Assembly: GCF_017433805.1 (NCBI RefSeq)
Contig: NZ_JAFRGN010000046.1
Coordinates: 1 to 64,000, forward strand
From: Butyrivibrio sp.
GTDB lineage: Bacteria; Bacillota; Clostridia; Lachnospirales; Lachnospiraceae
Length of the DNA: 64,000 nucleotides
Direction of reading: 5' to 3'
The notes under the pieces were generated by a model that ran no database searches, was not told where the DNA came from, and was given only the letters and a program-made list of their open reading frames with translations. Position 1 is the first letter of the stretch. Each line of letters opens with the position of its first letter. Positions 1 through 64,000 of the stretch are shown here, in pieces. The position numbers were made by a program, and so were the translations under genes.

Positions 1-141
1 AAATGCTCGGTACGGGTGGATAGCCAGTCCTTTCCCGATAGGATTTTCCTACTGTATATAAAGCAGCTTCCCAGTTTGCACGGCGCCCCGTGCTCGCTGG
101 GGAAAATCAACCGCTTTGCGGCTGATTTTCTCAGCTCGCAC
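1..141. other. Intergenic region with hairpin, downstream of the MBOAT gene
   Basis: No gene is visible. A strong stem-loop lies at about 109-137 (GAAAATCA..CCGC / GCGG..TGATTTTC, loop TTT). A second small palindrome (CACGG / CCGTG) lies at about 79-92. Read on the minus strand, the first hairpin is just downstream of the MBOAT stop codon and probably terminates it, although the following T-run is weak. A REP-like repeat is the alternative; copy number elsewhere in the genome cannot be judged here. Confidence 0.4.
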
Positions 142-1659
142 TCAGAACTGGAAGTAAATAAATGTACTTACATTTGAAAGTGATATAAAGGACCAGATAA
201 ACAGAACCGTAAGTCCTGCAATTGTCTTTTTATCAAAATTAGTCTCTTTTACAATCTCGGCAGTGTTCTTCCTGGTCATAACAATAGCGCTAATAACAAG
301 GAGAATCACAAAAGTCACAAGATAAACAATATTATTCATGTTGTCTCTTCCAAGCTGGGTAAAGAGCTGTCTGAAAATGTAGTTCTCAGAAATCTTGAAA
401 TTCTCTGCTGTCTTATAAAGAAATCCCGGATAAGTCCAGAAGGTAAATCTTCTGAACATCTCGAACGCATACTCAAGATTCTGTGATCCAAAGAACACAA
501 GGGAGATCACAAACATGATAAAGGTTATGGCATTTCCGATTGGTCTTGGAACTTCGATGAGAGGCTTTTCTCTCAACAGATAGCGGTTCTTTTTGGAACC
601 CACTGTCTCTTTAACACCTGTTATTCCAAGGTTATCCCATACAACCAAAAGTCCCTGCATAAGGCCCCAGCAAACATAGGTCCAGCCTGCTCCGTGCCAG
701 AGTCCGCTTAAAACAAATACTATGAGGACATTGATCATAGTACGAAGCTTGCCTTTTCTGCTGCCTCCAAGTGGAATGTAAACATATTTAATAAAAAATC
801 TTGAAAGAGTCATGTGCCAGCGCTGCCATAATTCCTTGGAAGAAGCTGCCTTATATGGTGAATTGAAGTTCATTGGAAGCTCAAAGCCAAGCATAAGGCT
901 GACGCCGTTTGCCATGTCACAATAGCCAGAGAAATCAAGGTAAATCTCAAAGGCATATGCCAGCATTACAAAAATAACGGTAAGTGTATCAAGATAGTAA
1001 GTGTAGTGGAATCCGTAGTTAACTGCCATGGCCAGGTTATCTGCCAGCAGAACCTTCTTGGATAGACCAATGATAAAAGACATAAGGCCTCTTGCCATTT
1101 TGTCAGCGTCGTATCTACGAAGGCTTGTATCATCAAACTGGTCTATCATTTCCTTATGAAATGCTATAGGTCCCTGAATCAGTTTCGGGAAATAGAAGGA
1201 ATACATAAGGTACCTTAAAAGGCTGTAATTCTCTGTCTTCCCATTTGCTCTGTCCACAATAAAAGAAATCTGACCAAAGGTAAAAAAGCTGATTCCTATA
1301 GGCATGATTATCTCTTTAATCGTAATGGTAGCTCCAGTAAGAGCACTTACATTGTCCAGGAAAAATCCAAGATATTTGAAATAGAATAAAAGACCAAGGT
1401 TAAACAGCACTCCGATAACCTTGACTATATTTGCACTTTTTTTATTTATATCTATAACAGCGCTGAGCAGATAGTTGCACATAGCACTTGCTCCCAGCAC
1501 CAACATAAATTCCATACCGAAGGTCTGGTAGAAATACAGTGACATAAAAAGCAGAAACAAATCTGCCCATCTGTACTTCTCGTATTTATTTAAAACGTTC
1601 CAGCCAAATAGCAAAATAGGCAGGAATATCAGTATAAACGTAAACGAATTAAAACCCAT
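142..1659 (-). CDS. MBOAT family membrane-bound O-acyltransferase (AlgI/DltB-like)
   Basis: A polytopic membrane protein of about 505 residues. It has many hydrophobic segments and the MBOAT signature around the invariant histidine (LSGLWHGAGWTYVCWG). Members of this family (AlgI, DltB, PatA) transfer acyl groups, usually acetyl or D-alanyl, across the membrane to cell-surface polymers. The start at 1659 has GGAGA five bases upstream; an in-frame ATG 12 bases further up has no ribosome binding site. No partner SGNH/AlgJ-type gene lies within the window, but one could lie beyond its left edge. An exopolysaccharide or cell-wall acetylation role is inferred from the family; the acceptor is unknown. 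Confidence 0.88.
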   Translation of the reverse strand: MGFNSFTFILIFLPILLFGWNVLNKYEKYRWADLFLLFMSLYFYQTFGMEFMLVLGASAMCNYLLSAVIDINKKSANIVKVIGVLFNLGLLFYFKYLGFFLDNVSALTGATITIKEIIMPIGISFFTFGQISFIVDRANGKTENYSLLRYLMYSFYFPKLIQGPIAFHKEMIDQFDDTSLRRYDADKMARGLMSFIIGLSKKVLLADNLAMAVNYGFHYTYYLDTLTVIFVMLAYAFEIYLDFSGYCDMANGVSLMLGFELPMNFNSPYKAASSKELWQRWHMTLSRFFIKYVYIPLGGSRKGKLRTMINVLIVFVLSGLWHGAGWTYVCWGLMQGLLVVWDNLGITGVKETVGSKKNRYLLREKPLIEVPRPIGNAITFIMFVISLVFFGSQNLEYAFEMFRRFTFWTYPGFLYKTAENFKISENYIFRQLFTQLGRDNMNNIVYLVTFVILLVISAIVMTRKNTAEIVKETNFDKKTIAGLTVLFIWSFISLSNVSTFIYFQF

Positions 1660-1726
1660 AAATATCTCCATCTAATAAACATCATGAAGAGTATACCAAA
1701 TAAGGTGTTTAGTGTAAAACAAAGAG

Positions 1727-1751
1727 AGAGGCAAGATTTTGCCTCTCTCCT
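1727..1751 (-). terminator. Terminator of the xylanase gene
   Basis: GAGAGGCAA / TTGCCTCTC hairpin just after the xylanase stop on the minus strand, followed there by TCTTTGTTTT. The hairpin and position are clear; the T-run is imperfect. Confidence 0.6.
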
Positions 1752-1778
1752 GAATAAATCTGTATTACATATTTGCGA

Positions 1779-4700
1779 TTAGAAGAATATTCCCTTTTCT
1801 GTCTTAACAAGATGACCGAACTCATCGAAAGTATATCTGATTACGCCATATCTTACGATCACTTCGCTCTTAGCAAGTGTTCCGTCTTCCTTAGCAAAGT
1901 ACTTGTATTCTCCTTCTGTAAAGAGCTCATTCTTAGCAAGTTTTCCATTGCCTTTACCATAGTAATCCTTGTCTTCGAATGTTACGAAACCAGTCTTAGC
2001 CATGCCGTCTTCGCCAAAGATGTACTCATTGTGGTACTTCTCTACCTTAGCATTTTTATAGATAACGCCATCGCTTCCTGAGCAGAATACTCTGCCATCA
2101 TCAGCTGTGATAAGTCCATTCTTTGAAACCTTACCATCAGCTTTGCAGTAGTAGAGGTTACCATCAAGCTCTGTAAATCCAACCACCATAGCTCCATCTG
2201 CATCAAAGATATAATCTGCACCATATCTTGTGATCTTCTCGTTTGCAGCAAGCTTACCATCTGCCTTAGCAAAATACTTCTTATCTTCGAATGTAAACAT
2301 AGCGTTCTTCTTCATTACGCCACTGCTAAGATCAAAGAAATACATCTCACCGTCAATAGTCTGCATTCCTGTAAGATTTGTGCCATTAGCATCAACATAG
2401 TATGTCTTACCATACTTAGTTACAAGTGTTCCCTCTGGCTCTACAGGAGTCTCTGGATCTGGCTCACCTGGAGTAGGAACATTTGATCCATCTGTAAGGA
2501 TGATTGTTCCAAATACCTCTGTTGATGACCAGCCGTTACCTGTGTTGTCAGCCCAGCTAAGTGTTCCAGCTCTCTTGCCTGACTCGTCAGCGTCATTAAC
2601 CTGAAGCTCAAGACCTACTAAAGCGCCCACTGCAGGAGTAATGTCTGTCCACTTAATAGCTGCTTCTACAACGTATCCTTCTTCTGTAACAGTTACTTCT
2701 GTATTGAAGTTTTCTTCAACGCACTTTGTTCCATTGAAGCTATGCTCGTTTACATAGTTAACTCTGTACTGCTTATCGTCGTCCTGATAAGCACCTGTCT
2801 TAGCATTGTTCTCATCTACGAAGATCTCTATTGAATCCTGCTGCCATGCATCTCCAGAATCCTTATTAAGAACTGAATCCTTAACATCTGCAAGAATATA
2901 GAGATTCTCTTCATCCCAAAGAACCTTAGCTGTAGCTGATGCCTTAGCTCCAATGTTGATCAGAAGAGGCATCTCATTAGCTGTTGCCCATACAGCATCA
3001 GATGCATCACCATCAACTGCAGGTGTGCCCTTCTTAACTGCAAGAAGTGGCTTAACTACTGTCTCAGCATAGTACTTGCTGCTCTCTGCCTGCTTGAAGG
3101 TTGTATCAGCAAATGCGATTGTTTCATCTAAATCCTGATTATAAACAACAACATCAAACTTAACCTTATTAGCCTGAAGTACATCGTTATCGACTGCTAC
3201 ACTAACAGTAACATCATAACCTGCTTCTGTCTGCTCAATACGAACTTCGGGGGAGTCAACCTGAGATCTGTTTATATGCTCAAGGTAGATACCGTTTCCT
3301 GCATCTACGTAAACATTCACCTCATCCATCTTGAAGTTTACAGGATCATTTACAGAAATCTTGAGATCAAGGAATCCTTCTCTCCACATAGGTACAACTG
3401 TAGCAGTTGTATTTGTTCCAAATGTATAAGCCTGTCCACCTGAGAAGTCACCAGTTGCATTCTGAACAAGTGTTACGCTCTTAAGTTCTGGCTCAAGCTC
3501 ACCTGCATTTACAAGTGTCCAGAAGCAATCCTTAGCCTTGTAGTAATCATCAAAGAGAAGTGGATACTGTCTGGAGCTTCCGTTTGAACCGCCACCGTTG
3601 TTGTTTGCTGTCTGAAGCCATGAGTGCTTATCTGTTACTCCCCAGATTGTCATACCGGTGAAGTTAACGCCCTCATTTCTAAGTCTTCTGATTGTGTCAT
3701 ATACTGCTTTATATCTCTCTGAGAGTCTCTCATCCTTAGCACTTGTAGCGCCCTTGAAGTCAAGCTCTGTAACCTGAACCTGGTCAACGATCTCAGCATA
3801 AGCCTTAGCTGCTGTCTTGAACTGATCCATTGTTGGTGAATTGTTGGCGATCTGGTAATGACCCTGCATTCCCATACCATCAATTCTTGCGCCAGGTGTT
3901 GCCTTAACGTCATTAAGAAGCTGGCAGATACCCTTCATCTTAGTTGTGCCAGTCTCATTGTAATCGTTGTAGAAAAGAGCTATATTAGCTGGCATGTATC
4001 TGTTAGCATATACGAATGCGTTTGTGATGAATTCCTGTGAATTGTAAACTCTCCACCAAGCTGAATTCTCGCTTCCGCTTCTGTATGTGCCTGTAGAATC
4101 ACTAACTGCCTCGTTAACAACATCCCATCCATAGAAGAGGCTTGCATATTTGCTGCCTGGAGCAGTGAAGTGCTGAGCAACTTCTCTGATGTAGATCTCA
4201 AGACGCTTGTTCATAACGTCTGGAGTTACATATGGCTTAGATGTGTCATAGTCCTCATGGAAGAAGAACTCTGGAGTCTGTGAATGCCAAACAAGAACGT
4301 GGCCTCTTAATCTGATCTGCTTGTCAGGATGATTCTCGTTCCAATCAACAAAAAGATCAAGACGGCTCTCAGGTGTTGTGAAGCTAAGCTCTGGGAATGG
4401 AACATCTTCACCATTAAGCTCGTAAGTAATGATAGGCGCTGAGCTCTTGAGCATTGCATCTGGCTTAAGCTCGTTACCAAGAGTTACACCATTGAAGTGC
4501 TTGAATACAAGCTCCATATCAAGCTCATCAGCGAACTCATCATAACTTGCTGCTGTACCAATGATGAAATCATCACCCATAAGAGCTGCTACAGGGTCAC
4601 GAAGGTCAACGATGTCATACTCAACACCCTTCTGAGGTCTCTCACTCTCTGGTGTTACATCTATAACAACTTCTACCTTCTCAACTGTAACTTCAAATGG

Positions 4701-5726
4701 ATATGTCTGGTTGTTCATTGCCATGATAGCAATAGCATCAACATCAGAAGTTACGCTAGGGCTTGTTGTGTAGCTGGATGCGCCGCTCTTACCATAATCA
4801 GCCTTGAGCTCATTGCCATTACCATAGGTCTTGATACAGATAGCCTGGCTATTTGCCTCAGCAAATGTAACCTTTACAGCCTTAACATCTTCGCCAGGGA
4901 TTGTCTTGCCAAGAGAAACTCTGTACTCGCGCCACTCCTGATCAAACTTAAGTTTTCTGCCTTCAACCGCTGTACCATTCCAAGCCTCTGTAAACTTAAG
5001 AGCATCGCCCTCAAGTACAAGAGTCTCTTCATTTTTCTCTTCTGCTGGTGCCTGAGCATCAACTACAACATCCTTGATTGTAATATGATATGGATAATTC
5101 TCAGCACCCTCCAGCATTGACATAACGCCGATATACCTTAATGTTCCATCATAAGTAGGAGCAATAATATATTTGCTGCTGCCATTGTTGGAATAATTAG
5201 GCTGCACCTCATTAAATCCATCATCATAGAACTTAATACATACGTTACCTTCCTGGTCAGCAACCTTAATAGTAACGCTCTTTACATTAGCTGTATCATA
5301 AACCTGTCCAAGATCATAACAGAATTCCTGATACTGTTTTTCAAACTCAAGCTTGTTAGAGACCTTGTTGCCCTGTGACCATCTGTCAAAGAATACAAGG
5401 CCGTTAACTTCCTCTTCTACTGGAGTAGTTGTATCTCCTGTTGAAGCCTCGTCTGAAGCTTCTTCTGAAGACTCATCCTTAACCTCTTCCTTTGGTTCGT
5501 CTACTACGCCCTCTACAACTTCTGCTGAACTTCCTTCAGCTGCTGCGTCTACTACAACTTCTTCATCCTTGCTTGCCTCTGCAGTAGCTTCATCTGTCTC
5601 AACTACAAGAGAGCTCTCTGCGCCTGCTTCTGCAGCGTAGACCTGTGTTACACCGGTACCAACGCTAGTTACGGTCAGAAGTCCTGCCATAACAATCGAT
5701 GATAACCCCAACCATCTTTTGTGCAT
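1779..5726 (-). CDS. Secreted multimodular GH10 endo-1,4-beta-xylanase with CBM9-like module and cell-wall-binding repeats
   Basis: About 1315 residues from the chosen start, which has AGGAGG 12 bases upstream; a longer reading adds 19 residues without support. Order: signal peptide (1-31, ends VYAA); acidic Glu/Ala/Thr linker to about 107; two related modules (about 108-225 and 236-360) sharing an F-x-W-x-G / ICIK / SGxSxY pattern; GH10 catalytic domain (about 370-760); linker; CBM9-like module (about 880-1085); then about ten short aromatic repeats (KYFAKADGKLA type) resembling choline-binding or glucan-binding repeats. The acid/base is probably E539 in WDVVNEAVSD and the nucleophile E654 in VTELDF. 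The enzyme should cleave xylan backbones outside the cell while the C-terminal repeats hold it to the wall. It stands alone with its own promoter. The GH10 call is firm; the family of the N-terminal tandem modules is not assigned. Confidence 0.93.
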   Translation of the reverse strand: MHKRWLGLSSIVMAGLLTVTSVGTGVTQVYAAEAGAESSLVVETDEATAEASKDEEVVVDAAAEGSSAEVVEGVVDEPKEEVKDESSEEASDEASTGDTTTPVEEEVNGLVFFDRWSQGNKVSNKLEFEKQYQEFCYDLGQVYDTANVKSVTIKVADQEGNVCIKFYDDGFNEVQPNYSNNGSSKYIIAPTYDGTLRYIGVMSMLEGAENYPYHITIKDVVVDAQAPAEEKNEETLVLEGDALKFTEAWNGTAVEGRKLKFDQEWREYRVSLGKTIPGEDVKAVKVTFAEANSQAICIKTYGNGNELKADYGKSGASSYTTSPSVTSDVDAIAIMAMNNQTYPFEVTVEKVEVVIDVTPESERPQKGVEYDIVDLRDPVAALMGDDFIIGTAASYDEFADELDMELVFKHFNGVTLGNELKPDAMLKSSAPIITYELNGEDVPFPELSFTTPESRLDLFVDWNENHPDKQIRLRGHVLVWHSQTPEFFFHEDYDTSKPYVTPDVMNKRLEIYIREVAQHFTAPGSKYASLFYGWDVVNEAVSDSTGTYRSGSENSAWWRVYNSQEFITNAFVYANRYMPANIALFYNDYNETGTTKMKGICQLLNDVKATPGARIDGMGMQGHYQIANNSPTMDQFKTAAKAYAEIVDQVQVTELDFKGATSAKDERLSERYKAVYDTIRRLRNEGVNFTGMTIWGVTDKHSWLQTANNNGGGSNGSSRQYPLLFDDYYKAKDCFWTLVNAGELEPELKSVTLVQNATGDFSGGQAYTFGTNTTATVVPMWREGFLDLKISVNDPVNFKMDEVNVYVDAGNGIYLEHINRSQVDSPEVRIEQTEAGYDVTVSVAVDNDVLQANKVKFDVVVYNQDLDETIAFADTTFKQAESSKYYAETVVKPLLAVKKGTPAVDGDASDAVWATANEMPLLINIGAKASATAKVLWDEENLYILADVKDSVLNKDSGDAWQQDSIEIFVDENNAKTGAYQDDDKQYRVNYVNEHSFNGTKCVEENFNTEVTVTEEGYVVEAAIKWTDITPAVGALVGLELQVNDADESGKRAGTLSWADNTGNGWSSTEVFGTIILTDGSNVPTPGEPDPETPVEPEGTLVTKYGKTYYVDANGTNLTGMQTIDGEMYFFDLSSGVMKKNAMFTFEDKKYFAKADGKLAANEKITRYGADYIFDADGAMVVGFTELDGNLYYCKADGKVSKNGLITADDGRVFCSGSDGVIYKNAKVEKYHNEYIFGEDGMAKTGFVTFEDKDYYGKGNGKLAKNELFTEGEYKYFAKEDGTLAKSEVIVRYGVIRYTFDEFGHLVKTEKGIFF

Positions 5727-5802
5727 ACCTTTGCTTTTCCTCCTGTCTAAATAATTATTTTTGTGCAAATCCCCAAAGCACAATGTCGCTAATTATGATT
5801 AT

Positions 5803-5831
5803 TTAGTATTTTCGCACAGTATGCCTATCAA
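5803..5831 (-). promoter_or_regulatory. Sigma-A-type promoter of the xylanase gene
   Basis: Read on the minus strand: TTGATA, 17-base spacer, TACTAA, about 75 bases before the start codon. Nothing else in the 157-base gap to the CapA-like gene is recognisable; it is AT-rich. Confidence 0.6.
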
Positions 5832-5883
5832 AAAATGCTAACCACTTGCTAGATTTTGCAATTTTTTATAATATTTTTATATT

Positions 5884-7362
5884 TTATTTAGAATTATTAT
5901 CAGCCATCCAATAGGAGTCAATTTTCTTGATTTCAAAGCTCACTATTCCTGCACCATCAAAAGTATGTGAAGCCGTTAAAATTGCCTCTCCGCCAGTCTT
6001 AGTATTCTCATCCTTTCCCTGATCGGCTCTGAAATTCCCAAGTGAATAGTACACCACTGTTTTTCCGCCATCTGGCCTATCTAACTCTTCCACTTCCTGC
6101 ATTACATGAGGATGACTTCCTATAATGGCATCTGCTCCGCCCTTTGCAAAAAGAGCTGCCATCTTCATTTGCTCATTGCTTGCATTTAATTCGTACTCTT
6201 CTCCCCAGTGAACAAATACGATTATAATATCCACTTCTTCCCTGGCTTTCTGTAAATCCTCCAGCAGTTCTTTTTCCTGCTCCTCATTTCTAGGAAGATA
6301 ATGAACAGCATTTGGATACCTATCAGATATATCACCTGCATTTGTGCCATAGGTGTATGCAAACAGAGCAAAAGAGATACCGTTTCTTTTGATAACTTCA
6401 TAAGGCCTTTTCTCAGTATCTGCCCTGTCCTGAATTCCAAGACACTTTATTCCCTTAGCTTCATAGAACCTTCTGGTATATTCAAGTGCATCAATTCCCT
6501 TATCCAGCACATGATTATTTGCACAAACAGCTATATCAAAGCCAGCATCTGCTATAGCTTCGCCCACAGCAACAGGTGAGCCAAAGGAAGGATACCCCGA
6601 TACCATACTCTCTTTATCAACCAACACTGTCTCTGCATTTAGCGCAGCTATATCAGCGCTTCTGATATCATCAAGAAATGGCTCATACAGGAAATCATAA
6701 TTTCTTCCATGTTCTTTATTAGCCGCATCTATGATTGCATCGTGAATCAGATTATCTCCAAAAGCTACAATCTTTACTTTGTTTTCAATATTTTTAAGGC
6801 CAAAGCTCTCCCATTGCCACAAAGTGCAGTCGCCATCTATATCTTCAAACATGACAATCTGCGGCTTCTTATCCATCAGCTTCATGCGATTTATAAGTAT
6901 TCCCGTCTCCGAGGCAAACCACTTTTGCGAGACTTCGCCATCTTCACTTACACCATATATAAAGACATGTTGGGAATAATTCTTTTCATCAGACGTTACC
7001 CAGAAGGGCCTGTGTTTACCATAAAGTCCTCTCTTCCAGACAACTGCGATGATATCCTGTAGCCCATCACCGTCCACGTCTGTAGCTATGGCATCCTGAA
7101 CCTTAATATCTATATTAGTTTCAAAGAGTATTTCGCCACACTCATCACTAACTGAAAACTTTTTACCGCCAACTGTTAATCTTAATATTTCGTTGCCTTT
7201 TTTCCCATGCTCAAAGGATACTTCCCTCTCTGTCCAGTCAACCCAACTCGGGATGTAATTTCTTTTACCAATAAATATAGCAACACAAAAAGCTACCACT
7301 ATCCCTAAGGATAGCAGTAGCCATTTAGTTATCTTGTTTTTGTCAGGAATGCATTTTACCAT
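5884..7362 (-). CDS. CapA-like (PGA_cap) metallophosphoesterase-fold protein, membrane anchored
   Basis: 492 residues. A basic N-terminus and one membrane segment (about 13-32) suggest an extracytoplasmic protein. Residues about 40-190 hold a small beta-rich region with a DVDGDGLQD calcium-type loop (FG-GAP/VCBS-like). Residues about 195-490 carry CapA/PgsA family motifs: VAFGDNLIHD, ANNHVLDKG, FVHWGEEY and GSHPHVMQ, whose Asp/Asn/His residues are predicted metal ligands. CapA homologues take part in poly-gamma-glutamate or capsule export, but many stand-alone members have no proven reaction and no capB or capC is adjacent. It overlaps the preceding lipoprotein gene by 7 bases, so the two are translationally coupled. 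Confidence 0.85.
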   Translation of the reverse strand: MVKCIPDKNKITKWLLLSLGIVVAFCVAIFIGKRNYIPSWVDWTEREVSFEHGKKGNEILRLTVGGKKFSVSDECGEILFETNIDIKVQDAIATDVDGDGLQDIIAVVWKRGLYGKHRPFWVTSDEKNYSQHVFIYGVSEDGEVSQKWFASETGILINRMKLMDKKPQIVMFEDIDGDCTLWQWESFGLKNIENKVKIVAFGDNLIHDAIIDAANKEHGRNYDFLYEPFLDDIRSADIAALNAETVLVDKESMVSGYPSFGSPVAVGEAIADAGFDIAVCANNHVLDKGIDALEYTRRFYEAKGIKCLGIQDRADTEKRPYEVIKRNGISFALFAYTYGTNAGDISDRYPNAVHYLPRNEEQEKELLEDLQKAREEVDIIIVFVHWGEEYELNASNEQMKMAALFAKGGADAIIGSHPHVMQEVEELDRPDGGKTVVYYSLGNFRADQGKDENTKTGGEAILTASHTFDGAGIVSFEIKKIDSYWMADNNSK

Positions 7363-9608
7363 CTTTCAGTTCTGTAACTCTTTGTCCAGTCTGCTCTATC
7401 GATATTATTCTCAACTGCAACCCAGTTCCAGTCGTCGTCAAGATACCCGCCGCTTAACATTGTTCTCCACTGGGTATCTGTAAGTCTGTCATTCATATTC
7501 TGCTCGAACTGATAGAAGCTGTAAACACCACCATGTGCAATGTGAAGCTCACCATCTATAGGGAAAACAACATATATTCCATCAACATGTCCTGTTGCAA
7601 TCTCGAGCACAGTACCATTTGGATCTGTAGCAATATCTACCACAACTGATCCTGGTGCCTGGTCACTGCTGACTGGGCTCTCGCCGTTTTCTTCCTTGTT
7701 TGCTTCTCTCCAGAAATGCTCTATATATCCGCCATAGCTTCTGATGAACTCATAGTCATCATCGCTTAAGTCCTCATATCTTAGCTCTTTTTCTGATATT
7801 GCCAAAAGAGTTCCAGCTATCTCAGATAGTCTGTCGAGGTCTTCCTTGGATGAAGCGCTGAGCATTCCGTATCCCTCAAGTCCCTCTTTGGTCTTCTCTG
7901 AAAGGAACTTAAATCTACTGTAAACTACAGGCTGAGGATCAACGTAACCTCTGTCATCCAAATCTTCCTCTCCACCTCCCATCTCTGCCATGTTCTGCTT
8001 GGCGTAAAGAACAGTGTCGTGCTTAAGCTCTGTGTAGGAGCCGGCAAAAGTCTCAAGGTTCTTCTTGGTCCACTCACTATTCTGCATGTATGAAGGATAA
8101 CCTTCGCCCTTTTCCTCAAGAAGTGGTCTTAAGGTATTGAGCCATCCAGCATAAAGGCTGGCATTCCAGAACTGAGGATCATCATTATTAAAGCGCTGTG
8201 ACACAATTGTCATATTATCAGTATAGTTCTTATAGTCTGTAGCGCCCTTTTCTTCTAATATCTTCATGGCTGCTTCTGAGCCAAGAGCTGCTGGTGTATC
8301 CAGCGCATCTGGAAGATATCTGAACTCGCCCTTTGAATTTTCTTTTACCGAACTATAGATGAGTCTCTGCATAATAGCAGCATCAATAGTAAATCTCTGT
8401 CCCATGAATCTGTAGGATGGAATGATTGGATTATCTCCGTCTTCTACAGGGATTGAATTGATCTCAGGCATCTTGAGGTCTTTAACCTTCTCAAGTACTG
8501 CCTTGAAGGAAGCCTCGTCAGAAGTAAGTGTCTGAGTATCTGGCAGCTGGCCATAGACATCTGAGATAATCTCACTAAGCTCGATATAGCCAGGGTCATC
8601 TGATGATCCAGCAAAAAAGCTGGTGATTTTATAGATACTGTTCCATTTATCCTGAACCGGAGAAATGGCGCTTGTCTGAAGAATAGCACTTTTAACCATT
8701 TCTTCATTTTCAAGCTCAAAGGCTATTCTACCATACCACATCATAGCTCTGAAATATCTCTCAAGCTTCTCGTCGCCTTCGTAGTAGCCTCTTACTTTGT
8801 ACTGAGAATAGTCTTCTCTTTTGTCTGTAACAACGCAAAAATCAATACCTTCTGCAGCCTTGATCTTCTGCATTTCATTATCAACAGCCGCTGTAACATC
8901 ACTGCTTATATCCGGAAGTGCTACGCTGTCATCAAGGAGCTTACTTCCAATATAGAAAAAGATGAGATTATCAAGCGCTGCCTTCTCCCACTGCGAGCCT
9001 TTGAGCTCCTCGTACTGTGTCTTGGAGGTCTCATACATAGTAAGGCTAAGGCTCTTAAGTTCCTCAGAAAGATAGTCTTTTTCTGAATTCTTCATCAAAT
9101 ATGCAAAATACAGATGGTATGTGTGCATCAGAGAATCAACAGTAATGAAGTTAGGAACCATTCCATATCTGTTCCCTTCATATACGTCAAAAAACTCATC
9201 TCCAGCAGAGCCTGTGATAACAAAACCGTTTTTGGATAGAAGTTCAATACGCTCCTTGGGTTTGTTATACTCATCTTCATGCTCCATATTGAACGTATAA
9301 TCCAAAGATGGATGGATCACAACATTAGATAAATCCGGCTCCACAGTATAGCTTGGAATTGATGGAACAAGATTTGGATCATAATAGATGATCTCCTCAT
9401 CTCCAAGGATAGAAGCCTTAGAAGATAATGGAACCACCTGAGTTTCAGCACTTTCTTTTTCTGACACATCTGTCTTTTCTTCACTAGTTACAGTCTGTGA
9501 TGCATCGTTTGTAGCATTCTGTGGCTGCTCAGTACTCACAGATCCTGCTTTTCCACAAGCTGTGAGCATAGCCAGTGACAAGACTATTACCAACACTTTC
9601 TTTTTCAT
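7356..9608 (-). CDS. DUF3160 family lipoprotein
   Basis: 750 residues. The N-terminus is a lipoprotein signal (MKKKVLVIVLSLAMLTAC) with lipobox LTAC, so the mature protein should be lipidated at Cys18 and sit outside the membrane. A Ser/Thr/Glu-rich linker follows (about 20-65), then one long mostly helical domain with the pattern I associate with DUF3160 (GFVITGS..EFFDVYEGN, VDSLMHTYHLYFAYL, RFMGQRFTID). No enzymatic motif is recognised and the function is unknown. The ribosome binding site GAGGAGG is clear. It lies 21 bases after surE and overlaps the CapA-like gene, so the three look like one operon; the last two products probably act together at the cell surface. Confidence 0.82.
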   Translation of the reverse strand: MKKKVLVIVLSLAMLTACGKAGSVSTEQPQNATNDASQTVTSEEKTDVSEKESAETQVVPLSSKASILGDEEIIYYDPNLVPSIPSYTVEPDLSNVVIHPSLDYTFNMEHEDEYNKPKERIELLSKNGFVITGSAGDEFFDVYEGNRYGMVPNFITVDSLMHTYHLYFAYLMKNSEKDYLSEELKSLSLTMYETSKTQYEELKGSQWEKAALDNLIFFYIGSKLLDDSVALPDISSDVTAAVDNEMQKIKAAEGIDFCVVTDKREDYSQYKVRGYYEGDEKLERYFRAMMWYGRIAFELENEEMVKSAILQTSAISPVQDKWNSIYKITSFFAGSSDDPGYIELSEIISDVYGQLPDTQTLTSDEASFKAVLEKVKDLKMPEINSIPVEDGDNPIIPSYRFMGQRFTIDAAIMQRLIYSSVKENSKGEFRYLPDALDTPAALGSEAAMKILEEKGATDYKNYTDNMTIVSQRFNNDDPQFWNASLYAGWLNTLRPLLEEKGEGYPSYMQNSEWTKKNLETFAGSYTELKHDTVLYAKQNMAEMGGGEEDLDDRGYVDPQPVVYSRFKFLSEKTKEGLEGYGMLSASSKEDLDRLSEIAGTLLAISEKELRYEDLSDDDYEFIRSYGGYIEHFWREANKEENGESPVSSDQAPGSVVVDIATDPNGTVLEIATGHVDGIYVVFPIDGELHIAHGGVYSFYQFEQNMNDRLTDTQWRTMLSGGYLDDDWNWVAVENNIDRADWTKSYRTERW

Positions 9609-9629
9609 AACATCCTCCTCATATTGTTA

Positions 9630-10346
9630 TCAGCATACGTTTCTGACTGTTCCAACTGAAACATAATTATCAAGAACTGCGCCGTAATCTGTACCTTCCT
9701 CTGACTGAGGGTTAAATATGCCATCCACCATAAGGCTTACTCCGCCATTGGCAAATTCCTCAACAGGTCTGTATCTGTCTGTATAAAAAGACTTTCTGGA
9801 AACCAGTCTGTCTCTGAGTATTCCCTTACACTCATCTGCCTTACAATGAGGGAAATTAACATTCCATATCTGTCCTGGAACATATGGCTTTTCAATAAGC
9901 TCAGCCATTATTTCTCTAAGATACTTATCAGTAACCTCGTGAACTCCTGTCATTCCTTCTGAGAACGCGATTGACAGAACTCCCTGAAACTCGCCTTCAA
10001 AAGCTGCTCCTGCTGTTGCAGAATACTGAATATCGCAGGCTACATTGTAGCCAAAGTTAATTCCAGACATGATTACATCAGGTTTCTCTGGCATGATGCT
10101 CAAGATTCCCACTCTTACACAGTCCGCTGGTGTTCCTGTGCAGGAAAAAGCATGAACTGCCTCTACAGAAAAATTATAGGGATGAACATCAATTGGATGG
10201 CGAAGTGTGATGCTGTGAGAAGCTGCGCTCCTCTGACTTTCCGGAGCAACAATCCAGACTTCACCAAACTCTTTTGCCGCCTCTGCTAGTCTTCTGATAC
10301 CATCAGATTCAATTCCATCATCATTGGTAATAAGTATTTTTCTCAT
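9630..10346 (-). CDS. surE: 5'/3'-nucleotidase SurE
   Basis: 238 residues, the usual SurE length. The N-terminal metal-binding signature is complete (ILITNDDGIESDG), followed by VAPESQRSAASHSITL and a conserved MSGINFGYN loop. SurE is a cytoplasmic metal-dependent phosphatase that removes phosphate from nucleoside 5'- and 3'-monophosphates and short polyphosphate. It is the first gene of the probable surE-DUF3160-CapA operon, with AGGAGAAATT before the ATG. Its link with two surface proteins is unexplained. Confidence 0.95.
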   Translation of the reverse strand: MRKILITNDDGIESDGIRRLAEAAKEFGEVWIVAPESQRSAASHSITLRHPIDVHPYNFSVEAVHAFSCTGTPADCVRVGILSIMPEKPDVIMSGINFGYNVACDIQYSATAGAAFEGEFQGVLSIAFSEGMTGVHEVTDKYLREIMAELIEKPYVPGQIWNVNFPHCKADECKGILRDRLVSRKSFYTDRYRPVEEFANGGVSLMVDGIFNPQSEEGTDYGAVLDNYVSVGTVRNVC

Positions 10347-10420
10347 AATTTCTCCTGTTTATGCAATTTCACATACAATTATAATACTCTCTTAGTTGTT
10401 TTCGCGCAAAATTCAGCTTG

Positions 10421-10434
10421 CGAACATATGTTTT
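10421..10434 (+). promoter_or_regulatory. LexA (SOS) box
   Basis: CGAACATATGTTTT matches the Gram-positive LexA/DinR operator CGAACRNRYGTTYG at 13 of 14 positions. It lies 30 bases before the ATG of the Y-family polymerase, overlapping a possible -35 (TTTTAC) with TAAAAT as -10. LexA should repress the polymerase-YolD pair until DNA damage. Confidence 0.8.
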
Positions 10435-10463
10435 ACGGGCCCTTTTCATGGTAAAATAGGCAT

Positions 10464-12008
10464 ATGACAAATAGTAATGAAAGACAAAATTATTATATTG
10501 CTATTGATCTTAAGTCTTTTTATGCGTCTGTTGAATGTCAGGACCTGGATAGAAATCCGCTTACTACTAATCTTGTAGTTGCTGACAGGAGCAGAACTGA
10601 AAAGACTATTTGTCTTGCCGTTTCCCCATCTCTTAAGAAGTACGGTATACCTGGAAGGCCAAGGCTTTTCGAGGTAACTCAGGTGGTAAAAGAGATAAAT
10701 ATCGAAAGGCTTCGCAAGGCACCTGGCCATAAATTTACAGGAGAATCCGATGATGAAGAGGCTCTGGAAAAAGATCCTTCTCTCAAGCTCTCTTTTATAG
10801 CTGCCGTTCCCAGAATGGCTCGTTATATAGACATCAGCACTACTATATACCATATCTACTTGCAGTACGTTGCACCTGAAGACATCCATGTTTACTCGAT
10901 TGACGAGGTTTTCATGGACGTAACAAAGTATCTTAAGATCTACAACAAGACTCCAAGAGAGCTTGCCCAGATGATGATCAAGCAGGTAATGGAAGAGACC
11001 GGAATCACTGCAACTGCTGGCATTGGTACCAATATGTACCTTGCCAAGGTAGCCATGGATATTGTTGCCAAACACACCGATCCGGACGAAAACGGCGTTC
11101 GCATGGCTGAGCTTGATGAGATCAGCTACAGACAGCTCTTATGGGATCATGAGCCGCTTACAGACTTCTGGCGCGTTGGAAGAGGCTATACCAGAAGACT
11201 TAAGGCTCTTGGAATTAATACAATGGGAGATATCGCCAGATGTAGCCTTGGCGGCGAGAGAGAGTTCTTTAACGAAGACCTTCTGTACAAGAACTTTGGA
11301 ATAAACGCAGAGCTCCTTATAGACCACGCCTGGGGCTATGAGCCCTGCACCATGGAGATGGTCAAATCCTACAAGCCTGACAACAACAGCGTAAGTCTGG
11401 GACAGGTTCTCCACTGTCCGTATACCTATGATAAATGCCGCATCATTGTCAAAGAGATGGCAGAGGCACTAGCTCTTCAGCTGATGGAAGAGGAGAAGGT
11501 CACAGATCAGATAGTTCTATCTATCGGCTACGACGCAGAGAGCCTTAATGACCCTGAGATTCGTAGGAAATATCACGGTGATATCGGCAAGGATTACTAC
11601 GGTCGACTTATTCCGGTGCATGCTCACGGTAGCTACAATCTTGAGGAGTTTACTAATCTTAGTGACAACATTATAGAAGCAGCCCTACATATCTACGACT
11701 CTCAGGTTGATGAGAATCTTTTGATGAGACGCGTAACTATCGTTGCAACGCGTGTTCTTAGTGAGACAGAAGCTGAGAAAACTGTAGAATCCTCCTACGA
11801 GCAGCTTTCTCTTTTTGTTGATTATGATGAAAAAGAGAAGGAGAAGAAGGAAAAGGAAGCTAAGAATGCCAAGGCTAAAGCCCTTCAGAAGGCGACCTTG
11901 GAGATACAAAAGAAATTTGGTAAGACTGCTATTGTCCGTGGAACCTCCTATGAAGAGGGCGCAACAGGCATGGACAGAGCAAGACAGATAGGCGGACACA
12001 AGGCATGA
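10464..12008 (+). CDS. Y-family translesion DNA polymerase (UmuC/UvrX-like)
   Basis: 514 residues. It opens with the Y-family catalytic block (YYIAIDLKSFYASVE) and carries the second acidic motif YSIDEVFMD. A fingers/palm region with helix-hairpin-helix-like GINTMGDIA follows, then a little-finger domain. Near residue 450 the sequence QLSLF is a good beta-clamp-binding motif. After it comes a charged Lys/Glu coil (about 455-490). The enzyme should copy past damaged bases. A LexA box lies directly upstream and a YolD-like gene overlaps its end by 4 bases, the pairing known from uvrX-yolD elements. Start: ATG at 10464; no strong Shine-Dalgarno, so the transcript may have a short leader. Confidence 0.93.
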   Translation: MTNSNERQNYYIAIDLKSFYASVECQDLDRNPLTTNLVVADRSRTEKTICLAVSPSLKKYGIPGRPRLFEVTQVVKEINIERLRKAPGHKFTGESDDEEALEKDPSLKLSFIAAVPRMARYIDISTTIYHIYLQYVAPEDIHVYSIDEVFMDVTKYLKIYNKTPRELAQMMIKQVMEETGITATAGIGTNMYLAKVAMDIVAKHTDPDENGVRMAELDEISYRQLLWDHEPLTDFWRVGRGYTRRLKALGINTMGDIARCSLGGEREFFNEDLLYKNFGINAELLIDHAWGYEPCTMEMVKSYKPDNNSVSLGQVLHCPYTYDKCRIIVKEMAEALALQLMEEEKVTDQIVLSIGYDAESLNDPEIRRKYHGDIGKDYYGRLIPVHAHGSYNLEEFTNLSDNIIEAALHIYDSQVDENLLMRRVTIVATRVLSETEAEKTVESSYEQLSLFVDYDEKEKEKKEKEAKNAKAKALQKATLEIQKKFGKTAIVRGTSYEEGATGMDRARQIGGHKA

Positions 12009-12424
12009 GTATTGATAAATACAAGGATATGTTATATATGGACAGACCGGTTTCCAGGAAGCATAAGCCAATGCCTCTTGAGAACAGGGCCGCTCAGTTT
12101 GCGCCTTTTGCAGCGTTAACTGGCTACGACGATGCTGTCACTGAAACTGCCCGTCTTACAGAAAGCAAAATCGAGCTCAGCGAAGAAAAGAAGGCTGAGC
12201 TCGACCAAATACTATCTAATCTTAATTTAGTTATTTCAGAGCACCCTAAGGCTACAATCACCTATTTTGTGCCTGATGAAGTAAAAGCTGGTGGCGAATA
12301 TGTCACCATTTCTGCCAATATCCGCAAGATTGATTCTGTCAGCCGAAGCGTAATGCTGATGGATAAATCCACCATAGCTATCGATGACATCATCAGTATT
12401 GAACCTGATAGCGCAGAAGCTTAA
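12005..12424 (+). CDS. YolD-like family protein
   Basis: 139 residues, overlapping the polymerase gene by 4 bases (ATGA), so translation is coupled. The conserved YolD-like core is visible: MPLENRAAQFAPFAAL, then a short helix and a beta-rich half. YolD-like proteins are small companions of UvrX-type Y-family polymerases and are SOS-induced with them; their exact role, perhaps like UmuD, is not established. It ends one base before a convergent gene with no terminator between. Confidence 0.88.
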   Translation: MSIDKYKDMLYMDRPVSRKHKPMPLENRAAQFAPFAALTGYDDAVTETARLTESKIELSEEKKAELDQILSNLNLVISEHPKATITYFVPDEVKAGGEYVTISANIRKIDSVSRSVMLMDKSTIAIDDIISIEPDSAEA

Positions 12425-13606
12425 TTATCCTCTTAACATGAATTTCCTAGCTACTCCAATAGCAACCTTGTATGGGAGAGGGCGGACAACCTTATCTGCC
12501 TCTTTAATCATTTTTCTGATGGGTATACTCTGAGGGCAGTGCTGCTCGCATTTTCCACATTCAATACACTGTGTTGCAAAGGCTGGCTCTTTTTTGAGAG
12601 CTACAGTCTGGAAATACTCACCTCTGGCTTCTGCCTTACTCTCAAGCGCTGTCATATTGTAGCATCTAAAGAGGGCAGGAATATCAACGCCCTTAGGACA
12701 AGGCATACAATATCTGCAGCCTGTACATCCCACAAGCTCTGTCTCAGAAATGATCTTTTTAACCTGATCTATAAGTTCGAAATCCTTGTCGGTAAAAGAG
12801 CCTGCTGTAGCGCTGGATGCGATGCGACAGTTCTCCTCAACCATTTCTATAGAATTCATTCCCGATAAAACACAGGTAACTTCTGGCTGATTCCAGAGCC
12901 ATCTAAGTCCGTATTCAGCTGGTGTGTAGCCAGTGTCCTGAGCATTTATAAGCTCTTTTGCCTTATTAGGAAGGAGATTAACAAGCTTACCTCCTCTAAG
13001 AGGCTCCATAATAACTACTGGAATTCCCTTTTTAGCTGCATGCTCGAGGCCCTTTCTACCGGCCTGAGTGTGCTCATCCATGTAGTTATACTGAATCTGG
13101 CAGAAATCCCAGTCATAGGAATCAAGAATTCCTATGAAATCCTCTGTATTTCCATGATAGGAAAAGCCGATATTTCTGATCTGGCCAGTTCTTTTCTTTT
13201 CCTCAACCCATTCCCTGATGCCGACTCTCTCAAGCTTATCCCACTGATTAAGAGCTGTCATGTGGTGCATCAGATAATAGTCCACGTAGGTGGTACGAAG
13301 TCTTTTAAGCTCCTCTTCAAAATACTTATCCAGAGCAGCTCTGCTTCCTACAAGATACTGTGGAAGCTTGGTTGCTATGTTTATCTTTTCCCTGATGCCA
13401 TTTCTCTCCACAATTTCTCCGAGAGCCGCTTCACTTCCTGAATAAACATAAGCAGTATCGTAATAATTGACGCCCATCTCATAGGCTTTCATTATCTCTT
13501 TTTCTGCCTTGTCTATATCGATGCCACGTCCATTAGTAGTAAAACGCATACATCCATAGCCAAGGATTGAAATTGGTTCACCATTTCTGTTCTGCCTGTA
13601 CTCCAT
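12425..13606 (-). CDS. Aldo/keto reductase with C-terminal 4Fe-4S motifs
   Basis: 393 residues. Residues 1-280 form an AKR barrel: GYGCMRF, DTAYVYSGSE (catalytic Asp/Tyr), a Lys in ATKLP and a His in YLMHH. The C-terminal third adds two cysteine clusters, CTGCRYCMPCPKGV and CIECGKCEQHCP, which should bind 4Fe-4S centres. Such fusions are common in anaerobic Clostridia and probably take electrons from ferredoxin-like donors as well as NAD(P)H; the substrate is unknown. GGGAGA precedes the ATG. It faces the yolD-like gene tail to tail. Confidence 0.9.
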   Translation of the reverse strand: MEYRQNRNGEPISILGYGCMRFTTNGRGIDIDKAEKEIMKAYEMGVNYYDTAYVYSGSEAALGEIVERNGIREKINIATKLPQYLVGSRAALDKYFEEELKRLRTTYVDYYLMHHMTALNQWDKLERVGIREWVEEKKRTGQIRNIGFSYHGNTEDFIGILDSYDWDFCQIQYNYMDEHTQAGRKGLEHAAKKGIPVVIMEPLRGGKLVNLLPNKAKELINAQDTGYTPAEYGLRWLWNQPEVTCVLSGMNSIEMVEENCRIASSATAGSFTDKDFELIDQVKKIISETELVGCTGCRYCMPCPKGVDIPALFRCYNMTALESKAEARGEYFQTVALKKEPAFATQCIECGKCEQHCPQSIPIRKMIKEADKVVRPLPYKVAIGVARKFMLRG

Positions 13607-13726
13607 ATGTTTCTCCCTATTTGAAAAACAACTATCCTACAAGCCGATTATATTATTCAACTCACATTTTGTAAAATTATATTTTATAAAATATTAACTA
13701 AAAATACTCTCACTTTTTTACGCGAA

Positions 13727-15076
13727 TTATCTTGTGAGGTCCTGTACCCACTTATACTTCCTGAATCTGTACATAACCCACGGAATCTTACCAACTTCAT
13801 CAAGACAGGTGCATGCATAAACTAAAAGAGGAGACCAGTGGAATACAAACGCACCAGCAAGAGCCAGCGGAATCGCTATACACCACATAGTAACGATAAG
13901 ACTGTACATATCAAAAAGTGTGTCTCCGCCGCCATCAAGTACTCCGTTGATGGTTACTGTATTCACAGCTCTTCCTATCATGTAAACAGACATGATGATC
14001 ATCATCCCTACAAGGTAATGTCTTGCTGTATCCGTGAGGATTACTCCGTTAACAACTATAGGCGTAACAGCAAGAACAAGTGCTGTAGAAACAAAGCCTA
14101 TTACATAGGATATGTTCTTGAGCTTGATTCCATACTGCTTGCCAAGCTCAAGTCTGCCAGCACCAAGCTCGTTACCAACTATAATTCCCGCTGCGCTTCC
14201 TATTCCGTTACAGAGACAGCAGATAAGATCTCTTACTACAGCAGCGATAGAATTGGCAGCTGCTGCATCTACGCCAAGATGACCCATGATAGCTGTATAC
14301 GAAGTAAATCCTATTCCCCAGCAAAGTGATCCTCCTAGAAGCGGTAAATACTGCTTCATAAAGTCTTTGTACAACTGAAGAGGAACAGCAAACATTCTGC
14401 CAAGTGCTGGTCTGATATATGAGGGCTTAAGTGATATCACAATACAAAGTGTCAGCTCTATAACTCTTGAGATTGTTGTAGCGAGGGCTGCGCCTCGAGC
14501 CTCCATTCTTGGTGCTCCCAAAAGTCCAAAAATGAATACAGCATTAAACCCTATATTCAAAAGAACCGCACCAGTACTGATAAGAGCTCCAGCCTTGACG
14601 TTTTCAGTAACCTTCATAATAGAAAGGTAGCTCTGGGAAATACCTGTAATAAGATATGACCAGCCAGCAATTCTGAGATAACTTGTACCAATAGCTATCA
14701 GCTCAGGGTCTGATGCAAATATGTGCATGAGCTGTCCAGGGATAAGCTCGCACATGGCAAAAAATACCACGGCAACAACTTCACTTGAAATAAGCATCAG
14801 GTTAAAAATATTCTCAAGAGCTTTTTTATCTCCCTTGCCCCAGTACTGAGCTCCAAGAATAGCACCAGCTGTAGTAGAAGAGAAGAGGAACATGTTCTGA
14901 ACAAACTGTATCTGAGTTGCAAGAGAAACAGCTGTCATCTGCTCCTGTGTTACTCTTCCAAGCATAAGAGCATCTGCAGCTGCCACCATAGCAAGCATCA
15001 GGCTCTGAAGTGCAATTGGAAATGCTATCCTTATAAGGTTCTTGTAAAAAAGCTTATTATCAATTTTTGTTTCCAC
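13727..15076 (-). CDS. MATE family multidrug/Na+ or H+ antiporter
   Basis: 449 residues with twelve predicted membrane helices in two homologous halves and NorM/DinF-type patterns (QSLMLAMVAAADALMLG near the start, GIGSAAGIIVGNELGAG in the second half). MATE proteins export cationic drugs or metabolites using a sodium or proton gradient. The start is GTG at 15076 with GGAG eight bases upstream. It has its own 120-base gap on each side, so it is probably monocistronic. The substrate cannot be read from the sequence. Confidence 0.9.
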   Translation of the reverse strand: METKIDNKLFYKNLIRIAFPIALQSLMLAMVAAADALMLGRVTQEQMTAVSLATQIQFVQNMFLFSSTTAGAILGAQYWGKGDKKALENIFNLMLISSEVVAVVFFAMCELIPGQLMHIFASDPELIAIGTSYLRIAGWSYLITGISQSYLSIMKVTENVKAGALISTGAVLLNIGFNAVFIFGLLGAPRMEARGAALATTISRVIELTLCIVISLKPSYIRPALGRMFAVPLQLYKDFMKQYLPLLGGSLCWGIGFTSYTAIMGHLGVDAAAANSIAAVVRDLICCLCNGIGSAAGIIVGNELGAGRLELGKQYGIKLKNISYVIGFVSTALVLAVTPIVVNGVILTDTARHYLVGMMIIMSVYMIGRAVNTVTINGVLDGGGDTLFDMYSLIVTMWCIAIPLALAGAFVFHWSPLLVYACTCLDEVGKIPWVMYRFRKYKWVQDLTR

Positions 15077-15279
15077 TAATAAATCTCCTGTAGTTTCCGC
15101 ACTATTACTAGACTCCCGTTAAATAAATAGTACGCAATTAATCTTTTGATTCAATTCTACCATGTTACCAAATTAGAAACTAAATGCAACTTTTTTCTTT
15201 TATGTAGTGTTATATGTTTGTAAACAGACGCACATGTGATAATATTGTTAATAGTTTATTTTTTAGAGGAGGATTTATC

Positions 15280-15849
15280 ATGTTTTGTCCAAATTGCGGA
15301 ACAGAAATTACAGGGGAAGAAAAGTTTTGTCCTAACTGCGGTGCAGATGTAAGCGCAGCATTAGATGGAAACGGAGCACCTACAGCTGATGCTGGTGCAG
15401 CTCAGTCACAGGGTCAGCCAGCTGGTTTTGATTTCAATGCTTATCAGCAGAACTTTGGTCAGCAGGGCAATCCACAGCAGGGATCACCTTACTACCTTAA
15501 TGTTACTGGTATTCAGAAGAGAGAGCTTGCACTTGCGATCATTCTTACAATCGTAACTTGCGGTATCTATGGTATTTACTGGTTCATCGTTCTTACAGAT
15601 GAGACTAACCACATCACAAACCAGACAGAAGGCGCATCTGGCGGACTTGCATTCCTGTTCACAATCATTACTTGCGGTATTTACTATTTCTACTGGTCAT
15701 ACAAGCTTGGTGAGAAGGTTGACATGATCAAGGGCACACCTAACGGAAGCTCTTCAATCTTGTTCCTTATCCTTAGCATCTTTGGTCTTGGATTTGTAAA
15801 CTACATCATCGCTCAGGATGCAATCAACAACCTTGTAGCTTCTTGCTAA
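15280..15849 (+). CDS. Zinc-ribbon DUF4234 membrane protein
   Basis: 189 residues from the ATG preceded by AGAGGAGG; an upstream in-frame ATG has no such site. A zinc ribbon opens the protein (CPNCGTEI..FCPNCGAD), then a Gln/Gly/Pro-rich linker (about 30-75), then two copies of a membrane hairpin containing ILTIVTCGIYGIYWF and FTIITCGIYYFYWS, typical of DUF4234. A last hydrophobic segment closes the chain. Function unknown; probably a small inner-membrane scaffold or regulator. The gene stands alone. Confidence 0.8.
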   Translation: MFCPNCGTEITGEEKFCPNCGADVSAALDGNGAPTADAGAAQSQGQPAGFDFNAYQQNFGQQGNPQQGSPYYLNVTGIQKRELALAIILTIVTCGIYGIYWFIVLTDETNHITNQTEGASGGLAFLFTIITCGIYYFYWSYKLGEKVDMIKGTPNGSSSILFLILSIFGLGFVNYIIAQDAINNLVASC

Positions 15850-15865
15850 TTATTTAAGAGCATAA

Positions 15866-15918
15866 TAAAAGGTATGCATGTAAATGGCATTTGTCATCTA
15901 CATTGCATACCTTTTTTA
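15866..15918. terminator. Bidirectional terminator between zinc-ribbon gene and GH51 gene
   Basis: Arms AAAAGGTATGCA and TGCATACCTTTT, extended by TGTA/TACA, with A- and T-runs on either side. It can stop transcription from both convergent genes. Confidence 0.85.
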
Positions 15919-15939
15919 TTGTCTTTTTTCTAAAAAGAA

Positions 15940-17478
<1,539 letters not shown>

Positions 17479-17583
17479 TTACAGTCACATGAATAATATA
17501 ATACATTCTTTATAAAAAGGAAATGGAAAATACTCATTTATTTCTTAAAAAAATGTTAAGATGTAGGTTAGAGGAGAAATATT

Positions 17584-18516
17584 ATGAGCAAGAAAAATAC
17601 ACTACTTAAGCTTGGCATATTCTCTACTGTTTTTGGTGGGGTTTATGCTTTTACTAACTATATTTATCAGATATCTATGGTGCCCAAGCAGCACACAGAT
17701 GCAGATGATGGAAGGGATTTTGACCCGGCTATCACAGAAGGCAGACGCTTTGTACGAAATCATCCTGACAGACAGGATATGTATATTGATTCTGTAGATC
17801 AGTTAAGACTACACGCATCCTTCATTCCTGCCAAGGAAGACAGCCACAGATATGCGATTGTCATCCATGGAATCTGGGATAACCACGAAGCCAACGGTGT
17901 TTACGCCAGATATTATCTTGATAAGGGCATTAACTGCCTTCTTCCTGATCTTCGAGGCTTTGGTCAGAGCGAAGGTGATTATATCGGATACGGCTACGAT
18001 GACAGACTTGATATCATCGAGTGGATAAATTGGATTGTCAAAAGAGATCCTGAAGCTAAGATTCTAATTCATGGAATGTCCATGGGATCAGCTACAACTC
18101 TTATGACAACAGGAGAGCACCTTCCAAGAAATGTTAAGGCAGCAATTGCAGACAGTGCCTACGCTACACTTCGAGAACAGTTTGCTCACACCTACAAACA
18201 GTTCAAAGGCTCTGTTGTTCCTACGCCTATAGCTCTTTTCCTGGCAAGGGTTATTATCTACCTGAAGGCTGGCTATGACATCAATGAAGTTAATCCAATT
18301 GAAGCGGTCAAGAATTCTACAACACCAACACTCTTCATTCATGGAGATGATGACACCTTCATTGATCCACATATGTGCTCAAGACTTTATGAAGCAGCTA
18401 AATGTCCCAAGCAGTATTGCATGATCCTCGGCGCAGGCCACATCGAATGTGTAACTGTTGATCCTGAGAATTACTGGGGCAAAATTGAGAGCTTCCTGAG
18501 CAAAACTGATTTCTGA
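17584..18516 (+). CDS. Alpha/beta hydrolase with N-terminal membrane anchor
   Basis: 310 residues. Residues 5-27 are hydrophobic and probably anchor the protein. The hydrolase fold shows HGIWD for the oxyanion region, nucleophile elbow GMSMGSA (Ser about 160), an acid in HGDDDTFI and a catalytic His in GAGHIE. It belongs to the broad alpha/beta hydrolase group that includes prolyl-oligopeptidase-like esterases; the substrate is unknown. GAGGAGAAATATT precedes the ATG. It diverges from the GH51 gene, but a shared function is only a guess. Confidence 0.85.
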   Translation: MSKKNTLLKLGIFSTVFGGVYAFTNYIYQISMVPKQHTDADDGRDFDPAITEGRRFVRNHPDRQDMYIDSVDQLRLHASFIPAKEDSHRYAIVIHGIWDNHEANGVYARYYLDKGINCLLPDLRGFGQSEGDYIGYGYDDRLDIIEWINWIVKRDPEAKILIHGMSMGSATTLMTTGEHLPRNVKAAIADSAYATLREQFAHTYKQFKGSVVPTPIALFLARVIIYLKAGYDINEVNPIEAVKNSTTPTLFIHGDDDTFIDPHMCSRLYEAAKCPKQYCMILGAGHIECVTVDPENYWGKIESFLSKTDF

Positions 18517-18568
18517 TCATTATAAACGCCATGAGTTCTTAATAATTTGAAAAAGACATAAAAACAGC

Positions 18569-18647
18569 AGGGCTATGTTTAATTTAAATACAAACCGATT
18601 TGATTCTGTGAATCATTGGAGGTTTGTATTTGAATTAACATAGCCCT
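18569..18647. terminator. Long bidirectional hairpin between convergent genes
   Basis: Two arms of about 27-28 bases (18569-18596 and 18621-18647) are nearly complementary. A small GATTC/GAATC hairpin sits in the loop. It lies between the hydrolase and AEC genes. On the minus strand it is followed by CTGCTGTTTTT, which suits a terminator for the AEC gene. The stem is much longer than usual. Confidence 0.7.
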
Positions 18648-18653
18648 TCGTTA

Positions 18654-19646
18654 TCATATAATTCCAAATGTCTTAAGAACGAACAACCAGAATGTTAATG
18701 AAAATGAACATCCAAAGGTAGTCATCATTATGATACTACTACTGAGTGTTCCCTCATGTCCCATGTTCTTGGCCATTATAAAGCTTGAAACTGTTGTAGC
18801 TGAGCCAAGCATAACAAGAATCGCTATTATCTGTTCATCCCTAAAGCCAAGAGCTACAGCAAGAGGCATGAACACGCCTACAAGCGCAAATAGTTTGATA
18901 AAGCTCGCAAGTAATGTGGGCTTTATTTTATTTACAGCCCTGGCAAAATCAAAGGTTGCACCCATGGACATAAGTCCAAGTGGAGTAGCAAGGCCTCCGA
19001 CACTGGAGATCATTGAACCCATAAATTTGGGCACAGGAAGCTTTAGAAGTGACCACATAAGGCCACAGAAAATTCCAATCAGAATTGGATTTTTGGCTAT
19101 TCCTATGAGTGTTTTCTTAAACAGCTCTTTTTGTACATCGTCTGAATTATTGTCTTCGCTTGTGTATCTACCAAGAACTGCTGACTTAGGAGCTGTCAGC
19201 ATCAGTATTATTACAGCAAAGATATTGTAAATTGGCACACTTCCGATGATCATAAGTGGTGCCATTCCTGTACTACCTGTTCCGTAGATATTGTGAATAA
19301 AGGCTATTCCAAGAAGTGCTGCGCTGCTGCGATAGGAGCCTTGAATAAACTCACCTCGCTCTGCTTTATTCTTAATGATCAGCTTGGATATCAGTGTGAT
19401 CACCAGAATACTAAGTAATGTGACCAGGAAACAGAACAGTACAAATCTGCCATTCCAGGTTCCTGCAAAATCCTGCTCTGCAAGGTCTTCAAATAAGAGC
19501 ACAGGAAGCGCAACCTTGAAAACAAACTTATTCATCCAGCTTGCTGCCTTCTCATCGATAATGTGAAGTTTGTTAAAAACATAGCCCAGCACCATCAAAA
19601 GAAAAATTGGCAAAGTAGCATTTAAACTAAAGATTAGATTTTCCAT
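18654..19646 (-). CDS. AEC family transporter (auxin efflux carrier-like permease)
   Basis: 330 residues with about ten hydrophobic helices and the AEC pattern (LPIFLLMVLGYVFNKLHIID at the start, GGLATPLGLMSMGATFD in the middle). Bacterial AEC proteins carry malate, malonate or other organic acids and possibly amino acids. The substrate is unknown. TGAGGT lies upstream of the start. It is separated by 16 bases from exonuclease III, with which it may share a transcript. Confidence 0.88.
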   Translation of the reverse strand: MENLIFSLNATLPIFLLMVLGYVFNKLHIIDEKAASWMNKFVFKVALPVLLFEDLAEQDFAGTWNGRFVLFCFLVTLLSILVITLISKLIIKNKAERGEFIQGSYRSSAALLGIAFIHNIYGTGSTGMAPLMIIGSVPIYNIFAVIILMLTAPKSAVLGRYTSEDNNSDDVQKELFKKTLIGIAKNPILIGIFCGLMWSLLKLPVPKFMGSMISSVGGLATPLGLMSMGATFDFARAVNKIKPTLLASFIKLFALVGVFMPLAVALGFRDEQIIAILVMLGSATTVSSFIMAKNMGHEGTLSSSIIMMTTFGCSFSLTFWLFVLKTFGII

Positions 19647-19662
19647 ATAACCTCAACCCCGA

Positions 19663-20427
19663 TCAATCTTTCAAAATAAGACCAACAGGGCAATGATCAG
19701 AACCAAGAGCATCCGCATAAATCTTGGCATCTTCAACCTTGTCCATAAAGCTCTCTGATACTACAAAGTAGTCTATACGCCAGCCAGCATTCTTGGCTCT
19801 TGAATTAAATCTATAAGACCACCAGGAATATGCTCCCTCAAGGTCTGGATAGAAATGTCTGAAGGTATCAACAAGTCCAGCACCTACAACATTATCAAAC
19901 TTAGCTCTCTCTTCGTCAGTAAATCCAGCATGTCCTCTGTTTGGCTTAGGATTTTTAAGGTCAATCTCCTTGTGAGCAACATTGAGATCACCGCAGTAGA
20001 TTACTGGCTTTTTCTCCTCAAGCTTCTTGATATATGCAAGGAAATCATCCTCCCAGACCTGTCTGTACTCAAGTCTTGAAAGGTCCTCTTTGGCATTGGG
20101 AACATAAACTGTTACGAGGTAGTAGTCCTCATATTCAGCTGTGATCACACGTCCCTCGTGGTCGTGTTCCTCTATCCCAAGTCCGTAGGTTACAGAGATT
20201 GGCTTTTCCTTGGTGAAAATAGCAGTACCTGAATAGCCTTTCTTTTCAGCATAATTCCAGTACTCCTCATATCCTGGAAGGTCAATCTCAATCTGTCCTT
20301 CCTGAAGCTTGGTCTCCTGAAGACAGATCACATCAGGATTTTCTTTATCCATGAACTCCTGAAAGCATCCCTTGGATACACAGGCGCGTAGTCCGTTAAC
20401 ATTCCATGACACTAACTTTTTTCCCAT
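19663..20427 (-). CDS. xth: Exodeoxyribonuclease III
   Basis: 254 residues from the ATG at 20427, which has GGAGAG upstream; an in-frame extension of 35 residues is not supported. Motifs of the ExoIII/APE1 family are complete: [17 protein letters not shown] (metal-binding Glu), [14 protein letters not shown], and the catalytic GSDHCPVGL at the C-terminus. It cleaves DNA 5' of abasic sites and trims 3' ends in base excision repair. Confidence 0.96.
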
Positions 20428-20500
20428 AATCTCTCCATTTCTCTTACTGCCTATTGTCAACAGATTTATTATATCAAAAATAAAATTTCTGAAAACAAGG

Positions 20501-20529
20501 TTGACAGTGAAACTTTTGTGTGCCATTAT
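20501..20529 (+). promoter_or_regulatory. Promoter of the ABC exporter leader RNA
   Basis: TTGACA, 17-base spacer, CATTAT. It lies about 57 bases before the leader-peptide ATG and upstream of every structural element of the attenuator. Confidence 0.5.
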
Positions 20530-20585
20530 CAATCATATCAGTTTTGCTACGACTGATAAATAATCAAGAAAGCGAGGTAAAAGAA

Positions 20586-20663
20586 ATGACATTTACAGTG
20601 GCGAACTTTTTTAAAGCGAATCATTATGCACAGACTTTACCTCGGGATATCTTGTTCGGATAA
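20586..20663 (+). CDS. Leader peptide of the ABC exporter operon (25 residues)
   Basis: A 25-codon ORF, MTFTVANFFKANHYA.. to ..LPRDILFG, with GAGG eight bases before its ATG. Codons 18-21 contain TTACCTCGGG (20637-20646), which can pair with the 5' arm of the downstream terminator with one mismatch. A ribosome reaching the end of this ORF would cover that sequence and let the terminator form. A ribosome stalled earlier would leave it free to act as antiterminator. This matches the bmrB leader of Bacillus subtilis in layout, not in sequence. Translation is inferred. Confidence 0.65.
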   Translation: MTFTVANFFKANHYAQTLPRDILFG

Positions 20664-20792
20664 GGATTTTTCAACCTGCATCTGAATATTTTTTGTGACA
20701 TGGGTTCCCCAGGTAAGTTCTTGTGATTTACCTGGGGTTTTTTTATGCCTTTAGGAAACCGGGCCCGTTTCCTAGTGTCACAAAACCCGAGG
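20637..20792 (+). promoter_or_regulatory. Transcription attenuator upstream of the ABC exporter
   Basis: Mutually exclusive pairings are visible. The terminator stem is 20707-20716 with 20728-20737, followed by seven T. The antiterminator is 20637-20646 with 20707-20716. In read-through RNA, 20691-20700 pairs perfectly with 20776-20785, and 20640-20646 with 20786-20792, enclosing a further hairpin AGGAAAC/GTTTCCT at 20753-20773. Regulation by ribosome stalling in the leader ORF is inferred from this arrangement. Confidence 0.7.
20707..20744 (+). terminator. Attenuator terminator
   Basis: CCCCAGGTAA / TTACCTGGGG stem of ten perfect pairs, 11-base loop, then TTTTTTT. It lies 100 bases before the ABC gene start and between promoter and gene, so it must be read through for expression. 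Confidence 0.9.
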
Positions 20793-20844
20793 CTAGAGGA
20801 GTAACAGAAACGAAACAATCTATTTATTACAAAATGGAGGGACA

Positions 20845-22578
20845 ATGAATACACTTGGAAGTTATGTGCGAAAGCACTGGGCAACATACACAATGGCAAT
20901 TGTTTTCATGTTGATTGCTATTGCCCTTGACATGATGTTCCCGAAAGTAACAGAACGAATAGTAAACGAAGTACTTATAGATCAGGATTTCACCTATTTC
21001 CCATATCTGCTCCTTGCCATAATCCTTATCGGAGTAGGCAGAAGCGTATTTGGATACTACAAGGAATTTACCTTTGATAAGAATTGCATAACCATCGGAA
21101 CTGAGATGAGAAAGGATCTCTTTGATCACATTCAGAGCCTGTCTCTTGATTATTTCGATGATTCCAGCACAGGCGAACTAATGGCTCGTGTAAAAGATGA
21201 CATAGATAAGATTTACCAGCTTGTAGGCATGGTAGCCATGAGAGGAATGGAAGTTACCTTAAACTCAGTCCTCATCCTGTATTTCATGTTCTCAATAAAT
21301 GTGCCACTGACTCTTTTACCTCTTACATTTATGGTAATATGCGGCACAACAGCCGTTGTTATGGAGCGTAAGCTCGATAAAGTCTACGATGCTATCAGTG
21401 AAGAGAACGCTGAGATGACAACTACTGCAGAGGAGAATCTGGCCGGTGTCAGAACAGTTAAGGCCTTTGCCAGAGAAGACTACGAGATAAAAAAATTCTT
21501 TAAGCATAACAAGAAATACTATGATCTCAACATGGAGGAGGCTAAGGCACTTATCAAGTTCTACCCTGTATTTATGCTGGCTGGAACACTTCTTCCTGTT
21601 GCCTGCGCCGTACTCGGCGGAATTGCAGTAATTAACGGACACATGAACCTTGGTAGTCTTACAGCGTTCATCATCTACACCAGAAACTGCACATGGCCAA
21701 TGGAGGAGCTTGGCTGGATCACCAACGAATTCTCAAGCTCAATTGCTTCACTCAAGAAGATCAAAAAGATCTACAGCGAGCACTCAACTCTTTCTGAAAC
21801 TGCTGATCCTATCCATGTTGATGGTATCAAGGGAGAGATTGAATTTGATCATGTATCACTTGAGCTTGGCGGAAAAGAAGTTCTTTCAGATGTCAGCTTT
21901 TCTGTTAAAGCAGGTAAGACTCTTGGAATCATGGGACAGACAGGCTCTGGTAAGTCCACTATCATCAACCTGATCCAGAGATTCTATGATCCAACAAGCG
22001 GAAATATCATGCTTGATGGCAACGAGATCAGACAGATGGAGCTCGATCAGGTAAGAGGCGCCACTGCTGTTGTTATGCAGGATGTATTTCTTTTCTCTGA
22101 CACAATTGAAGAAAACATCCGCATGGGTAGAAAAGATGACATGACCATGGACGAGATTAAGAGTGCTGCCCAGATGGCAAAGGCTTCTGACTTCATCGAA
22201 AAGCTCGAAGAGTCTTACGAAACAGTCATTGGCGAAAGAGGTGTTGGCTTGTCCGGAGGTCAGAAACAGAGAATCAGTATTGCCAGAGCTATTTCCAAGA
22301 ACGCTCCAATACTTATACTTGACGACTCCACATCAGCACTTGATATGGAGACTGAATCTGAGATTCAGAAAACACTTGATGACATTAAGAGCACAACCCG
22401 TGTAATCGTTGCTCACAGAATATCTGCTGTTAGAAATGCTGACGAGATCATCTATCTTGAGAACGGACGCATCGCAGAAAGAGGAACTCACGAGCAGCTG
22501 CTCAAGAAAAAGGGCCTGTACTACGAGACCTACATTGCTCAGTACGGCGCTCCTACAGAAATGGAGGTGAGTGCGTAA
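20845..22578 (+). CDS. Heterodimeric ABC multidrug exporter, subunit with degenerate Walker B (BmrC-like)
   Basis: 577 residues: six membrane helices (about 15-310), then a nucleotide-binding domain. Walker A is GQTGSGKST, the signature is a canonical LSGGQ, and Walker B reads ILILDDSTSALD, with Asp in place of the catalytic Glu. That substitution is typical of one half of heterodimeric exporters such as BmrCD and LmrCD, where one ATP site is non-hydrolysing. GGAGGG precedes the ATG. The stop codon overlaps the next gene by one base, so the subunits are made together. Expression is probably controlled by the leader attenuator upstream. A drug or peptide substrate is likely but not determined. 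Confidence 0.92.
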   Translation: MNTLGSYVRKHWATYTMAIVFMLIAIALDMMFPKVTERIVNEVLIDQDFTYFPYLLLAIILIGVGRSVFGYYKEFTFDKNCITIGTEMRKDLFDHIQSLSLDYFDDSSTGELMARVKDDIDKIYQLVGMVAMRGMEVTLNSVLILYFMFSINVPLTLLPLTFMVICGTTAVVMERKLDKVYDAISEENAEMTTTAEENLAGVRTVKAFAREDYEIKKFFKHNKKYYDLNMEEAKALIKFYPVFMLAGTLLPVACAVLGGIAVINGHMNLGSLTAFIIYTRNCTWPMEELGWITNEFSSSIASLKKIKKIYSEHSTLSETADPIHVDGIKGEIEFDHVSLELGGKEVLSDVSFSVKAGKTLGIMGQTGSGKSTIINLIQRFYDPTSGNIMLDGNEIRQMELDQVRGATAVVMQDVFLFSDTIEENIRMGRKDDMTMDEIKSAAQMAKASDFIEKLEESYETVIGERGVGLSGGQKQRISIARAISKNAPILILDDSTSALDMETESEIQKTLDDIKSTTRVIVAHRISAVRNADEIIYLENGRIAERGTHEQLLKKKGLYYETYIAQYGAPTEMEVSA

Positions 22579-24359
22579 TGGCTGCTAACTCATTTCGTGA
22601 AGATGAGCACCTGTCCAATACGGACCGTAAAAAGATATTTGTCAGAATGATCCGCTATCTGCGGCCTCACATATTTGAAATAATACCGGTTCTTATCTCT
22701 TTGGTAATTACCGTTGGAATCAGCCTTGTTAGTCCACTTCTTATCGAGTATGCAATTGACATACATGTGGCTAATAAGAACGTGAGAGGCCTTCTGACAA
22801 TCGCTACAATCATAGTATTCCTTGGTGTTACATACATTCTTTTCGTTAAGCTTCGTATGTACATGATGAACAAGGTTGCTAACAAAGTTCTGCTTGATAT
22901 CAGGCAGGAATTATATGAACACATACAGACACTGTCATTTACTTTCTTTGACAACAGACCTACAGGTAAGATTCTTGCCCGTATCATCGGTGACGTTAAC
23001 TCAATGAAGGATGTAATGGCCAACACCATCACTAACCTGATTCCTAACTTTATCACAGTATTTGGTGTAGTTATCATCATGCTGGTAAAAGACTGGAAGC
23101 TGGCTCTTGGATGCTTTGCTTCACTTCCTATCATGGTAGTGAGCATCTTCTGGATAAGGAACGTTAACCACAAGAGATGGCAGGATGTACGTAAGAAATC
23201 TTCTAACATGAACGCCTACGTTCACGAAGATATCGCAGGAATCTCTGTAGTTCAGAGCTTCCATGCAGAAAATGAGACCAAGAAAACTTTCAGAGAGCTT
23301 GCTAACGCTCACAGAGATGCCTACATCTCAGCTTGTAGAGCAGCTGACCTCTTTGGGCCTTCAATCGATATGAGCTGGGCTATCAGTAACATGGTTCTGT
23401 ACCTTGTTGCTATCAGACTTCTTGGCTATACATCAGCTTCAATCGGTCTTATCACTGCTTTTGCAAGCTATTCCAGCATGTTCTGGAGCCCAATCATGGG
23501 TCTTTCAAACTACTACAATCAGCTGATCACCAATATCACAGCTGCTGAGCGTGTATTCGATATTCTTGATACAGAGGCTGAAATCGTAGATAAAGAGGGA
23601 GCAGATGAACTTCCAGATATCGCAGGAAGTGTAGCCTTTGAAAATGTAGGATTTACCTACGATGAAGGAACTGAGACACAGACCAAGGTTCTTGATAATG
23701 TAAACTTCCAGGTTAAGCCAGGTGAGACAATTGCACTTGTTGGCCCTACAGGCGCTGGTAAGACAACAATTGTTAACCTCATCAGCAGATTCTATGATAT
23801 CCAGAAGGGTAAGATTTTTGTTGATGGCCACGACCTTACAGATGTTACTATCAACAGCCTTCGCCGTCAGATGGGCGTCATGACTCAGGATAACTTCATC
23901 TTCCACGGCACAGTAAGAGAGAACATCATGTACGGTAAGCTTGATGCCACTGAGGAAGAAATGATCGCTGCAGCCAAGGCTGTTAACGCCCACGACTTCA
24001 TCATGAACCTTGAAAATGGCTATGATACTGAGTTAAAAGAGCGTGGTGCAGGCCTTTCAATTGGTCAGAGACAGCTCATTGCCTTCGCACGCACCATGAT
24101 ATCAATGCCTAAGATCCTTATCCTTGATGAGGCTACAAGTAGTATCGATACTCATACAGAGATGCTTGTACAGAAAGGTATTCAGGCACTACTCAAGGGC
24201 AGAACAAGCTTTGTTATTGCTCACAGACTTTCTACTATCAAGAATGCAGACCGGATCTTTGTTATCAATAACGGTGGTATTCAGGAAGCTGGAAGTCACG
24301 ACCAGCTCATTGCTAAGCGCGGAGCTTACTACGACCTTTACATGGCCCAGTTTGCATAA
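22578..24359 (+). CDS. Heterodimeric ABC multidrug exporter, subunit with degenerate signature (BmrD-like)
   Basis: 593 residues with six N-terminal membrane helices and a C-terminal ATPase domain. Walker A is GPTGAGKTT, Walker B is canonical (ILILDEATSSID), but the ABC signature is LSIGQ rather than LSGGQ. Its signature pairs across the dimer with the Asp-containing Walker B of the preceding subunit. The dimer therefore has one degenerate and one active site, which confirms the two genes form one transporter. The ATG overlaps the previous stop by one base. Confidence 0.92.
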   Translation: MAANSFREDEHLSNTDRKKIFVRMIRYLRPHIFEIIPVLISLVITVGISLVSPLLIEYAIDIHVANKNVRGLLTIATIIVFLGVTYILFVKLRMYMMNKVANKVLLDIRQELYEHIQTLSFTFFDNRPTGKILARIIGDVNSMKDVMANTITNLIPNFITVFGVVIIMLVKDWKLALGCFASLPIMVVSIFWIRNVNHKRWQDVRKKSSNMNAYVHEDIAGISVVQSFHAENETKKTFRELANAHRDAYISACRAADLFGPSIDMSWAISNMVLYLVAIRLLGYTSASIGLITAFASYSSMFWSPIMGLSNYYNQLITNITAAERVFDILDTEAEIVDKEGADELPDIAGSVAFENVGFTYDEGTETQTKVLDNVNFQVKPGETIALVGPTGAGKTTIVNLISRFYDIQKGKIFVDGHDLTDVTINSLRRQMGVMTQDNFIFHGTVRENIMYGKLDATEEEMIAAAKAVNAHDFIMNLENGYDTELKERGAGLSIGQRQLIAFARTMISMPKILILDEATSSIDTHTEMLVQKGIQALLKGRTSFVIAHRLSTIKNADRIFVINNGGIQEAGSHDQLIAKRGAYYDLYMAQFA

Positions 24360-24383
24360 TTTGACTATTAAAGAAAATAATTG

Positions 24384-24412
24384 TTGACAATGTAATTTCA
24401 TTGGAGTATTAT
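24384..24412 (+). promoter_or_regulatory. Promoter of the trp operon T-box transcript
   Basis: Perfect -35 TTGACA, 17-base spacer, TATTAT. The T-box leader begins about 20 bases downstream. Confidence 0.75.
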
Positions 24413-24431
24413 CTTTACTAACTTAATACTT

Positions 24432-24707
24432 TAAACCGATGAAGCGGAGATAACGTCTATGATGCCTTCACAGAGAGTCCGAGTAGCTGAGAACGGGCAA
24501 GAAACACATATTCAAATGGACCGCAGAGGGTGCAGTCAAATGTGGTTTCCCACAGAGTATTCTGCAACGGAAGGCTCTCGTTAGTAGCCAGGGATATGTT
24601 GGTATCCTGACAAAGCGCGTATTTACTACGAATTCAAGGTGGCACCGCGGATAGTATAAATGTACATTCGTCCTTGGCAGAAGAATATTCTGCCAGGGAC
24701 TTTTTTT
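24432..24707 (+). promoter_or_regulatory. T-box riboswitch, tryptophan-specific
   Basis: A complete T-box leader. It starts with a GATGAAG kink-turn-type motif, then ACAGAGAG and GTAGCTGAGAA of stem I, and the specifier TGG at 24517-24519 in a context ending in ACCGCAGAGGG. The T-box bulge AAGGTGGCACCGCGGA lies at 24636-24651; its TGGC would pair with the GCCA end of tRNA-Trp. A terminator follows (24671-24707). Uncharged tRNA-Trp should stabilise the antiterminator and switch on trpDCFBA. Confidence 0.95.
24671..24707 (+). terminator. T-box terminator
   Basis: Twelve-pair stem TCCTTGGCAGAA / TTCTGCCAGGGA with a five-base loop, then a T-run at 24701-24707, 29 bases before trpD. Confidence 0.93.
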
Positions 24708-24736
24708 ATACCTAAATAGCAAAAGGAGAAAAGACT

Positions 24737-25756
24737 ATGATCAAGGAAGCAATCGTAAAAATCGTAAACAAAGAGGACCTTACTTATGATGAGGCCTATG
24801 CAGTAATGAATGAGATCATGAGTGGTGAGACAACTCCTACTCAGAACGCAGCATTTCTTTCAGCTCTTTCTACAAAGAGTGCAAGAGCAGAGACAACAGA
24901 TGAGATTGCTGGCTGTGCTACAGCTATGAGAGAGCATGCTACTCAGGTTGAGACAAATATGGATGTATTCGAAATCGTTGGAACTGGCGGAGACAACGCT
25001 CAGAGTTTTAACATCTCAACAACTTCCGCCCTTGTTGCAGCAGCAGGCGGAATGAAGGTTGCCAAGCACGGTAATAGAGCAGCTTCTTCTAAGTGTGGAA
25101 CAGCCGACTGCCTCGAAGCTCTTGGCGTTAATATCGACCAGAGTCCTGAAAAGTGCGTAGAGCTCCTTGAGAAAGCCGGAATGTGCTTCTTCTTTGCTCA
25201 GAAATATCACACATCTATGAAGTATGTTGGAGCAATCAGAAAAGAGCTTGGCTTTAGAACAGTGTTCAATATCCTCGGACCTCTTACAAACCCAGGAAGA
25301 CCTTCAATGCAGCTTCTTGGTGTTTATGATGATTATCTCATCATTCCACTTGCACAGGTTCTTATAAACCTTGGAATCAAGAGAGGAATGGTTGTATACG
25401 GACAGGATAAGCTTGATGAAATCTCAATGAGCTCTCCAACATCTGTATGTGAGATTAAGGATGGCTGGTACAAATCCTACACAATCCGTCCTGAAGACTT
25501 TGGCTTCAAGACCTGCACTAAGGCTGATCTTGTTGGTGGAACTCCTGAAGAGAACGCTCAGATCACAAGAGACATCCTTTCAGGAAAAGAAAGAGGACCT
25601 AAGCGTGATGCAGTTCTTTTAAATGCAGGTGCTTCCCTCTACATCGGTGGCAAGGCTGATTCCATGGCAGAAGGTGTTAAGCTTGCAGCAGAGCTTATCG
25701 ATTCAGGCAAGGCTACAGAGACACTTAACAAACTCATTGAAGTAAGTAATTCATAA
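24737..25756 (+). CDS. trpD: Anthranilate phosphoribosyltransferase
   Basis: 339 residues, normal length for stand-alone TrpD, without a fused TrpG amidotransferase. The glycine-rich PRPP loop ([15 protein letters not shown]) and [20 protein letters not shown] and [13 protein letters not shown] motifs are intact. It joins anthranilate to PRPP in the second step of tryptophan synthesis. First gene of the operon, with AAAGGAG before the ATG. trpE and trpG are not upstream, so anthranilate synthase must be encoded elsewhere. Confidence 0.97.
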
Positions 25757-25774
25757 TAGAGGCTTGGTAAAAAT

Positions 25775-26560
25775 ATGAGCGCAACTATTCTCGATGAACT
25801 GGCATCCTACGCCAGCTTCAGAGTATCAGAATCAAAGAAAAAAATATCTTTAGAAGCTTTAAGAAGACAGGCTGAGGAACTTCCATTAGGGACTTTCGAA
25901 TTTGAAAACGCACTTAAAAAGCCAGGTATCTCTTTTATCTGCGAATGCAAAAAGGCTTCTCCTTCAAAAGGGATCATAGCACAGGACTTTCCTTATCTTG
26001 ATATAGCAAGGGATTACGAGGCAGCCGGAGCAGACTGTATCTCAGTTCTGACTGAGCCAAAATGGTTTCTGGGATCCAATTCATATTTACAAGAAATAGC
26101 TTCAAATGTGAGTATCCCATGTATCAAGAAGGATTTTACAGTAGATGAGTACATGATCTATGAAGCAAAGGTCCTTGGCGCTAAGGCAGTTCTACTTATC
26201 TGCTCAATCCTTGATAAAGGTCAGATAAAAGAGTACATCGACATCTGCGATAGTCTTGGTCTATCCGCACTAGTTGAAGCTCACGATGAAAAAGAGATTG
26301 AGACAGCTCTTGATGTATCAGCAAGGATAATTGGTGTAAACAACCGAAACCTCAAGGATTTTAAGGTTGATACAGCAAATAGCAAGAACCTTAGAAGTCT
26401 TGTTCCGAGTGATATCGTCTTTGTCTCAGAGAGCGGTGTTCAGTCTGTAGATGATATAAAGGCTATCAAAGAATTTGGCGCTGATGCTGTACTGATTGGT
26501 GAAATGCTCATGCGAGCAATAGATAAAAAAGCTCTTTTAAATGAACTTAAGAATGCATGA
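25775..26560 (+). CDS. trpC: Indole-3-glycerol phosphate synthase
   Basis: 261-residue TIM barrel. Conserved family motifs are present: FICECKKASPSKG (catalytic Lys), CISVLTEPKWFLGS, CIKKDFTVDEYMIYEA, GVNNRNLKDFKVD and FVSESGV. It closes the indole ring from CdRP. It lies 18 bases after trpD and is not fused to trpF. Confidence 0.97.
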   Translation: MSATILDELASYASFRVSESKKKISLEALRRQAEELPLGTFEFENALKKPGISFICECKKASPSKGIIAQDFPYLDIARDYEAAGADCISVLTEPKWFLGSNSYLQEIASNVSIPCIKKDFTVDEYMIYEAKVLGAKAVLLICSILDKGQIKEYIDICDSLGLSALVEAHDEKEIETALDVSARIIGVNNRNLKDFKVDTANSKNLRSLVPSDIVFVSESGVQSVDDIKAIKEFGADAVLIGEMLMRAIDKKALLNELKNA

Positions 26561-26596
26561 GTATAGAGCAACAATCAGATAATAATGAGGTATGTT

Positions 26597-27241
26597 GTGA
26601 CTAAGATTAAAATGTGCGGTCTTTTTAGAGAAGAAGATATTACATACGCTAATGAAGTTAATCCTGACTACATCGGATTTGTCTTTTACAAAAAGAGTCA
26701 CCGCTATGTTGGTATGGAAACAGCCAGTAGGCTACGATCAAAGCTCGATGATGGTATTCAGACTGTTGGCGTATTCGTTGATGAAGATATTTCTCTTATA
26801 AAAGAACTGGTAGATAAAAAGATAATTGATATAGTTCAGCTCCATGGGCATGAGGATGAGGAATATATCAAAGAGCTCAGAGATACTTTAGGTGAGTCTT
26901 ACACAAAAATCATAAAAGCTATTGTAGTTAAAAACGAATCCGATATACAAAAACTAATGAAGTTTGATACTTATAAATCTAATGGTAGTTCAAATCAACC
27001 TGTAGATTATTATCTACTGGATTCAGGAATGGGAAGCGGTAGTTCTTTTGACTGGAACCTTATTAAGGACTTACAAACTCCAATATTCCTGGCTGGAGGA
27101 CTTAACACAGTGAATATCACAGAAGCTCTTTCACTGGTTAAGCCTTATGCAGTGGATGTAAGCTCTGGAATAGAGACAGATAAGGTTAAAGATTTTGATA
27201 AGATGCGTTTGTTCGCATCATTAGTTAGAAATAATCAGTAA
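26597..27241 (+). CDS. trpF: Phosphoribosylanthranilate isomerase
   Basis: About 214 residues from a GTG at 26597. This start has TGAGGT five bases upstream and gives the usual N-terminus (V/M)TKIKMCGL. The ATG at 26585, four codons earlier, has no ribosome binding site. The barrel carries catalytic Cys in KMCGL and an Asp in [14 protein letters not shown], followed by LAGGLNTVN and VDVSSGIE. It performs the Amadori rearrangement of PRA to CdRP. It shares the trpDCFBA transcript. Confidence 0.95.
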
Positions 27242-27264
27242 TTAGAAATATGAGGAGAAAAGAA

Positions 27265-28455
27265 ATGAGTAACTCAAGAGGAAGATTTGGTGTTCATGGC
27301 GGTCAGTATATTCCAGAAACTCTTATGAATGCTGTAATAGAACTTGAAGAAGCCTACAACCACTACAAGGATGATCCAGAGTTTAACAGAGAACTCACTG
27401 AGCTTTTGAATGAGTACGCTGGTCGTCCTTCAAGACTGTACTACGCAGAGAAGATGACTAAGGATCTCGGCGGTGCCAAGATTTATCTTAAGCGTGAGGA
27501 TCTCAACCACACTGGCGCTCACAAGATCAACAACGTTCTCGGTCAGGCTCTTCTTGCCAAGAAGATGGGTAAGACAAGACTTATAGCAGAAACTGGCGCT
27601 GGTCAGCACGGCGTAGCAACAGCTACAGCAGCTGCACTCATGGGTATGGAATGCGTTGTTTTCATGGGCGAAGAGGATACCAAGAGACAGGCTCTTAACG
27701 TTTACAAGATGAGACTTCTTGGAGCAGAGGTTATTCCTGTAACTACAGGAACTGCTACTCTTAAGGATGCAGTATCAGAGGCCATGAGAGAGTGGACTTC
27801 CCGAATTGATGATACTCATTACTGCCTTGGTTCTGTAATGGGACCACATCCTTTCCCAACTATCGTTCGTGATTTTCAGGCTGTAATCTCCAAAGAAATC
27901 AAAGAACAGATGCTTGAAAAAGAGGGTAGACTCCCAGATACAGTTATTGCCTGCGTTGGCGGCGGCTCAAATGCTATTGGAACCTTCTACAATTTTATTG
28001 AAGATGAATCTGTTCAGCTTATTGGCTGTGAAGCAGCAGGAAGAGGAATTGATACCTTTGAAACTGCAGCTACTATCAACACGGGAAGACTTGGAATTTT
28101 CCATGGCATGAAGTCTTACTTCTGTCAGGATAAATATGGTCAGATTGCTCCAGTTTACTCAATTTCAGCTGGTCTTGATTATCCAGGAATTGGTCCTGAG
28201 CATGCTTACCTTCACGATATTCACAGAGCTGAGTATGTTGCTATTACTGATGATGAAGCCGTTAATGCTTTTGAATATCTATCCAGAACAGAGGGTATCA
28301 TCCCTGCTATCGAGTCATCACATGCTCTTGCTCACGCTATGAAGATTGCTCCTACTATGGATAAAGATAAGATCATTGTTGTAACTATTTCTGGCAGAGG
28401 TGATAAAGACTGTGCTGCCATTGCCCGCTACAGAGGCGAGATTATTGAAGAGTAA
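27265..28455 (+). CDS. trpB: Tryptophan synthase beta chain
   Basis: About 396 residues from the ATG at 27265, which has GAGGAG seven bases upstream; an ATG five codons earlier overlaps that site. The PLP lysine lies in [14 protein letters not shown], the phosphate loop is GGGSNAIG, and the TrpB1-type motif [13 protein letters not shown] is intact. It condenses indole with serine in the alpha2beta2 complex with TrpA, encoded 12 bases downstream. Confidence 0.97.
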
Positions 28456-28467
28456 AGGAGACTAGTC

Positions 28468-29235
28468 ATGAGCAAAATAAAGAATGCATTTACAAATGGC
28501 AAAGCTTTTATCGCCTTCATAACCTGTGGCGATCCTGATTTAGAAACTACCAAAGAGGCTGTTATAGCTGCTGTGAATGGAGGAGCTGATCTTATCGAGC
28601 TTGGTATTCCATTTTCTGATCCTACAGCAGAAGGCCCTGTTATTCAGGGCGCAAACCTACGTGCTTTATCTGGCGGCGTTACAACTGATAAGATTTTTGA
28701 TTTTGTCGTAGATCTTAGAAAGAGCGTATCAGTACCAATGGTTTTCATGACCTACGCTAATGTTGTATTTTCCTATGGTTCAGAGGAATTCATAAAAAGA
28801 TGTAACGAGATTGGAATGGACGGACTTATCCTCCCAGACCTTCCATTTGAGGAAAAAGAGGAATTTGAGGAGGTTTGTAATAAATACGATGTAGACCTTG
28901 TTTCTCTCATTGCTCCTACTTCTGAAAAGAGAATCTCTATGATAGCAAAAGAAGCTAAGGGCTTTATCTATGTTGTATCAAGCCTTGGTGTTACAGGAAC
29001 CAGAAGTTCCATTACAACAGACCTTGATTCAATTGTTAAGCTCATCAGAGAAAGTTCTGATGTACCTTGCGCAATCGGTTTTGGTATTTCGACTCCAGAG
29101 CAGGCTTCCAAGTATTCTAAGATAGCTGATGGTGTTATTGTCGGCTCTGCTATCATCAAACTCCTTGAAAAGCATGGCAAAGATGCTCCTAAGTATGTCG
29201 AAGAATACGTTCATTCAATGAAAGCTGCTATGTAA
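28468..29235 (+). CDS. trpA: Tryptophan synthase alpha chain
   Basis: 255-residue TIM barrel. Catalytic Glu and Asp are visible in IELGIPFSDPTAEGPVIQ, with YVVSSLGVTGTR and IGFGISTPEQA as further family motifs. It cleaves indole-3-glycerol phosphate to indole, which is channelled to TrpB. AAAGGAG precedes the ATG. Last gene of the operon; a terminator follows. Confidence 0.97.
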   Translation: MSKIKNAFTNGKAFIAFITCGDPDLETTKEAVIAAVNGGADLIELGIPFSDPTAEGPVIQGANLRALSGGVTTDKIFDFVVDLRKSVSVPMVFMTYANVVFSYGSEEFIKRCNEIGMDGLILPDLPFEEKEEFEEVCNKYDVDLVSLIAPTSEKRISMIAKEAKGFIYVVSSLGVTGTRSSITTDLDSIVKLIRESSDVPCAIGFGISTPEQASKYSKIADGVIVGSAIIKLLEKHGKDAPKYVEEYVHSMKAAM

Positions 29236-29276
29236 TAATTCACTTTGTTTTCTTCATAATTCCTTTTTCATACAAA

Positions 29277-29320
29277 GAATCCGGCTATTACTATTATCTA
29301 GTAATTCGCCGGATTTCTAT
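29277..29320. terminator. Terminator between trpA and the GGDEF gene
   Basis: AATCCGGC / GCCGGATT arms enclosing ATTACT/AGTAAT, with T-rich ends. It lies between convergent genes and may serve both. Confidence 0.75.
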
Positions 29321-29335
29321 TTATTCATATAAGTT

Positions 29336-30787
29336 TTACTGCATCTGCTTGATTCTCTGCAGATTGTCATCAGTCTCCTTGAGCATCTCTCTAAGTGAGA
29401 GATTATCATCATAGCTAAATTCACAGATAGAATACTGCAAATGATTGATATATCTACTGGACTCAGAAAGTAGTTTGGCGTTCTGAGTAGACATTTCCTG
29501 TCTGAAGCTCTCAGCCTTACCTTCTTCATCAGTAATTTCTATTACTGCGTATTCATCGCCTCTGATTCGGCCATAAATACAATCCTCGAATACTTCCTCA
29601 AGAATTGCAGCAATCTTTTTAACTGCTCTGTCGCCTTCTTCATGGCCATACATGTCATTGATTCCCTTGAGGGATTCCATGTGAATATAGGCTACAATAG
29701 CGCATTTTCCTGGTCCAAAGTTTTCTTTTAGAAGATCATAAGCCTTGGCAAAGAATCCTCGTCTGTTAAGACCTCCTGTGAGATAATCCTGATCTCCAAT
29801 ATGATCAAGAACTGAATCATCCCTTGCAAGCTCTTCCTGAACTTCATAGAGCTCTTCATTGGTCTTTTTAAGCTCTTTTTCCAAATATGAAACTCTGGAT
29901 ACTCCAGTTATAACGCTTAGGACATTGTCAAAGAAATAATCAGTAAGGATATTTGCTGTAAACTCAGTTACCAGAAGTCCAAGCTGATATTCGCCTACAT
30001 ACAAAGGTCCTGCAACAAGTACGTTAGGCTTACCATTTGTGATATTCGCAATGATATCACTGGACTTGGTTCTCTTATCAGCTTCCTCGTAATCAGTAAC
30101 TATACCATTTACAAGATTAGCCTTAACTGTTATCTTTTCAGGTTTCTCCCACCAGTATTTGATGGTATTTCTGATTTTTTTATCATAGAGCATTACTGAG
30201 CAGCTCTTGATGCCTTCTGCTGCGACAGTTTCTGCCATTACTTCATAAGCTTTCTCTGTAGGATATTTCCTATGAAGCAAAGGATTACTGATCCTCGATA
30301 ATACATTAAGCGCTTCAGAAGCCTCTTTTTCTACGTAGTTAAATGTCTTGGCAGCTTCAGGTGATGGAAGAGTACCTTTTTCTGCAAAAGAAATCGCATC
30401 GCAAACTGCTTCATAACCAAGCTGCTCAAGCTGGTCTCTGTCAGTATCTACTGTATTGACACAGGTAAAGCCGTCTTGCTTGGTAAGCGTTAAAAGAGGT
30501 ATCTCACTGAACTTTTTGAGAAATGCTTCCTTCTTTAGAATAGGCACTTTTTTACCTATTCTGTCGATATCTACTATCAGAGCATCAAAAGCAAAATCCC
30601 TGGCATAATCAAAAAGTGCAGCATACTGATATGCATATATATCCCCATCTTCAGCCTCTGTGAGCAGGTACTTGCCCGGCATTATGCAGAGGGTAATTTT
30701 CTTATCCCTCGCTGCCTGGCTAGCACCTATACATATTCTTTTAACTTCTCTGTCTTCCAGTTCCGATACCAACAGTCCGATGTTCAT
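29336..30787 (-). CDS. GGDEF domain protein with periplasmic-binding-like sensory half
   Basis: 483 residues, no signal peptide. Residues 1-125 look like half of a LacI/periplasmic-binding fold (MNIGLLVSELEDREVKRI, ALIVDIDRIG). The middle (about 150-300) may be a sensory region. A coiled coil (about 300-325) leads to the GGDEF domain with DYLTGGLNRRGFF. The active-site loop reads RGDEY instead of GGDEF/GGEEF, so the first glycine is Arg. Such loops are often weakly active or inactive, so diguanylate cyclase activity is uncertain. No EAL domain is present. It lies 50 bases downstream of gyrA on the same strand. Confidence 0.8.
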   Translation of the reverse strand: MNIGLLVSELEDREVKRICIGASQAARDKKITLCIMPGKYLLTEAEDGDIYAYQYAALFDYARDFAFDALIVDIDRIGKKVPILKKEAFLKKFSEIPLLTLTKQDGFTCVNTVDTDRDQLEQLGYEAVCDAISFAEKGTLPSPEAAKTFNYVEKEASEALNVLSRISNPLLHRKYPTEKAYEVMAETVAAEGIKSCSVMLYDKKIRNTIKYWWEKPEKITVKANLVNGIVTDYEEADKRTKSSDIIANITNGKPNVLVAGPLYVGEYQLGLLVTEFTANILTDYFFDNVLSVITGVSRVSYLEKELKKTNEELYEVQEELARDDSVLDHIGDQDYLTGGLNRRGFFAKAYDLLKENFGPGKCAIVAYIHMESLKGINDMYGHEEGDRAVKKIAAILEEVFEDCIYGRIRGDEYAVIEITDEEGKAESFRQEMSTQNAKLLSESSRYINHLQYSICEFSYDDNLSLREMLKETDDNLQRIKQMQ

Positions 30788-30837
30788 AGGCCCTCATTTC
30801 CTGATGAATCCAAGCTGCTAACTGTGTCTGTTATGTA

Positions 30838-33420
30838 TTACTCGTCGTCGCTCTCTGTATCAACAATATCTTCATCAACTTCTTCTGGTACATCATCGAT
30901 ATTATCGATATCGTGATCTCCATCAGAAATCTTTTCTCTTACTTTGGCAATCTGTGCTACTGTTACGCCCTCATCAAGATTGATCATCTTAACACCAGAT
31001 GTAACTCTGCCATGAACAGTTATTTCATCCATTCTAAGCTGAATGATGGTTCCACCATTTGTGATCATCATGATCTCGTTGTCATCATTAACAGCCTTAA
31101 CGCCTACAACGTTACCAGTTTTCTCAGTGATTTTGTAGCACTTTACGCCCTTACCACCTCTGAACTGGCTGTGGAATTCATCAAGAGTTGTTCTCTTACC
31201 ATAACCTTTTTCAGATACGATGAGAAGTGAATCGCCCTGTGTATTGAGCTGCATTCCTACGATTTCATCTGTATCATCAAGCATCATTCCGCGAACACCG
31301 ATAGAAGATCTGCTTGTTGAACGAACATCATCCTCATCGAAGTGGATACACATTCCGTTCTTTGTTACAAGGAATACTTCTGCATCCTTGGTAACTGTCT
31401 TAACTTCGATAAGTTCATCATCATCTCTAAGAGTGATAGCTGCAAGTCCTGTCTTTCTGACATTTGAGAAGTCAGTGATAGGAGTCTTCTTAACGGTTCC
31501 TTTCTTGGTAACCATGAATAAGCTCTTTTCCTCATCCTCAAAGCCCTTAACAGGGATCATAGCAGATATTTTCTCACCAGGAGCAAGCTGAAGAAGGTTA
31601 ACAATAGCCATTCCTCTTGATGTTCTTGATGCCTCTGGAATCTGATATGCCTTAAGTCTATATACACGTCCAGTGTTAGTAAAGAACATGACATAGTTAT
31701 GAGTTGTTGTCATGAGGATATCTTCAACAAAGTCGTTATCGATTGTTGTGATTCCCTTGATTCCCTTACCACCACGGTTCTGTGATTTGAAGTTGTCAAT
31801 TGACATTCTCTTGATGTATCCAAGATTTGTCATAGCGATAACTGTATTGACGTTAGGAATAAGATCCTCCATATCAATATCTGAATCATCGTGACCAATT
31901 TGAGACTTTCTGTCATCGCCGTATTTAGCGGAAATCTCAGTAATCTCTGTCTTGATTACTCCAAGAAGTATTTTTCTATCTGCAAGAATAGCCTTTAATT
32001 CCTCGATTTTCTTGAGAAGCTCTGCGTGCTCCTGTTCAAGCTTGTCTCTTTCCAAACCTGTAAGAGTACGAAGTCTCATATCAACGATAGCCTGCGCCTG
32101 AACATCTGTAAGTCCAAAGCGAGCCATCAACTGCTCTTTAGCAAGAGCTACAGTTTCACTACCTCTGATAATTTTGATTACTTCATCGATGTTATCAAGA
32201 GCGATGAGTAATCCCTCTAAGATGTGGTTTCTCTCTTCAGCCTTGTTGAGGTCGTATCTTGTTCTTCTGGTTACAACCTCTTCCTGATGAGCAATGTAGT
32301 GCTTTAGCATCTCTGTGATGCTAAGAACCTTAGGCTCATTGTTAACAAGAGCAAGCATGATGATACCGAAAGTATCCTGCATCTGTGTATGCTTGTAGAG
32401 CTTGTTGAGCATGATATTAGGGTTAACATCGTTACGAAGCTCAATAACAACACGCATACCTTCACGGTCTGATTCATCACGAAGGGCAGTGATACCATCA
32501 AGCTTTTTGAGCTTAACAAGATCAGCTATCTTGGCAATCATGTTAGCCTTGTTTACAAGGTATGGAAGCTCTGTTACAACGATTCTGTTCTTGCCATTCT
32601 GCATTGGCTCAATGTTTGTAACGGCTCTTACTATAACCTTACCACGACCTGTTCTATATGCTTCCTCAGCGCCTCTAGTACCAAGAATGATACCGCCTGT
32701 TGGGAAGTCTGGAGCCTTGATGATTTCAAGGATTTCCTCAATTTCTGTCTCTCTGTCCTCAAGAACTCTGTTGTCGATCATCTTAACAACAGCATTTATA
32801 ACCTCTCTGAGGTTATGAGGTGGGATATTAGTAGCCATACCTACAGCGATACCAGTAGTTCCGTTAACCAGAAGGTTAGGATATCTACTTGGAAGGATTG
32901 AAGGCTCTTTTTCTGTCTCATCAAAGTTAGGTACAAAGTCTACTGTATCCTTGTTGATGTCGGCAATCATCTCCATTGAGATTTTGGTAAGTCTAGCCTC
33001 TGTGTATCGCATAGCAGCAGCGCCATCGCCGTCCACAGAACCAAAGTTACCATGTCCATCTACAAGACAGTATCTCATTGACCATGGCTGAGCCATATTT
33101 ACCAATGATCCGTAAATATATCTATCACCGTGTGGATGATATTTACCCATTGTATCACCGACGATACGCGCACACTTACGATGTGGCTTATCAGGACCAT
33201 TGTTGAGCTCAATCATAGAATAGAGAATTCTTCTCTGTACTGGCTTAAGACCATCTCTTACATCTGGAAGAGCACGAGATGCGATAACACTCATGGCGTA
33301 GTCAATATAGTCTGACTCCATGGTCTTCTGAAGATCAACCTCTTTTATTCTGTCAGTGGTTGTTTTGTCAAAAACGTCATCTGGCATTTCGTTATTATTG
33401 ATGTTGTTATTATCTGCCAT
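30838..33420 (-). CDS. gyrA: DNA gyrase subunit A
   Basis: 860 residues. The breakage-reunion domain has catalytic Tyr139 in [10 protein letters not shown], and the C-terminal beta-pinwheel contains the GyrA box (QFRGGKGVK; also [10 protein letters not shown]). An acidic tail ends the protein. With GyrB it introduces negative supercoils. In the quinolone pocket the usual HPHGDSxxY reads [10 protein letters not shown]: the position of E. coli Ser83 is Arg100 and that of Asp87 is Gly104. It follows gyrB by 32 bases. Confidence 0.98.
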
Positions 33421-33452
33421 TATCTTTTCCTTTTTCCTGACTTTATACTAGA

Positions 33453-36524
<3,072 letters not shown>

Positions 36525-36528
<4 letters not shown>

Positions 36529-36740
36529 TTCTCAACTTTTACCTGTGTGCCATCGTATTCAAAAATGTCACCATCGTACAGTTTACGGCCACGTCTTTCC
36601 TCAACTTCTCCGTTAACCTTAACAAGTCCGGCCTGGATGTCATTCTTGGCATCCACACCAGAACCTTCAAGCCCAGCCTTCTTAAGAGCCTGGCCAAGCT
36701 TTATAAATTCATCGTTTTCACGTAATTTGATTGTTTCCAT
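36525..36740 (-). CDS. yaaA: S4-domain RNA-binding protein YaaA/RlbA
   Basis: 71 residues. A single S4 fold is recognisable (IKLGQALKKAGLEGSGVDAK, then DIQAGLVKVNGEVEERRGRKL). This small protein sits between dnaN and recF in most Firmicutes origins and is thought to bind RNA or assist ribosome assembly. Its end overlaps recF by four bases. Confidence 0.93.
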
Positions 36741-36782
36741 CTATAAATCCTTACTAAAAATCCTTGTTCCAAACTGATACTA

Positions 36783-37892
36783 TCAGTCAACTGTTGTGAA
36801 GTTAACTGGAAGAACAAGATAAATGTATGTTGATTCCTTGTCTCTGATAAAGCATGGGGCCTTAGGGTTAACCATGTAAATATCAACAAGTTCATCATCA
36901 ATAACTCTGAGTGCATCGATAAGGAACTTAGGATTGAAGCCAATCATAAGGTCTTTACCCTGCTTATCAATTTCAATTTCCTCATCCATGCTACCAATAG
37001 CAGAATTGATCTTAAGCTCGATCTTGCCATCTGTAACTGAGATGATTACAGGCTTTTTGTCGCCTTCTTTTACCAGAAGAGTAGCACGGTCGATACATTC
37101 AAGAAACTCTTTACGGTTGATGCTGATCTTAGTCTCATAATCACTTGAGAGCATCTGATCAATACTGAAGTACTCACCTTCAATAAGTCTTGATACAACT
37201 GTTGTCTTATCAAACTCAAAGAGAACGTGCTTGTCTGTGAAGTAGATGTTAACCATCTTCTCAATGCTATCGCCAAGTATCTTACTGATCTCACCAAGTG
37301 TCTTACCTGGAACGATAACTTTCTTGTATGGATAAATGCCATTTAACTTAACTTTTCTGATAGAGATTCTGTGTCCATCAAGAGATACAAGCTTTAAGTT
37401 CTCTCCATCAACTTCGAAGAGCTCACCAGCCATCATCTTGTTAGCATCATTCTCTGCTATTGAAAAGATAGTCTGCTGAATAACATTTCTAAGAGTGTAC
37501 TGAGATACTGTTACACCATCAATTTTCTCAATTGATGGAAGATAGGTGAAGTCATCACCCTTTCTACCAATAAGATTGAACTTAGCTCTTTCACAACTAA
37601 TAGTAACTTTATTACTGCTGTCAGATTCAATAGTTACATCATTGTCAGGGAGTTTACGAACTATATCTACGAAGATCTTAGCATCTAATGCGATATATCC
37701 TCTCTCTACGATGTTGCCTTCTACTACAGTCTGTATACCAAGCTCCATATCGTTGGCAATGAATTTAATGATTCCCTCTGTAGCATCTACTAAGATACAT
37801 TCGAGAATGGACATTGTTGTTTTTGAAGGAACTGCCTTTGAAACAATCTGTAATCCACTTACGAGATTTGATTTAGAGCAAACGAATTTCAT
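36783..37892 (-). CDS. dnaN: DNA polymerase III beta subunit (sliding clamp)
   Basis: 369 residues with the three-domain clamp layout and conserved ends (MKFVCSKSNLVSGLQIVSKAV to YLVLPV). The ring tethers polymerase and other QLxLF-carrying proteins; the Y-family polymerase at 10464-12008 has such a motif. Its own promoter lies at 37993-38021, separating it from dnaA. Confidence 0.97.
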   Translation of the reverse strand: MKFVCSKSNLVSGLQIVSKAVPSKTTMSILECILVDATEGIIKFIANDMELGIQTVVEGNIVERGYIALDAKIFVDIVRKLPDNDVTIESDSSNKVTISCERAKFNLIGRKGDDFTYLPSIEKIDGVTVSQYTLRNVIQQTIFSIAENDANKMMAGELFEVDGENLKLVSLDGHRISIRKVKLNGIYPYKKVIVPGKTLGEISKILGDSIEKMVNIYFTDKHVLFEFDKTTVVSRLIEGEYFSIDQMLSSDYETKISINRKEFLECIDRATLLVKEGDKKPVIISVTDGKIELKINSAIGSMDEEIEIDKQGKDLMIGFNPKFLIDALRVIDDELVDIYMVNPKAPCFIRDKESTYIYLVLPVNFTTVD

Positions 37893-38210
37893 TTAACCAC
37901 ATACTCCCTTCACTGGCCAAAAAGTATAAAATAAATATTAATAAATAATAAAAGAATTAATAATAGCTGTTGATAAGTGTAAAACCTATTCTATTATACA
38001 ATTTATGCGGCTTTTTTACAAATTTTTGGTTGTTGAAAACAAAAAATTTGATGTTGAAAATTAAAAAGTTATAAACAAGCCAAATTTTGACAAATGAGAT
38101 ATGAAAAAGGTAATCCACCTTAAATAACAATTAATCCCCTGACAATTCACAAGTTATCAAGATAGTTATCCACAAATGTGTATAACTTTTTATTTTTTGT
38201 GAATTACTTA
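37893..38210. other. oriC: oriC part 1: AT-rich dnaA-dnaN intergenic region
   Basis: 318 bases without a gene. One perfect DnaA box TTATCCACA lies at 38166-38174, followed after two bases by a one-mismatch inverted box TGTGTATAA (38177-38185). The rest, especially 38020-38110, is very AT-rich and could be an unwinding element. The dnaN promoter is also here. Boxes on both sides of dnaA recall the bipartite Bacillus origin. Confidence 0.75.
37993..38021 (-). promoter_or_regulatory. dnaN promoter
   Basis: Read on the minus strand: TTGTAA, 17-base spacer, TATAAT, about 100 bases before the dnaN ATG. Confidence 0.65.
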
Positions 38211-39611
38211 TTATAAAGAAGGATTAAGTTTCTTCATTATAATATCGAGATTCTTGTTGAGCTCTTCATCAAAAGTGATCTGCTTCTTAATCTTATTGAT
38301 ACCACTCATTACTGTAGTGTGATCTTTTTTGCCAAGAAGCTTACCGATTTCTTCTAAAGAAGCATCAGTATGTTCTCTGCAGAGGTACATGATGACCTGA
38401 CGAGGAAGTACAATCTCTGAATTTCTCTTCTTGGAGAAGATATCCTCTTTCTTGGATCCATACTGTTCACAAACTGTATCAATGATAAGCTGAGGTGTGA
38501 TAACCTTGGACTTATCTGGATAAATGATATCCTTGAGAGCTTCCATAGCATTCTCAAGAGTAATATCTACATTATTAAGTCTTGAGTAAGCGATGATCTT
38601 GTTGTAAGCTCCCTCAAGCTCTCTGATGTTTGATTTAATATTAGTAGCAATGTAATTGATTACTTCATCATCGATGTGCTTACCATAGTTCTCAGCATTC
38701 TTACGCAGAATTGCCATTCTGGTCTCATAGTCAGGAGATTGGATATCAGCGATAAGTCCCATCTCAAATCTTGATCTGAATCTCTCTTCAAGAGTTTCCA
38801 TTTCCTTAGGTGGTTTATCAGATGAAAGAATAATCTGCTTACCAGCCTGGTGAAGCTCGTTGAAGGTATGGAAGAACTCTTCCTGAGTTGATTCTTTACC
38901 TATAATAAACTGAACGTCATCGACCATGAGAACATCTACAGTACGATATTTCTCACGCAGCTTGGACATACTCTCGGCTTTACCACTTCTGATTGATTCG
39001 ATAACTTCATTAGTAAACTGCTCAGATGTTACATATAGAACTTTGGCATTATGTTTATGTTCCATAACAAAATGGCCAATTGAATGCATAAGGTGAGTTT
39101 TTCCAAGTCCAGGGCCTCCATAAAGGAAAAGAGGGTTGTATGAAATACCTGGAGCCTCAGCTACAGCAAGAGATGCTGAGTGAGCAAAGTTATTATTTCT
39201 ACCTACTACAAATGTATCAAATCTATATTTAGGATTCAGATTAGAGTGATCCGCATTAGAATTGCCTAAATACTGGGATTGATCGTTAACTTCATTTTTT
39301 TCTTCATGTGTTTCTTCATTATTAATAATGTCTTTATTTAACATGAAATTAATCTCAATCATTTCTCCAAGAAATTCTGAGATTGAAACTTTGAAGAAAT
39401 CTATATAGTTCTTACTAATATAAGAAAGAGCTACTGGGTTATCCTGTGGAATAAGGATCATGACAGTATTGCCCTGCACTCCATATACTGTAAGAGGATC
39501 AATCCAAGTTCTATAGGAAATATCTGTAATACCAGACTCAATTCTGATACTCTTCTTGATTTCTTCCCAATTTGATTTAAGTTTTTTTGTGATTTCTACT
39601 GATGATTGCAT
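38211..39611 (-). CDS. dnaA: Chromosomal replication initiator DnaA
   Basis: 466 residues in the usual four domains: N-terminal helicase-interaction domain (1-85), variable linker with Asn/Glu-rich stretch (86-125), AAA+ domain with Walker A GGPGLGKTHL and Walker B VDDVQFI, and C-terminal DNA-binding helix-turn-helix (HTDASLEEIGKLLGKKDHTTV). DnaA-ATP binds the TTATCCACA boxes on both flanks and opens oriC. GGGGAG lies before the ATG. Confidence 0.98.
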   Translation of the reverse strand: MQSSVEITKKLKSNWEEIKKSIRIESGITDISYRTWIDPLTVYGVQGNTVMILIPQDNPVALSYISKNYIDFFKVSISEFLGEMIEINFMLNKDIINNEETHEEKNEVNDQSQYLGNSNADHSNLNPKYRFDTFVVGRNNNFAHSASLAVAEAPGISYNPLFLYGGPGLGKTHLMHSIGHFVMEHKHNAKVLYVTSEQFTNEVIESIRSGKAESMSKLREKYRTVDVLMVDDVQFIIGKESTQEEFFHTFNELHQAGKQIILSSDKPPKEMETLEERFRSRFEMGLIADIQSPDYETRMAILRKNAENYGKHIDDEVINYIATNIKSNIRELEGAYNKIIAYSRLNNVDITLENAMEALKDIIYPDKSKVITPQLIIDTVCEQYGSKKEDIFSKKRNSEIVLPRQVIMYLCREHTDASLEEIGKLLGKKDHTTVMSGINKIKKQITFDEELNKNLDIIMKKLNPSL

Positions 39612-39650
39612 GAAAAACTCCCCAACTAGGCATAATTTTAGACTTTAACT

Positions 39651-39679
39651 ATTTTATATTAATTGGGTTTAAATATCAA
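39651..39679 (-). promoter_or_regulatory. dnaA promoter
   Basis: Read on the minus strand: TTGATA, 17-base spacer, TAAAAT, about 40 bases before the dnaA ATG. Degenerate boxes TGTGGAAAA (39704 and 39754) lie just upstream, so DnaA could regulate its own gene. Confidence 0.65.
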
Positions 39680-40027
39680 ACCACAAGGACTCCATTGTGG
39701 TTATGTGGAAAACTTTTTTTTCGGAGTAAAAAAAGACAACCAGAAAAATTGTCTGTGGAAAAACCTCTCTTTTTCCACTTTAAACTATCTACCGTTATAA
39801 ATCGCTTAAATACGGCATTTGCGATTAATTATCAACCTATTATATACAAGGTTATCCACAAAAATTTGGAAAAATGTGGATAAAATAGTTGGAAAAAAAT
39901 TAATCAACATGTTATCCACAAAATCAACATTTTGCTGTGGATAATTTTTTAAAATACCACATATAGATTAAATTAATTTTAAAAATATTTTTAGATTTTT
40001 ATAATGTTTTTTCGGGGAGTTTATGGC

Positions 40028-40056
40028 TTGACTGACGTGTTTTTATTTATTATAAT
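40028..40056 (+). promoter_or_regulatory. rpmH promoter
   Basis: TTGACT, 17-base spacer, TATAAT, about 130 bases before rpmH. Confidence 0.75.
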
Positions 40057-40186
40057 TATAAAGATTTTTTCCACACAAGGATGCAATCATTAATCATTTG
40101 AATGGAACTTAATGTTGTATTTGGGTGATTACGTACTTTAAATTTGAGATCCATTTTAGTTTGTATAAGAAGGAGGTGTGTCCACT

Positions 40187-40321
40187 ATGAAGATGACAAT
40201 CCAGTCTCATAAGCTTCAGAGAGCCAGAGTACACGGCTTCAGAGCAAGAATGGCTACTAAGGGTGGCAGAAAAGTACTTGCTGCTAGAAGAGCAAAGGGA
40301 AGAAAGAGATTATCAGCATGA
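40187..40321 (+). CDS. rpmH: 50S ribosomal protein L34
   Basis: 44 residues, the exact family length. The conserved core [20 protein letters not shown] and the C-terminal KGRKRLSA end are present. The N-terminus [15 protein letters not shown] is less typical. AAGGAGG precedes the ATG. Confidence 0.97.
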
Positions 40322-40324
40322 TTT

Positions 40325-40352
40325 AAAGGCCGCAGTAACTGTGGCCTTTTTC
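40325..40352 (+). terminator. Terminator or attenuator between rpmH and rnpA
   Basis: AAGGCCGCAG / CTGTGGCCTT with a three-base loop and TTTTT. It lies 25 bases before rnpA, so it probably reduces rnpA-yidD-yidC expression relative to abundant L34. Confidence 0.85.
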
Positions 40353-40374
40353 TTCAATTAAAGGAAAATTAAAA

Positions 40375-40725
40375 ATGCTTTTTTCAGAATCAATGAAAAA
40401 AACAAGTGATTTCCGCAATGTTTATGAGAATGGCAAGAGTTATGCTAACAAATTTATTGTGTTATATGTGTGGGAAAATGGCCGTTCAGACAATAAACTT
40501 GGGATATCATGTAGTAAAAAGATAGGGAACAGTATTGTAAGGCACAGATTTGCAAGACTTGTTCGAGAATCATACCGATTACAGGAAAATGTATTCAATA
40601 GTGGTTTGGATATAGTAATCGTAGCCAGAGCCTGTGCAAGAGATGCAAGCTTTTTTGATATTCAGGAATCTCTTTTAAGCCTGGCAGGGAAGGCCCGCAT
40701 AAGGAAAAATGGCGGTGATCAATGA
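40375..40725 (+). CDS. rnpA: Ribonuclease P protein component
   Basis: 116 residues. The RNP signature is recognisable as [24 protein letters not shown], with [10 protein letters not shown] after it. The protein binds RNase P RNA and helps mature tRNA 5' ends. Its stop overlaps the yidD start by four bases. Confidence 0.95.
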
Positions 40726-40931
40726 AAAAAATACTTATTTTTTTGATCAAATTTTATAGGAAGTATTTGTCTCCATTAAAGAGAACAAAATGTCCATATA
40801 TTCCAACATGTTCGGAGTATGGACTAGAAGCAATAGAAAAGTACGGAGCTATTAAAGGGGGACTCTTAGCCGTGTGGAGGATTCTTAGATGTAATCCATT
40901 TTCCAGTGGCGGTTATGATCCAGTTCCGTAA
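40722..40931 (+). CDS. yidD: Membrane protein insertion efficiency factor YidD
   Basis: 69 residues, family-typical. Motifs [19 protein letters not shown] and [18 protein letters not shown] are intact. An amphipathic N-terminal helix should place it at the inner membrane near YidC. Confidence 0.95.
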
Positions 40932-40951
40932 GCTTTCAGAGGAGGTACAAT

Positions 40952-42262
40952 TTGATAGGAGTTTTGTTAACCAAGGATACAGGTAAAATTGTAGGACCTG
41001 TTGCGTGGCTTCTTGGTCACATAATGAATGGTATTTTCAGCGTTCTTAACGCTATTGGAATACCTAATATAGGTCTTGCTATCATTATTTTCACTATTGT
41101 TATTTATCTGTTACTTCTTCCTTTAACTTACAAGCAGCAGAAATTCTCTAAGCTTCAGGCCAAGATGAGCCCAGAGCTTAAGGCTATCCAGGATAAGTAC
41201 AAAGGCAAGAAAGATAACGATTCAATGCTTGCAATGCAGGCAGAAACAAAAGAGCTTTATGCAAAATATGGCGTTTCACAGACTGGTAGCTGCTTGCAGC
41301 TTATCATTCAGATGCCTATTCTGTTTGCTCTTTACAGAGTTATCAATAATATTCCAGCTTACGTTACTATAGTAAGAAATGCTTTCTATCCTCTTGTTGA
41401 GGAACTTCGTAATACAGAAGGCGCAGCTGAGTTTTTCCAGACACTTAAGAGTGCTACTACATTTACAAGTAAGTTTACAGCAGAGGAATTTACTTCAGGT
41501 AACGTAGAGTTTATTGAGAATACATATATCGATATTCTTAATAAGACATCAACATCTGATTGGGCTAATATTTCAGAGCATTTTACAAATCTTTCATCTT
41601 CAATTGATAAGACACACACTGCTCTTAATACTTTCAACTCATTCCTTGGACTTAATATCGCTGATAGCCCAATGTACATGATTCAGACTGCATTTGCCAA
41701 CAGACAGTTCCTTTTACTTGTTGGTGGTGTATTAGTTCCTGCTCTTGCAGCATTTACTCAGTGGGTTAACACTAAGTTGATGCCACAGAACACAGATCCT
41801 AATGCTAAGATTGATCCTAACGATCCAGCAGCTCAGATGCAGCAGTCTATGAAGACTATGAACATCATGATGCCTATTATGTCAGCATTCTTCTGTTTAA
41901 GTCTTCCAGCAGGTATGGGTGTTTACTGGATTGCCGGTGCTGTTGTCAGATCTATTCAGCAGATTGTTATCAACAGACACATTGATAAGACAGATATCGA
42001 TGCAGAGATTGCCAAGAATACAGAGAAGTACAAGAAGAAAATGGAGAAGATGAAGTCATCTCCTCAGATGAACATGTACGCTAACATGTCCACAAGAAAT
42101 ATTTCTTCTGTTGCCAAGAAAGAGGCAGTAGCATCTGTAGATGTAGAGAAGAAGGTAGCCAAGTCTAGAGAGGTATACGAGAAGAATAATATTCGTAAGG
42201 ATTCTCTTTTAGCTAAGGCAAATATGGTTAAAGACTATAACGAAAACTATACAAAAGAATGA
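40952..42262 (+). CDS. yidC: Membrane protein insertase YidC/OxaA
   Basis: 436 residues from a TTG start with GAGGAGG six bases upstream. The insertase core is clear: a first helix (GLAIIIFTIVIYLLLLPLTY), the cytoplasmic hairpin (KLQAKMSPELKAIQDKYKG), then the later helices ending near PAGMGVYWIAGAVVRSIQQI. There is a roughly 100-residue extracytoplasmic insertion (about 140-240) that is longer than in B. subtilis SpoIIIJ. The C-terminus is basic. No lipobox is seen. Confidence 0.95.
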   Translation: MIGVLLTKDTGKIVGPVAWLLGHIMNGIFSVLNAIGIPNIGLAIIIFTIVIYLLLLPLTYKQQKFSKLQAKMSPELKAIQDKYKGKKDNDSMLAMQAETKELYAKYGVSQTGSCLQLIIQMPILFALYRVINNIPAYVTIVRNAFYPLVEELRNTEGAAEFFQTLKSATTFTSKFTAEEFTSGNVEFIENTYIDILNKTSTSDWANISEHFTNLSSSIDKTHTALNTFNSFLGLNIADSPMYMIQTAFANRQFLLLVGGVLVPALAAFTQWVNTKLMPQNTDPNAKIDPNDPAAQMQQSMKTMNIMMPIMSAFFCLSLPAGMGVYWIAGAVVRSIQQIVINRHIDKTDIDAEIAKNTEKYKKKMEKMKSSPQMNMYANMSTRNISSVAKKEAVASVDVEKKVAKSREVYEKNNIRKDSLLAKANMVKDYNENYTKE

Positions 42263-42276
42263 TAGGGGAGATTGTA

Positions 42277-43026
42277 ATGGACTTTAAGGAATTTACAGCT
42301 AAGAATGTAGATGATGCTATTACTGAAGCTTGCGAACAGCTTATGGTTACAAGTGATAGATTAGAGTATGAAGTAGTTTCTAATGGTTCAGCAGGATTTC
42401 TTGGAATCAATGCTAAGCCTGCTGTGATCAAGGCTAGAATTAAGGAAGATAAGCCTGAGGTTAAGGAAGAAGCACCTAAGGCTGCTGAAGTTAAGACAGA
42501 GAGCCCTAAGGCAGAAGCTAAAAAGGAAGCTCCTAAGGCTGAGGTTAAGAACACTAATCCAGTTGATGGCGATGTATTTGTTAAGAAGGCTAATGATTTT
42601 CTTAAAGATGTCTTTGGTGCAATGAACATGGAAGTTAACGTAAATACTAAGTTCAATGCAGAAGACAACATTCTTGATGTAGAGCTTAGTGGCGCTGAGA
42701 TGGGTGTACTCATCGGTAAGAGAGGACAGACACTTGATTCTCTTCAGTATCTTATCTCACTTGTAGTTAACAAAGAGTCTTCTGATTACATTCATGTTAA
42801 GGTAGACACTGAGAACTACAGAGAGAGAAGAAAAGCTACTCTTGAGAATCTTGCTAAGAATATTTCTTATAAGGTTAGAAAGACAAGACAGTCAGTTGCT
42901 CTTGAGCCTATGAATCCTTATGAGAGAAGAATTATTCACTCAGCACTTCAGAATGACAGATATGTTACAACTCACAGTGAAGGTGACGAACCATTCAGAC
43001 GCGTAGTAGTAACACTCAAGAAATAA
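42277..43026 (+). CDS. jag: Jag/KhpB RNA-binding protein
   Basis: 249 residues from the ATG at 42277 with AGGGGAG upstream. An N-terminal Jag_N region (FTAKNVDDAITEACEQL) is followed by a Lys/Glu/Ala-rich spacer (about 60-105), a KH domain (GKRGQTLDSLQYLISLVV) and a C-terminal R3H domain (ERRIIHSALQNDRYVTTHSE). It follows yidC as in most Firmicutes and regulates mRNAs and cell elongation in other species. Confidence 0.94.
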   Translation: MDFKEFTAKNVDDAITEACEQLMVTSDRLEYEVVSNGSAGFLGINAKPAVIKARIKEDKPEVKEEAPKAAEVKTESPKAEAKKEAPKAEVKNTNPVDGDVFVKKANDFLKDVFGAMNMEVNVNTKFNAEDNILDVELSGAEMGVLIGKRGQTLDSLQYLISLVVNKESSDYIHVKVDTENYRERRKATLENLAKNISYKVRKTRQSVALEPMNPYERRIIHSALQNDRYVTTHSEGDEPFRRVVVTLKK

Positions 43027-43097
43027 TGTAATTTATGATCTTACAAAGGTGAGCATTTAAAATGCTTGTTTTCGTCTGCGTCGTAATTCATTAAGAT

Positions 43098-43164
43098 TTT
43101 AAAACAAGAATCTGCTTCCTTTCAGCGTTGTTCAAGACAGTCAGCAGATTCTTGTTTTTTTGTG
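43098..43164 (+). terminator. Terminator after jag
   Basis: AACAAGAATCTGCT and AGCAGATTCTTGTT arms followed by TTTTT. A smaller hairpin AGCAT/ATGCT with TGTTTT lies just before, at about 43053-43072. Confidence 0.85.
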
Positions 43165-43215
43165 TGATATATTATAGTTAGTGGAAAACTTTTTTGTTAA
43201 CAGGTAAAGCATGGT

Positions 43216-44652
43216 ATGGCGAATTTATTGAATAGGTTAAATTCAGATACAATTTGTGCGATAGCTACTGCGATGAGTGATGCTGGTATTGGTATCATCA
43301 GAGTTAGTGGTCCTAGAGCTGTGGAGATTTGTGATAAGGTTTATGTTTCTGCTGGTAAGAAACATAATCTTTTAGAACATAAACCAAATACCATTACTTA
43401 TGGATATATTGTTGATGAATCTCTTCAGGAAGAAAATCAGATTGTTGATGAAGTTATGATTTCTTTCATGAAAGCGCCTCATAGTTACACTAGGGAAGAT
43501 GTTATAGAAATTAACTCTCATGGTGGAATGCTGGTTATGAATCAGATACTTGAGCTACTTCTTAAGTCTGGTTGCCGACTTGCTGAACCTGGTGAGTTTA
43601 CCAAGAGAGCTTTTCTTAATGGTAGAATTGATCTGACTAAAGCCGAAGCTATCATGGATGTAATCAGTGCTCAGAATAACTTTGCACTTGAGGCATCAAG
43701 AAACCAGCTTCAGGGTAAGATTTATAGTAAGATCAAAGCTCTTCGAGAGATAATTATTTATCAGATGGCTTTTATAGAATCTGCATTGGATGATCCTGAG
43801 AACTATGACCTTACAGGTTTTTCCGATAAGCTTGATGGAATTATAGCAGGGGTTATAGATGAAATTGGACACATGATTTCTACTGCTGATGAGGGTAAGA
43901 TTAGAAAAGATGGTATTAAGACAGTAATTGTTGGTAAACCTAATGCCGGAAAGTCTTCTCTTCTCAACACTTTGACGGGTGATGATCGTGCAATAGTCAC
44001 TGATATTGCTGGTACAACAAGAGATATTATAGAAGAGACAGTAAGACTTGGAGATATAGTTCTCCATCTTATAGATACTGCAGGTATCAGAAACACCGAT
44101 GACATCATAGAAAAGATTGGTGTGGATAAAGCAAAATCAATGGTTCAGGAAGCTGAACTTGTTCTTTATATCCTGGATTCTACATCTGAGATTGATGATG
44201 AAGACGGTGATATTATTGATCTTTGCATGAATAAGAAGACGATAGTTCTTTTAAATAAGGACGATCTGAGTGATGAAATTAAAATAACAGAAGATATCGT
44301 TCGTATGCGTTTTTCAGATGCTTCAAATGATAATTTACCTATTATCAAGACTTCAATGCTTAAAGGAAATGGTATTGATGATCTGAAAAAAGCTGTATCT
44401 GATCTGTTCTTAAATGGAGAGATTGTTCCAAAGCAGGAACTTTACATAACTAATCTCAGACACAAAGCTCTTTTACAAAATGCTTACGATAGTTTGAAGC
44501 TTGTAAGAGATAGTATCAGTAAAGATTTGTCTGAAGATTTTTATACTGTAGATTTAAATGATGCCTATGCAAGTTTAGGTGAAATTATAGGTGAGGAAGT
44601 TGGAGATGATCTTGTTGAAGAAATCTTCTCCAAGTTCTGTATGGGTAAGTGA
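43216..44652 (+). CDS. mnmE: tRNA modification GTPase MnmE
   Basis: 478 residues. The N-terminal folate-binding domain (DTICAIATAMSDAGIGIIRVSG) precedes a helical region interrupted by the G domain: GKPNAGKSS, TDIAGTTRD, DTAG and NKDD. The chain ends FCMGK, the conserved Cys-x-Gly-Lys tail needed for modification. With MnmG it makes cmnm5 modifications at tRNA wobble uridines. Four bases separate it from mnmG. Confidence 0.97.
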   Translation: MANLLNRLNSDTICAIATAMSDAGIGIIRVSGPRAVEICDKVYVSAGKKHNLLEHKPNTITYGYIVDESLQEENQIVDEVMISFMKAPHSYTREDVIEINSHGGMLVMNQILELLLKSGCRLAEPGEFTKRAFLNGRIDLTKAEAIMDVISAQNNFALEASRNQLQGKIYSKIKALREIIIYQMAFIESALDDPENYDLTGFSDKLDGIIAGVIDEIGHMISTADEGKIRKDGIKTVIVGKPNAGKSSLLNTLTGDDRAIVTDIAGTTRDIIEETVRLGDIVLHLIDTAGIRNTDDIIEKIGVDKAKSMVQEAELVLYILDSTSEIDDEDGDIIDLCMNKKTIVLLNKDDLSDEIKITEDIVRMRFSDASNDNLPIIKTSMLKGNGIDDLKKAVSDLFLNGEIVPKQELYITNLRHKALLQNAYDSLKLVRDSISKDLSEDFYTVDLNDAYASLGEIIGEEVGDDLVEEIFSKFCMGK

Positions 44653-44655
44653 TTT

Positions 44656-46584
44656 ATGATAGATGTTAGAGAAAAATATGATGTTGCTGTAATAGGTGCT
44701 GGTCACGCTGGTTGTGAAGCTGCTCTTGCTTGTGCCAGACTTGGACTTGAGACAATTATATTTACAATGAGTGCTGACAATATTGCATTCATGCCATGTA
44801 ATCCACATATTGGTGGATCTTCCAAGGGACATCTTGTTCGTGAGATTGATGCTCTTGGTGGACAGATGGGAAAAGCAATAGATAAAACATTCCTTCAGTC
44901 CAAGATGCTCAATACATCTAAGGGACCAGCTGTTCATTCTCTTAGATGCCAGGCTGATAAGATGGAATATTCCAAGGAGATGAAAAGAGTTCTCGAATCT
45001 CAGGAGCATCTTTCTATTAAGCAGGCAGAAGTATCTGAAATTTTAGTTGAAGATTATAAGGTTGAATCAGAGGAAGAAGAGTACACCAAGAAGATTGTTG
45101 GTGTAAAGATTTTCTCTGGAATCACATATGATGTTAAGGCTGTTATTCTTTGTACCGGTACATACTTAAAGAGTAGATGTCTTACTGGAGAAGCTATTAC
45201 TTATAGCGGACCAAATGGTCTACTACCTTCTAACCTGTTATCTCAGTCACTTATCGATGCAGGTATTGAACTTCGCAGATTTAAAACTGGAACTCCGGCC
45301 AGAATGGATGGTAACACAATTGATTACTCCAAGATGTCTGAGCAATTTGGAGATTCTCCAGTTATTCCATTTTCTTTTGATACAGATCCTGCTGATGTGC
45401 AGAGACCTCAGGTTTCATGCTGGTTGACATACACCAATGAAAAAACACACGAAATAATACGAAAAAACATAGATAGATCACCGATATATGCTGGCATTAT
45501 CGAAGGTATTGGCCCTAGGTACTGTCCATCTATTGAGGATAAGGTTGTTAAGTTCCCAGATCATGAGAGACATCAGGTATTTGTTGAGCCAGAAGGAACT
45601 TACACAAACGAGATGTATATTGATGGTATGTCATCTTCACTTCCAGAAGATGTTCAGATTGCAATGTACAGAACAGTTCCTGGACTTGAGAATTGTAAGA
45701 TTGTTAAGAGTGCTTATGCTATTGAGTATGATTGCCTTTGTCCTGGTCAGCTTCAGCCAACTCTTGAGATCAAAAATATACATGGTCTCTTTAGTGCTGG
45801 TCAGTTCAATGGTAGTAGTGGATATGAAGAAGCTGCTGCTCAGGGACTTTATGCTGGAATTAATGCAGCGATGCAGATTCAGGGTAAGCCATATCTTTCT
45901 ATAGATAGATCTGAAGGATATATTGGTGTACTTGTTGATGACCTTGTTACAAAAGAAAATCTTGAACCATATAGAATGATGACTTCAAGAGCAGAGTACA
46001 GATTACTACTCAGACAGGACAACGCTGATATCAGACTTCGTAAAAAAGGTTATGAAGCTGGACTTATCAGTGAGGAAAAATACAACAAGTTAGTTACTAA
46101 GATAGATGAGATCAATCATGAGGTAGAAAGACTTAAGACTACAACTGTTGGTGCGAATGCAGCTATTCAGAAATTCATGGAAGAGAATGGAAGTTCAACT
46201 CTTAAGACAGCAACATCTCTTGCGGAACTGATTTGTAGACCAGAGTTTTCATATGAAACATTAGCTCCTATTGATCCAGAGAGACCAACTCTTTCAAAAG
46301 ATATTATCGAACAGGTTGAGATAACTATTAGATATGAAGGATATATCAATAGACAGGAAAGACAGGTTGAACAGTTTAAGAAACTTGAGAAGAAACTTAT
46401 TCCTGCTGATATTGATTACAATGATGTATCAAGTCTTAGATTGGAAGCAAGACAAAAGCTCGAGAAATTCAGACCAACAAATATTGGACAGGCTTCACGT
46501 ATTGGTGGAGTAAATCCAGCTGATGTATCAGTACTATTAATTTACCTTGATTCTATGTATAGAGGAAAAAATGATGAGAAGTAA
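44656..46584 (+). CDS. mnmG: tRNA uridine-5-carboxymethylaminomethyl modification enzyme MnmG
   Basis: 642 residues, standard length. FAD-binding motif [19 protein letters not shown] is at the N-terminus; [22 protein letters not shown] and [12 protein letters not shown] carry the conserved catalytic cysteine region. The C-terminal helical MnmE-binding domain is present. It partners MnmE encoded directly upstream. Confidence 0.97.
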
Positions 46585-47311
46585 GTATGCAAATATGTTA
46601 GAAGATCTGAAATCTTTTAATGTAGAACTTAGTGATAAACAGCTCGAACAATTTAATACTTATTTCGAATTACTAGTTAAGTGGAATGAAGTAATGAACC
46701 TTACTGCTATAACAGAATTTGAAGATGTTTGTAAGCTTCATTTTGTTGATAGTATTTCAGCTAGTCCATATTTTGATTTTGCTGCAAAGGATTATTCACT
46801 TATTGATATTGGAACTGGAGCTGGATTTCCAGGTATTCCTCTTAAGATAGTTTTTCCTAATCTTCATGTAACACTTTTTGATTCTCTGAACAAACGACTT
46901 AAGTTCCTTAATGAAGTAATAGATGAACTTGGTCTTAATGAAGAAGGTTCTATAGTTACTCTTCATGGAAGAGCAGAGGATTATGCTTCCGCTAAAAAAG
47001 ATTCTCTTAGAGAAACTTTTGATATTGCTGTATCCAGAGCAGTAGCTAATATGTCTACGCTTAGTGAATACTGTTTACCATATGTTAAAGTCGGTGGTCA
47101 CTTTATTGCTTACAAGAGCGAAAAAGCTTCCGATGAATTACAGAAAGCTAAGGGAGCCATTCATCTTCTTGGTGGTAAGCTAATTAGTACTAATGAATTT
47201 ATGTTACCTGATACAGATATCAGTAGAACAATATGTATTGTTAATAAGGTAGAACCTACCTCAAAAAAGTATCCTCGTAAAGCCGGAGTTCCATCAAAAG
47301 AACCTCTATAA
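46574..47311 (+). CDS. rsmG: 16S rRNA (guanine527-N7)-methyltransferase RsmG
   Basis: About 245 residues. The SAM-binding motif [15 protein letters not shown] and the RsmG pattern [14 protein letters not shown] are intact. The ATG at 46574 has AGAGGA seven bases upstream; it overlaps the end of mnmG by 11 bases. It methylates G527 of 16S rRNA; loss in other species gives low-level streptomycin resistance. Confidence 0.95.
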
Positions 47312-47346
47312 TATATCTTGTGGTGATAACTTTTTATCGGTGTGAA

Positions 47347-47437
47347 TGTTTCATGTGAAACATTAAATTCACCTTACTAAAAATTGTTTCACATGAAACA
47401 TTGGAATACTAAATATAGTATTGTTTCATGTGAAACA
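47347..47437. promoter_or_regulatory. parS: Cluster of three parS-like ParB-binding sites
   Basis: Sites at 47347-47362 (TGTTTCATGTGAAACA), 47385-47400 (TGTTTCACATGAAACA, the exact reverse complement) and 47422-47437 (same as the first). Each differs from canonical parS TGTTTCACGTGAAACA at one central base. They lie in the 280-base gap before parA, close to oriC as expected. A promoter near 47550-47570 (TTAGTTTTAGTTTTG region) is possible but weak. Confidence 0.92.
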
Positions 47438-47591
47438 TTAATTTTGCCACAAAATTGTCCAAGAAAGACAGATAATAGTCAGCACAACATATAGTTTTCT
47501 AGAAGAAAAATTAAAAAGAAACTCAAAAACTTGGTGTTTAGTTTTAGTTTTGTGCTAAAATCATATTAGTGTTTAATGATGTGGAGGAGAA

Positions 47592-48356
47592 ATGGGTAGA
47601 GTAATAGCGATAGCAAACCAAAAAGGAGGAGTCGGTAAAACAACGACTTCTATTAATTTGTCTGCAGCTCTGGCAGAAAAAGGAAAGAGAGTATTAGTTA
47701 TCGATACAGATCCACAGGGTAATACAACTAGTGGACTTGGTCTTGATAAGAATGAGCTTGATAATACTATCTATGAATTGATGATCGGAGAATGTGATGT
47801 CAAGGAAGCAATTCAGGATGAAGTATTCGATAAGCTGGATATCATTCCATCAAATGTAAATCTTGCTGCTGTTGAAATAGAACTTATCGATGCAGAGCAG
47901 AAGGAATACATCTTAAGGGAAGCAATCAAGAGTGTAAAAGATGATTATGATTTTATTATTATTGATTGTCCTCCATCACTTAGTATGCTGACAGTTAATG
48001 CAATGACAACTGCCAACACAGTACTTGTTCCTATTCAGTGTGAGTATTATGCATTGGAAGGACTTAGTCAGTTGGTACATACTGTCAACCTCGTTAAAGA
48101 TAGACTCAATCCAGAATTAGAAATGGAAGGCGTGGTATTTACCATGTTTGATTCCAGAACAAATCTTTCACTTCAGGTTGTTGAGAACGTTAAGGAACAC
48201 ATTCAGGAAAATGTCTATAAGACAATTATTCCTAGAAATATCAGATTGGCAGAGGCACCAAGTTATGGTCTGCCAATAAATATTTATGAACCCAAGTCAG
48301 CCGGAGCAGAGGCATACAGACTCCTGGCAGATGAAGTAATAGATAGAGAATTCTAA
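47592..48356 (+). CDS. parA: Chromosome partitioning ATPase ParA/Soj
   Basis: 254 residues. It opens with the deviant Walker A motif NQKGGVGKTTTSINL; FIIIDCPPSLSMLTVNAM is the Walker B region. With ParB and parS it segregates origins and, as Soj, modulates DnaA. GGAGGAGAA precedes the ATG. Confidence 0.97.
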   Translation: MGRVIAIANQKGGVGKTTTSINLSAALAEKGKRVLVIDTDPQGNTTSGLGLDKNELDNTIYELMIGECDVKEAIQDEVFDKLDIIPSNVNLAAVEIELIDAEQKEYILREAIKSVKDDYDFIIIDCPPSLSMLTVNAMTTANTVLVPIQCEYYALEGLSQLVHTVNLVKDRLNPELEMEGVVFTMFDSRTNLSLQVVENVKEHIQENVYKTIIPRNIRLAEAPSYGLPINIYEPKSAGAEAYRLLADEVIDREF

Positions 48357-48389
48357 ATATATATGTTGGGATAATAGTTGGAGGAGATA

Positions 48390-49289
48390 ATGGCAACAAA
48401 GAATGCAAAAAGAGGTCTTGGTAAAGGCCTTGATTCAATAATACCTGCGAAGGTTAGTTCTTCTAAAGAGAGTAAGATAGAAGAAAAGCATATCGAAGGT
48501 CAGGTAGAAAAGGTAAATATCACAAAGGTTGAGCCTAACAGAAATCAGCCAAGAAAAACTTTTGATGAAGATAAGCTTATAGAGCTTGCAGATTCCATCA
48601 AGCAGTTTGGAATCATCAATCCTCTTATTGTAAAAGACAGAGGTGACCACTTTGAAATCGTTGGTGGTGAGAGAAGATGGAGAGCAGCCAAGAAGGCTGG
48701 ACTCAAGGAAGTACCAGTAATCATTAAGGATCTTTCTGAACAGGAAATCGCTGAGGTAGCTCTTATCGATAATATTCAGAGAGAAGACATTAACCCTATT
48801 GAAGAAGCACTTGCTTATAAGAAACTCATTGATGAGTTTGGATATACTCAGGATGTTGTAGCTGATAAGGTATCTAAGAGCCGAGTAACAATTACTAACT
48901 CACTTCGTCTTTTGAAGCTCTGTGAGAAAGTAAGACAGATGGTTATTGATGGTCAGTTATCAACAGGTCATGCAAGAGCACTTATTCCTGTAGAGGATGC
49001 TACTGAGCAGTATGAACTTGCCCAGAAAGTATTTGATGAGAAGCTTAGTGTTCGAGAGACCGAGAAGCTTGTCAAGAATCTTGGTAAGACAACACCTAAG
49101 AAGACTAAAGCAAAAAACCAGGAGAGCATCGATGCAGTTTATGGAAGTCTTTCTGAAAAGTGCAAACAGGCTCTTGGAACAAAGGTTGATATCACATCTA
49201 AGGGTGATGGCGTAGGTCTTATTCAGATCGAGTTCTACAACAATGATGATCTTGAGAAGATTATCGACAGAATCTGTAAAGAAAACTAA
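48390..49289 (+). CDS. parB: Chromosome partitioning protein ParB/Spo0J
   Basis: 299 residues from the ATG with GGAGGAG upstream. The N-terminus RGLGKGLDSIIP should contact ParA. The CTP-binding domain contains GGERRWRAAK and IQREDINPIEEA, and the HTH (TQDVVADKVSKSRVTITNSLRL) binds parS. A C-terminal dimer domain ends the chain. It lies 33 bases after parA. The three one-mismatch parS sites upstream are the obvious targets. Confidence 0.96.
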   Translation: MATKNAKRGLGKGLDSIIPAKVSSSKESKIEEKHIEGQVEKVNITKVEPNRNQPRKTFDEDKLIELADSIKQFGIINPLIVKDRGDHFEIVGGERRWRAAKKAGLKEVPVIIKDLSEQEIAEVALIDNIQREDINPIEEALAYKKLIDEFGYTQDVVADKVSKSRVTITNSLRLLKLCEKVRQMVIDGQLSTGHARALIPVEDATEQYELAQKVFDEKLSVRETEKLVKNLGKTTPKKTKAKNQESIDAVYGSLSEKCKQALGTKVDITSKGDGVGLIQIEFYNNDDLEKIIDRICKEN

Positions 49290-49311
49290 ATAATATCGTT
49301 GGGGAGCAAAT

Positions 49312-49833
49312 ATGAATAGCAACATTTTTAGTGCAATGGGCATGTCAGGACTTGATCCTGCAATCTTATTTTTTGTAATGCTTTTTCTTTTAATTCTTGC
49401 ATTCGTATTTATAATTGTTCAGGGGAGCAAGCTTAAGAAACTCGAGCGTAAGTATTCCAAATTTATGCAGGGCAAAGAGGCAGAGTCTCTTGAGGATGAA
49501 ATTATAGGTCTGTTTCATGACAACAGAATGATCCGAAGCGAGAACGAGAAGAATAGAAAAGATATCATCGACATAAATAGAAGACTTAACAATTCTTTCC
49601 AGAAGGTTGGTCTTGAAAAATATGATGCATTTAGTCAGGGTGGTGGTAAACTAAGTTTTGCATTATGTATGCTTGACGAGAAGGATAACGGATTCCTTTT
49701 AAATTCAGTTCACAACTCAGACGGAATGAATTATTCTTATTCTAAAGAGATTAATGCTGGAGTTGCAGATGTCGAACTCAGTAAAGATGAGAGAAGAGCA
49801 TTGGACAAGGCATTAGAAAGTACAAACAGATAA
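49312..49833 (+). CDS. DUF4446 family membrane protein
   Basis: 173 residues. One membrane helix (about 13-38) is followed by a coiled coil (about 42-85, KLKKLERKYSKFMQGKEAE) and a C-terminal alpha/beta domain with GLEKYDAFSQGGGKLSFALCML, the DUF4446 pattern. It follows parAB in many Clostridia and its role is unknown. GGGGAG precedes the ATG, 22 bases after parB. Confidence 0.85.
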   Translation: MNSNIFSAMGMSGLDPAILFFVMLFLLILAFVFIIVQGSKLKKLERKYSKFMQGKEAESLEDEIIGLFHDNRMIRSENEKNRKDIIDINRRLNNSFQKVGLEKYDAFSQGGGKLSFALCMLDEKDNGFLLNSVHNSDGMNYSYSKEINAGVADVELSKDERRALDKALESTNR

Positions 49834-49872
49834 TAAGATAACATATGATATTTAATTAAAATGCTAATTTAG

Positions 49873-49894
49873 GATATCAAAGTAGTTTGATATC
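49873..49894. other. Hairpin before serS
   Basis: GATATCAAA / TTTGATATC with a four-base loop and no T-run. The 93-base gap holds nothing else recognisable; no T-box is present before serS. Confidence 0.4.
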
Positions 49895-49926
49895 TGGAAA
49901 TAAATAATTACTTGGAGGAGATCAAG

Positions 49927-51219
49927 ATGATCGACATTAAATTTTTACGTGAGAATCCAGATGTTGTAAGAGAGAACATCAAAAAGAAATACCAGGATGA
50001 GAAGCTTCCTCTTGTAGATGAAGTTATCAAGTTGGATGAGCAGAGAAGATTAAACCAGCAGGAAGCTGATGAAATTAGAGCTCATAAGAATAAGATTTCA
50101 AAAGAAATCGGTGGCCTTATGGCACAGGGCAAAAAAGATGAGGCTATGGCACTCAAGGATGAAGTAGCTAAGGAAGCTAAGAGACTTGAGGAGCTTGAGG
50201 AGAATCAGAAGACGCTTGATGAAGAAGTTACAAACAAGATGATGATCATTCCTCAGATCATCGACGAGTCAGTACCTATCGGTAAGGATGATTCACAGAA
50301 CGTAGAGATCGAGAAGTTCGGTGAGCCAGTTGTTCCTGATTTCGAGATTCCTTATCACACAGATATTATGGAGAGCTTTGATGGTATCGACCTTGATGCA
50401 GCTAGAAGAGTTGCAGGTAACGGTTTCTACTACCTCATGGGTGATATCGCAAGACTTCATTCTGCAGTTATTTCTTACGCTAGAGATTTCATGATCGACA
50501 GAGGCTTCACATACTGCGTACCTCCTTTCATGATCCACGGCAACGTAGTTGCAGGTGTTATGAGCTTCCCAGAAATGGAAGCTATGATGTACAAGATTGA
50601 GGGAGAGGATCTTTACCTCATCGGTACAAGTGAGCATTCAATGATCGGTAAGTTCATTGATCAGATCGTTCCAGAAGAAGAGATGCCTAAGGCTCTTACA
50701 AGCTATTCACCTTGCTTCAGAAAAGAGAAAGGTGCTCATGGTATTGAGGAGAGAGGTGTTTACAGAATTCACCAGTTCGAGAAGCAGGAGATGGTTGTTA
50801 TCTGTAAGCCTGAAGATTCTAAGACATGGTATGACAAGCTCTGGAAGAACACAGTAGATCTTTTCAGATCAATGGATATTCCTGTACGTACTCTTGAGTG
50901 CTGCTCAGGAGATCTTGCAGATCTTAAGTGTAAGTCATGCGACGTTGAAGCTTGGTCACCAAGACAGAAGAAGTACTTCGAAGTTGGTAGCTGCTCTAAC
51001 CTTGGAGATGCTCAGGCTAGACGTCTTAAGATCAGAATTAAGGGTAAGGATGGCAACTACCTTGCTCACACACTTAACAACACAGTTGTTGCTCCACCAA
51101 GAATGCTTATAGCATTCCTTGAGAACAACCTTCAGGCTGATGGAAGCGTTCGTATTCCAGAAGTTCTCCGTCCTTACATGGGTGGAAAAGAAGTTCTTGT
51201 TCCAAAGAAGAAGGCTTGA
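49927..51219 (+). CDS. serS: Seryl-tRNA synthetase
   Basis: 430 residues from the ATG with GGAGGAG upstream. An N-terminal antiparallel coiled coil (about 25-105) for the tRNA-Ser long arm precedes the class II catalytic core, with motif 2 FRKEKGAHGIEERGVYRIHQ and a motif 3 region near NNTVVAPPRMLIAFLENN. It carries the CCSGDLADLKCKSCDVEAW segment typical of Clostridia. It charges tRNA-Ser with serine. Confidence 0.97.
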   Translation: MIDIKFLRENPDVVRENIKKKYQDEKLPLVDEVIKLDEQRRLNQQEADEIRAHKNKISKEIGGLMAQGKKDEAMALKDEVAKEAKRLEELEENQKTLDEEVTNKMMIIPQIIDESVPIGKDDSQNVEIEKFGEPVVPDFEIPYHTDIMESFDGIDLDAARRVAGNGFYYLMGDIARLHSAVISYARDFMIDRGFTYCVPPFMIHGNVVAGVMSFPEMEAMMYKIEGEDLYLIGTSEHSMIGKFIDQIVPEEEMPKALTSYSPCFRKEKGAHGIEERGVYRIHQFEKQEMVVICKPEDSKTWYDKLWKNTVDLFRSMDIPVRTLECCSGDLADLKCKSCDVEAWSPRQKKYFEVGSCSNLGDAQARRLKIRIKGKDGNYLAHTLNNTVVAPPRMLIAFLENNLQADGSVRIPEVLRPYMGGKEVLVPKKKA

Positions 51220-51239
51220 TTTAGTGAGGTAAAATCCTA

Positions 51240-52133
51240 GTGCATAAATTCTTACGTTGCGTAGGTTTTTCAAAAATTAAAGACAGAAAAGAACTGACGG
51301 CACTTATCACTGCCTGTATTCAGGATGCTACGAGACGAAGCTACGTTTCAACCAAAGATGATGGAATGGTAGCAGAATTTGCCAGAGATTTTGCTGATGA
51401 TATAGGACTAGCTGTTTGCGGGGAATTTGATGAGGAAGATAAATTCATCTACGAATATTATTATCCTTATCTGATTCCATCCCAGGTTAGTACTGAGGAA
51501 GACCTCAATGTTGAGAGACACGCAGCTACAATTTCCTACGAGGGAGTTTGTAACGAACCGAGGGTTGGTGTAACACTCATTTTCTATCTTCTCAATATGA
51601 TTCCATATATGAAGTATGAGAATGAGAACAAGTTCCCAATCAGAGGAACAACACTCAGTCTTTCAGCTCTTTCTACAAAGGGACAGATTCTGATGCCCAT
51701 TGCCAAGACGGAAGAGGAAAAAGAGGTAGCTCGTAAGAAAAACAATTATCGTAATAAACTCATAAATAACGCCAGAAAAGGAGACGACACAGCAATCGAG
51801 TCTCTGACACTGGATGATATGGACTTATATACATCAATTTCCAAAAAAATCAGGAAGCAGGATGTGTATAGTCTTGTAGATTCATACTTTATGCCTTTTG
51901 GCGTAGAGTGTGACCATTATTCAATTCTTGGAGAAATAACTGCGACCAGAAAAGTTACTAATAGATTTACTGGCGAGAATGTCTTTATCATGAGAATCAA
52001 TTGCAATGACCTGGAGTTTGATCTGGGTATAAATGAAATTGATCTTCTTGGTGAACCAGCTGTCGGCAGGAGATTTAAGGGTAATATCTGGATGCAGGGA
52101 TTTATAAACTATCCAGATGCGAAGAGAAAATAA
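51240..52133 (+). CDS. DUF3881 family protein
   Basis: 297 residues from a GTG start with GAGGT about ten bases upstream. No signal peptide or membrane helix. The N-terminal HKFLRCVGFSKI and central CNEPRVGVTLIFYLLN motifs match the DUF3881 family as I know it, largely confined to Lachnospiraceae and relatives. Function unknown. It sits 20 bases after serS and 24 before deoD and is probably cotranscribed with both. Confidence 0.75.
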   Translation: MHKFLRCVGFSKIKDRKELTALITACIQDATRRSYVSTKDDGMVAEFARDFADDIGLAVCGEFDEEDKFIYEYYYPYLIPSQVSTEEDLNVERHAATISYEGVCNEPRVGVTLIFYLLNMIPYMKYENENKFPIRGTTLSLSALSTKGQILMPIAKTEEEKEVARKKNNYRNKLINNARKGDDTAIESLTLDDMDLYTSISKKIRKQDVYSLVDSYFMPFGVECDHYSILGEITATRKVTNRFTGENVFIMRINCNDLEFDLGINEIDLLGEPAVGRRFKGNIWMQGFINYPDAKRK

Positions 52134-52157
52134 GATAGTCAAATAAGGAGGGATATT

Positions 52158-52868
52158 ATGGCAACACCACACAATAGTGCAGAAAAAGGCGATTTCGCAA
52201 AGACCGTCCTGATGCCAGGAGATCCATTAAGAGCAAAATTCATCGCAGAGAATTTCCTTACAGATGTTAAGTGCGTTAACGAAGTAAGAGGAATGCTCGG
52301 ATTCACAGGTAAATATGAGGGAAAAGAAGTGTCTGTTATGGGACACGGAATGGGAATTCCTTCAATCGGTATTTATACATACGAGCTTTTCAATTTCTAT
52401 GATGTAGACAACATCATCAGAGTTGGCTCAGCAGGCGGTATGCAGGACGATGTTAATGTAATGGACATCATCTTTGCTATGGGCGCACACACAGATTCTA
52501 ACTATGGATTCCAGTTTGGACTTCCAGGAACCTTCTGCCCAACAGCAACTTACGATATTCTTGAGAAGGCTGTTAACATCGCTAAGGATAAGGGCGTAAG
52601 ATACCACGTTGGTAACGTTCTTGCTTCTGATGCTTTCTACAAGAAGAACTGCGACGAGGCTGATCGTTATAGAAACCTCGGAACACTTGCAGTTGAGATG
52701 GAGACAGTAGCTCTTTACATGAACGCTGCTGAGGCCAAGAAGAACGCGCTTACAATCCTCACAGTATCTGATCACCTCTACAAGTCAGAGGAACTCTCTG
52801 CAGCAGAGCGTCAGACAAGCTTCACAGACATGATGGAGATTGCGCTCAAGACAGCAATTCAGCTTTAA
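52158..52868 (+). CDS. deoD: Purine nucleoside phosphorylase DeoD
   Basis: 236 residues, hexameric bacterial type. Motifs LMPGDPLRAKFIAE, GHGMGIPSIGIYTYEL, RVGSAGG and AVEMETVALY are intact, with the catalytic Asp in VSDHLY. It splits purine (deoxy)nucleosides with phosphate for salvage. AAGGAGGG precedes the ATG. Confidence 0.96.
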   Translation: MATPHNSAEKGDFAKTVLMPGDPLRAKFIAENFLTDVKCVNEVRGMLGFTGKYEGKEVSVMGHGMGIPSIGIYTYELFNFYDVDNIIRVGSAGGMQDDVNVMDIIFAMGAHTDSNYGFQFGLPGTFCPTATYDILEKAVNIAKDKGVRYHVGNVLASDAFYKKNCDEADRYRNLGTLAVEMETVALYMNAAEAKKNALTILTVSDHLYKSEELSAAERQTSFTDMMEIALKTAIQL

Positions 52869-52892
52869 TCTTAGAGAAAACTAAGAAAGGAT

Positions 52893-52935
52893 CTCATCAG
52901 GAAAAAGAATTTTCTTTTTCCTGGTGAGTTATTTA
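52893..52935 (+). terminator. Terminator after deoD
   Basis: CTCATCAGGAAAAAGA / TCTTTTTCCTGGTGAG stem followed by TTATTTATT; also immediately upstream of the phosphatase gene, so it may partly insulate it. Confidence 0.75.
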
Positions 52936-52939
52936 TTAT

Positions 52940-53650
52940 ATGAGACTCATTTTTGTAAGGCACGGAGAGCCAAACTACGCCGACGATTGTCTCACAGACA
53001 ACGGAATAGTTCAGGCTAAAGCGACAGCTAAGAGACTTGAAAAAGAAAATATAAAGAAAATCTACTCATCCCCAATGGGAAGAGCAGTTAAGACTGCCTC
53101 TTTTACAGCAGAAGATCATGACCTAGATGTTACAACTCTTGATTTCATGCATGAAATCGACTGGGGAGATAAGAGAGAAATCTCAAATGATGATTCTGAC
53201 ATTATCCCATTTGATGGCCATCCATGGACTCTTGGATATAAGCTTCTTACTGAGAATCAGGAATACATCGGTGGTAACAATTGGGAGCAGCATCCATATT
53301 TCAAGAACAATAGATGCATGAACTCTTTTGATAAGATTTCAGTAGGTATAGACGAGATTCTGTCTGGATACGGACTTAAGCGCCACAACGGATATTATCT
53401 ATGCGAAGAAGAGAATCAGGATACCATAGCTCTTTTTGCTCACGGTGGATCAGGTGCAGTAATGTTCTCGCACGTATTAAACATTCCATTTCCAGTTGCA
53501 CTTACCATGCTTCCTTATGGTGTTTGCTCAGTATCTGTGCTTGCTTTTGATGGATGCGAAGGAGATATGGTCATTCCAAGATTTGAGATTTTCAATGATA
53601 TGCGCCATCTTGAGAACATAGCAAAAGAGAAGATGAATTTTGATAAGTAA
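52940..53650 (+). CDS. Histidine phosphatase family protein (phosphoglycerate mutase-like)
   Basis: 236 residues. The catalytic LIFVRHGEPNY motif opens the protein; IKKIYSSPMGRAVKTA holds a second phosphate-binding Arg and FAHGGSGAVM the distal His. The roughly 50-residue insertion between these blocks (WGDKREISN to NRCMNSFDK) probably forms the substrate lid. Likely a broad phosphatase; the substrate is unknown. It starts directly after the deoD terminator without a strong ribosome binding site. Confidence 0.88.
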   Translation: MRLIFVRHGEPNYADDCLTDNGIVQAKATAKRLEKENIKKIYSSPMGRAVKTASFTAEDHDLDVTTLDFMHEIDWGDKREISNDDSDIIPFDGHPWTLGYKLLTENQEYIGGNNWEQHPYFKNNRCMNSFDKISVGIDEILSGYGLKRHNGYYLCEEENQDTIALFAHGGSGAVMFSHVLNIPFPVALTMLPYGVCSVSVLAFDGCEGDMVIPRFEIFNDMRHLENIAKEKMNFDK

Positions 53651-53665
53651 TAATCAGCAAGAACG

Positions 53666-53692
53666 GAGCTTACTTGATTAGAGTAAGCTCTT
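53666..53692 (+). terminator. Terminator after the histidine phosphatase gene
   Basis: GAGCTTACT / AGTAAGCTC stem with a seven-base loop and a weak T-run (CTTGTGCT). Confidence 0.55.
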
Positions 53693-53714
53693 GTGCTAAT
53701 ATACTATTTGTCAT

Positions 53715-53788
53715 GTTTCCGTAGCTCAGCAGGAGAGAGCGTTCGCCTCCTAAGCGAAAGGTCGTGCGTTCGAATCGCATCGGGAACA
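53715..53788 (+). tRNA. tRNA-Arg (anticodon CCU)
   Basis: All four arms fold: acceptor GTTTCCG/CGGGAAC, D-arm GCTC/GAGC, anticodon stem TTCGC/GCGAA with loop CTCCTAA (anticodon CCT), T-arm GTGCG/CGCAT with TTCGAAT. The discriminator is A and the CCA end is not encoded. It decodes AGG. tRNA-Arg(CCU) is a frequent integration site for mobile elements, and an accessory segment follows. Confidence 0.96.
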
Positions 53789-53793
53789 CTGTA

Positions 53794-53826
53794 AGGAAGC
53801 ACATTTGTAGTGCTTCCTATTTTTTA
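53794..53826 (+). terminator. Terminator of the tRNA gene
   Basis: AGGAAGCAC / GTGCTTCCT stem, seven-base loop, then TATTTTTTATTTT. Confidence 0.92.
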
Positions 53827-53829
53827 TTT

Positions 53830-53913
53830 TCACCCAAAAGGTGGGTGACACTGGGTGACAATTTTCTCAATCTGCTTGTTCTTTTTCATAAGCAGCCATT
53901 CGAGACCTAATAC
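53830..53913 (-). pseudogene. Possible integrase C-terminal remnant beside tRNA-Arg
   Basis: On the minus strand an open frame ends in ..LEWLLMKKNKQIEKIVTQ followed by CHPPFG and a stop. The tail style (VTQCHP) and position, pointing at the 3' end of a tRNA gene, recall tyrosine recombinases of integrative elements, but no catalytic motif is present. The rest of the 326-base gap (53789-54114) has only the palindrome and promoter listed separately. This could be chance coding. Confidence 0.25.
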
Positions 53914-53985
53914 GATAATATTATAACGGCATAAAGTTATAATAAAGAAATCTTGAATGTTCTGGATTATGTCACTGTGAATAGA

Positions 53986-54008
53986 GATATCTACGAATCG
54001 TAGATATC
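53986..54008. promoter_or_regulatory. 23-base palindrome, probable operator of the HTH-membrane gene
   Basis: GATATCTACGA - A - TCGTAGATATC, a perfect inverted repeat of 11-base arms about 107 bases before the HTH gene. A possible extended -10 (TGCTAAAAT) follows within 20 bases, so a bound regulator could block the promoter. Auto-regulation is inferred. Confidence 0.55.
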
Positions 54009-54114
54009 AGTACTATGCTAAAATATACTTATTTCTACGCTTATGAGGTTACAATATACTTAAATATTTCTTACGCTTTAACTGTAACTATTAGTGAGCT
54101 GATAGGAGCAGAAA

Positions 54115-54873
54115 ATGATCAATCAAAAGAAGACAGGACAGTTCATAGCAGATATCAGAAAAGAAAAAGGTCTTACTCAGAGACAACTAGCAGAAGAGAT
54201 TGGAGTAAGTGATAAGGCAATCTCCAGATGGGAAACAGGTCGTGGTATGCCTGATACATCTATAATGCCAGATCTATGCAAAGTTCTTGATATCAGTATT
54301 AATGATCTTTTGTCAGGACAGCGCCTATCCAGCGATGATTATTGCGGAAAGGCGGAAGAAAATATGGTAGAGCTTATAAAAACAAATGAAGATGTTAAAA
54401 GACAAAGCAGAAAAGCCGTTGTTGGAACTGTTGTAGGTATTATTTTGCTGTGTCTTTTTATTTATCTGATTACTCTTGTATCCGGCGGAGTAGGGATGGT
54501 AATTTACTTCATCGATCCTCCATCCTTAATCTCACTGCTTGGAATTCAGCTTATTATCCTTGGCGCTTCAGGGCATTTTGCAGAGTTTTTCAGAAGCTTC
54601 AAACTGCTTTTTTTCTCTAAAAGATATTCCGATGAAGAGCTTATGCTGTTATCAGAAAAATCAGAGTATGCCATAACGTTCGGTATTAGAACTACTCTTT
54701 TAGCAGCCTTATGTGTAGCTCTGATAGGTTTTGTACTTCTCATGCACAACATAGCTGATCCCGCGACCATCGGTCCAAACCTTGCAGTGATGGTGCTTAC
54801 TGCCCTTTATGCTTGTATAATCTCACTCATTTTATTAGTGATTAAGGGAAGACTCCATCGGTTTCATGCGTAG
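54115..54873 (+). CDS. XRE-type HTH regulator fused to a MotA/ExbB-like membrane domain
   Basis: 252 residues. Residues 5-65 are an XRE helix-turn-helix (GLTQRQLAEEIGVSDKAISR WETG region). Residues about 100-250 hold four hydrophobic segments. The first pair reads FIDPPSLISLLGIQLIILG.. then FRSFKLLFFSKRYSDEEL. The second pair ends ADPATIGPNLAVMVLTALYA. These match the pattern of MotA/TolQ/ExbB proton-channel subunits (DPPSLL...FKxxF and DPxxIGPxxAVALLTTLYG) without the large cytoplasmic loop. A membrane-tethered regulator is likely; ion conduction is speculation. AGGAGCAGAAA precedes the ATG. Confidence 0.7.
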   Translation: MINQKKTGQFIADIRKEKGLTQRQLAEEIGVSDKAISRWETGRGMPDTSIMPDLCKVLDISINDLLSGQRLSSDDYCGKAEENMVELIKTNEDVKRQSRKAVVGTVVGIILLCLFIYLITLVSGGVGMVIYFIDPPSLISLLGIQLIILGASGHFAEFFRSFKLLFFSKRYSDEELMLLSEKSEYAITFGIRTTLLAALCVALIGFVLLMHNIADPATIGPNLAVMVLTALYACIISLILLVIKGRLHRFHA

Positions 54874-54913
54874 ACAAAGAAAGGAACTGTTCAGAAATCT
54901 GGACAGTTCTTAT

Positions 54914-55141
54914 TTATGTGAACATATGCATGTTTTCTTCAATAAACTCATATATTATCTTACGAGTTATCTCTTTGCTTATCACATCCCCAGTTTCATG
55001 GGCGTGTTTCTGAAGATTATATATTTCAGTAAATCCTTCTTTTCTAATCAGCATGATAGGGTCGGAATAAAACAAAGTCCCTTCTTTTTCTAAGACACAC
55101 AGCTCATAACCTAAAAGCTTTTTAATAACGATGCAAGCCAT
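54914..55141 (-). CDS. Small hypothetical protein downstream of an HTH regulator
   Basis: 75 residues with no recognised domain: a hydrophobic start (MACIVIKKLLGYELCVL), a central LFYSDPIMLIRKEGF and a charged helical end (KEITRKIIYEFIEEN). It lies six bases after the HTH gene at 55148-55783 and uses GGGAG within that gene's end as ribosome binding site, so the two are coupled. Possible partner or effector of the regulator; not identifiable further. Confidence 0.6.
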   Translation of the reverse strand: MACIVIKKLLGYELCVLEKEGTLFYSDPIMLIRKEGFTEIYNLQKHAHETGDVISKEITRKIIYEFIEENMHMFT

Positions 55142-55147
55142 TACAAG

Positions 55148-55783
55148 TTACTCCCACGCTGGTATCATTTCAACTTTTTTGTTATTCCACATAGCAATAA
55201 GCTGTGACTTATGCTCTTTATACCAGGCTTCTATAACAGGAAGAACGTACTTTGAAAAGCTTCCTGTTATAGTGCCTTCACTTAAGCGTAAACTTCCTTG
55301 AATGTTATCATCGAGGTAATTTATATCTACTGATGGGGCACCTTCAAATTCAGAATCCATAAATACCTCAACATCGCAAAACTCAGCAATCTTCACCATG
55401 GATTTCTTCTCAGTTCTGTCGACATAGTCAGAGAGAAGAGACTTTTCTTTGGCCTTTCGAGCATATTCCAGTAAGTGTTCGCGTTCTAGCCAATCCAAAT
55501 CATTAAATAGTTCTATTAGTTCTCGCTCTTCAGTTCCCTGAGGAATAACCATATAATCCACGTCCCTTCCTCTGTTACTATCTTCCGTGACCCCTGACAA
55601 AAGATATTCAGGAGTAACGCCAAGCGCAGCACATATTACCATTACCTTGTCAGATCCTGGATTTGTATTCTTTTTTCTCCAGTCGCTTATAGTAGTTGTT
55701 GCAATGCCAGTCTTATTTGAAAACTCTTTCTGAGTCATATGCTTTTCTTCAAGCAGATGGAAAATTCTTTGTCCAATTGTCAT
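55148..55783 (-). CDS. XRE-type transcriptional regulator
   Basis: 211 residues. The N-terminal HTH (MTQKEFSNKTGIATTTISDW, to about residue 65) is followed by a helical segment (LIELFNDLDWLEREHLLEYARKA) and a C-terminal alpha/beta part with no recognised family. It may act like phage or integrative-element repressors. It forms a two-gene unit with the 75-residue gene downstream and diverges from the region holding gene debris. Confidence 0.8.
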   Translation of the reverse strand: MTIGQRIFHLLEEKHMTQKEFSNKTGIATTTISDWRKKNTNPGSDKVMVICAALGVTPEYLLSGVTEDSNRGRDVDYMVIPQGTEERELIELFNDLDWLEREHLLEYARKAKEKSLLSDYVDRTEKKSMVKIAEFCDVEVFMDSEFEGAPSVDINYLDDNIQGSLRLSEGTITGSFSKYVLPVIEAWYKEHKSQLIAMWNNKKVEMIPAWE

Positions 55784-55861
55784 CGAAACACCTCTATGAA
55801 ATCGTTAATTACGGATTTATAATAACATTGCCTATTAAAATCGTCAATTACGGATTAGTTG

Positions 55862-56029
55862 GAACCTGAAAATGGACCACCAACCCCGTCCCCCAGGTCC
55901 AATTACAGTTGGGATGGGAAAAAATTTCATGTAAGTCTTAAGGTTCTTGATGGCAAGGACAGCACTACTGTACTGTCTTAGGCAGAATTCTATGTTGTTC
56001 CTGTCAATAATACAACAATTGAGCCGTAG
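55862..56029 (+). pseudogene. Fragment of a degraded secreted-protein-like gene
   Basis: One frame reads WDGKKFHVSLKVLDGKD then STTVLS, a TAG stop at 55979-55981, then AEFYVVPVNNTTIEP and a second stop. The beta-rich, Asn/Thr-rich style suits an extracellular module, but there is no start and no recognisable family. The 441-base gap 55784-56224 otherwise holds the GGGGACGG-type motif at about 55884-55893 (complement strand), the hairpin at 56049 and the MCP promoter region. Confidence 0.35.
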
Positions 56030-56048
56030 TAAAGATCAGGGCGATACT

Positions 56049-56129
56049 GCTAAAACCAATCTTGCATACGGTCAGGCGATAGTTTTCCCATGACTGACTT
56101 CATAACCGGATGCAAGATTGATTTTAGCG
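56049..56129. repeat. Long imperfect hairpin upstream of the MCP gene
   Basis: Arms 56049-56071 and 56106-56128 (GCTAAAACCAATCTTGCAT with ATGCAAGATTGATTTTAGC) pair almost fully, with GTCAG/CTGAC inside the loop. It may be a terminator of the decayed gene before it, or a small mobile repeat. A plain TATAAT box follows at about 56160. Confidence 0.5.
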
Positions 56130-56224
56130 TTATTTAATAATTGTTCACAACGTAATAGTATATAATTATTTTGTCAGTTATTGTACAGTTAAATTCTGTT
56201 TTCATGGCTAAAGGAGATAATTAT

Positions 56225-57673
56225 ATGACACCTGACCAGTATGCAAGATCAAACAAAAAAGTATTTCAGATCAACCTTATTATTGCCTTTACTGCGCTTT
56301 TAATGGTAGTGCTGGATGCTGCAACACACGGAATGAGTCTGGGGCTTGTTATCGAGATTGTCGCTGTCCTGGCAGGTGTGCTGCAGATGACGGTTGGGTT
56401 TATCAAATTCAGAGAGACCAGGTTTGGCGCAGTGGTCATTCTGGGAGGTCCGACTCTTTACTATATCATTATCATGATAATACAAAATGATATGATTTTT
56501 TATGCATTCGCGATACCGGTAATGCTGTCGTGTATTCTTTATCTGGACTTAAGGCTCTATGTGGTGGGACAGATGACTATGACCATAGGCGGACTTATTG
56601 TCCTGGTCAGAAATCTTATTGCTACAGGTTCGATACCCAGGGACCATTTTGTGGCCGGTTTCATAATCATTCTTGCGGGAATTGCCGGAATAGAGTCGCT
56701 TAAGATGAGGCGGGCCCTGGTAAGAGAGGACGACGAGGCCATCAAGAAAGGGCAGGAGACCCAGGAAAAGACCCGTATCCAGATGGTGGAGATTGCCAAG
56801 GAAATTACGGGGCTGTTTGATGAGGCCCATGGGGAAGTCGATGAGTTAAAGAGCATCATAGGAAGAAACCACGATGGCATGAGGGAAATTGCGGGCAGCA
56901 CAGGAAATACCGCAGCTGCCGTGACAGAGCAGTCACATCAGATAGCAGATATCCATGAGCAAACGGAAGTGGCTGATGCCAAGAGAAATCAGATGGTTGA
57001 GATGTCCGAGAGCACGCAGAAAGCCGTTATTGATGGGACTAAGGTCATCGACCAGCTCAAGGACAAGACCGCAAATGTTGTTGAGATGAGTGATAAGACG
57101 GTGGCATCCACAAAAGCTGTCACTGAGAAGGTCGAAAAGGTTGAGAAGATTGTCGGTTCCATCATATCGATATCAAAGCAGACCAATCTTCTTGCGCTCA
57201 ATGCTTCAATTGAGGCAGCGCGTGCGGGAGCAGCCGGGAAAGGTTTCGTTGTGGTTGCCGATGAGATAAGGCAGCTGTCGGAGCAGACCAGCAGTGCTTC
57301 AAATCAGATCACCAGCATCATGCAGGAGCTTTCCGCTGATGTTCAGAATGCGGTAGACTCTACCAATGCGGCAGCTGAGTCTGTCAAGGCTCAGGACATT
57401 CTTATCAGAGAGACCGCAGATACTTTTGAAGAGATCGGGGAGAACGTTGGAAACCTTATAGGAAGATTTAATGATATTGGTACTTCCATAGAAGCTATAG
57501 GAAGAAGTGCAACGGAGATCAATAATAATATTGCGAGCCTCGCCGCCACAAGTGAGCAGGTGGCATCTTTGTCCAGTATGAACGAAGAGGGAGCAAGGAC
57601 AGCGGTGGAGAAATTTGATGAGTTTGATATTCTGCTGAAGGGGATATATGATCAGGCGCAGAGGCTGAAATAA
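56225..57673 (+). CDS. Methyl-accepting chemotaxis protein with membrane sensor
   Basis: About 482 residues from the ATG preceded by AAGGAG; an in-frame extension of 18 residues is unsupported. Residues 15-165 hold about six hydrophobic helices with very short loops, so there is no large extracellular sensor domain. The remainder is a cytoplasmic coiled-coil signalling domain whose hairpin tip is [24 protein letters not shown], interrupted here only for description ([19 protein letters not shown]). It should control CheA; no che or flagellar genes are in the window. Its codon use is noticeably more GC-rich than its neighbours and it is flanked by GGGGACGG repeats, which suggests transfer. Confidence 0.88.
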
Positions 57674-57692
57674 TGTAATACCGGTCAGGGCA

Positions 57693-57720
57693 GTCACGGG
57701 GACGGGAAGTCACGGGGACG
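57693..57720. repeat. Tandem GTCACGGGGACGG repeat
   Basis: AGTCACGGGGACGG occurs twice, 57692-57704 and 57707-57720, at the left edge of the MITE-like element. The same GGGGACGG core occurs as its complement near 55884-55893 and 57971-57980. Confidence 0.6.
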
Positions 57721-57980
57721 GTTCCAATGTCATTTAGATAAGAAAATGCAGTAAATGCGAAATAGGCACGCTACGTTCTTCAGATTACACAGTAGCGTGG
57801 ATATCTACGTGACACAGCTTTATCTTTAGACTGTTATCACGTATTTTCGCAATGATTTTCTGGCATTCTACGTGATACACCCCCGTTAATAAAGAGCAGC
57901 ATCTCACGTAAACGCTATAAATATCATGCTTGTTGCTCTGTCACATCTTTTTCTTATCTAAATGACATTGACCCCGTCCC
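57714..57980. mobile_element. MITE-like element with 33-base terminal inverted repeats
   Basis: Left end 57714-57746 and right end 57948-57980 are inverted repeats; 22 consecutive bases (from CAATGTCATTTAGATAAG onward) match perfectly and the outer GGGACGG is shared. The 200-base interior has no ORF but has hairpins CACGCTAC/GTAGCGTG and AGAGCA/TGCTCT and several TCACGTA/TACGTGA copies in both directions. No transposase and no clear target duplication are seen. It could move in trans, or be a REP-type structured repeat. Confidence 0.65.
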
Positions 57981-58026
57981 TCTGGCCCATTGAACAACAA
58001 GATTGAACAACAATTTGATAAAATGA

Positions 58027-58055
58027 TTGACAACTTAGAATATGACGATTATACT
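58027..58055 (+). promoter_or_regulatory. Promoter of the GNAT leader RNA
   Basis: TTGACA, 17-base spacer, TATACT: near-consensus. It lies 35 bases before the 36-codon leader ORF. Confidence 0.8.
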
Positions 58056-58089
58056 TTCACTTAATATTTGAAAGGAAGCAGCAATTATC

Positions 58090-58200
58090 ATGATGAACAG
58101 AAATCTCGTCGATTTAAATAATGTCGATAATAATCTCATGAATAATTTTCATGGGTTTGTTTTGATATGTTACGATGAGACGAAGCGCATTATGAATTGA
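58090..58200 (+). CDS. Small ORF (36 residues), possible leader peptide of the GNAT gene
   Basis: MMNRNLVDLNNVDNNLMNNF then HGFVLICYDETKRIMN and a stop. GAAAGGAAG lies ten bases upstream. It sits between a strong promoter and a strong terminator that precedes the GNAT gene by 28 bases. Its codons for YDE contain GATGAG (58174-58179), complementary to CTCATC in the terminator 5' arm. No family is recognised. It may be a leader peptide or just a small protein. Confidence 0.5.
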   Translation: MMNRNLVDLNNVDNNLMNNFHGFVLICYDETKRIMN

Positions 58201-58230
58201 ATTTGGGATAATTCATTTATAGCTAGATAT

Positions 58231-58269
58231 TAGCCTCATCAGACAATATGTTTGATGGGGCTATTTTTT
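58231..58269 (+). terminator. Terminator or attenuator upstream of the GNAT gene
   Basis: Thirteen continuous pairs (TAGCCTCATCAGA / TTTGATGGGGCTA, with G-U pairs), a seven-base loop and TTTTTT. A 7-base-pair hairpin ATGAATT/AATTCAT lies just before it at 58192-58216. Confidence 0.88.
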
Positions 58270-58296
58270 ATCAAAAAGGGGAAGGAGTTTTGTAGT

Positions 58297-58824
58297 ATGG
58301 AAGAGTTAGTGTTAGTAAGACCAGATGGAGCGTACGCTGAGCAGATCAAGGAATATAGGCAGGAATTCCTGGATGCGGGAAGTTCCATGGATGGAACAGG
58401 AATGCTCCGTAGAATTGAAGATCCTTATGAGTGGATCAGGGTTTGCGAAGAGTTCAATTCTGAAGAAACAGTTCCTGAAGGAAAGGTTCCAAGCACGCTT
58501 TTCATGTGCATACGTAAGGACGATAACAGAATAGTTGGAATGCTTGATATGCGCCACAGACTCAATGACTATCTGAGGAACTTCGGCGGAAATATTGGCT
58601 ATTCCATAAGACCATCAGAGCGTAGAAAAGGCTATGCCAAGAAGATGCTGAGTCTTGTACTACCATACTGCAGGGAACTTGGTCTTGATAAAGTTATGAT
58701 AAGCTGCAATGTCGACAATGAGGGTTCAAGGAGAACTATTCTGGCTAACGGCGGCGTTTATGAGGGAACTTCTCATGAGCCAGATGAAGATATGGACCTT
58801 GAGAGATACTGGATCACATTATGA
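58297..58824 (+). CDS. GNAT family N-acetyltransferase
   Basis: 175 residues from the ATG preceded by GGAAGGAG; an upstream in-frame start would lie in the terminator. The GNAT core shows IGYSIRPSERRKGYAKKML, where RRKGYA is the acetyl-CoA pyrophosphate loop, and ISCNVDNEGSRRTILANGG. The substrate is unknown: amino acid, drug or protein N-terminus are all possible. It lies 42 bases before a nucleoside phosphorylase gene. Confidence 0.88.
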   Translation: MEELVLVRPDGAYAEQIKEYRQEFLDAGSSMDGTGMLRRIEDPYEWIRVCEEFNSEETVPEGKVPSTLFMCIRKDDNRIVGMLDMRHRLNDYLRNFGGNIGYSIRPSERRKGYAKKMLSLVLPYCRELGLDKVMISCNVDNEGSRRTILANGGVYEGTSHEPDEDMDLERYWITL

Positions 58825-58866
58825 TGGATACCTAATGGTAAAGAAGAATTAATGAAAGGATAACGT

Positions 58867-59631
58867 ATGATAATTACAAACGAATTTCCAGTTTTGGAAT
58901 ATGATGATTGTTCTGCGGAAGTTATTCCACCAGACCATGACTGCAAGGATTTAAAGCTTCCTGAGAAATGTCTTTTTACATTTCTAGGAGACGTGGTTCA
59001 TGAGTACGCTGAGAGGAATAATGCGGAAGTTGTTGAGGAAATGATAAACGTTTCTCACACAACCAAGATATATGTGGTCCATGGGAAAAAAGAGGATTTC
59101 TGCCTTGTGCAGTCACAGATCGGTGCGCCGGCAGCAGTGCAGCTAATGGACGTAGTTGTCAGCTGCGGATGCAAAAAGGTTATTGCAGTTGGCTCCTGTG
59201 GCGTACTGGATGAAATCCCTGAGAATGCTTTCCTTGTGCCAACCAGAGCACTTAGGGATGAAGGAACGTCCTATCATTATGTTCCGGCATCAAGATATAT
59301 CGATCTTGATAGCGAGGCAATAAATGCAATAGAAAAGAGCTTTACTGAGCAGGGACTGCCATTTGTAGCATGTACTACCTGGACTACAGATGCATTCTTT
59401 AGAGAGACCAAGGACATGGTAAAGCACAGGCTTGAAGAAGGTTGCTCTGTTGTAGAGATGGAATGCGCAGCCCTTGCTGCCTGTTGTCAAAAGAGAGGTG
59501 CCAAGTTTGGACAGTTCCTCTTTACAGCAGATTCACTTGCAAATGTCCATGAGTATGACGAGAGAGATTTCGGTACAAGTTCCCATGAGAAAGCTCTTTT
59601 ACTGGGGCTTGAGGTTCTGAAGAGATTCTAA
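58867..59631 (+). CDS. Nucleoside phosphorylase (PNP/UDP family)
   Basis: 254 residues. The family core is clear: VQSQIGAPAAVQLMDVVVSC, IAVGSCGVL, and VVEMECAALAACCQKRGA with the ribose-binding Glu. It resembles uridine phosphorylase-like stand-alone enzymes rather than DeoD, so it probably salvages a pyrimidine or purine nucleoside; the base is not predictable. AAGGATAACGT precedes the ATG. Confidence 0.87.
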   Translation: MIITNEFPVLEYDDCSAEVIPPDHDCKDLKLPEKCLFTFLGDVVHEYAERNNAEVVEEMINVSHTTKIYVVHGKKEDFCLVQSQIGAPAAVQLMDVVVSCGCKKVIAVGSCGVLDEIPENAFLVPTRALRDEGTSYHYVPASRYIDLDSEAINAIEKSFTEQGLPFVACTTWTTDAFFRETKDMVKHRLEEGCSVVEMECAALAACCQKRGAKFGQFLFTADSLANVHEYDERDFGTSSHEKALLLGLEVLKRF

Positions 59632-59632
59632 G

Positions 59633-59661
59633 TTGACAGGAAACTGTATAGGTAATATAGT
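59633..59661 (+). promoter_or_regulatory. Promoter of the MutS2-like gene leader
   Basis: TTGACA, 17-base spacer, TATAGT, directly after the phosphorylase stop codon. Transcription should begin near 59668. Confidence 0.85.
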
Positions 59662-59709
59662 CGAATTAACATAAGATGTGTTAACCATAATATAAAAAAG
59701 AGGAAATTT

Positions 59710-59730
59710 ATGTTAAGTGTTGTAAGATAA
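59710..59730 (+). CDS. Six-codon leader ORF (MLSVVR)
   Basis: ATG TTA AGT GTT GTA AGA TAA with AGAGG six bases upstream. The stop codon abuts the 12-pair hairpin at 59731, so a ribosome halted here would keep that hairpin open. Very short leaders with hydrophobic Val-Val ends occur in erm attenuators (for example IAVV in ErmAL). Translation is inferred, not shown. Confidence 0.5.
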   Translation: MLSVVR

Positions 59731-59893
59731 TTCATTGCAATACGGATATACGATATTGCAATGAGCATAAGGATTCAATGAATCAATACTTATGGGTTAG
59801 TGGTGAAATCTACTGGCTTATTAGATTACGCTTAATAATATTATGGTAAGAACCGCATTTTATGAGGTTATTGTTTGATGTGTCTGATTTTAG

Positions 59894-59930
59894 AACCATG
59901 ATATCTTGGCGTAAGGTATCATGGTTTTTT
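59894..59930 (+). terminator. Attenuator terminator before the MutS2-like gene
   Basis: AACCATGATATC / GGTATCATGGTT stem of 12 pairs, nine-base loop, TTTTTT. It ends 17 bases before the start codon, so most transcripts should stop unless antitermination occurs. Confidence 0.92.
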
Positions 59931-59947
59931 CGTTTTGGAGAATACAG

Positions 59948-61858
59948 ATGAACACAGAGACACAAATTGAATTTGATAAGATAAAAGAAATATGGGCGGG
60001 GCTCACAAGTACAGATTATGCCAAGGAAAAGATACGTGAGACAGAAATTATACTAAGTGAAAGTGCACTTCGAAAGGCACTTCAGGATACGACAGATAGC
60101 CGGGCATTTATAGAAAAGCTTGGAAATCCTCCACTTCAGAACGTAACAGAAGTGCGAGAGGTCCTGACTATAGCAGAAAAGGGCAAGTGCCTGACTCCAT
60201 ACCAACTTGAGAGAGTTGAAAAAGCTCTGGTAGCTGTTGAGAGGATGATGGACTATCTGTCACGCGGCAAGCAGTACAATAACAGCCTTGCCTACTATGA
60301 TGAAAACTTAAATCCTCTAACTGAGCTCAGGGAAGAGATAGTAAGTCAGATCAGAAACGAAGAAGTGGATGACAGGGCGTCAAAAGAGCTGTATGATCTC
60401 CGAAACCATATAGCTGCCATGGAAGAAAACATGAAGCAGAAGGCTGATCAGATCATAAGAAAAAATAAGGATTTCATGGCTGATTCATATCATACTGTGA
60501 GAAATGGTAGAGTATGCGTTCCTGTAAAGAAAGAATACAAATTCAGGATTCCTGGAAGTGTGATCGATAAATCCTCAACTGGAAACACACTTTTTGTGGA
60601 ACCTGAGGGGCTTGCAAAGTGTTATGATGAGCTGGAGCTAATGCGTATCGATGAGGAAAATGAAGTATACAGAATCCTTTATACCCTCACAGTCATGGTG
60701 GCTGACGATGCCCAGATCATGGAAGAAAACATAAAGATGCTTGAAAAGCTGGACTATATTTTTTCCAAGGGAAAGCTCAGTATCGAGCTGGATTGCGCGG
60801 AGCCTTTCATAAATCTGGAAAGGCGTATTAAGCTTGTGAAGGCAAGACACCCTCTGATGGATAAAGAGATTAATGTCCCGCTGGATTTTACTCTTGGAGA
60901 GGGAGACGTGCGAGGAATAGTCATCACGGGCCCCAACACAGGCGGAAAGACAGTTGCCATCAAGACTGTAATGCTTAGTTGCTACATGGCACAGTGCGGA
61001 CTACATGTAGCCTGCAAGGAAGCCGATATCTGCATGAATAGTAATTTTCTTTCTGATATAGGAGATGGCCAGAACTTGTCTGAGAATCTGTCCACATTTT
61101 CAGCTCATATTAAAAATGTCCTTGATATACTGAGCCAAATTAATCATGAGAGCCTTGTTATCATGGACGAGCTTGGCTCAGGTACAGACCCTGCGGAGGG
61201 CATGGGAATTGCGGTTGCCATACTTGAAGAACTTAAGAAAAGTAATGCCAATTTCCTTGTAACAACCCATTATCCAGAGATCAAGGATTATGCAGCCAGG
61301 ACAGAGCACATTGAGAACGCGAGAATGGCCTTTGATAAAGAGACTCTTCGTCCGACCTATGAGATGGTCATTGGAGAAGCTGGAAACAGTTGTGCTTTTT
61401 ACATTGCAGAAAGGCTCGGCATGCCAGCTGAAATGCTGGAAGTTGCAGCAAAGGCCGCTTACGGAGAAGATGCTGCTAAGGACTATGTTTTTGCTATCGG
61501 GAATAAACGCAGTAAAAAGACATCTGGAAGCAGGATTGTTAAGACTAAGCAAATTCATTCTACAGCAGAACTGGAGCAGAAATTCAGCATTGGTGATAGC
61601 GTAATGATTTATCCTGACAAGAAGATAGGAATTGTTTGTGAGCCAATAAATAAAAAGGGGATTCTTAGAGTACAGCTTCCGAACAAAAAGATTTACATCA
61701 ACCATAAGCGCGTCAAACTCCATGTGAAAGCAGACCAGCTCTATCCAGAAAACTATGATTTCTCCATAGTTTTTGATACTGTGGCAAATCGCAAGGCAAG
61801 GCATGAAATGAGCCGAAAGCTTACGGATAAAGTAATTGTGTATGACGAGGATGACTAA
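59948..61858 (+). CDS. MutS2-like ATPase lacking the Smr nuclease domain
   Basis: 636 residues from the ATG with GGAG seven bases upstream. It lacks the mismatch-binding domains I and II of MutS. A helical lever/clamp region (about 1-290) leads to the MutS ATPase: Walker A TGPNTGGKT, IGDGQNLSENLSTFSAH (signature), Walker B VIMDELGSGTDPAEG and TTHYPEIKDYA. After a short basic linker comes a KOW-like segment (FSIGDSVMIYPDKKIGIV), then about 50 residues (VFDTVANRKARHEMSRK) where MutS2 normally carries Smr; the LDLRG nuclease motif is missing. B. subtilis MutS2 binds collided ribosomes and splits them. This relative may keep ribosome action without RNA cleavage; that is inferred. Confidence 0.85.
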   Translation: MNTETQIEFDKIKEIWAGLTSTDYAKEKIRETEIILSESALRKALQDTTDSRAFIEKLGNPPLQNVTEVREVLTIAEKGKCLTPYQLERVEKALVAVERMMDYLSRGKQYNNSLAYYDENLNPLTELREEIVSQIRNEEVDDRASKELYDLRNHIAAMEENMKQKADQIIRKNKDFMADSYHTVRNGRVCVPVKKEYKFRIPGSVIDKSSTGNTLFVEPEGLAKCYDELELMRIDEENEVYRILYTLTVMVADDAQIMEENIKMLEKLDYIFSKGKLSIELDCAEPFINLERRIKLVKARHPLMDKEINVPLDFTLGEGDVRGIVITGPNTGGKTVAIKTVMLSCYMAQCGLHVACKEADICMNSNFLSDIGDGQNLSENLSTFSAHIKNVLDILSQINHESLVIMDELGSGTDPAEGMGIAVAILEELKKSNANFLVTTHYPEIKDYAARTEHIENARMAFDKETLRPTYEMVIGEAGNSCAFYIAERLGMPAEMLEVAAKAAYGEDAAKDYVFAIGNKRSKKTSGSRIVKTKQIHSTAELEQKFSIGDSVMIYPDKKIGIVCEPINKKGILRVQLPNKKIYINHKRVKLHVKADQLYPENYDFSIVFDTVANRKARHEMSRKLTDKVIVYDEDD

Positions 61859-61885
61859 CGCAAAAGCAGTAACATAAAAAACAGC

Positions 61886-61914
61886 TTGGGAAAAAGTAAA
61901 ATTAGGGTTACTAT
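61886..61914 (+). promoter_or_regulatory. Possible promoter and operator before the RelA/SpoT-like gene
   Basis: TTGGGA, 17-base spacer, TACTAT. The -10 lies inside the palindrome GTTACT-ATATA-AGTAAC (61907-61923), which could be an operator. A terminator follows at 61930, so this promoter would itself be attenuated. Confidence 0.4.
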
Positions 61915-61929
61915 ATAAGTAACAAAGAA

Positions 61930-61969
61930 AGCAAAGGTGCTTGAACAGGGCATCTTTGCTTATTTTTTT
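61930..61969 (+). terminator. Terminator between the MutS2-like and RelA/SpoT-like genes
   Basis: AGCAAAGGTGC / GCATCTTTGCT stem of 11 pairs, nine-base loop, TTTTTTT; it abuts the GGAGGAGG of the next gene. Confidence 0.92.
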
Positions 61970-61983
61970 GGAGGAGGTATGGA

Positions 61984-62973
61984 ATGGTTACATTAAATGA
62001 TTATCTATACAACGGGGACACTGTGCTCAAGATATTGCAGATGTATTCCAGGGATCTAAAAGAATCCTCGATTAAGACTGGCAATACAGTAGATATGTTC
62101 CATAGCAATTTCCTTTTGCGAATGGAGGAGTTACTGGTTCATAATGACTTCCTCACATCCCAGTCTCAGAGAATTCGCGAACTTTACAAGTACATGACAA
62201 GACAATATCCTCAGCTGGCCTTTACCTTCAAGGGACGAATTAAATCGCTTATCAGAGCTGAAGAGAAATTTAACGCCTATATCGTAGAGACTGTCTACAA
62301 TTACTACAAGGAACATGGCTCTTTTCCTGAGGCAAATGAAGTGAAGAGTAAAATAGAGCATTTCAGGGATCTCATCGCCTATAGAATTGTAATATCCATG
62401 CCAAGGTGCCACGTAAGTGACCCAAAAGAGCGTCAGGAGATTGAGCTTAAGTACCTCTATGAAATAGCAAATATGCTGCCGGACTTCTTGGAGCAAAGAG
62501 GCTTTAGTCCAGAAATGTCCTCCATAAACAGTTCATCAACCTCAGAAAGGTTAAGCGAATCAGTAAGACCATATTTTAAGGACTACATCAGTAACCCAAG
62601 TCCTTATGGCTATGAGTCTCTTCACATAACTCTTTATGACAACGAATCCAGAAGCTATGTCGAGGTTCAGCTCCGCACAAAAGACATGGATGACTACGCA
62701 GAGATAGGCCCAGCCAATCATCTTGGCTATGAAAAGAGACAGCAAAAAGAGCGCGCAAAGAGAAACAAGATTCCTCAGGGAGAATGCATCTTTTTTGATG
62801 AAGCCTTTGAAAGAGGAATGCTACTTCAGCAGCTGGAGCTGTCTAAGATAGATGTAAACATGTTCGGAGCAATCAATAACAGCCTCATAAATGATGGCTG
62901 CGGACTATATAGAGGAAGGCTCATTCTGCCATTTGAGCACCTGTCCAGATTCCAGAACGATGTAATAGACTAG
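61984..62973 (+). CDS. RelA/SpoT-type (p)ppGpp synthetase domain protein
   Basis: 329 residues. The synthetase motifs are recognisable in order: KGRIKSLIRAEEK (ATP-site Arg/Lys), FRDLIAYRIVI (metal Asp), NPSPYGYESLHITLYD (GTP-site Tyr and the conserved His) and YVEVQLRTKDMDDYAEIGP (catalytic Glu of the ExQxRT motif) followed by NHLGYEK. There is no HD hydrolase domain and no TGS or ACT domain. It is longer than usual small alarmone synthetases, with a roughly 75-residue insertion before PYGYESLH and a 60-residue C-terminal extension. It probably makes (p)ppGpp or a related alarmone. GGAGGAGG precedes the ATG. Confidence 0.82.
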   Translation: MVTLNDYLYNGDTVLKILQMYSRDLKESSIKTGNTVDMFHSNFLLRMEELLVHNDFLTSQSQRIRELYKYMTRQYPQLAFTFKGRIKSLIRAEEKFNAYIVETVYNYYKEHGSFPEANEVKSKIEHFRDLIAYRIVISMPRCHVSDPKERQEIELKYLYEIANMLPDFLEQRGFSPEMSSINSSSTSERLSESVRPYFKDYISNPSPYGYESLHITLYDNESRSYVEVQLRTKDMDDYAEIGPANHLGYEKRQQKERAKRNKIPQGECIFFDEAFERGMLLQQLELSKIDVNMFGAINNSLINDGCGLYRGRLILPFEHLSRFQNDVID

Positions 62974-63104
62974 AAAAGAGGTATTAGGGTAAACTTTATT
63001 ATAATTATTCTATCTATTTGAATACCTATAGGGCGCTGATATTATTGAAAATGTAAAAGCGCTTTGAACAGACAACATGAACAGACACAAGAGAGGGTAT
63101 GAAA

Positions 63105-63387
63105 ATGAATAGAGATATTTTTATCAGAAATTTGACAAAAGAAAAGATAGAGATGAGCCCAAAGGGCAGAAAAGCAAGTGAGGTAACACCTGAGGAATTC
63201 GAGCAGTGCTACGAGAACTTTTTTGACATGATCTTCGAAATATCTCCTTGTTCCCGAGAAGCTCTATGAGTATGCTAAAAAGAGAAACATCGAGATTCCT
63301 GTGCATGGCATACTACAAGGAAATTGTGAGAATATTACGCCCCTACTAAGAGTGCACAGAATGTCGGGTGCACCTTTTAGCAGATAG
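63105..63387 (+). pseudogene. Frameshifted small hypothetical gene
   Basis: It starts ATG with GAGAGG upstream and a possible promoter TTGAAT-16-TATTAT at 63018-63045. The first frame gives MNRDIFIRNLTKEKIEMSPK..EEFEQCYENFFDMIFE and then stops at 63267-63269. From about 63238 the +1 frame continues naturally: YLLVPEKLYEYAKKRNIEIP..HGILQGNCENITPLL, to TAG at 63385-63387. One base shift near 63237-63243 therefore splits a protein of about 95 residues. No family is recognised. Sequencing error or true mutation cannot be told apart. Confidence 0.6.
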
Positions 63388-63425
63388 ATATACTGATAGT
63401 ACAGTGAAGGAAAGGAGTGAACGTG

Positions 63426-64000
63426 ATGCAAGGTTGGATCGAAGGCTTCCAGGAATCCATCGACTTCATAGAAGAGAATTTGACGGATGAGCTGGATATT
63501 GAGGTCATAGCCAGTAAGGCGGCTTTATCGCCGTTCTACTATCAGCGCATTTTTGGAGCACTTTGTGGTGTGACTGTCGGAGAATACATCAGGGCGCGCA
63601 GAATGACTCTGGCAGCACAGGAACTTAGTAGGCAGGACGTTAAGGTAATCGATGTGGCCGTTAAATATGGCTACGATTCACCGGATAGTTTTACCAAGGC
63701 TTTCCAGAAGTTCCATGGAATTACGCCTATTCAGGCCAAGGAGCCTGGGGCGCCGCTTCGCTCTTTTGCACCGCTGCATATTAAAATCACGATGGAGGGT
63801 GGTACTATGTTGGATTATCGTATTGTTAAGAAGGCACCGTTTACAATTGTTGGAGTTAAGAGACCTTTTAACTCAGATACAAGCTATCAGGAGATTCCTA
63901 AGTTCTGGGATGAACTGCTTGCTCAGGGTGAGAAGCGCCCTATTATGGGAACCTTTGGCGTATGCCTTGATATGAAAGGAAAAGAGTTTGACTATTGGAT
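63426..64000 (+). CDS. AraC family regulator with GyrI-like effector domain (cut by window end)
   Basis: 191 residues are present; the gene runs off the right edge. Residues about 5-105 are the double HTH of AraC/XylS type (VIASKAALSPFYYQRIFG, VKVIDVAVKYGYDSPDSFTK, FQKFHGITPIQA). Residues from about 125 (LDYRIVKKAPFTIVGVKRPF) begin a GyrI/SOUL-like small-molecule-binding domain, as in SAV/Rob-type regulators. AAAGGAGTGAACGTG precedes the ATG; a GTG one codon earlier is an alternative start. It may sense a drug or amphiphile; unknown target. Confidence 0.88.
   Translation, partial: MQGWIEGFQESIDFIEENLTDELDIEVIASKAALSPFYYQRIFGALCGVTVGEYIRARRMTLAAQELSRQDVKVIDVAVKYGYDSPDSFTKAFQKFHGITPIQAKEPGAPLRSFAPLHIKITMEGGTMLDYRIVKKAPFTIVGVKRPFNSDTSYQEIPKFWDELLAQGEKRPIMGTFGVCLDMKGKEFDYW

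Follow-up and report, generated by a model that had tools for sequence, protein, structure and literature searches.

A conserved leader with a short upstream ORF, a candidate ribosome-operated transcription attenuator, precedes a MutS2-like ATPase gene in Butyrivibrio

The closest known system to the locus analyzed here is rli80-hflXr of Listeria monocytogenes, in which a dedicated paralogue of a ribosome splitter is controlled by attenuation and induced by lincomycin and erythromycin (PMC6310831; this and the other papers cited by PMC number are drawn on in excerpt). The likeness lies in the duplication of a ribosome-splitting factor (a putative one in our locus), with the dedicated paralogue placed under ribosome-dependent transcription attenuation, and in the build of the leader, where a small ORF overlaps the anti-antiterminator and is joined by an antiterminator and an intrinsic terminator (excerpt of PMC6310831). 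The proteins differ, being HflX-like in Listeria and a MutS2-like ATPase in our locus, and the 14-aa Listeria peptide carries the motif RLR, which is missing from ours (excerpt of PMC6310831). The likeness is one of kind, and no kinship of the RNA sequences is claimed.

Other leaders share parts of this design. The msrDL leader of msrD (MYLIFM) resembles ours in its six codons, UAA stop and attenuation via an intrinsic terminator, and its product acts on drug-stalled ribosomes, as the protein in our locus may; it differs in the peptide, the ABC-F product and the established macrolide specificity (excerpt of PMC10314930). The tlrB (yxjB) leader of Bacillus subtilis likewise joins a short uORF, stalling (which our leader would share) and a terminator, with NusG pausing as a timing device, whereas its RYR motif, rRNA methyltransferase product and added SD-sequestering hairpin set it apart (excerpt of PMC6851288). 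In toiL-topAI-yjhQP of Escherichia coli, the uORF pairs lengthwise with the control element, as in our leader, and a stall anywhere along it may operate the switch, but control is translational and involves Rho, not intrinsic termination, and the genes are unrelated (excerpt of PMC12121999). Searches of the open-access literature brought up no description of our leader, of its peptides, or of a leader-controlled Smr-less MutS2, in agreement with the preliminary description of the locus, which knew of no attenuator for this gene family.

The locus lies on the forward strand of a 64,000-nt stretch of Butyrivibrio sp. DNA, the whole of which is referred to here as the window; the best named relative is a Butyrivibrio MAG, the protein identity being 100% after rounding. 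The locus begins with a putative sigma-70-type promoter (59633..59661), recognized by pattern match at 11 of 12 consensus positions and consisting of a -35 box TTGACA (59633-59638), a 17-nt spacer and a -10 box TATAGT (59656-59661). A PNP_UDP_1 phosphorylase/nucleosidase gene (58867-59631) stops just 5' of the -35 box. The promoter is followed by a 5' UTR strand denoted P0 (59670..59693), complementary to 59838-59864; a ribosome-binding site, GAGGA, at 59700; and the uORF MLSVVR (59710..59730), read from the sequence as ATG TTA AGT GTT GTA AGA TAA. Further downstream are a hairpin after the uORF stop (59732..59764), seen in the sequence and the MFE fold, with 59732-59742 paired with 59754-59764; hairpin P4 (59796..59817), identified by covariation in 22 short-type leaders; the anti-uORF strand ACGCTTAA (59828..59835), the partner of the uORF in the pairing denoted P1; the antiterminator strand (59838..59847); and an intrinsic terminator stem with a U-run behind it (59892..59928). 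The MutS2-like ATPase gene itself (59948..61858; 636 aa, TIGR01069, no Smr domain) is followed by a terminator-like site, also a pattern match (61929..61961).

The antiterminator option joins ATATTATGGT (59838-59847) to ACCATGATAT (59895-59904) through 10 pairs, including one G-U, with a duplex energy of -11.1 kcal/mol; among 200 mononucleotide shuffles, 0.5% attain this value. In the free leader, P1, formed by uORF bases 59713-59720 with 59828-59835, has a pairing probability of 0.99 and hides the region beside the antiterminator. The whole leader folds at -83.7 kcal/mol, whereas its dinucleotide-shuffled versions fold at -52.4 +/- 4.2 (z -7.4). Taken singly, the promoter-like and terminator-like patterns do not exceed chance: within 58800-62100, there are 8 of the former against 8.3 expected from shuffles and 2 of the latter against 2.0. 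The promoter, the MLSVVR uORF with its ribosome-binding site, the further hairpins, the terminator and the ten-pair antiterminator option had all been pointed out in the preliminary description and were all found in the sequence or the folds; the hairpin after the stop is present too, but its distance from the stop is one base greater than had been given. That description mentioned neither P1 nor the long pairing of the 5' UTR strand 59670-59693 with 59838-59864, which covers the antiterminator.

We consider it probable, with good confidence, that this leader is a transcription attenuator placed before the MutS2-like gene and opened by a ribosome stalled on the uORF. By default, a ribosome would read through the uORF and leave it vacant; the vacated uORF RNA, in the subclade of the window together with the 5' UTR, would then pair with 59825-59864 and hide the antiterminator, so that the terminator at 59892-59928 would form and transcription would end before the gene. 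A ribosome stalled on the uORF (M-L-S-V-V-x) would block this pairing, and the freed antiterminator would capture the 5' arm of the terminator, allowing RNA polymerase to continue into the MutS2-like gene. In the window subclade, the 5' UTR lock would have to open too, for example, by means of a ribosome detained on the start codon or close to it. Sequence reading and comparison of relatives show the individual parts and how they are conserved, the terminator, and pairings that on sequence exclude one another. Stalling would be the trigger of the switch, and its usual signal is probably a ribosome-targeting antibiotic. By analogy with MutS2, the product would split or clear stalled ribosomes.

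Conservation was assessed in the best 80 of 110 confirmed orthologue loci, which were found among 84,980 species genomes. A strict uORF motif (ATG with a ribosome-binding site, M-L-[SNIT]-[VI]-[VI], 5-20 codons) occurs upstream in 44 of the 80 loci, compared to 0.18 expected from dinucleotide shuffles, and there were no occurrences in antisense or in the coding control. When looser motif and covariance matches are added to the strict ones, a leader is found upstream of 70 of these 80 best loci. Among the 10 loci without a recognized leader, four have less than 1,000 nt upstream and two have transporter genes extending almost up to the gene; no leader is recognizable at L059, L074, L082 and L086 despite 1,500 nt upstream and for no visible reason. 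Judged from these comparisons, the leader is a real, conserved element. The uORF and the stems are kept upstream of orthologues, the point on which the preliminary description had made its reading depend in part, and its proposal of a leader-peptide attenuator before a MutS2-like gene is supported in orthologues by the conserved peptide, RNA structure and terminator/antiterminator pair.

The uORF peptides (100 distinct ones, after removal of 11 duplicates from 111) fall into two main types, one of six codons (MLSVVR/N/K) near the window and one of about twelve (MLSVIVMEKIAK) in other Lachnospiraceae. In 21 of the 22 short-type rows, codons 3-5 encode Ser-Val-Val by means of two, two and three synonymous codons, respectively, a constancy that is partly due to selection of the rows beforehand by the looser motif; codon 6 varies over six amino acids in the same 21 rows. 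In ErmAL1 and ErmCL, arrest takes place at stretches rich in Val and Ile, and an R/K-x-R/K arrest motif is known from macrolide-sensing leaders (ErmDL, MefAL, rli80, tlrB). The latter pattern occurs in 8 of the 100 distinct peptides, such as MLNVIVRKKIAK and MYSIVGRAR; the uORFs concerned include L083:1001-1030 and those of L088, L090 and L039 (MYSIVGRAR, MYSIVGRNR, MLSVIVRVRNAK). For the window peptide, a macrolide +x+ motif was rejected, as MLSVVR has one basic residue.

A terminator was detected behind 94 of 99 leaders and, with the same finder, in 6 of 99 shuffled regions. The fit of each antiterminator to its own terminator arm was evaluated in 79 of these 94 leaders, leaving out those that have only the first terminator type. 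The mean energy was -8.87 kcal/mol, compared to -7.09 after permutation, and none of 10,000 permutations, which leave the relatedness of the leaders in place, was as low; the own arm outperforms dissimilar arms in 62 of the 79 leaders. By this sequence comparison, where a terminator arm differs from one lineage to another, the antiterminator has changed along with it. Taken leader by leader, the antiterminator duplex reaches significance in only 33 of the 94 leaders, counting the best of about 1.5 terminators for each. Many long-type leaders (L089, L042, L036, L043 and others) have two tandem terminators. In the first of these, the sequence around GCATGGCTGTATGGTCATGC hardly varies, a hint that it serves for more than termination.

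Occupancy of the uORF was modelled by masking in 93 of the 94 leaders. With the uORF masked, the expected number of antiterminator pairs rises from 1.86 to 4.37, increasing by more than 2 in 44 of the 93 leaders and decreasing in 7, whereas a control mask placed 41 nt downstream yields 2.09 expected pairs, with an increase in 5 leaders and a decrease in 1. These models support a family design in which uORF RNA would pair beside the antiterminator and a ribosome on the uORF would free it. The simple switch envisaged in the preliminary description thus gains support from the family, but the modelling speaks against it for the window, where masking of the uORF alone gives 0.0 antiterminator pairs and joint masking of the uORF and the 5' UTR gives 6.1. 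The window antiterminator stays locked under the uORF mask because the 5' UTR strand 59670-59693 pairs with 59838-59864. This P0 duplex, in raw energies uncalibrated by shuffles, amounts to -21.9 kcal/mol in the window, to -23.9 to -25.3 kcal/mol in L006, L010, L013, L016, L029, L186 and L188, and to -5.8 to -15.5 kcal/mol in L009, L018, L019, L022, L025, L028, L040, L047 and L089; among the 17 leaders checked, the strong lock is limited to a Butyrivibrio subclade. In equilibrium folding of the full-length window leader, the terminator wins in every modelled state, and therefore the switch would have to be kinetic. For the window switch, these models call in addition for a kinetic effect, for a ribosome detained near the start, or for a pause of RNA polymerase.

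The same lock bears on another reading, under which the leader would sense whether translation starts, or ribosomes are available, on the 5' UTR, a ribosome at the start breaking both locks with no specific nascent-peptide stall. We regard this as unlikely, though deserving of attention: the Butyrivibrio subclade has the 5' UTR lock, the window model needs both strands masked, and toiL sets a precedent for a stall anywhere along a paired uORF being sufficient (excerpt of PMC12121999). Nevertheless, conservation at the amino acid level through synonymous change would be needless for a pure start sensor, and the nine leaders checked outside the subclade have a weaker lock or none.

The leader can be followed beyond the MutS2-like orthologues with two covariance models: R1, built from 27 leaders of other lineages (alignment A1, mostly long-type), and R2, built from the short type. 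R1 locates the leader of the window at 59698-59846 (E 0.015, search space 390,653 bases). A covariance search for the leader in relatives, suggested in the preliminary description, was run with these models, which recover it in Lachnospiraceae. Because in each genome the scans scored only the 7 to 38 best candidates, all counts are lower bounds. In the family scan, R1 matched 44 of 397 genomes (6 of which carry A1 rows by construction) at 46 places. Of these places, 38 lead into a MutS2-like gene, which comes first in 35; in the other 3 it is preceded by an ABC trio, by a GNAT or by a methyltransferase, each once. Four places precede an ABC exporter trio without a MutS2-like gene, one of them stopping at a contig end, and two precede a GNAT without a MutS2-like gene; the remaining ones are a contig end and a likely false match (L136). 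The order scan yielded R1 matches in 11 of 295 genomes at 12 places, comprising 5 MutS2-like genes, 3 ABC trios, 2 repeats and 2 likely false matches. R2 matched 11 of 79 genomes in the genus scan (7 carry rows of the R2 alignment, A4, by construction), and 10 of 397 genomes in the family scan. The genus matches include every one of the nine genomes that have the MutS2-like gene; in the other two, the leader precedes a GNAT, one of these at a contig end. When 30 leader-bearing genomes were searched more deeply, with 101 candidates scored per genome, 25 genomes had one match and 5 had two, with two of the five second matches being weak (E 0.01 and 0.03).

The linked families are ABC_tran with two ABC2_membrane_6 proteins, Acetyltransf_1 (GNAT) and Methyltransf_11 (SAM methyltransferase). 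Family searches assigned no specific function to the linked GNAT, methyltransferase and exporter genes, and the leader-linked GNAT had no PADLOC hit. One leader-linked methyltransferase (L022:702-1511) gave a partial PADLOC match to mad2 (1e-17, residues 31-153), which probably reflects the shared methyltransferase fold. On the evidence of these scans, the leader recurs in many related gut bacteria, mostly before a MutS2-like gene and otherwise mainly before genes of transporter or small-molecule-modifying type.

Given their richness in Leu, Val and Ile, the uORF peptides might instead sense charged tRNAs for these amino acids, as in amino-acid biosynthetic attenuators, rather than a drug; if starvation halted a ribosome at a Val codon, the antiterminator would be exposed in the same manner. 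Such sensing appears improbable in view of the first genes of the inspected operons, none of which is an amino-acid biosynthesis gene, and of the peptides themselves, most of which hold only two or three Val codons. Moreover, codon 5 is neither Val nor Ile in 15 of the 83 aligned uORF rows, where Ala, Phe, Thr, Ser and Gly occur, although residue counts are biased in these rows, which were chosen by motif. A branched-chain amino-acid attenuator was also considered and set aside, as no biosynthetic operon was seen downstream in the inspected loci.

Covariation exceeded both shuffles and slid controls in all three alignments, in tests whose shuffles keep the relatedness of the sequences. In A1, 15 of 30 pairs show two-sided change (0 of 500 shuffles). 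In A3, for which 83 sources were chosen and 72 were matched by R1 (the window and 71 others), the count is 27 of 30 (0 of 500 shuffles), in an alignment that is fitted to the model and leans towards R1. In A4 (22 short-type leaders, rows found by motif), it is 6 of 18 (2 of 500 shuffles). The signal is strongest in the internal hairpin P4 (59796-59817), with 5 of 8 pairs changed on both sides in the 22 short-type leaders. P1 of the short type is kept mostly by sequence conservation: 96.8% of its helix cells are paired in these 22 leaders, and 1 of 10 pairs shows two-sided change. Beyond the core, uORF x anti-strand pairing showed no covariation in 22 short-type leaders (0.823 paired, compared to 0.834 in shuffles).

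A stable, covarying structure would also be expected of a ligand-binding riboswitch in which the short ORF is incidental. We consider this very improbable, in that the uORF and its ribosome-binding site are highly constrained and Ser-Val-Val is kept by synonymous codons; furthermore, a search of 50000-64000 of the window against 4227 Rfam families at gathering scores returned nothing but a tRNA, and a search of nine loci at E up to 5 returned six weak or low-complexity hits, none plausible and none on a leader. Chance assembly, in which the upstream gene's ordinary terminator would merely lie next to a short ORF of random origin, is compatible with the finding that shuffling the region yields each single pattern just as often, but has a negligible probability and is judged to have been refuted already by the conservation and covariation of the leader.

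The gene behind the putative stall-operated attenuator encodes a protein that scores 533 bits against TIGR01069 (MutS2 equivalog; curated cut-off 400), with a match covering profile positions 3-515 of 790, that is, the first two thirds only. Pfam detected MutS_V only, and no C-terminal Smr domain was found in this Pfam search. Elsewhere, the same genome encodes a second MutS2 (L002) of 797 aa that bears Smr according to Pfam. The Walker A (GPNTGGKT) and Walker B (DELGSGTDP) motifs are invariant across 33 orthologues. The AlphaFold model is good until about residue 516, with dips, and has a pLDDT of about 30 over residues 518-614; in Foldseek, it matches 7qv3_w, MutS2 on the B. subtilis collided disome (E 2e-42, TM 0.71). 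A putative KOW/SH3-like stretch after the ATPase aligns in register with canonical MutS2, weakly (hhalign single-comparison E 0.003, probability 10%).

By this modelling, the protein shares the core, lever, clamp and ATPase fold with B. subtilis MutS2 (PDB 7qv3, 8qpp); it differs in lacking Smr, in its leader control and in being about a third identical. B. subtilis MutS2 splits collided ribosomes, with the ATPase mattering most, and cells lacking mutS2 are hypersensitive to chloramphenicol, tetracycline and erythromycin (excerpt of PMC10897456). Loss of Smr need not abolish function because KOW or SMR mutants of this protein show only very modest erythromycin sensitivity (excerpt of PMC10897456). 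Plant MutS2A also lacks Smr but is a plastid-derived plant gene, and no leader is described for it in the excerpt of PMC12292046.

In an unrooted tree of 48 of 54 sequences (the six without the exact Walker string were left out), six canonical MutS2 rows group apart (100/100), with the Smr-less L215 and L219 nearest to them, and the Lachnospiraceae Smr-less proteins form a separate supported group (100/100) that includes L224. L218 lacks Smr, and L209 and L224 cluster among the Smr-less proteins. The gene has a patchy distribution, being present in 9 of 79 genus genomes (E up to 1e-120). A plasmid search returned 10 records, each below 60% identity.

Smr-less proteins outside the Lachnospiraceae are also preceded by short uORFs. 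At 8 of 24 outside loci, of which three came from the plasmid search, a short ORF has an exact reverse complement of at least 9 nt located 36-256 nt downstream, compared to 6 of 480 mononucleotide-shuffled upstream regions, although one of the eight positives (L219) looks spurious. Among canonical MutS2 controls (L002, assigned by Pfam, and L220-L223, L226 and L227, assigned by ORF length), one of seven loci (L220) has such a complement-bearing short ORF. The outside uORFs MLGVVLN, MSVSVLN, MLVTVLN and MSVNVLN have (TT)AGTTAAGAAC downstream, followed by terminator-like hairpins. For these uORFs, a likeness of design, as read from the sequences, is claimed, and not homology.

The V-x-V/VV core seen in MLSVVR, MLSVIVMEKIAK, MSVSVLN, MLVTVLN and MLGVVLN raises a wider reading, for and against which we see the chances as evenly balanced: a Bacillota-wide, so far undescribed class of stress-inducible Smr-less MutS2 paralogues would clear drug-stalled ribosomes under the control of stall-sensing V-x-V/VV uORFs, and in Lachnospiraceae and neighbouring groups the leader would also drive ABC exporters, GNATs and methyltransferases, with one new family of arrest peptides commanding a resistance-type gene set. 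Should the proposed mechanism be right, MutS2-type ribosome splitting would stand beside HflXr as a response that stalled ribosomes induce, and the new leader-peptide family would offer a genomic clue to gut and rumen bacteria carrying such responses. The uORF would serve as a ready-made sensor, and its inducer would hint at what the GNAT, methyltransferase and exporter genes linked to the leader are likely to do.

In the window, the MutS2-like gene is adjoined by one for a RelA/SpoT-domain protein (61984-62973; PF04607, 3e-15), and for the two proteins PADLOC gave weak partial hits only. A protein that resembles this RelA/SpoT neighbour by eye is encoded behind the MutS2-like gene of L188.
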